From positions 1-21,049 of the IMG/VR virus record IMGVR_UViG_3300031857_001661: a stretch of DNA of 21,049 nucleotides, one strand, 5' to 3'. A program made the translations under genes and the position numbers. The notes under the pieces are model-generated. The model searched no databases. It saw only the letters and a program-made list of their open reading frames with translations, and was not told the origin of the DNA. Source of the stretch: a virus. This document shows positions 1-21,049 of the stretch, piece after piece. The number at the start of each line of letters is the position of its first letter. The stretch's first letter is position 1.

Positions 1-1220
1 GCCCAGGTATTCAGCTCCGACTGATTGATGCACCATCTGCGCCATTTGATCTATTTTATATACGAATGAATGGCTGCACCGCTGCTTATCGGGTTAATGG
101 CACAACGTGGACAATAAGTGATTCCGGCATTGTTGTGTCTATTGACGCTTTATTCTGGGGAGCAATTGATGGCAATATAAACAATGCTTGGTTTCCATTG
201 CCGACCGGTGTTACATCTTTGCCAACACTGAATACAATTTCCACCAATGCCAATCCAAAGCCCGCTAATGCAATAGCGATTCCTCAAGGCTTTAATCCAT
301 TTAACGTTAATCTAAGCGCGTTGTTTGCGCTACTTCCTGTCAATCAACCTGCAGTACCAGCGGCAACGCTAAACCCATCTACTATTGTTAAGCCTTACAC
401 AGAAACCTTGCCTGTCTCATGCGGAATTAGTGTTGGGTTGACGTATGAGGCGATACTGCCCGATCTGCCTGCAACAACTGTTACGGGTGGTGTTACTGTT
501 GGCGCAATGTATGTTTTTAGATATGAAGCCGCACGAATTACGGCTGGCGTTGAAGTTGGCGTAATGTTAGCGGGTGAAACAGCATCAACGCTGCTATTTT
601 TGCTTCAAATGACCGGAAGCAATGGAAGCACTGTGTTTACTGATTTAAGCGCAAATGAGATACCTGTAACTGCCTATGGCAACGCGCAAATTAATAACAA
701 TGAGCTGCTATTAGACGGCAATGGTGATTATATTGTGGCAAACAGTTCTTTGCTGGCACTGCCGGGCGGAGAATCGGGAGCGTGGACAATTGAAGGGTTT
801 GTTACTCCATTTACGGTCCCGTATGGCTGGGATGACTGGGTTGGTGTCTTATCGTTGTCTAGTGATGATATTGATTTTATCTCTCTTAGCATGATAAATG
901 CCGAGTGGACCGTAGGCGAATATGGCTTTACTAATCCAACTGGAATAACAGCATCTGCCAACACAAAGGTTCACTTTGCTTTTGTCTTTAGCAACTACAC
1001 ATTCAAAACATTCATCAATGGATCAATGTATTCTTCTCTGCTAAACTACTTTGAAGAGTTTAATGGTGCAACAGCTAACAAACTGGCACTTGGGCGCGTT
1101 TTTGATGATGGTTCCGGCAGTTATGTTGATTTTAATGGTAAGATTGGACCGATAAGGATTACCAGTGAAGTGCTGTACACAGACAACTTCACTCCACCAA
1201 CATCATTCCCCAATCCTTAA
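1..1220 (+). CDS. Virion/tail protein with C-terminal LamG-like domain, 5'-truncated
   Basis: The reading frame is open from base 3 through the in-frame ATG at 66, so the gene very probably begins to the left of the window and the N-terminus is missing. The last ~210 residues look like a concanavalin-A/laminin-G (LamG-3 type) beta-sandwich: the segments LLLDGNGDYIVAN, WTIEGFVTPF, KVHFAFVF and FNGKIGPIRIT, followed by a proline-rich end, are typical of that fold in phage adhesion proteins. Such domains bind surface glycans, so a role in virion attachment is likely but inferred. The upstream ~170 residues are Thr/Ala/Val-rich and were not recognised. The gene is the first of three virion-type genes placed ahead of the capsid genes. 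It ends one base before a CGGGAAAA motif. Confidence 0.75.
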   Translation, partial: PGIQLRLIDAPSAPFDLFYIRMNGCTAAYRVNGTTWTISDSGIVVSIDALFWGAIDGNINNAWFPLPTGVTSLPTLNTISTNANPKPANAIAIPQGFNPFNVNLSALFALLPVNQPAVPAATLNPSTIVKPYTETLPVSCGISVGLTYEAILPDLPATTVTGGVTVGAMYVFRYEAARITAGVEVGVMLAGETASTLLFLLQMTGSNGSTVFTDLSANEIPVTAYGNAQINNNELLLDGNGDYIVANSSLLALPGGESGAWTIEGFVTPFTVPYGWDDWVGVLSLSSDDIDFISLSMINAEWTVGEYGFTNPTGITASANTKVHFAFVFSNYTFKTFINGSMYSSLLNYFEEFNGATANKLALGRVFDDGSGSYVDFNGKIGPIRITSEVLYTDNFTPPTSFPNP

Positions 1221-1221
1221 G

Positions 1222-1232
1222 CGGGAAAATTA
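1222..1232 (+). promoter_or_regulatory. CGGGAAAA leader motif, copy 1
   Basis: CGGGAAAATTA begins one base after the TAA of the LamG gene and 27 bases before the ATG at 1249. That ATG has no Shine-Dalgarno (upstream AATCAATC). It is one of five + strand copies of CGGGAAAA, all in gaps before late genes. Function is unknown; a promoter, an RNA leader or a translation element are all possible. Confidence 0.5.
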
Positions 1233-1248
1233 ACTAAAACAATCAATC

Positions 1249-1692
1249 ATGGCATCCATTGCTCAATGCAGTCAATCCGAGTTAGGCAGAGTTTACGAAT
1301 TATCCTATCAAGGGAAGCCAGCTAGATTATGCTTGGCTTTTGATACGGCTTTAACGATTAACTCAACAACAGCACAATGGGATGCTGTTGAATTAGCATC
1401 TGCCAATGGATATGCAAGGCAGTTGTTCACGCCAGCGGCTGGCAGTTATGATAGCGCCATAAATATGTTTAAGTCGCCTGATATTACACTGACATTCACA
1501 GCATCTGGCGCGGGTTTTTCCTATAATAGAGCTTACCTTGTGCTTGGCACTTTATCTGGGGGTGTTACAACATGGAACACCTACATCAGCTACCTAATTA
1601 TTGAACCTGAAACAGTTGCGCTAGCACCTGGCGTTTCTAAGCCTTACGCAATAAACCTGTTGTCAAATGATATAACCGTCAGCCCATTATAA
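1249..1692 (+). CDS. Unrecognised virion-type protein (147 aa)
   Basis: I do not recognise this protein. It is rich in Ser, Thr, Ala and aromatic residues, has little charge, and shows alternating hydrophobic stretches (TALTINSTTAQWDAVEL, DITLTFTASGAGFSY) that suggest a beta-sandwich, as in small phage structural or tail proteins. No signal peptide or membrane segment is visible. The start follows a CGGGAAAA motif by 27 bases and has no Shine-Dalgarno. Its stop shares one base with the next start (TAATG at 1690-1694), so the two are translationally coupled and probably belong to the same structure. A structural role is inference from position and composition. Confidence 0.75.
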   Translation: MASIAQCSQSELGRVYELSYQGKPARLCLAFDTALTINSTTAQWDAVELASANGYARQLFTPAAGSYDSAINMFKSPDITLTFTASGAGFSYNRAYLVLGTLSGGVTTWNTYISYLIIEPETVALAPGVSKPYAINLLSNDITVSPL

Positions 1693-2942
1693 TGACAACA
1701 AGAATTGGTATTGACTTGCCGCCTGATCTGCTTGAAGCTGCAAGGATCAGTCAAAGCATTAACAGAAACAGGCTTTTGAGCAGAGAAAGCAGAAACAAAA
1801 CCAACGCACAAATTCAGCAGCGCATTAGCGTGCTGGATGATGGATTAGTTGAGCCATGGAAAAGTGCGGTACCTGAATACAAGCCTCCAGCGATAGCGCT
1901 ACCTAAGGCAAAAAATGAATTTACATGGGCTGCAATAGAAGAGTATTTTGATCGCGCACTTGCATACGACTATGCTGCGCCATGTAGCGGCATCATTACA
2001 GGCACAAAGCAATACAGTTTTGATTATGCATTTGCGATAAAACAAAATAAACCAAAATACTTAAAGACTTTTAGGGATCAAGGAGAGGAAAGTCAAACGC
2101 GAGTAGAGTATCGTCGTTCGTATGATTACTCTGAGCAAGAAAGATTGTTTGATACTCAAAAAGGAACGATAGACACAAGATATGATGAGTTTAACTTTGC
2201 AAATCCTCCAACGCAACTTACTGTAGTCAAAGAAGATGACTTTATCTATCCAGGTTCGGGAACGCCAATAATAAAGATTGATTCCGATGAATCAAGGAGG
2301 TTAGGTTTTACAATTACACAACAGCTAAGTGGACTGCAGGATGAACAAACAGGAGAATATGTGTGGTGTTCAGACTGGAATCCTCCTCGATTCGTGAATC
2401 CAGCTTATGGCATTAATAATTTTCAGAGTTATAAACTGTCTGTATATTGCTCGATTCCTTCTCGCTATAAATTTTTATACGTTGTATGGAAAGAAACTGG
2501 AAGCGAATCGTTTACATTTAGCGGAATCAAAAGCAGTGAAAATCGGCGCGGGTTTGACGCAGATGGTTTTAGTTCCGGCCTTGACTACCGCAACAAAAGA
2601 ATTTTGCATGTGCGGCAACTTGGGCCCTTCCCTGACGTGCCAATACTTGTGGGTGTAACTAAAATTCTTAACAGCGAGTTATACGGAGGATCGTACTATC
2701 CTCCGTATGACAATCTTCCTGTCTTCTCGGAAAGCCTTTTACCAGAAGATCTTCGTGGATTTATGACGGCGGTTTACAGAGTGTCACCTAGAAACGATAA
2801 AAGGAATCAAGTGTTTGTTGTGAATTTTTCCGCTAATACACATCTTGATGAGATTTTATTAAACGTGACAAGCACCAGCATTGTATCACTTCAAGAAAAG
2901 TTTTTAATTTTTGCTTCTAAAGAGAACTATGCAAACATCTGA
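1692..2942 (+). CDS. Unrecognised virion-type protein (416 aa)
   Basis: I do not recognise the family. Residues ~1-70 are charged and probably helical (an Arg/Asn/Gln-rich stretch around SINRNRLLSRESRNKTNAQI). The rest is rich in Tyr, Phe, Ser and Asp with beta-type patterning, including FTWAAIEEYFDRALAYDY and GGSYYPPYDN. The composition fits a virion or tail component. Translation is coupled to the preceding gene by TAATG. The 3' end overlaps a small ORF starting at 2929 by 14 bases. An 11-bp perfect inverted repeat lies in the coding sequence at 2681-2708. Codon use is AT-rich like its upstream neighbours and unlike the scaffold/capsid block that follows. Confidence 0.75.
   Translation: MTTRIGIDLPPDLLEAARISQSINRNRLLSRESRNKTNAQIQQRISVLDDGLVEPWKSAVPEYKPPAIALPKAKNEFTWAAIEEYFDRALAYDYAAPCSGIITGTKQYSFDYAFAIKQNKPKYLKTFRDQGEESQTRVEYRRSYDYSEQERLFDTQKGTIDTRYDEFNFANPPTQLTVVKEDDFIYPGSGTPIIKIDSDESRRLGFTITQQLSGLQDEQTGEYVWCSDWNPPRFVNPAYGINNFQSYKLSVYCSIPSRYKFLYVVWKETGSESFTFSGIKSSENRRGFDADGFSSGLDYRNKRILHVRQLGPFPDVPILVGVTKILNSELYGGSYYPPYDNLPVFSESLLPEDLRGFMTAVYRVSPRNDKRNQVFVVNFSANTHLDEILLNVTSTSIVSLQEKFLIFASKENYANI
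2681..2708. repeat. Perfect 11-bp inverted repeat inside a CDS
   Basis: ATACGGAGGAT (2681-2691) and ATCCTCCGTAT (2698-2708) are exact inverted copies separated by six bases. They encode the GGSYYPPY stretch of the 416-aa protein. One arm contains GGAGGA, a perfect Shine-Dalgarno core, which would be masked in the folded RNA. There is no T-run after it, so it is not a typical terminator. Confidence 0.6.
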
Positions 2943-3069
2943 TCAATCGCGCTCCGAGCAAGCGACCGAAATGTCTGCCTTGATTGCGCTTGCGAATCGA
3001 GCCAAGCTAAAAAAAAGAGAGGACGAAAACCGCATTATTGCCGAAGCAGTAAGGCAAGCCAAGCTATAG
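2929..3069 (+). CDS. Small charged protein (46 aa)
   Basis: This ORF overlaps the end of the 416-aa gene by 14 bases and fills most of the gap before the scaffold gene. It reads from ATG at 2929 to TAG at 3067-3069. The product is highly charged, Ala/Arg/Lys/Glu-rich and predicted largely helical (SALIALANRAKLKKREDEN), with no Cys or Trp. It has no recognisable domain. Position just before scaffold and capsid is where many phages encode small head-assembly or protease-related proteins, but nothing in the sequence shows such a role. An A8 run (3009-3016) lies in the middle. It is supported by the overlap arrangement and a protein-like composition. Confidence 0.55.
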   Translation: MQTSDQSRSEQATEMSALIALANRAKLKKREDENRIIAEAVRQAKL

Positions 3070-3073
3070 CAAT

Positions 3074-3084
3074 CGGGAAAAATA
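3074..3084 (+). promoter_or_regulatory. CGGGAAAA leader motif, copy 2
   Basis: CGGGAAAAATA, extended as CGGGAAAAATAGATC, matches copy 4 (CGGGAAAACTAGATC at 5904) at 14 of 15 positions. It follows the stop of the 46-aa ORF by four bases and precedes the scaffold ATG (3126) by 52 bases. That ATG has no Shine-Dalgarno (upstream CCGGTTTCCC). Confidence 0.5.
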
Positions 3085-3125
3085 GATCTGCAACCTATAC
3101 CGGCTGAGCGATTCACCGGTTTCCC

Positions 3126-3953
3126 ATGAAAAAATCTTGGCTCAACAAGCTCCCGTTTGCCGAGGATCTGCCTTTTTTCTCTGTTGACACGGATCAGGAT
3201 GAACAATCGGACGGAGGAGGTGGCGATTCGGACAATGACGCCATTGATCCCGTTGAGACCGATGAAGACGATCAAGAGCTTGGCACTGAGGGCCAGAAGG
3301 CTCTTAAGCGCGAACGGCGAACGCGAAAGGAACGCGAACGTGAGTTAGCTCAACTCAAGGAACAGCTTAAAGCTGTTGCAGAAATCAATCCTGAATTATA
3401 CAAACAAACACAACAGCGTGCGGACGAGCTTCAACGAGCACTTACCGAAAAGGAGCGTGAAACTGCAGAGGCAACAAAACGGATTCGCGAAAAGGCCGAT
3501 CTTGAGGTTCGCACTGCAAGGCAAGCCGCCGAAGCTGCCAAGAGAGAGCGCACTGACCTGCTGACCAGATCTAAGGCGCAGGAAATTTTCCGACTCAACA
3601 AGGGCCTTGAGGAGGTTGATTCCGAGTTGGGCCTCACATCATTTGAGGCCTATTGGCGCGTGCATGGTCAACACCACTTCAGGTGGGATGACAAGATTAA
3701 TGATCTTGTCGTCATTGATCGCGATGGAGATCCGATCACGGAAGATGGCAGGCCCGTTGATCCGGTCAAGTGGCTCGACTCCGTAGCCGACAAGTCTCCT
3801 GTTGTCGCGCAGTATTTCAAATCCAAAGCCGGAGAAGGTAGCGGCGGAATTCAGGGGGCACGCAATGTGCGCACTGTGACGACAAAGAGCGTGGAGGATT
3901 TGAAGAAAATCCGTCCGAGTGATTTGTTAGACATGCACTACAGCGGTCGATAA
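3126..3953 (+). CDS. Putative capsid scaffolding protein
   Basis: This 275-aa protein has the architecture of a phage head scaffold. The N-terminus is acidic (residues ~20-60, many Asp/Glu with a GGGG patch), followed by a long highly charged coiled coil (~60-150, Lys/Arg/Glu/Gln/Ala heptads), then a globular stretch around residues 165-215 with DRDGDPITEDGRPVDPVKWL, and a short C-terminal region (SVEDLKKIRPSDLLDMHYSG) that could be the coat-binding helix. It lies directly upstream of the major capsid gene, the usual position for scaffolds. Scaffolds act inside the procapsid and leave before or during packaging. No Ser-protease motif is evident. The assignment rests on architecture and synteny, not on a family match. 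Confidence 0.7.
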   Translation: MKKSWLNKLPFAEDLPFFSVDTDQDEQSDGGGGDSDNDAIDPVETDEDDQELGTEGQKALKRERRTRKERERELAQLKEQLKAVAEINPELYKQTQQRADELQRALTEKERETAEATKRIREKADLEVRTARQAAEAAKRERTDLLTRSKAQEIFRLNKGLEEVDSELGLTSFEAYWRVHGQHHFRWDDKINDLVVIDRDGDPITEDGRPVDPVKWLDSVADKSPVVAQYFKSKAGEGSGGIQGARNVRTVTTKSVEDLKKIRPSDLLDMHYSGR

Positions 3954-3964
3954 TAACTATTGAC

Positions 3965-3975
3965 CGGGAAAACTG
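3965..3975 (+). promoter_or_regulatory. CGGGAAAA leader motif, copy 3
   Basis: CGGGAAAACTG lies 12 bases after the scaffold stop codon, at the head of the long leader of the major capsid gene. The core 8-mer is intact, but the TA seen after it in the other copies is TG here. Its last base is the first base of the hairpin arm at 3975. Confidence 0.45.
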
Positions 3976-4014
3976 CGGATAGGTTAGGCGCGATGCCAAA
4001 TCTATCCGCTTTTT
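3975..4014 (+). terminator. Terminator-like hairpin in the capsid leader
   Basis: GCGGATAG (3975-3982) pairs perfectly with CTATCCGC (4002-4009), followed by TTTTT (4010-4014). The 19-base loop contains a small GGC/GCC stem of its own. This looks like an intrinsic terminator or attenuator between the scaffold and major capsid genes. The capsid gene would then need read-through or its own promoter. Confidence 0.6.
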
Positions 4015-4066
4015 GATGCGACATCAGAGAGCTTTTGTGATTGCAGTATTCAATGGCGCGATGCCA
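3987..4066 (+). repeat. 12-bp direct repeat in the 163-bp capsid leader
   Basis: GGCGCGATGCCA occurs at 3987-3998 and again at 4055-4066, 68 bases apart, both between the scaffold stop (3953) and the capsid start (4117). Each copy contains GGC...GCC and can form a mini-hairpin. The first copy is in the loop of the terminator-like hairpin. No gene is evident in 3954-4116. Confidence 0.55.
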
Positions 4067-4116
4067 GCGAAGATCGCAATTTTCGCAACTGGCAACCCTC
4101 TCGCTACTTGTAACCA

Positions 4117-5073
4117 ATGTCTTCCACTACTCTTTGGTCTCATTTTGAGGCCCGCGCTGAACTTGGCGCTCCAGCGCTTGAGCTTGCTGCATTGCAAATC
4201 CTGCGCAATGGTCCATTGTCTGGTCTCATCCCATGGGTAGATATTCCTGGGATGACGTATAACTTTGCGCTGCAAGATGAGCTGCCCAAGGTTAAGGCTC
4301 GCCTCTTTGATGAAGCAAGCGAGCGTGGACAGGGCAACACTGTGAAAGGTGCGCAAAATGTGCACATTTACAGCCATGATATTCGCACTGACTCCTCGAA
4401 GCTGGCACTGATGGGCCAAAGCACGCATAATCGACAGGTTGTGGCTGCTGTTCAGTCGTTGCGACTGGCCATTGAAAGCGACTTCTTGAACGGCAATGAT
4501 GCCTTAAGTGGTGGTCGCGAAATGGATGGGATTCGGAAGCAAATTCCGAGTTCTCAACAGCTCGTCAATGCTAGCGGTGGCGCTGGTCTTAAGCTCAGCA
4601 AGTTGGATGAATTGATCGCCGAAGTAGACGGTCCCAATGATGAGAAGGTACTCATCCTTCCCAAAAAATTGAAGACCAAATTCGGCGCCGCAGTTCGCAA
4701 CATTGGCGTAAGCGGTTTGTACATTCAGGGTATTGATCAGCTTGGCCGATCTGCTCAAATGTATGACGGCGTGCCATTGATTGAGACTGATGTGCGGGAT
4801 GACAACCTGCCGATTCAGCCCTTCACTGAATCTAACAGTACGACCACAATTTATTGTGTTCGGATGGGCGAAGGTTTCACTAGCGGCATTCAGGGGCCTG
4901 TCTACAGCGAAAGCGGCGAGCTTACTACTGGGCTGGTGATTTACGACCTTCCAGAGTCGTTTAATACCGCAACTCGCGCTACTCGCTTTACGTGGCACTG
5001 TGGCGCTGTTGTTGAGGATCCCAACTCGATTGCTTCCTTGTCTGGTATCACATTGGCGGATATTACCGCCTGA
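4117..5073 (+). CDS. Major capsid protein (probable HK97 fold)
   Basis: This 318-aa protein is the probable head coat subunit. It has a helical N-terminal section (residues ~1-40), a middle region with LAIESDFLNGNDA and EKVLILPKKLKTKFGAAV, resembling the P-domain spine helix and strands, and a beta-rich C-terminal half (YDGVPLIETD, TIYCVRMGEGFTSGIQGP, RATRFTWHCGAVVEDPNSIA). Ending in a strand-rich segment with a 'location' phrase such as VVEDPNSIASLSG is typical of many phage coat proteins. Position after a scaffold and before a small head protein supports the call. There is no Shine-Dalgarno (upstream TTGTAACC) and the leader is unusually long and structured. I cannot tell which coat family it belongs to. 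Confidence 0.75.
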   Translation: MSSTTLWSHFEARAELGAPALELAALQILRNGPLSGLIPWVDIPGMTYNFALQDELPKVKARLFDEASERGQGNTVKGAQNVHIYSHDIRTDSSKLALMGQSTHNRQVVAAVQSLRLAIESDFLNGNDALSGGREMDGIRKQIPSSQQLVNASGGAGLKLSKLDELIAEVDGPNDEKVLILPKKLKTKFGAAVRNIGVSGLYIQGIDQLGRSAQMYDGVPLIETDVRDDNLPIQPFTESNSTTTIYCVRMGEGFTSGIQGPVYSESGELTTGLVIYDLPESFNTATRATRFTWHCGAVVEDPNSIASLSGITLADITA

Positions 5074-5107
5074 TTGTGATCGTTAAACCACCCTATCCGA
5101 GGTAACT

Positions 5108-5602
5108 ATGTCCCGCCCTACCGGCATCTTTCTTCAAAGGCCTTACCTTCGCAGCCGTGAAAACATTCTGTTTGGGGCTGTTCGTGATGGCGAAGGTGTT
5201 GCAGCCGAAACTCGCACTGGCGCCGCGCGCTTGCTGCAAGACAAGCTCAATGGCCAGCCTAACGCGCTCATCGTGGCTGTCGGTGCGTTGTCTAACGCAT
5301 CTGGCGGATACTTCATCGAGGTGGCGCATGTTCCGATCGGTGGAGTGCTCGCTGATGCCAACCCTTCTGGGTATGTGCGCATCGGAAGCATTTCATTTGC
5401 CGGAACAAATCCATCTGAAGCAAGCTTCAACAAGGTTTCTCTGGAGGCTGCTGTGAAAGCCGCAGCGTCTCCTGCGCTAACCGTTGATCCTCGTGTTGTG
5501 GCCATCCGCCTTGTGGCCGGCACTGGCACGGGTGAGGGAGGCAATGGCCTTGCTGTTCCCGCTAACACCACTGGAGCCATGATTCACTATCAACCCGTTT
5601 GA
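5108..5602 (+). CDS. Probable head decoration / structural protein (164 aa)
   Basis: Gly/Ala/Val-rich, low-charge protein with repeated beta-prone segments (ALIVAVGALSNASGGYFIEV, GYVRIGSISFAG, VVAIRLVAGTGTG). It follows the major capsid gene by 34 bases, the usual position of a capsid-stabilising or decoration protein. The start has a good Shine-Dalgarno: GAGG at 5099-5102, five bases before ATG. It is closed by a strong terminator at 5627-5650, making scaffold, capsid and this gene a head-protein unit. The role is inferred from position and composition; a minor tail protein is an alternative. Confidence 0.65.
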   Translation: MSRPTGIFLQRPYLRSRENILFGAVRDGEGVAAETRTGAARLLQDKLNGQPNALIVAVGALSNASGGYFIEVAHVPIGGVLADANPSGYVRIGSISFAGTNPSEASFNKVSLEAAVKAAASPALTVDPRVVAIRLVAGTGTGEGGNGLAVPANTTGAMIHYQPV

Positions 5603-5626
5603 TATTGAACCGTCAACCGCTACAAT

Positions 5627-5650
5627 GGGAGGAGAAATCCTCCCTTTTTT
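5627..5650 (+). terminator. Strong intrinsic terminator after the head genes
   Basis: GGGAGGA (5627-5633), GAAA tetraloop (5634-5637), TCCTCCC (5638-5644), then six T (5645-5650). The perfect 7-bp stem with a GNRA-type loop and T-run is a textbook Rho-independent terminator. Placement 25 bases after the capsid-unit stop suggests it limits read-through of abundant head transcripts. Confidence 0.9.
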
Positions 5651-5670
5651 AGTATTTCTCACCGCCAATC

Positions 5671-5901
5671 ATGACTCAATCATTTGCGTTCAATCCTCAT
5701 GCTAGCCAAGAAGCTAACGAAAATTTTGTTAGGTTTTTGCACCAACAAAATGAGCAAGATGCACCTATTGAAGAGGAGAAAGAAGCAGAATCCAAGCCCG
5801 TGATCAATCTAAAGCCCAAACGCCAACGCGCTCGAAGCGATGAAGGTAAGTTTGCCGCTGATAATCCAGAAACACCACAAGATGAAGCATGGCAAGAATA
5901 A
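5671..5901 (+). CDS. Small charged protein (76 aa), function unknown
   Basis: I do not recognise this protein. It is hydrophilic and probably partly disordered. An N-terminal segment with Asn/Gln/Phe (residues 1-30) is followed by an acidic patch (IEEEKEAESK), a basic patch (LKPKRQRARSDEGK) and a C-terminus rich in Asp, Glu, Pro and Gln. It starts 20 bases after the T-run of the head-unit terminator and has neither a Shine-Dalgarno nor the CGGGAAAA motif, so its transcription is unclear. It is followed after two bases by a CGGGAAAA motif. Location between head and tail genes suggests a connector or assembly accessory, but nothing proves it. Confidence 0.6.
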   Translation: MTQSFAFNPHASQEANENFVRFLHQQNEQDAPIEEEKEAESKPVINLKPKRQRARSDEGKFAADNPETPQDEAWQE

Positions 5902-5903
5902 TA

Positions 5904-5914
5904 CGGGAAAACTA
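5904..5914 (+). promoter_or_regulatory. CGGGAAAA leader motif, copy 4
   Basis: CGGGAAAACTA starts two bases after the stop of the 76-aa gene and 30 bases before the ATG at 5934. No Shine-Dalgarno precedes that ATG (GTGTAACGCC). The extended match to copy 2 covers 14 of 15 bases. Confidence 0.55.
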
Positions 5915-5933
5915 GATCAACAAGTGTAACGCC

Positions 5934-6290
5934 ATGGCTTGGGTTACAACAACTTGGCAGATGGAGCAGGGCATAGATGCCTTGTTGCCGCTTCGTTTTT
6001 GGCAAGATACTGCCGAGACTCAGCCATGGCCTTTTATTGATTGGGATATAAATGCAACCGTAAGTGATACAAGAGGGCGTAATGTGTGGCCGGTCACAAT
6101 AAGAGCAACCCCATCAAGTGGTGTGCTAGACTTAATCTTTCCTGAAGCTTTAGTTAATGCGCTTAAAACTAGCAGGACTTATCGTTTTGATTGCGGCGGT
6201 TGGCCACCCGGATCCACCGCCGCCGATGACCACACCATTGCAACAGGCCCGGTCGTCGTGGCCCTACGCACCAGCAGGAGGGACCCATGA
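5934..6290 (+). CDS. Small tail/baseplate-type protein (118 aa)
   Basis: This 118-aa protein has alternating strands: LLPLRFWQDTAET, FIDWDINATVSD, VWPVTIRATPSSGVLDLIF, TYRFDCGGW and ATGPVVVALRT. The layout resembles the small N-terminal baseplate-anchoring domains found just ahead of tail-fibre genes, but I cannot match a named family with confidence. Its stop overlaps the tail-fibre start in ATGA (6287-6290), so the pair is translationally coupled, supporting assembly into the same structure. The last ~100 bases are much more GC-rich than the first 240, which suggests a mosaic junction. The start is chosen from the upstream CGGGAAAA motif and the absence of an alternative ATG. Confidence 0.65.
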   Translation: MAWVTTTWQMEQGIDALLPLRFWQDTAETQPWPFIDWDINATVSDTRGRNVWPVTIRATPSSGVLDLIFPEALVNALKTSRTYRFDCGGWPPGSTAADDHTIATGPVVVALRTSRRDP

Positions 6291-8317
6291 GCTGCCCGGC
6301 GGTGGTGAATGTTGCGATCCCCGGCCCGCCTGGGGTGGGACTGCCATCGGGAGTTGGGATGGCAGAATATGCGGTTGTAAAGGATGGCAATACGCCTTAT
6401 CTGTATAAATTAGTCGAACTAGAACAAGTAGGCCTTCCTCAAGCGCTTGGCATCGCAGCATCGCCTACATTTGCTGGGCTAACGCTATCTGGCTTTGCCT
6501 CTGGTGCGGTTGGTATTGTAACATCTGGCACCAACGGTCAACTTGCTAGAGTATCTATTGGCGCTGGATTATCTATTGTAAATGGTGTGCTAGTTGCATC
6601 TGGAAGCGCAGGCACTAATCTGTCTTACGATCCGTCTACGCGGCTACTTTCGAGTAGCACGGGTGATGATGTAACCTTGCCGCTGGCAACAACTTTGGCG
6701 GCTGGATTGCAATCCAGCGCTGACAAGATCAAGCTTGATTCTATAACAGTAGATACAGCAACAAAAACTATTGAGCGCGTTAGAAATACAACCGGGGTTG
6801 AAATACCAAAAGGCGCTGTTGTTAGAATTCCATCGCCTGGCTCATCTGGAACTACGCTGCTAGTCGCGCTAGCCGATGCGTCAGACGAGTTAACAGCGGC
6901 CAACACCTATGGAATTGCTCAGGCTGCAATTCCCCATAATTCAGATGGTATCGTGCAAACGTCAGGCACGCTCAGTGGAGTTAACACTGATCACCTTGTA
7001 GAGGGTGAGCTTGTATTTTTGTCTGAAGTTGCAGGACAAACAACTAGCACAAGACCAACACAGCCTGCGCATGGCGTTATTCTTGGATGGTGCATTAAAA
7101 AAGGACCGGGAACAAGCGGCATTCTTGCTATAAAGGTTGCTAATGGCCCGGAGTTGTACGAACTTCATGATGTATTGATTGCCGGCAATCCGCCTGCCGT
7201 AGGCGCTCCTAGGCCAGTGCTAGCGCGTCATTCAGACGGCTTATGGCGCAATACACTGATCACGCCTGCTGATATTGGCGCTGCTGCAGTTGCCTCCACA
7301 GGATCATATAACGATCTAACGAACAAGCCTGATTTAAGCATCAAAGCCGATCTAGTTGGCGGAGTCATTCCCACTGCTCAGATCCCTGCGATTGCAATTA
7401 GCGATTACCTGGGAGCCGTTAATAGTCAGGCCGCAATGCTGGCGCTAACCGGTCAGCGTGGCGACTGGTGTCTACGCACTGATACCGGCAATGTTGGTCA
7501 GTGGATTTTAAGTGGTGATAATGCTTCGATCTTGGGAAATTGGGTTCAAATTCCCGTACCTATTGTACCTGTTCAAAGTGTAAATGGGCAGACTGGAATC
7601 ATTGTTTTATCTGCGGCTGATGTTGGAGGCGTTTCCAGCACGGATGCACGCCTGTCGGACTCTAGGGAGTGGTCCGCAGAGACGGTGGGCCAGGCCGAGG
7701 CTGAGGCTCGATCGGCCACCACTCGCCGGGCTTGGACCGCTCAGCGCGTTGGCCAGGCCATTGCGGCATGGTGGACTGCTACCACCACCACCATTGGGCG
7801 GGCGGTGGCAACAGCAGCAAGCCAAGCCGATGCTCGGAATGCGATCGGCGCGGGGACCGGGAATTCCAACCTGGCGCTTGGCACCAGTGCACCACTAGGC
7901 CTAGCAGCAACGGCGGCGGTTGGCTCGTCTGAATTCGCTGCGCCGATTGATCACCAGCATCAGCGAGACGCGACAACTCTTATCATTCCTTTGACTTACG
8001 GTATAGCGCCAACAGGAAACTCTAGCGCACTTATTCTACCTTTTACACTTCCATTTTCTTACAATATCATCAGCGCTGCCTTAACGTGTGAGGCGGCTGC
8101 AACCACAAACCCAATCATTGTTAATGTAACTCTTGATAATGTGACCATATTTAGCACAAAGCCGCAGATCAATGTTGGTGGAACATCGACTGGAAACAGC
8201 CCTGTTCTATCAATAACATCCGGAACATTGGCAAACGTCTTGCGGATCTACATAGATCAAGCAAGTGGCGGCGGAACTTATCTGCAGTTGCATTTTACCT
8301 TCAGGAGGACTTCTTGA
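6287..8317 (+). CDS. Large tail fibre protein (676 aa)
   Basis: Long, Gly/Ala/Ser/Thr-rich fibre-like protein. Visible modules: a Pro/Gly-rich N-terminus with GPPGVGLPSGVG (collagen-like), a Gly/Ser beta region (residues ~50-160), a middle domain with TTGVEIPKGAVVRIPSP and HGVILGWCIKKGPG as in phage fibre beta domains, the fibre motif VQSVNGQTGIIVLSAADVGG (~426-445), an Ala/Thr/Arg-rich shaft (~455-530), and a C-terminal beta-rich tip (~560-676), probably receptor-binding. It has a strong Shine-Dalgarno, AGGAGG at 6277-6282, and ATGA coupling to the preceding gene. The shaft region is strikingly GC-rich while the tip is AT-rich, suggesting exchange of tip domains. Confidence 0.8.
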   Translation: MSCPAVVNVAIPGPPGVGLPSGVGMAEYAVVKDGNTPYLYKLVELEQVGLPQALGIAASPTFAGLTLSGFASGAVGIVTSGTNGQLARVSIGAGLSIVNGVLVASGSAGTNLSYDPSTRLLSSSTGDDVTLPLATTLAAGLQSSADKIKLDSITVDTATKTIERVRNTTGVEIPKGAVVRIPSPGSSGTTLLVALADASDELTAANTYGIAQAAIPHNSDGIVQTSGTLSGVNTDHLVEGELVFLSEVAGQTTSTRPTQPAHGVILGWCIKKGPGTSGILAIKVANGPELYELHDVLIAGNPPAVGAPRPVLARHSDGLWRNTLITPADIGAAAVASTGSYNDLTNKPDLSIKADLVGGVIPTAQIPAIAISDYLGAVNSQAAMLALTGQRGDWCLRTDTGNVGQWILSGDNASILGNWVQIPVPIVPVQSVNGQTGIIVLSAADVGGVSSTDARLSDSREWSAETVGQAEAEARSATTRRAWTAQRVGQAIAAWWTATTTTIGRAVATAASQADARNAIGAGTGNSNLALGTSAPLGLAATAAVGSSEFAAPIDHQHQRDATTLIIPLTYGIAPTGNSSALILPFTLPFSYNIISAALTCEAAATTNPIIVNVTLDNVTIFSTKPQINVGGTSTGNSPVLSITSGTLANVLRIYIDQASGGGTYLQLHFTFRRTS

Positions 8318-8318
8318 G

Positions 8319-8825
8319 ATGGGCCAATTTATTATCGCCAACATTGAAACCCGCCAGGTCAAGCCCTGGCCCCGACTGGAGGGAGAGCCAATCGAAGGCC
8401 TTGTGCAACCTCCGTGGTACGAGCTGGAAGTGATCCAACAGCCCGTTCCCCCGCTTGCCGTGGGGGAGACTGCTGTGGCCACCGAAACGCTGGACTTCGA
8501 GAATGGCCAGCTGATCCACGGCTGGCAGATTGAGCAACTCCCGACGAATTATCAGGGGTTCTATGATGATCTTATTATAAGTCAAGCATATAGAAATGTT
8601 ACAAACACGCCAAACAAATCAGGAGACTTGTCTTATGCAGCTTTGACCTTCTTAGCTGCGTTAAACGAGAACAAAAGTGGCAGGGAGAACGTAGAATCAT
8701 TTCAAGCCGCCATCTGGTTGCTATTTAGCCATATTGCTCTTTCCGCTGAAGACATAACTGAGCTTCAGGGCCTGATGGTTCAACACAGGCTGGCCGACCT
8801 TTATACGCTAGAACCGCCGCAATGA
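8319..8825 (+). CDS. Tail-fibre-associated protein (168 aa)
   Basis: The ATG at 8319 lies one base after the tail-fibre stop and ten bases after AGGAGG (8303-8308), so it is preferred to the upstream in-frame ATG at 8265. The N-terminal ~75 residues (ANIETRQVKPWPRLEGEPIE, PPWYELEVIQQPVPPL, GWQIEQLP) form a Pro/Trp-rich beta domain. The C-terminal half (FYDDLIISQAYRNV through AAIWLLFSHIALSAEDI) is helical. This recalls small fibre-assembly or baseplate-attachment proteins encoded beside fibres, but no family is certain. The stop overlaps the next start in ATGA (8822-8825). Base composition falls abruptly near 8545, between the two halves. Confidence 0.7.
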   Translation: MGQFIIANIETRQVKPWPRLEGEPIEGLVQPPWYELEVIQQPVPPLAVGETAVATETLDFENGQLIHGWQIEQLPTNYQGFYDDLIISQAYRNVTNTPNKSGDLSYAALTFLAALNENKSGRENVESFQAAIWLLFSHIALSAEDITELQGLMVQHRLADLYTLEPPQ

Positions 8826-9694
8826 GTGTTATTTTCCTCGCAAGAAATCCGGCAAGCTTTGTGCTTTATAGCGGCCCGGTACAGGATTACATTGATCGGG
8901 TTATTGCCGCCGACGTTGCGGCCGGAAATAATCTAGGGCTGGAGACTGCAGTAAGAGATGCTTATTCAAACTTCATCACCAGTTGCATCGACAATGGATC
9001 CTTGGGCACCAGTGGCGGAGTGCTCAGCCAGGCTAATAGCATCATTAAGGCCGCTCCGATCATGATGGGCGCACGCACAATCAGCGGCGCGATGGTGCCG
9101 CTTGTTGGTCCAACTCCGACACGAGGGGGAACAGCGGGAGGATGGGTCTACGACCGGAAGCTGGGCCTGCGAGGTAACGGAACAAACAATTTTCTTGATA
9201 CACAGAGAGCAGGTAATGCGGACCCACAAAATAGCAAACATGTATCTTGTTATGTCACTTCTCCGGCAACTGGAAACACAACGCAAGTTTTTATAGGGGA
9301 CATTTCAAGCACAGTGGAAGGCGCAAGTCTTATTTACAAAATCGGAGCCCTTGACGGCGGAAACGAAAATATAGCCATGATGGCTAACAGCCCTTTTCCC
9401 GCAATAACTAGCGCCCCCTCTGCCGCGTTTGGGACCGGTTTTCTTGGCATCAGCCGCAGCGGCGCCAACAACGCAAACGGTATTATTTATGGCGTTACCA
9501 GCGCTACAACATCAACACCATCATCAGCACCAACAGCAAGTAACATTGCAGTTTTTGCTAGAACCGTTACAGCTCCTGCAAGATTCTGCAATGCAACGAT
9601 TAACTTTTATTCAATCGGCACCAATATAAACTTGACGCTATTAAATGCAAGTCTTGCAACGTTGACCGCCCAAATCGCGGCAGCCATTCCCTGA
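8822..9694 (+). CDS. Putative tail/receptor-binding protein (290 aa)
   Basis: After an N-terminal helical section (VQDYIDRVIAADVAAGNNLG, residues ~20-38) the protein has the layout common in phage tail adhesins: MVPLVGPTPT, then YDRKLGLRGNGTNNFLDTQR, then a beta-rich region (HVSCYVTSPATGN, TQVFIGDIS) and a C-terminal helix LATLTAQIAAAI. That layout is typical of concanavalin-like domains at fibre ends, so glycan or host-surface binding is plausible. It is coupled to the preceding gene by ATGA and closes the tail operon. The next 107 bases hold no convincing gene apart from a 14-codon ORF at 9705 that was rejected. Confidence 0.7.
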   Translation: MSVIFLARNPASFVLYSGPVQDYIDRVIAADVAAGNNLGLETAVRDAYSNFITSCIDNGSLGTSGGVLSQANSIIKAAPIMMGARTISGAMVPLVGPTPTRGGTAGGWVYDRKLGLRGNGTNNFLDTQRAGNADPQNSKHVSCYVTSPATGNTTQVFIGDISSTVEGASLIYKIGALDGGNENIAMMANSPFPAITSAPSAAFGTGFLGISRSGANNANGIIYGVTSATTSTPSSAPTASNIAVFARTVTAPARFCNATINFYSIGTNINLTLLNASLATLTAQIAAAIP

Positions 9695-9771
9695 CGGTGC
9701 CACCATGGAATCTACTAAACACATCACATCATTACCCAAGCAAATATAGCACACCACCATTGAGTCAACCA

Positions 9772-9782
9772 CGGGAAAACTA
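9772..9782 (+). promoter_or_regulatory. CGGGAAAA leader motif, copy 5
   Basis: CGGGAAAACTA lies 30 bases before the ATG at 9802, the same spacing as copy 4 and close to copy 1 (27). It is in the 107-base gap after the tail operon and leads the two membrane-protein genes. A weak AAGG (9783-9786 region) lies too far from the ATG to be an ordinary Shine-Dalgarno. Confidence 0.55.
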
Positions 9783-9801
9783 AGGTAACACAGCCAGCGC
9801 T

Positions 9802-10065
9802 ATGGCACCCGCGCCACAACAAGAGAATCAACTATGGCGCTTCATGAATCAGCCGCTAACGGCTGGTATAATACTGTTTCTTTTGAGTGTAATTTGCGCT
9901 GGATTGGTTAAAATTTCTAGCCAGTTAAATGAGCTAAGCGATAACCAAAGATTAGGGCTAATTGAAATCGGTGCACTAAAGCAAAGAGTTGATAGACTAG
10001 AGGCTAATGATAGGAGGCAAGAAAATGATATTGTACTGCTTAAATATCAAGTAAACACAAAATGA
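9802..10065 (+). CDS. Small membrane protein with C-terminal coiled coil (87 aa)
   Basis: One clear transmembrane helix, residues ~18-40 (TAGIILFLLSVICAGLVKI), is followed by a hydrophilic coiled-coil region (~42-85) with regularly spaced Leu/Ile and many charged residues (QRVDRLEANDRRQENDIVLL). The N-terminal 15 residues are polar. The architecture fits holins of the single-TM type, spanin-like lysis proteins, or a phage haemolysin-XhlA-type membrane anchor. Position at the end of the late genes and overlap with another tiny membrane gene (ATGA at 10062) support a lysis role, but no endolysin lies in the window to confirm it. Confidence 0.65.
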   Translation: MAPAPQQENQLWRFMNQPLTAGIILFLLSVICAGLVKISSQLNELSDNQRLGLIEIGALKQRVDRLEANDRRQENDIVLLKYQVNTK

Positions 10066-10253
10066 ATAAAACACAAATTCAACTTTCCCTATGTGCTTGC
10101 GTATTGCTAAGCGCCGTAGGTGGATTTGGTAGTGTTTTTTGTGGCAACCAGCAATGTGTAGAGGCATGGAGGACTAGCGCGACAGGTGCATTGTCCGCTG
10201 CTGGGACACTTGCGACCTACCTGGCCAATCCCCCTGGCGAAGGTGATGACTAA
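10062..10253 (+). CDS. Small membrane protein, holin-like candidate (63 aa)
   Basis: The protein has a hydrophobic N-terminal segment (residues ~7-27, LSLCACVLLSAVGGFGSVFC) that could be a signal or transmembrane helix, and a second Ala-rich hydrophobic stretch (~41-55). Four Cys residues occur in the first half. The gene overlaps the preceding one in ATGA, so both are translated together. The pair resembles small lysis modules, but a signal-anchored periplasmic protein or lipoprotein-like product is also possible. Its end overlaps by four bases the end of a convergent - strand gene. Confidence 0.6.
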   Translation: MNKTQIQLSLCACVLLSAVGGFGSVFCGNQQCVEAWRTSATGALSAAGTLATYLANPPGEGDD

Positions 10254-10723
10254 GGGCGATCAATCACGACATAAGGGTGATTAATCACAATATAGGTTCT
10301 ACCCTTAAAGTTCGGTCTTTCAAGATATTTTTGACTTGTTAATCTTTTAAGATGATCAGACGCAGTGTCGCTAATTCTTTGATTAAAGCTAAAGCCCAAA
10401 ACATATTTAAGATAATTTTTAACATCAATAAACTTAAATTCACCGCCTACAGGAATTTGGTTTATATAATCACAAACATGATCATACACTTTACGAGACG
10501 TAACGCTAAGAGGTATAACACCTTGAATTGAATCAGCATTTGACTTGGTTAATGACTTAGATCGTTCCTGCGGAATAGAAGATTTTATTACTGCAGGCTT
10601 TTCTTGTTCAAGCGATTCGATCGCAATCTCGATATACGGAATTGCTTCTGCACTTTTATGGTCTTGAATGCGATCAAGTGCTTTTTGCAAAAGATCTGCA
10701 ACAGAGTAATTCAGCGTAATCAT
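10250..10723 (-). CDS. Winged-helix-like protein of the recombination operon (157 aa)
   Basis: No family was recognised. The N-terminal ~60 residues are helical (VADLLQKALDRIQDHKSAEA). The C-terminal ~90 residues (VYDHVCDYINQIP, FIDVKNYLKYVLGFS, RISDTASDHLKRLTSQKYLE, TYIVINHP) alternate helices and strands like a winged-helix DNA-binding domain, so DNA binding is a reasonable guess. ATG at 10723 begins the natural-looking protein, but a TTG at 10777, abutting the upstream TGA and preceded by AAGGGGGAG, is an alternative that would add 18 unusual Cys/His-rich residues. It is the last gene of the operon that includes the nuclease and annealing protein, and it meets the + strand genes head-on with no terminator. 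Confidence 0.6.
   Translation of the reverse strand: MITLNYSVADLLQKALDRIQDHKSAEAIPYIEIAIESLEQEKPAVIKSSIPQERSKSLTKSNADSIQGVIPLSVTSRKVYDHVCDYINQIPVGGEFKFIDVKNYLKYVLGFSFNQRISDTASDHLKRLTSQKYLERPNFKGRTYIVINHPYVVIDRP
10251..10292. repeat. Two 21-bp tandem repeats at a convergent gene junction
   Basis: 10251-10271 and 10272-10292 match at 17 of 21 positions, and all four differences are transitions. On the - strand they encode two 7-residue units at the C-terminus of the 10250-10723 gene (YIVINHP, YVVIDRP). The last unit runs into the stop codon. Confidence 0.65.
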
Positions 10724-10777
10724 GGGAGGTGATGAATGAAGAACAGAGCAATGCTTGTAGTGGCAAAAACTAAGCAA

Positions 10778-11842
10778 TCATCGCTCCCCCTTGAGGCGTG
10801 CTTTCTGTTGATTGATCGTGCGCTTGTACCAACCCGGCAAGACTGCTGCCGATGGTGATACAGAATAACCAGGCCAGTAGTCAATCTGTAAAGACAAATG
10901 AACTTTGTTGACTGCAAGTCGATACAGCGACCTGCCATCACTTAATTGCTCATCAGTCATGTAATAACGACCGATAAACTCTGGTCCAATAGGATCCTTT
11001 TCGATAGCAACCCATTCAAATATGATTGGCAATATAATTAGCGAACCCTCAGCAAATCCCATAATTTTTTCTAGCGCAGTACGGCAGTGATACAGTGCAT
11101 CATGGTAGAATGCTGATTGCACGATGTAACCGTACTTGGCAATCGCTAAACCAAAATGTGACTCACCTTCCCCTGCGTCTTGCGCTGTTTTTATATCACC
11201 AATCCAAAGGTGATCATCAAAAATACGCAATGAATCTATTCTTGCCTTGATTCGCCGCTTTGTTTGTGTATCAATATAGGTAAAGGTGATCTCATTAAGC
11301 ATTCTATATTTTTCGGTCTTTTCGTATCTGTACTTTAAGATCGGATGTTGCCATAAGGCATTGGCATAAGCAAATCCCTTTGAGTAGTTGGCTTCTGATA
11401 CAATCTCAGCCGTGGGCGGCAGATTGGTTTTCTCCCACTCAATCCACTGATCTTCGATTGCTTTATATTCTTTCCATGTTTCATAAGCTTTAGCAGGCTT
11501 GCCGCCTTTAGTCAGTCGATCAGGTTCTATGAGCTGCTTTTCTGTTGGCCTTTTTGGTAGATCAGGAGCCAATACATAACGTGAGGAAACCTCATCCCAT
11601 TCGAGCACAAGCGCATGAGCGATATTGCCCTGGATGAAAGCGTCTCTTTCCTCCTGTTCTGGCCTATTGGGATCAATGCACTTTTTCCAGGCATGTGCTT
11701 CTGTTGAGCCGATGACTTCCTTGCATAAACTTGCATTAATACCCGGAAGATCATCATAAGCCTCACGCGGAAGCTTGCAAAAAACTTGAGGAGAGCTTGT
11801 TAGTTCAATGCCCCATTTTTGCTGCCATTCAGCTTCATTCAT
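10778..11842 (-). CDS. RecE/RecB-type PD-(D/E)XK exonuclease (DUF3799-like)
   Basis: This 354-aa protein shows the motif set of RecB/RecE/Cas4-type nucleases in order: GNIAH with His76, LNEITFT with Glu184, RIDS with Asp203, IGDIKTA with Asp216 and Lys218 (the D-x-K core), then QSAFYHD with Gln242 and Tyr246. These residues bind metal and cleave DNA. Such nucleases resect dsDNA ends to expose a strand for an annealing partner, and a RecT-like gene lies in the same operon. The start at 11842 is chosen over 11893 because it overlaps the preceding 48-aa ORF by eight bases and has CAGGAG upstream. The conserved N-terminal ISASLC-like segment (INASLCKEVI) is also seen in phage RecE homologues. Confidence 0.85.
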   Translation of the reverse strand: MNEAEWQQKWGIELTSSPQVFCKLPREAYDDLPGINASLCKEVIGSTEAHAWKKCIDPNRPEQEERDAFIQGNIAHALVLEWDEVSSRYVLAPDLPKRPTEKQLIEPDRLTKGGKPAKAYETWKEYKAIEDQWIEWEKTNLPPTAEIVSEANYSKGFAYANALWQHPILKYRYEKTEKYRMLNEITFTYIDTQTKRRIKARIDSLRIFDDHLWIGDIKTAQDAGEGESHFGLAIAKYGYIVQSAFYHDALYHCRTALEKIMGFAEGSLIILPIIFEWVAIEKDPIGPEFIGRYYMTDEQLSDGRSLYRLAVNKVHLSLQIDYWPGYSVSPSAAVLPGWYKRTINQQKARLKGER

Positions 11843-11981
11843 CAGCCATGCTCCTGAATTTGGTTGCAAGTGTTTCGAGCTTGCATACAACATCTTCTAA
11901 TGATGTTGTTTCTTTTTTTTGCAGTTGAACAAGCTCATCAATCGCCTGTTCAATCGCATCGTTGATTTTGTCTTTTGGCAT
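11835..11981 (-). CDS. Small helical protein (48 aa) between membrane and nuclease genes
   Basis: This short ORF runs from ATG at 11981 to TGA at 11837-11835. Its end overlaps the nuclease start by eight bases (ATGAATGA), and its start overlaps the end of the 71-aa membrane-protein gene by 32 bases. It is acidic and helical throughout (KINDAIEQAIDELVQLQKKE, EDVVCKLETLATKF), with heptad-like Leu/Ile/Val spacing suggesting dimerisation. No domain was recognised. The overlaps on both sides, typical of a tight phage operon, are the best evidence that it is real. An A8 run lies near codons 21-23. Confidence 0.6.
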   Translation of the reverse strand: MPKDKINDAIEQAIDELVQLQKKETTSLEDVVCKLETLATKFRSMADE

Positions 11982-12165
11982 TTCTAGATAGCAAGGTTTG
12001 CAGGTAAATGATGCGCCTATCTTTTTGACGTATTAGGCCATGAAGTTTAGTTAGCTGTAGTCTATGTCTGCGATCATCAAGGGAAGGCCGGAAGAAATAT
12101 CCGGCCACAAATCCAAATCCAAGCGCAGATGCTGACAACAGTGCTAACGCCAGTATTCTAGGCAT
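11950..12165 (-). CDS. Small membrane protein (71 aa) in the recombination operon
   Basis: The N-terminal hydrophobic helix (residues ~3-25, RILALALLSASALGFGFVAG) is followed by a strongly basic helical tail (RPSLDDRRHRLQLTKLHGLI to the end). The start at 12165 overlaps the upstream stop by eight bases (ATGCCTAG), which decides it over 12225. Many positive residues after the helix indicate N-out/C-in orientation. An inner-membrane protein with a basic cytoplasmic tail could bind DNA or tether a complex, but the function is unknown. Presence inside a recombination operon is unusual. Confidence 0.6.
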   Translation of the reverse strand: MPRILALALLSASALGFGFVAGYFFRPSLDDRRHRLQLTKLHGLIRQKDRRIIYLQTLLSRNAKRQNQRCD

Positions 12166-12385
12166 TGGGGTCGTCAGGCTTGAAACTGCCGCAATTGATG
12201 TCAGTAAGTGCGCATTGATAGCCATAGCAAGCTCCTAGGCGAATTGCTTCATGCCAAGCGGCAAGGTTTTTGATGTTAGAATTAGGTACTTCTGGATCCA
12301 TCTTTAGCGCAGCTTGCACCATGATAAATTCCAGCACTTCAGAAGGTACGTCTAATTCTTTCAAGGGAATAACGACTTCAATCAT
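12158..12385 (-). CDS. Small protein (75 aa) following the annealing-protein gene
   Basis: I do not recognise this protein. It has a beta-type start (MIEVVIPLKELDVPSEVLEF) followed by helices (FIMVQAALKM, NIKNLAAWHEAIRLGACYGY), three Cys or near-Cys positions in the second half, and a polar C-terminus. It overlaps the preceding RecT-like gene by ATGA (12382-12385) and the following membrane-protein gene by eight bases, so it lies in a tightly packed operon. An accessory role in recombination or replication is a guess from context. Confidence 0.6.
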   Translation of the reverse strand: MIEVVIPLKELDVPSEVLEFIMVQAALKMDPEVPNSNIKNLAAWHEAIRLGACYGYQCALTDINCGSFKPDDPNA

Positions 12386-13476
12386 ACCAGCTCCTGCTGA
12401 ACGTCATCATCAGCCCCAGAATCGACCTGTAACTCGCTGATCTCTTCATCTGTGAGGATTTGAGGGCCATCGCCGCCAGAAGCGCAACCCATGTTCCATC
12501 TCTTAACTGATGTTTCATTGCCTAATCCGCCGATCACATCTCGGAAGTTGACGGCCGGGAGCGATTCTAGGCCGTCAATCTGAAAACAGGCGCAAACATC
12601 CATCTCAAAAGCCCTGGCACCAACAGCCGACAGACACTTTGACATGGCCGCATCTAATCGACTGCGCTGCTCCTCCGTCAGGGTGGCGTCAGAATCGGGA
12701 GCGGCACTAGAGGATGGTTGCAGCGTCGCTGGGGCCGCCGTGGGTGCTGCCTCAAGTATTGACGGCGCCGTGCCGCCTAGCGGCTGTGCGGCGGGCTCTG
12801 AAGAGTCGCCATCCGGCATTGTTTTTCCTGACATTTGTTGATAGCAACGCGACAAAAACTTTCGTGTTGCCTTGCCAATCAACTGATCAGCAGTGCTGTA
12901 CTGATCAGATTTGACCGGAATAGTTGCCGCAAATGACACGGTTTTTTCTTGTATCCATGTAGCGGAACACTCTACAGTGACACCGCCAGTCGAAGACTTT
13001 GGAACTCCGATATTCAACTGAAAATCAGTGATTGGAGCTACTTTGATTAGTGCTTCAAATCCCTCTTTAGTGCAATAGAATCTGCCTGCGATGATATTAA
13101 ATTGATTGCCGACCAACTGTAATCCGCGCAGCAATGCTTCAATAGCAGCTTCTTTTACGATCTCATACTCATAGGGAGTATTCGGCCTGTAGCTTCCGTC
13201 TCTATCTTTTTTCTTGATCTTTGGATCCCGGTCGGTTCTGAATCCGAGGGGCGAATCTTGCAGGGCAACAATTGCTGATCTGATTCCCGGATCATCGAAA
13301 TATGTTCGCAGCGATTGAATTGCAATAGCAGACTTGAGAGCAGCCACAACACTTCCTGATGTAGCATCAGAATAAACTGCAGTGGCTTCAGTGGTAGCTG
13401 ATTGCAAGCCATTTAAGGCGTTATCTGAGATAGATAGCGCACCGGCTTTTGGTTTGGGAGCTAAAGAACTTGTCAT
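12382..13476 (-). CDS. Putative single-strand annealing protein (RecT/Erf-like)
   Basis: Of its 364 residues, ~40-220 form the likely core: a helical part (VVAALKSAIAIQSLRTYF), then IVKEAAIEALLRGLQLVGNQ and FNIIAGRFYCTKEGFEALI (~106-143), beta strands (QLNIGVPK, VECSATWIQ, VSFAATIPVK), and a closing helix QLIGKATRKFLSRCYQQMSG. This order of 'stage-setting helix, Gly-rich strand, catalytic-like groove, closing basic helix' is what phage annealing proteins of the RecT/Erf type show, and partnership with a RecE-type nuclease in the same operon fits. Residues ~225-270 are a Pro/Ala linker; the C-terminal ~90 residues are a separate region with Cys. Assignment is by pattern and context, not by a definite family match. 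Confidence 0.6.
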   Translation of the reverse strand: MTSSLAPKPKAGALSISDNALNGLQSATTEATAVYSDATSGSVVAALKSAIAIQSLRTYFDDPGIRSAIVALQDSPLGFRTDRDPKIKKKDRDGSYRPNTPYEYEIVKEAAIEALLRGLQLVGNQFNIIAGRFYCTKEGFEALIKVAPITDFQLNIGVPKSSTGGVTVECSATWIQEKTVSFAATIPVKSDQYSTADQLIGKATRKFLSRCYQQMSGKTMPDGDSSEPAAQPLGGTAPSILEAAPTAAPATLQPSSSAAPDSDATLTEEQRSRLDAAMSKCLSAVGARAFEMDVCACFQIDGLESLPAVNFRDVIGGLGNETSVKRWNMGCASGGDGPQILTDEEISELQVDSGADDDVQQELV

Positions 13477-13566
13477 GCAAAATGAAGTAAACTGCCCTTT
13501 CGGGTGCTCTCATTTTACCGATACAGCAGCAATAAAGGGGCAGCATCTTAACAATGCTTAACCAAT

Positions 13567-13586
13567 AAAAAAGGGGCCGAAGCCCC
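13567..13586 (-). terminator. Intrinsic terminator of the cyAbrB gene (UUCG loop)
   Basis: On the - strand, GGGGC-TTCG-GCCCC (13586-13573) is followed by TTTTTT (13572-13567). The very stable UUCG tetraloop and T-run make this a convincing Rho-independent terminator, 26 bases after the stop of the AbrB-like gene. It separates that unit from the recombination operon, which must therefore have a promoter in 13477-13560. Confidence 0.9.
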
Positions 13587-13612
13587 CCTCCGCCTGTTCT
13601 GGCGGCAATCTA

Positions 13613-14053
13613 TCAGCCGTCGATCGGATCGGGAGCTTCGGTCTCCGAATCCTCATCGGTCGTGGGACAGGTGCCGTCAGGGCAGCCTTCCGGGGCCTGG
13701 CCCTGAGCAAGTGGCTTAAGCGTGAAGCCCTTTTTTCCCACGATGATCTCAAAGCTGTCGCCAGGATTAAAGCCGGCTTGGCGCGTATAAGCGCCGCCGA
13801 TCATCAGGTTGCCATTAAATTGCACCTGAGTGCGGAATGTTAGCGATCGTCCGGGAGATTTTTTCTTCCCGCCGAGGGAAATACCCTTCGCCTCCAGCAA
13901 AGCCTCCAGAAAAGCATTCACCCTGGCTCGTTCGGTGCCATCGCCCTTTGTGGTCACATAGCCAGTCTGGCGAGCAATCTCAGTCTGGCCAAGGCCTTCA
14001 TTTTCGAGCTTCTTCACTGCGGTCAACAGTTCAGATCCAGTCAATGCGCTCAT
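13613..14053 (-). CDS. Cyanobacterial AbrB-like transcriptional regulator (cyAbrB family)
   Basis: This 146-aa protein matches the cyAbrB architecture along most of its length: an N-terminal helical region LTGSELLTAVKKLE (5-18), EIARQTGYVTTKGDGTERARV (25-45) and NAFLEALLEAKGISL (46-60), then a basic linker KKKSPGR (63-69), then the swapped-hairpin-like region RTQVQFNGNLMIGGAYTRQAGFNPGDSFEIIVGKKGFTLKPL (74-115). cyAbrB proteins bind DNA and tune nitrogen, carbon and other genes in cyanobacteria; they are essentially confined to that phylum. The last ~30 residues are an additional acidic tail with two Cys (CPDGTC). The start at 14053 fits the promoter found at 14081-14089. In a phage it may reprogramme host transcription or control phage genes. 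Confidence 0.85.
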   Translation of the reverse strand: MSALTGSELLTAVKKLENEGLGQTEIARQTGYVTTKGDGTERARVNAFLEALLEAKGISLGGKKKSPGRSLTFRTQVQFNGNLMIGGAYTRQAGFNPGDSFEIIVGKKGFTLKPLAQGQAPEGCPDGTCPTTDEDSETEAPDPIDG

Positions 14054-14080
14054 GATAAAAAGTTGGGAGCGGACAATAGA

Positions 14081-14110
14081 ATTATAGCACCGCACAAGCC
14101 ATAGCGCTAT
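14081..14110 (-). promoter_or_regulatory. Extended -10 promoter with operator-like palindrome for cyAbrB
   Basis: On the - strand the sequence TGCTATAAT (14089-14081) is an extended -10 with a perfect TATAAT. Transcription would start near 14074, about 20 bases before the ATG. No good -35 is present, as expected for extended -10 promoters. The 10-bp perfect palindrome ATAGCGCTAT (14101-14110) sits where the -35 contact would be, so it could be an operator, possibly for self-regulation. Confidence 0.65.
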
Positions 14111-14241
14111 TGTTTAGGCTTGCTTATATCTGATAGGCCAGGCTCGTCAGGGTCTTGGGCTGCCATGGCTTCAATGCGCTCAATTTCTTGAATGATCGGA
14201 AGCATTTCTTCCACAAAACACCAAAGATCTAAGCTGATCAT
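14107..14241 (-). CDS. Small acidic protein (44 aa) after the methyltransferase gene
   Basis: ATG at 14241 to TAG at 14109-14107. The predicted product starts with an amphipathic helical segment (LDLWCFVEEMLPIIQEIERI) and ends in a polar Asp/Pro/Ser/Lys tail, so it looks like a small acidic protein and not random translation. No family was recognised. The start codon is inside the long hairpin at 14231-14269, which could repress translation. It lies 63 bases after the methyltransferase stop and ends in the palindrome at the cyAbrB promoter. Evidence is moderate. Confidence 0.45.
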   Translation of the reverse strand: MISLDLWCFVEEMLPIIQEIERIEAMAAQDPDEPGLSDISKPKQ

Positions 14242-14269
14242 CGCTGCAAAAAGCAAAGATAATCAGCTT
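14231..14269. repeat. Long imperfect hairpin over the 44-aa gene start
   Basis: AAGCTGATCATC (14231-14242) pairs with GATAATCAGCTT (14258-14269): 11 of 12 positions pair with one mismatch, and GCT/AGC in the loop can extend it. On the - strand the hairpin's 3' arm contains the ATG of the 44-aa ORF. No T-run follows, so it looks like a translational or processing element, not a terminator. Confidence 0.6.
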
Positions 14270-14304
14270 AGAGCAAAAGATTTTATGTTGTGAGGTTAGT
14301 CGTT

Positions 14305-15720
14305 TTAATTTTTGCGTTTTTTCTGTGACTTGATTTGTTCTGGTAATACAAGACCTTTGATTTTGGCAATCCTTGCATTTAACCGTGCCCAATCTTCTAA
14401 ATCTTTGAACTTAAAATGTCCAGTACCTTTTTTGAATAGCTTAAACTCAAAAAATCCCCAGTCATACAAGCCGCCTGGCGCAAGGCGATCAAATCCACAT
14501 TCAGGTTTTTCCATTTCTTCATATTTTCGTCCGGTAATATAACAGAGCGCTTTGATCAAATCATCTACACTTCGACCCGCATCGCTATGGCGACTAAAGC
14601 AAACCCCTGCGCCCATGATATGAGGCGTGGCTGCATCAGGTATGATAAATTTTTGACCAAATAAATACTGTTCATTGGTTGCCCATCCCTCTACTTGCCA
14701 GCGATTATCTTTTATGTGTTTTGTTAAATTATCAAATACTGCTTCAATAGCTCGATCAATTCGCTGATCGGTGGTCCCCGCGATAATACATAGCATTCTA
14801 AATAAATTTCTCTCTGTAAATGGCACCTGCTCTTGTTGTTCAACAAATTTGTTTATATCACCCTGCAGTTGACTGGTAGCCTTTTCACGAGGCAGCATCT
14901 CAGCAATCACAGACTTCCAGAAGTCTTTTTGTAATTCCTTTCGGAATCGTGATCGCGAAGGCGCACATCCATCAAGAGTGATTTGAATTCCTAGCTCACC
15001 CTTGTAAATACCGCCTATTTGAGCCTGTAGTCGCACACCAGCTTCTAATTGTTGATCATAAATTTTGCAAGCCTCAACATATCTATTAACTAGATCCCTT
15101 GAGCGACGATAAGGGATAATCCCTTCTCCTTGCGCTTCTATTTCATCAGGCCCCAGAAAAAAACCTTCAAATTCATCGCCGCCAGAAGATCGCCGCCCAG
15201 GTTTTATTAAACGAACCATGCCAATCTCGCAACGAGTTGTGCGCTCGGCATTTTCAAATACTGGCCCTAAATTTAAGCGACTTCCATAATCATTGATTAG
15301 TACGCGCAGCTCTCGACAAGCGCGAAAATTATGACGACTTTCGTTAATTGTTGACCAGTTACATAGACTTACGATTTCACAACCGGGCGGCGCAATCTTC
15401 CAGGCGTGAAGAATATGATGCTCATCTGCGCTAAACGGCGGATTCATTGCGATCACATCCGCATGGCTAATCTGCTCTGCCTGAACCTGTAGCCAATCGC
15501 CGCCGATCAACTGGCAGCCAGGGATTGCCGCGAGGATGGCCCTTAGCCGTGGCTCAACTTCAGCCGCGAGCACGTCTGTAGCGCCGCGATCCATGGCTTC
15601 TTTCACCAGGTTGCCGCTACCTGCACTGGGCTCCACTACCGTGCGACCACGCAGATCCAGTGGATCTAGCATGGTGGCCGCTACTTCGGATGGCGTTGGG
15701 TAGAAGTCGGGGTTAAACAT
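14305..15720 (-). CDS. DNA adenine methyltransferase with DUF4942 domain (471 aa)
   Basis: The N-terminal half is a class I SAM-dependent methyltransferase: the DFYPTP opening (5-10), motif I EPSAGSG (30-36, SAM binding), an acidic residue after it (Asp75 in GGDW) and the catalytic NPPF (93-96), which marks N6-adenine or N4-cytosine methylation. The C-terminal ~200 residues match DUF4942: FWKSVIAEM (~285), a central helical region, DDLIKALCYITG (~395) and FFEFKLFKKGTGHFKFKDLE with a final basic end. Such phage enzymes modify phage DNA to evade restriction or change packaging or expression. No partner restriction enzyme was found. It follows three oxygenase-like genes by 26 bases, probably in the same operon. 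Confidence 0.85.
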   Translation of the reverse strand: MFNPDFYPTPSEVAATMLDPLDLRGRTVVEPSAGSGNLVKEAMDRGATDVLAAEVEPRLRAILAAIPGCQLIGGDWLQVQAEQISHADVIAMNPPFSADEHHILHAWKIAPPGCEIVSLCNWSTINESRHNFRACRELRVLINDYGSRLNLGPVFENAERTTRCEIGMVRLIKPGRRSSGGDEFEGFFLGPDEIEAQGEGIIPYRRSRDLVNRYVEACKIYDQQLEAGVRLQAQIGGIYKGELGIQITLDGCAPSRSRFRKELQKDFWKSVIAEMLPREKATSQLQGDINKFVEQQEQVPFTERNLFRMLCIIAGTTDQRIDRAIEAVFDNLTKHIKDNRWQVEGWATNEQYLFGQKFIIPDAATPHIMGAGVCFSRHSDAGRSVDDLIKALCYITGRKYEEMEKPECGFDRLAPGGLYDWGFFEFKLFKKGTGHFKFKDLEDWARLNARIAKIKGLVLPEQIKSQKKRKN

Positions 15721-15746
15721 TGCTGATCAAGGCACCAAAACTAGAA

Positions 15747-16250
15747 TTAATTAGCCTTCCTTATCCTAACAGATTGACTTGCAATCACCCATCGACAATT
15801 GGCCATCCAAGCGTGCCTAGCGTCACTATTAAACAAAAAAACAACTCCTACGTTGATTGTTAAAACTTTATTGCTTGCAAAAAGGAAGCAGTTATCAATA
15901 GTTGTAATAGTCCGTGTTATGTTTTGCTTTGCAACAAGCACACCTAGCGAAAGGCCAAAGCTATTATCATAATGTGGCTCTACAGATCCAGCGCCATAGA
16001 TATAACAAGAAGGATAGCAAAACTTGCTATTTTTGCGCTTAAATTCAAAACCATGTAGATTGCATATTTTACGCAAACTATCTAAAATTAAATCATTTTC
16101 TTCTGGATAAGCAGTATGAACACTTCCTAAATAGTATTGCGTAGCTTGCTTTAGTAGAGTTTTATGAAAACTGTTTGTTTTAATTGTCATGTGACGTAGG
16201 ACACGCGGCTTGCGACTCGAAGGCGAGCTGTCAATCATTGTGTAGTTCAT
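15747..16250 (-). CDS. Fe(II)/2OG oxygenase-like protein, paralogue 3 (167 aa)
   Basis: Third of three tandem paralogues. The start at 16250 overlaps the preceding gene in ATGA, so it is preferred to 16295. The signature is CYIYGAGSVEPHYD with His93-x-Asp95, a following strand (LSLGVLVA), then VVFLFNSDARHAWMANCRW with His146 and Arg153. His-x-Asp plus a distal His is the Fe(II) triad of the double-stranded beta-helix oxygenase fold (AlkB, TET/JBP, prolyl hydroxylase). The Arg is at +7 from the distal His, not the usual ~+10, so 2-oxoglutarate use is uncertain. The GDVF of the other two paralogues is GVVF here. Five Cys residues lie within 65-122. Substrate unknown. Confidence 0.6.
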   Translation of the reverse strand: MNYTMIDSSPSSRKPRVLRHMTIKTNSFHKTLLKQATQYYLGSVHTAYPEENDLILDSLRKICNLHGFEFKRKNSKFCYPSCYIYGAGSVEPHYDNSFGLSLGVLVAKQNITRTITTIDNCFLFASNKVLTINVGVVFLFNSDARHAWMANCRWVIASQSVRIRKAN

Positions 16251-16747
16251 TTGATTGCTTTTTTCAATGTAACACCTTGACCCACAAGTAGCCATCTACA
16301 ATTGGCGACCCAAGTATGTTCTATATTAGTATTAAGCAGAAAAACATCTCCTTCTTGAACGATGATATGTCTTCCTTGTGCAAGTAGGGTGCAACTGTTA
16401 ACTTCGTCGCCAGACTGAAAATTCTTTGACAAGTCTTTCGTTGAAACAAGTGCATTTATAGTCCATCCAAGCCCGGTATCTTCATGCGGAGTAATCGAGC
16501 CTGCCCCGCAAAGATAAAAAGGGTTTGAGTAGCCGCCAACGCGATCCCTGAGCTTAGGCGTACACTCATTTAGTTCACATATTGCTTGCAGCTCAATTAA
16601 GATTGGATCTTCGCGTGATATTGGCTCAGGCCACGCAAAACCCAATCCGTATCGCGTGCTTTCTCTTAGCATTTTCCTGTGATAGCTCGTTTCATTTATA
16701 TCAATACTGCCTAGAACTTGTAGATTGCGTTTTGGATGATGAGTCAT
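16247..16747 (-). CDS. Fe(II)/2OG oxygenase-like protein, paralogue 2 (166 aa)
   Basis: Second of three tandem paralogues. It shares the core FYLCGAGSITPHED with His88-x-Asp90, the strand GWTINALVS, then EGDVFLLNTNIEHTWVANCRW with His144 and Arg151, a pattern shared with its neighbours and the Fe(II)/2-oxoglutarate oxygenase fold. The N-terminal ~75 residues (YHRKMLREST, PILIELQAICELN) are helical and are shared in type with the neighbours. It overlaps the third paralogue in ATGA (16247-16250) and lies 44 bases after the first. There is no Shine-Dalgarno; the ATG is preceded by a T8 run. A cupin-type metal protein is an alternative. Confidence 0.6.
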   Translation of the reverse strand: MTHHPKRNLQVLGSIDINETSYHRKMLRESTRYGLGFAWPEPISREDPILIELQAICELNECTPKLRDRVGGYSNPFYLCGAGSITPHEDTGLGWTINALVSTKDLSKNFQSGDEVNSCTLLAQGRHIIVQEGDVFLLNTNIEHTWVANCRWLLVGQGVTLKKAIK

Positions 16748-16791
16748 TAAAAAAAATGCAATGAAAAAGCAAAAGGGTTAGAGTTTGATGT

Positions 16792-17319
16792 CTATTGGGA
16801 TTTGTGGTCAACAGCAGCACTTGAACGATCTGGCTTTATAACCGACTGCGTTGCAATTAGCCATTTTCTGTTAGACATCCAAGCGTGATAAATACTTGGA
16901 TCAAAGATAAAAACGTCACCAATCTCAAGCTCAATAAATTCGCCTTCGGTTATCAAGGCGCAAGGGTAATTATGGACATAGGAGTCTTGCAAAAGCTCCG
17001 ATAGATTTTCAACACCAACAAGCACGCAAACTTCTAGGATACTTCCGAGGTGATCTTTGTGCAAAAATACAGATCCTGCGCCATACACAAACTGATTGCT
17101 GTTAGGTTTGTTTTCAACGTCAAGACCATGGGCTTTGCATATCAGTCGAAGGCCTTGAACAATTGCATTGTTTGCGCCTGCTGTATCAACATTTCCAAGT
17201 GTTGCTCGATTAAGCAACTGTTTTTCATAAATGCCACAGGAGACTTCAAAATGATCAATTGAACGAGCCGTAGCAATTAGATCATCAGAATAACTTGTAA
17301 TTCCGTTGATGCGACTCAT
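16792..17319 (-). CDS. Fe(II)/2OG oxygenase-like protein, paralogue 1 (175 aa)
   Basis: First of the tandem trio in transcription order. Core signature: QFVYGAGSVFLHKD with His87-x-Asp89, the strand ILEVCVLVG, then IGDVFIFDPSIYHAWMSNRKW with His145 and Arg151/Lys152. It matches the two downstream proteins over the whole length of this core, including GAGS, the acidic linker, GDVF, H-x-W and the closing W, showing common origin. The N-terminal ~75 residues are a helical extension (AIVQGLRLICKAHGL). Residues fit Fe(II)-dependent oxygenases, but the catalytic reaction is unproven. Upstream lies a 71-aa gene 35 bases away and no clear promoter. Confidence 0.6.
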   Translation of the reverse strand: MSRINGITSYSDDLIATARSIDHFEVSCGIYEKQLLNRATLGNVDTAGANNAIVQGLRLICKAHGLDVENKPNSNQFVYGAGSVFLHKDHLGSILEVCVLVGVENLSELLQDSYVHNYPCALITEGEFIELEIGDVFIFDPSIYHAWMSNRKWLIATQSVIKPDRSSAAVDHKSQ

Positions 17320-17354
17320 GTTCTAACAGTTGAGAGGACTTGCTGATAAAGAGA

Positions 17355-17570
17355 CTAATCTAGCGACTCTAAAAACAAGCGTGATTCATTATCGCAATAT
17401 CCACCTTCGTTGTCCTCTATTGTTATTGCATAGGTTTCGTAAGCACATACAACCATGTCACCGCAGAATCCATACCTTGCCGACAAATACTCAACGAGTT
17501 GTTGAGCTTTTTTAAGTGCTTGATTCATTGGCATTGCTATTAACTGATTGAGGCGATCTTCTGTTTTCAT
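17355..17570 (-). CDS. Small protein (71 aa) ahead of the oxygenase cluster
   Basis: I do not recognise this protein. It is helical in the first half (TEDRLNQLIAMPMNQALKKA, QQLVEYLSARYGF) with a polar Cys- and Asp/Glu-rich second half (YCDNESRLFLESLD). There is no membrane segment. It precedes the three oxygenase-like genes by 35 bases on the same strand and could be the first gene of that operon. Its own promoter was not found, and an upstream terminator hairpin (17606-17628) separates it from the membrane-protein gene. Confidence 0.55.
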   Translation of the reverse strand: MKTEDRLNQLIAMPMNQALKKAQQLVEYLSARYGFCGDMVVCAYETYAITIEDNEGGYCDNESRLFLESLD

Positions 17571-17605
17571 TGGTAGTCACCAGGGATGATAGGGATGATG
17601 TTGAA

Positions 17606-17628
17606 GGGGCCGCCGCAGGAGCGGCCCC
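17606..17628 (-). terminator. GC-rich hairpin after the Ala-Pro-repeat gene
   Basis: GGGGCCGC (17606-17613) and GCGGCCCC (17621-17628) form a perfect 8-bp stem with a 7-base loop. It is eight bases after the stop of the 17636-18061 gene on the - strand. Only two T follow, so it is a weak or factor-assisted terminator, or a simple mRNA 3'-end stabiliser. Confidence 0.6.
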
Positions 17629-17635
17629 ACTGAAA

Positions 17636-18061
17636 TCAGGCGGCCACTACCTCCAGCAAAGCCCGCTTAGGCGCCCGCTTGGCTGGGCGGGGGCGCTTCG
17701 GGCCTGGAGCGGCAGGAGCAGGAGGGGCCGCTACGGCGGCCTTTTTGGCGTAGGTGCGTGGTTTGCGGACTGGGGCGGGGGCAGGGGCGATCATGATGGG
17801 ATCAGGAGTGACGGTGGGTACTGGTGCTGGTGCTGGTGCTGGCGCTGGCGCTGGCGCTGGCGCTGGCGCAACCCCCAGAACTGCAACCCACCAGGCGGCG
17901 AGTTGATCGTTTCTGGTGTCGATCGCAATGCGCAGCTCACCGCCCAGCCAGTAGACCAGTTCAGCGGTGGTGATCGCGAGAGCAATCAGGGGTGTGATGA
18001 CGCGGGCTGCAGTTTCCAGATTGCGGCCAATGTTGGCGGAGGAAAAATCAGATGGTTTCAT
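17636..18061 (-). CDS. Membrane protein with Ala-Pro repeat and Lys/Pro/Ala-rich tail (141 aa)
   Basis: The N-terminal ~70 residues include a hydrophobic helix (~17-34, RVITPLIALAITTAELVYWL) and a second weaker one (~55-65, LAAWWVAVLG). They are followed by eight Ala-Pro dipeptides (~68-83), another Pro-rich patch, and a strongly basic Ala/Lys/Pro/Arg-rich tail (TYAKKAAVAAPPAPAAPGPK and KRPRPAKRAPK). The rigid Ala-Pro stalk would hold the basic domain away from the membrane; the tail is histone-H1-like and could bind DNA or polyphosphate. ATG at 18061 opens the natural protein. ATG at 18154 is also in frame and would add 31 residues. No family was recognised, and the function is unknown. Confidence 0.6.
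   Translation of the reverse strand: MKPSDFSSANIGRNLETAARVITPLIALAITTAELVYWLGGELRIAIDTRNDQLAAWWVAVLGVAPAPAPAPAPAPAPAPVPTVTPDPIMIAPAPAPVRKPRTYAKKAAVAAPPAPAAPGPKRPRPAKRAPKRALLEVVAA
17821..17868. repeat. Eight-unit 6-bp tandem repeat encoding Ala-Pro
   Basis: On the + strand three CTGGTG units are followed by five CTGGCG units, encoding Ala-Pro dipeptides on the - strand. The two unit types form separate blocks, which points to repeat expansion of one unit from the other by slippage. Copy number could vary between related phages. Confidence 0.85.
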
Positions 18062-18220
18062 GGCGGAAAAGGGTGTGGTTTGAGTGGATGGTGGCCGGGG
18101 CCATCTCAGGGCCTCGCCGGCTGCTGAGGCTGTCTCTGTCGCCTCATGTGCCAATCATAGGGTGCGTTGCCGCCAGGGGGGCGGATCTGTAACAATCTGT
18201 TGTAATTGACCTGAGGCATG

Positions 18221-18243
18221 AAAAAGCCCCGAACCTGCGGGGC
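18221..18243 (-). terminator. Intrinsic terminator after the 88-aa gene
   Basis: On the - strand AGCCCCGCAGGTTCGGGGCTTTTT forms a 7-bp stem AGCCCCG/CGGGGCT with a T-run. It lies 20 bases after the stop of the 18263-18529 gene and isolates that gene from the Ala-Pro membrane-protein gene. Confidence 0.85.
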
Positions 18244-18262
18244 TGTCGTCAACGAGCTGTCG

Positions 18263-18529
18263 CTATTTGGCGCGGCGATGATCAAGCGCGTGCATTTCCC
18301 ATCGCTCGGCATACTCATAAACTCGCTGGAGCATCTGCAGTGCTTCATCACGCTCATTGCGAGCCCGTTGCCATGCGTCGGAACGCTGAGGATAAAAATC
18401 CCTTGCATTGCAGGTTGCTGCAACTAAAGCATCAGAGGCTTGGCTAACGGCCTTGCGCACTGCGCGATACTCAGTATATAGGCTATCTGCATCGGTTCCG
18501 TTCAGGTGGATTGTTGGAAGGGTGGTCAT
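18263..18529 (-). CDS. Small helical protein (88 aa), common phage hypothetical
   Basis: Begins MTTLPTIHLNGTDADSLYTE and is otherwise helical, with a conserved middle CNARDFYPQRSDAWQRARNE. This pattern, an N-terminal IHLNGT strand, an NARDYYP-type box and a coiled-coil-like end, recurs in small phage proteins of unknown function. ATG at 18529 is preferred to 18715, whose extra 62 residues are unnatural. An 18-bp sequence covering this start is repeated at 18734-18751 at an internal ATG of the next gene. It is a single-gene unit closed by the terminator at 18221-18243. Confidence 0.75.
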   Translation of the reverse strand: MTTLPTIHLNGTDADSLYTEYRAVRKAVSQASDALVAATCNARDFYPQRSDAWQRARNERDEALQMLQRVYEYAERWEMHALDHRRAK

Positions 18530-18751
18530 GGCTTGCAAGTGAGAAGGTTTGAGCGAAAGGTGGTCAAAATAAGTCAACCAAAAGAGGCCAGTTGGGCATG
18601 GAAGGGTCGTAGACCGCTTCAAGAGCCGGCTTAAGGCGCTCCGTTGTGACGCAAAACACGCCACCACCAGGGGTGGGCCAGTCGTGATAGTTCCACCCAA
18701 CGGAAGTTTGAGCAAGAATCTCTTGGACGGTAGGGGTGGTCATGGCTTGCA
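18520..18751. repeat. 18-bp direct repeat covering two ATGs
   Basis: GGGTGGTCATGGCTTGCA occurs at 18520-18537 and at 18734-18751. On the - strand both contain TGCAAGCCATGACCACCC. The ATG in the first is the start of the 88-aa gene (18529); the ATG in the second (18743) is in frame inside the 184-aa gene and could start a 59-aa protein ending with it at 18564. Confidence 0.75.
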
Positions 18752-19118
18752 CAATAGAAGAGGTAGACCGAGGAGAATTCAAGGGTGAAGCTTGTTGTGG
18801 TTGAGCTGTAGCCAAAAAAGGAGCCAAAAAATCCTTGATGTAATCAACCGACTCGCCTTTCGAGGCGAATTGACTGTTAAAAGCCCAATGATATTGCATT
18901 AAGCCCTCAAAGGGCTTGTAATCATCTTCGCGATGAATTATCACGATCAATGTCTCAAATCCTCTTTGACACTGAAAAATTGTGTCTCCGCTTTTTAGCC
19001 AATTGTATCTATACGCCGTAAAGGCGGGATGCCATTGAAAAAGATCAATGCACCAGCCAGCCGATGCAAGAAGGTCTTGAGCCCTTTGAATTCTATAGGA
19101 AGTGAAAGCGTCGGTCAT
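18564..19118 (-). CDS. Unrecognised two-part protein (184 aa)
   Basis: I do not recognise the family. Residues ~1-105 form a compact domain with Trp/Tyr/Phe-rich segments (LLASAGWCIDLFQWHPAF, ETLIVIIHREDDYKPFEGL, YIKDFLAPFLA). A Ser/Pro/Gln-rich linker (~105-125) joins a C-terminal 59-residue part starting MTTPTVQEILAQTSVGWNYHD and continuing through GGGVFCVTTERLKPALEAVY. That C-terminal part follows an 18-bp repeat identical to the start of the neighbouring gene, so it may also be made separately from ATG 18743. The start at 19118 is chosen over 19181 for composition. No Shine-Dalgarno is near it. Confidence 0.6.
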   Translation of the reverse strand: MTDAFTSYRIQRAQDLLASAGWCIDLFQWHPAFTAYRYNWLKSGDTIFQCQRGFETLIVIIHREDDYKPFEGLMQYHWAFNSQFASKGESVDYIKDFLAPFLATAQPQQASPLNSPRSTSSIVQAMTTPTVQEILAQTSVGWNYHDWPTPGGGVFCVTTERLKPALEAVYDPSMPNWPLLVDLF

Positions 19119-19259
19119 GATAGAAGCGCAATTGAGTGCCGGTCGGATCTCTCCTCCCGATGCACTGATCATAAGACGCAAGGCCAGCGCACGGGATTAA
19201 CCTGTCGCAATTCGTCACAAAGCCCACTCAATGCGCTAAACTGCTTAGGCCGATACCAA

Positions 19260-19580
19260 ATGGCCATGACTGACTCCCTGCCGTTCGACGCCACCGACAC
19301 CCCTGATCTGACTGATGATCGCGTGTCTGATGTGATGACACAACTTGATGAATGTGAATTTTCGGCGGATGAATATCACAAGCTTGTGGAAACAATTCTG
19401 ATGTCTTTGGCTGTTAGCTATGAAGACTCTGTTTCTCAAGAAATGGAGCGCGAGGAAGTTATGTTTTTAACTTCAATGGCAACACGGTTTCAAGGCGCTT
19501 ATGAATTGATTCATATTGGAGATGACGACGAAGACGATGAAGATGGCGACAATGATGACGATTTTGAAGATGATGATTGA
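19260..19580 (+). CDS. Small acidic protein with Asp/Glu-rich tail (106 aa)
   Basis: The only + strand gene in the right-hand 10 kb. It starts at ATG 19260 (or the second ATG at 19266) and is divergently placed from the 184-aa gene. Residues ~1-85 are helical (DDRVSDVMTQLDECEFSADE, SVSQEMEREEVMFLTSMATR), and the last ~20 residues are almost all Asp/Glu. A long acidic C-terminus is typical of DNA-mimic or metal-binding proteins and also of assembly factors; I cannot tell which applies. It ends in a strong terminator at 19605-19630, so it is an independent transcription unit. Its promoter must be in 19119-19259, where I see no convincing -10/-35 pair. Confidence 0.65.
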   Translation: MAMTDSLPFDATDTPDLTDDRVSDVMTQLDECEFSADEYHKLVETILMSLAVSYEDSVSQEMEREEVMFLTSMATRFQGAYELIHIGDDDEDDEDGDNDDDFEDDD

Positions 19581-19604
19581 TTGCATCTAGCCAATTCGCA
19601 AGAC

Positions 19605-19630
19605 AAGGCTGATAATTGTCAGCCTTTTTT
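19605..19630 (+). terminator. Intrinsic terminator of the acidic-protein gene
   Basis: AAGGCTGA (19605-19612) and TCAGCCTT (19619-19626) form an 8-bp stem with a 6-base loop, followed by T's to 19630. The T-run overlaps the stop codon of the convergent - strand gene (19629-19631). Confidence 0.85.
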
Positions 19631-20009
19631 ATCGCTTGGGCATATATGAGTGAAGTTGGTTAATTAATGTCTTTAAGTCATCTTCTGAAAGCGTATCAAC
19701 AGAATGACCAACTTGTTGCAGCCTGAATCTAGCAGCAACTTGCAATCGCCTCATTTGAATAGCTTTTTCAATTTCTTGCTTTTCTTCTTCGGTTGGAATC
19801 CACGCAAAAACATGACTCCATGGATCACGACTGCTTCCTCTTAATTCACCATTTGACTTATTAAATACATGCTTTTCTGTAGCAAACGTTGCCTTGGTTA
19901 CTTTTGTAACCTCAAGAAGCATGATTGAAGTGCGATCAGTAACAGCAATAATGTCGCCGATTTTTATGTTTTGAAAGTTTTGGTTTTTCGTTGATTGAAG
20001 TAAATTCAT
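19629..20009 (-). CDS. Beta-barrel-type phage protein (126 aa), unknown function
   Basis: The first ~60 residues are a small beta domain: KIGDIIAVTDRTSIMLLEVT, KATFATEKHVFNKSNGELRG. This pattern (G-D-x-V strands, then V-x-K-V-T, then F-x-K-x-x-G) recurs in small phage proteins of unknown function. The second half is helical and charged (TEEEKQEIEKAIQMRRLQVA, DDLKTLINQLH). ATG at 20009 is preferred to 20180 because the extra N-terminal residues look random. The leader holds palindromic sequences (20084-20104). Neighbours on both sides are separated by terminators, so it is probably its own unit. The function is unknown. Confidence 0.65.
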   Translation of the reverse strand: MNLLQSTKNQNFQNIKIGDIIAVTDRTSIMLLEVTKVTKATFATEKHVFNKSNGELRGSSRDPWSHVFAWIPTEEEKQEIEKAIQMRRLQVAARFRLQQVGHSVDTLSEDDLKTLINQLHSYMPKR

Positions 20010-20083
20010 GGAAATAGAAAGGGCTAAACTGCTTACCCTTTCTTGGATCATAGCGCAGAGCAAAACAACCAGCGCCGTGCTGA

Positions 20084-20104
20084 TGTAAAACTTTACAATT
20101 GTAA
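20084..20104. promoter_or_regulatory. Two overlapping palindromes in a leader, operator-like
   Basis: TGTAAA-AC-TTTACA (20084-20097) is a perfect inverted repeat, and TTACAATTGTAA (20093-20104) is a perfect 12-bp palindrome overlapping it by five bases. Both lie upstream of the 19629-20009 gene and just after the DUF932 terminator. They could be binding sites for a dimeric repressor. A TATGAT (-10-like, - strand, 20052-20047) lies downstream without a good -35. Confidence 0.5.
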
Positions 20105-20118
20105 TTGCGTCAAAACAC

Positions 20119-20143
20119 AAAAAAGCCCGGACTTGCCGGGCTT
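20119..20143 (-). terminator. Intrinsic terminator of the DUF932 gene
   Basis: On the - strand AAGCCCGG, a short loop and CCGGGCTT (20143-20123) are followed by T's to 20119. The stem is 8 bp with a T-run of about six. It sits 22 bases after the DUF932 stop codon. Confidence 0.9.
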
Positions 20144-20164
20144 GATTACAATTGCGTGAGCTGA

Positions 20165-21049
20165 TCAATTCACCCCACATAACTGCAGAGCGCTGGCCCT
20201 GGCTCGTTCGACCACGCGGCTACCCTGCCCCCAGGTGGCAGATTGAAAGCGGGTGGACAGCTTGCCATCGCGCAAGCTGGTTTCGACTTCCGTCACAGCG
20301 TTATATCCGCCCCATACGGTATTCTGAACGCCATCAAAATGTGTCCCATATCCACCAGCATAAGCATTACGCAGTTTTTCCCACTTGCGAGGAGAATCTT
20401 CAATCGTGCCATGCCTGATACCTTCAGGAGTTGCAACAGATGGCAAGTTATAAAGATGACCAAGCCATGTTTTATAACTTTCAAAATCCATTGGTGTTTC
20501 CGCCATGCGCTTATATTCTTCTACGTGCTTACCAAATGTTTGACGAGCAACGTCGATATTGCGCATAATTTCATCAATTTGTGCAATACCAATTTTTGTA
20601 TGATTGACGGAAAACTGCTTGCCAGTTCGTGCGCCATCTGCCTGGGCAAAGCCTAAAGTATTTTGACAAACAACACGAATATCTGTAAACATTCCGCCAA
20701 ATGATGTCATTCCATCATGGCCAAGATAACCAACAAAATTACGATGAATTTTGTCACCTTCAACAATACTTGCATCAGTACCAAGAATTTTGCCGGTAAA
20801 GGCAATCTTGGCGCCTTTTTTAAGTACAACCACCGTATCCATAATGATGTCATCACGAAGCATTTCAGCCAATTGGCATAATGTTTCGTTTTGGATCAAT
20901 TCATACTGCGGCGAAACAGTGCCCAAAACTTCATTATTGTCCATACGACAAACAGCAACACGTTGGTCAATTTGCTGATAAACGTCTTCGTTCTTAACAA
21001 ATAGCGGACGCTTTTCGACTTCAAACAATGCGCCAGCGCGAGTGAAAGC
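20165..21049 (-). CDS. DUF932 phage/plasmid-like protein (TIGR03299 type), 5'-truncated
   Basis: The frame stays open to the window edge (21049), and the 294 visible residues begin inside the domain, so the N-terminus is outside. Typical features are VEKRPLFVKN near the visible start, VAVCRMDNNEVLGTVSPQYE, then QNETLCQLAEML, FTGKILG, NFVGYLGHDGMTSFGGMFTD and IRVVCQNTLGFA (the conserved 'R-V-V-C-x-N-T' box), and a C-terminal NAYAGGYGTHFDG with SLRDGKLSTRFQSATWG. DUF932 proteins are common in phages and plasmids and have no agreed biochemical role; links to DNA replication or a transfer process have been proposed. Transcription is away from the window edge, and a terminator lies just after it. 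Confidence 0.85.
   Translation of the reverse strand, partial: AFTRAGALFEVEKRPLFVKNEDVYQQIDQRVAVCRMDNNEVLGTVSPQYELIQNETLCQLAEMLRDDIIMDTVVVLKKGAKIAFTGKILGTDASIVEGDKIHRNFVGYLGHDGMTSFGGMFTDIRVVCQNTLGFAQADGARTGKQFSVNHTKIGIAQIDEIMRNIDVARQTFGKHVEEYKRMAETPMDFESYKTWLGHLYNLPSVATPEGIRHGTIEDSPRKWEKLRNAYAGGYGTHFDGVQNTVWGGYNAVTEVETSLRDGKLSTRFQSATWGQGSRVVERARASALQLCGVN

Follow-up and report, generated by a model that had tools for sequence, protein, structure and literature searches.

Three adjacent, strongly diverged genes on a presumed cyanophage genome raise the question of what kind of enzyme they encode, what these proteins might act on, and whether the DNA methyltransferase gene beside them belongs to the same pathway. 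They lie in a virus record from IMG/VR, 21,049 bases long and hereafter called the window, and an initial annotation had read them as tandem paralogues with the Fe(II) signature of double-stranded beta-helix oxygenases. The features that concern us are the following.

17355..17570, minus strand: small open reading frame upstream of C, 71 aa long and separated from it by 35 nt (from the ORF list)
16792..17319, minus strand: C, putative oxygenase paralogue of 175 aa and first of the three, with H87, D89, H145 and K152 (from the ORF list)
16247..16747, minus strand: B, putative oxygenase paralogue of 166 aa, with H88, D90, H144 and R151 (from the ORF list)
15747..16250, minus strand: A, putative oxygenase paralogue of 167 aa, in ATGA overlap with B (from the ORF and the alignment of homologues)
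14305..15720, minus strand: DUF4942 DNA methyltransferase with an NPPF motif (Pfam DUF4942, E 1.7e-23; PHROG 32703, E 1.9e-115)

The open reading frame of A as listed, 15747..16295, opens with an ATG farther upstream, at 16295, the start taken in the initial annotation; the true start is most likely at 16250, because the ATG there overlaps the TGA of B as ATGA and the homologues align from that point. C and B are separated by 44 nt, and the methyltransferase, which does adjoin the oxygenases as had been noted, starts 27 nt downstream of A on the same strand. Given these short gaps, C, B, A and the methyltransferase may be read as a single transcript, probably from one operon, and the 71-aa frame may share a transcript with C. 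Scans of the window for promoters and terminators gave counts no higher than in shuffled sequence. An Ala-Pro repeat protein (APAPAPAP) is encoded just upstream of the operon, at 17636-18154 on the minus strand, and like tracts occur in two of the related contigs described below, L013 and L014.

The sequence of the window is contained in an 80 kb relative (G001, L024-L027) whose terminase shares 35-36% identity with the terminases of Synechococcus phages S-CBS2 and S-CRES and of cyanophage PSS2. A sigma-70 region 2 gene (L026:11442-12329) follows directly after the terminase, as it does in PSS2 and S-CRES, and the helicase of L013 shares 58% identity with its counterpart in Synechococcus phage S-H1. 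Because terminase, sigma-factor position and the L013 helicase all match cyanophages, the phage is likely a cyanosiphovirus of picocyanobacteria. The 80 kb relative also encodes ThyX, thymidylate kinase, a dCTP deaminase-like protein, an R2K ATP-grasp protein and a SpoU methylase, as well as DUF5131, FGE-sulfatase-like and Rieske-domain proteins.

Pairwise BLASTP gave 33% identity between A and B (E 7e-32), 35% between A and C (E 7e-24) and 36% over 88 aa between B and C (E 1e-13); the similarity is therefore not due to chance, and by sequence comparison A, B and C are true paralogues, as first proposed. The shared motifs are also present as described, namely a GAGSxxxHxD box, a GDVF strand (GVVF in A) and a distal HAW or HTW followed at +7 from the histidine by arginine, or by lysine in C. 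When 11 distinct family members, the window copies included, are aligned, only 14 columns are invariant; these include H88, D90 and H144 in the numbering of B, so that the triad is kept in all 11 members and not in the window copies alone. At +7 from the distal histidine, 10 of the 11 carry arginine and one, copy C, carries lysine, and a tyrosine ten residues before the histidine of the HxD motif is nearly invariant in the same alignment.

The predicted structures of B and C indicate which class of enzyme this core may belong to. The AlphaFold models, built on shallow alignments of 6 sequences for B (pLDDT 85.4, pTM 0.83) and 11 sequences for C (pLDDT 81.8, pTM 0.77), both show a double-stranded beta-helix barrel preceded by an N-terminal region that contains two helices, in agreement with the fold proposed from the motifs. 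In B, DSSP assigns eight core strands, with H88 at strand II, H144 as the first residue of strand VII and R151 as the second of strand VIII; in the model of C, K152 stands at the start of strand VIII. Foldseek placed L-proline cis-4-hydroxylase first for B (E 3.8e-5), with cupins and other hydroxylases below, and TM-scores of B to solved 2-oxoglutarate (2OG) enzymes were modest, at 0.38-0.48 by query length. With VIA-align the best match of B reached Z 10.1 (rmsd 3.7, 132 residues aligned), the leading structures being proline 3-hydroxylase (10.1), ALKBH7 (10.1), PHD2 (9.7) and AlkB (9.4), and the best 50 rows were oxygenases or hydroxylases by title save the uncharacterised 2rg4. For C, proline 3-hydroxylase was again best (Z 11.6, rmsd 3.1, 129 residues aligned), followed by viral collagen prolyl hydroxylase (11.3), PHD2 (10.8) and AlkB (10.2), and only 2OG hydroxylases were found among the matches listed. 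Structural matches among viral proteins (BFVD) included annotated phage 2OG-Fe(II) oxygenases and similar predicted folds of cyanophage proteins.

In 2OG enzymes the basic residue that binds the 2OG carboxylate lies at the start of strand VIII, and in PHD2, proline 3-hydroxylase and AlkB it is found +9 to +17 from the distal histidine. The models thus present the features of the Fe(II)/2OG superfamily, that is, an eight-strand core with HxD at strand II, the distal histidine at strand VII and an arginine or lysine opening strand VIII. The arginine at +7 had been called unusual for 2OG binding; the residue is indeed there, but since it opens the last core strand, its spacing looks like the product of a tight hairpin between strands VII and VIII in the models and not like an anomaly. 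Taken together, it is quite likely that these proteins belong to the Fe(II)/2OG oxygenases, with a structure of the prolyl-hydroxylase/ALKBH7-like type, the placement of the triad being judged from strand positions.

The family falls outside the curated sequence families searched. Scans of Pfam, NCBIfam and PHROG gave no convincing family match; no curated 2OG family in Pfam or NCBIfam scored above its cut-off, the best being Asp_Arg_Hydrox, which one member matched at E 0.021; across seven phage records PF13640 (2OG-FeII_Oxy_3) gave no match with E <= 0.1, and no AlkB family was matched by sequence in Pfam. A sequence profile search of the PDB returned chance matches only, the PADLOC library of defence systems returned none, and no relation emerged when profiles were compared with one cyanophage PiuC. 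A match of one member to PHROG 17310 (E 1e-4) was also obtained in 8 of 14 control genomes and is therefore taken as an unspecific beta-barrel signal. Relatives were found in nine IMG/VR contigs and in no other source searched: two that are identical to the window over the compared stretches, L003, L006 with its near-copy L007, and L013-L016. For isolated phages tblastn gave chance-level matches only, no relative was found on plasmids, and none was confirmed in 84,980 bacterial and archaeal genomes, which were scanned with short degenerate patterns that could miss distant relatives. A 174-aa gene upstream of a Leeuwenhoekiella phage methyltransferase was considered as a relative and rejected, as it has no HxD...H. 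Judged from these searches, the sequence family is new within a known fold class.

From the models we infer metal binding, 2OG binding and catalysis. The proteins would be minimal non-haem Fe(II)/2OG oxygenases of about 166-175 aa, in which H88, D90 and H144 of B would hold Fe(II) and R151 of B, or K152 of C, would bind the C5 carboxylate of 2OG; to go by fold and motif, O2 would be activated, 2OG converted to succinate and the substrate hydroxylated. Enzymes of the prolyl-hydroxylase type, such as PHD2/EGLN1, PBCV-1 vCPH and proline 3-hydroxylase, have in common with the family the predicted fold, HxD...H and a basic residue at strand VIII, and the conserved tyrosine has what we take to be the spacing of Tyr303 in PHD2. 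The phage proteins, however, are only about 8-15% identical to them in structural alignments, have no profile match, are only 166 aa long and carry the basic residue at +7, whereas it is generally found at +9 or +10 in the known enzymes. AlkB and ALKBH7 likewise have the fold (Z about 10) and the triad in common with the phage family, which differs from them in the absence of a profile match, a shorter spacing between distal histidine and arginine, and little room for a lid. Closer in host are PiuC and the other 2OG-Fe(II) oxygenases known from T4-like cyanophages, which occur in the same host group with similar predicted folds and of which several per genome are known (PMC3037559); those are found in myoviruses, whereas here three adjacent paralogues occur in a siphovirus-like phage, unrelated by profile to the one PiuC compared. 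Pelagiphages carry several non-orthologous 2OG oxygenases near each other, though not adjacent (PMC9599517).

As to the substrate, the balance tips slightly away from a DNA base and towards a protein or a small molecule: in fold the nearest enzymes are ALKBH7 and the hydroxylases of prolyl residues and free proline, and the evidence from the methyltransferase is weak. Our tentative first choice of target would be a side chain on a protein, be it of the host or of the phage. It is rather more doubtful that the substrate is a small molecule, be it that a free amino acid or metabolite is hydroxylated or that the drawdown of 2OG steers host metabolism. 2OG is the nitrogen-status signal of cyanobacteria, and free-proline hydroxylases are among the best structural matches. 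In addition, cyanophage 2OG enzymes have been proposed to act in 2OG/NtcA signalling (PMC3037559). Yet no NtcA-type site lies near the operon; GTA-N8-TAC occurs once in the window, at 443, as chance would predict, and plain consumption of 2OG would leave unexplained why there are three copies that differ so strongly.

A nucleic-acid substrate appears unlikely. Here the proteins would be DNA-base oxygenases that oxidise or remove the methyl group set by the adjacent methyltransferase, AlkB- or TET/JBP-like in action, and would belong to a DNA-modification system. In the window, L003, L006 and L014 the oxygenase is beside a DUF4942-type methyltransferase, and in L013 and L016 beside a helicase and an N6_N4 methylase, which are homologous between these two contigs (38% and 31%), so that oxygenase genes stand upstream of two unrelated kinds of methyltransferase; the appearance of AlkB among the structural matches also speaks for such a role. 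Seen from the other side the pairing weakens: among 60 related DUF4942 methyltransferase loci with at least 1.5 kb of upstream sequence, the oxygenase is present at five, from three lineages, and absent at 55. Relatives of the L013/L016 type of helicase occur in 345 phage records, and the three Synechococcus phages inspected (S-H1, S-CBS3 and S-LBS1) show no annotated oxygenase beside their helicase-methylase genes. Of the neighbours read in L015, none is recognisable as a methyltransferase. In L013, a pentapeptide-repeat-like protein (L013:4252-4947) is encoded directly upstream of the single oxygenase. Adjacency to a methyltransferase thus recurs at oxygenase loci, but the pairing is not conserved from the methyltransferase side, and because of the five in 60 loci and the helicase-methylase genes without an annotated oxygenase in three phages, the functional link is weak and the methyltransferase is probably not a partner. 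Moreover, DNA-repairing AlkB enzymes carry a nucleotide-recognition lid, for which about 166 aa leave little room, as judged from length. The earlier suggestion of DNA modification through the neighbouring methyltransferase is weakened accordingly, and that of TET/JBP-like activity gains no support from the matches listed, as no TET or JBP entry was among those of Foldseek for B, those of VIA-align for B and C, or the Pfam matches.

A further reading, quite improbable as a whole, is that of a new phage oxygenase family in which every one of the tandem, diverged copies would have its own host protein or modified base to hydroxylate; one of them might, for example, oxidise the methyl mark set by the adjacent methyltransferase and thereby disguise the phage DNA. 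More improbable still is that the proteins are cupin-like metal or ligand binders that do not use 2OG, with a non-oxygenase or regulatory role: cupins of the AraC_binding and TM1459-like kinds have a related beta-barrel fold, many of them appear in the Foldseek list and B has Pfam matches to AraC_binding, 3-HAO and Cupin_2, but these lie far under the cut-off, no cupin is among the best 50 VIA-align rows for B or C, and where cupins have HxH the phage family has an invariant HxD together with the arginine or lysine at strand VIII, as fits a 2OG enzyme.

The triplication had been called old, and for the most part this is borne out: A is closer to one of the L006 copies (56% identity) than to B or C, and with no more than 33-36% identity among A, B and C where they align, the split into paralogues probably predates that of these phages. 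The qualification is that the grouping of the window copies and the L003 homologue as one clade is borderline (p-AU 0.054) and that copy number has been variable in recent time. The orthology of A, B and C to the other copies is only partly settled by the tree, because its deep branches are unresolved and its branches long. The window has three copies, L006 two and L003 one, although L003 is 92-96% identical to the window over long aligned flanks. The L003 gene is B-like with the last roughly 25-30 nucleotides A-like (seen at L003:5414-5513), as would be expected from recombination within the tandem array. L014 has two copies, the second with an in-frame TAA at L014:5097-5099, which could mark a pseudogene, an assembly error or a recent loss. 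The oxygenase set probably forms an accessory part of the genome, with copies being lost and recombined. At the same time, dN/dS is about 0.2-0.4 for the nearer pairs, with several pairs near synonymous saturation, which suggests apparent purifying selection and retained function. Because the copies are strongly diverged yet apparently under purifying selection, the paralogues probably act on different targets.

The unusual part of this locus is the tandem array of paralogues with its variable copy number, while the kind of enzyme is ordinary. 2OG oxygenases are abundant in cyanophages and their substrates scarcely known, and the present family consists of very small proteins (about 166 aa), is missing from those curated libraries that were searched and occurs in one, two or three tandem copies. 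In one case near-identical phages differ in copy number, a natural comparison through which copy number and sequence could be linked to host range or DNA chemistry, and if the target proved to be a specific protein or base, a widely distributed class of phage genes would acquire a function.
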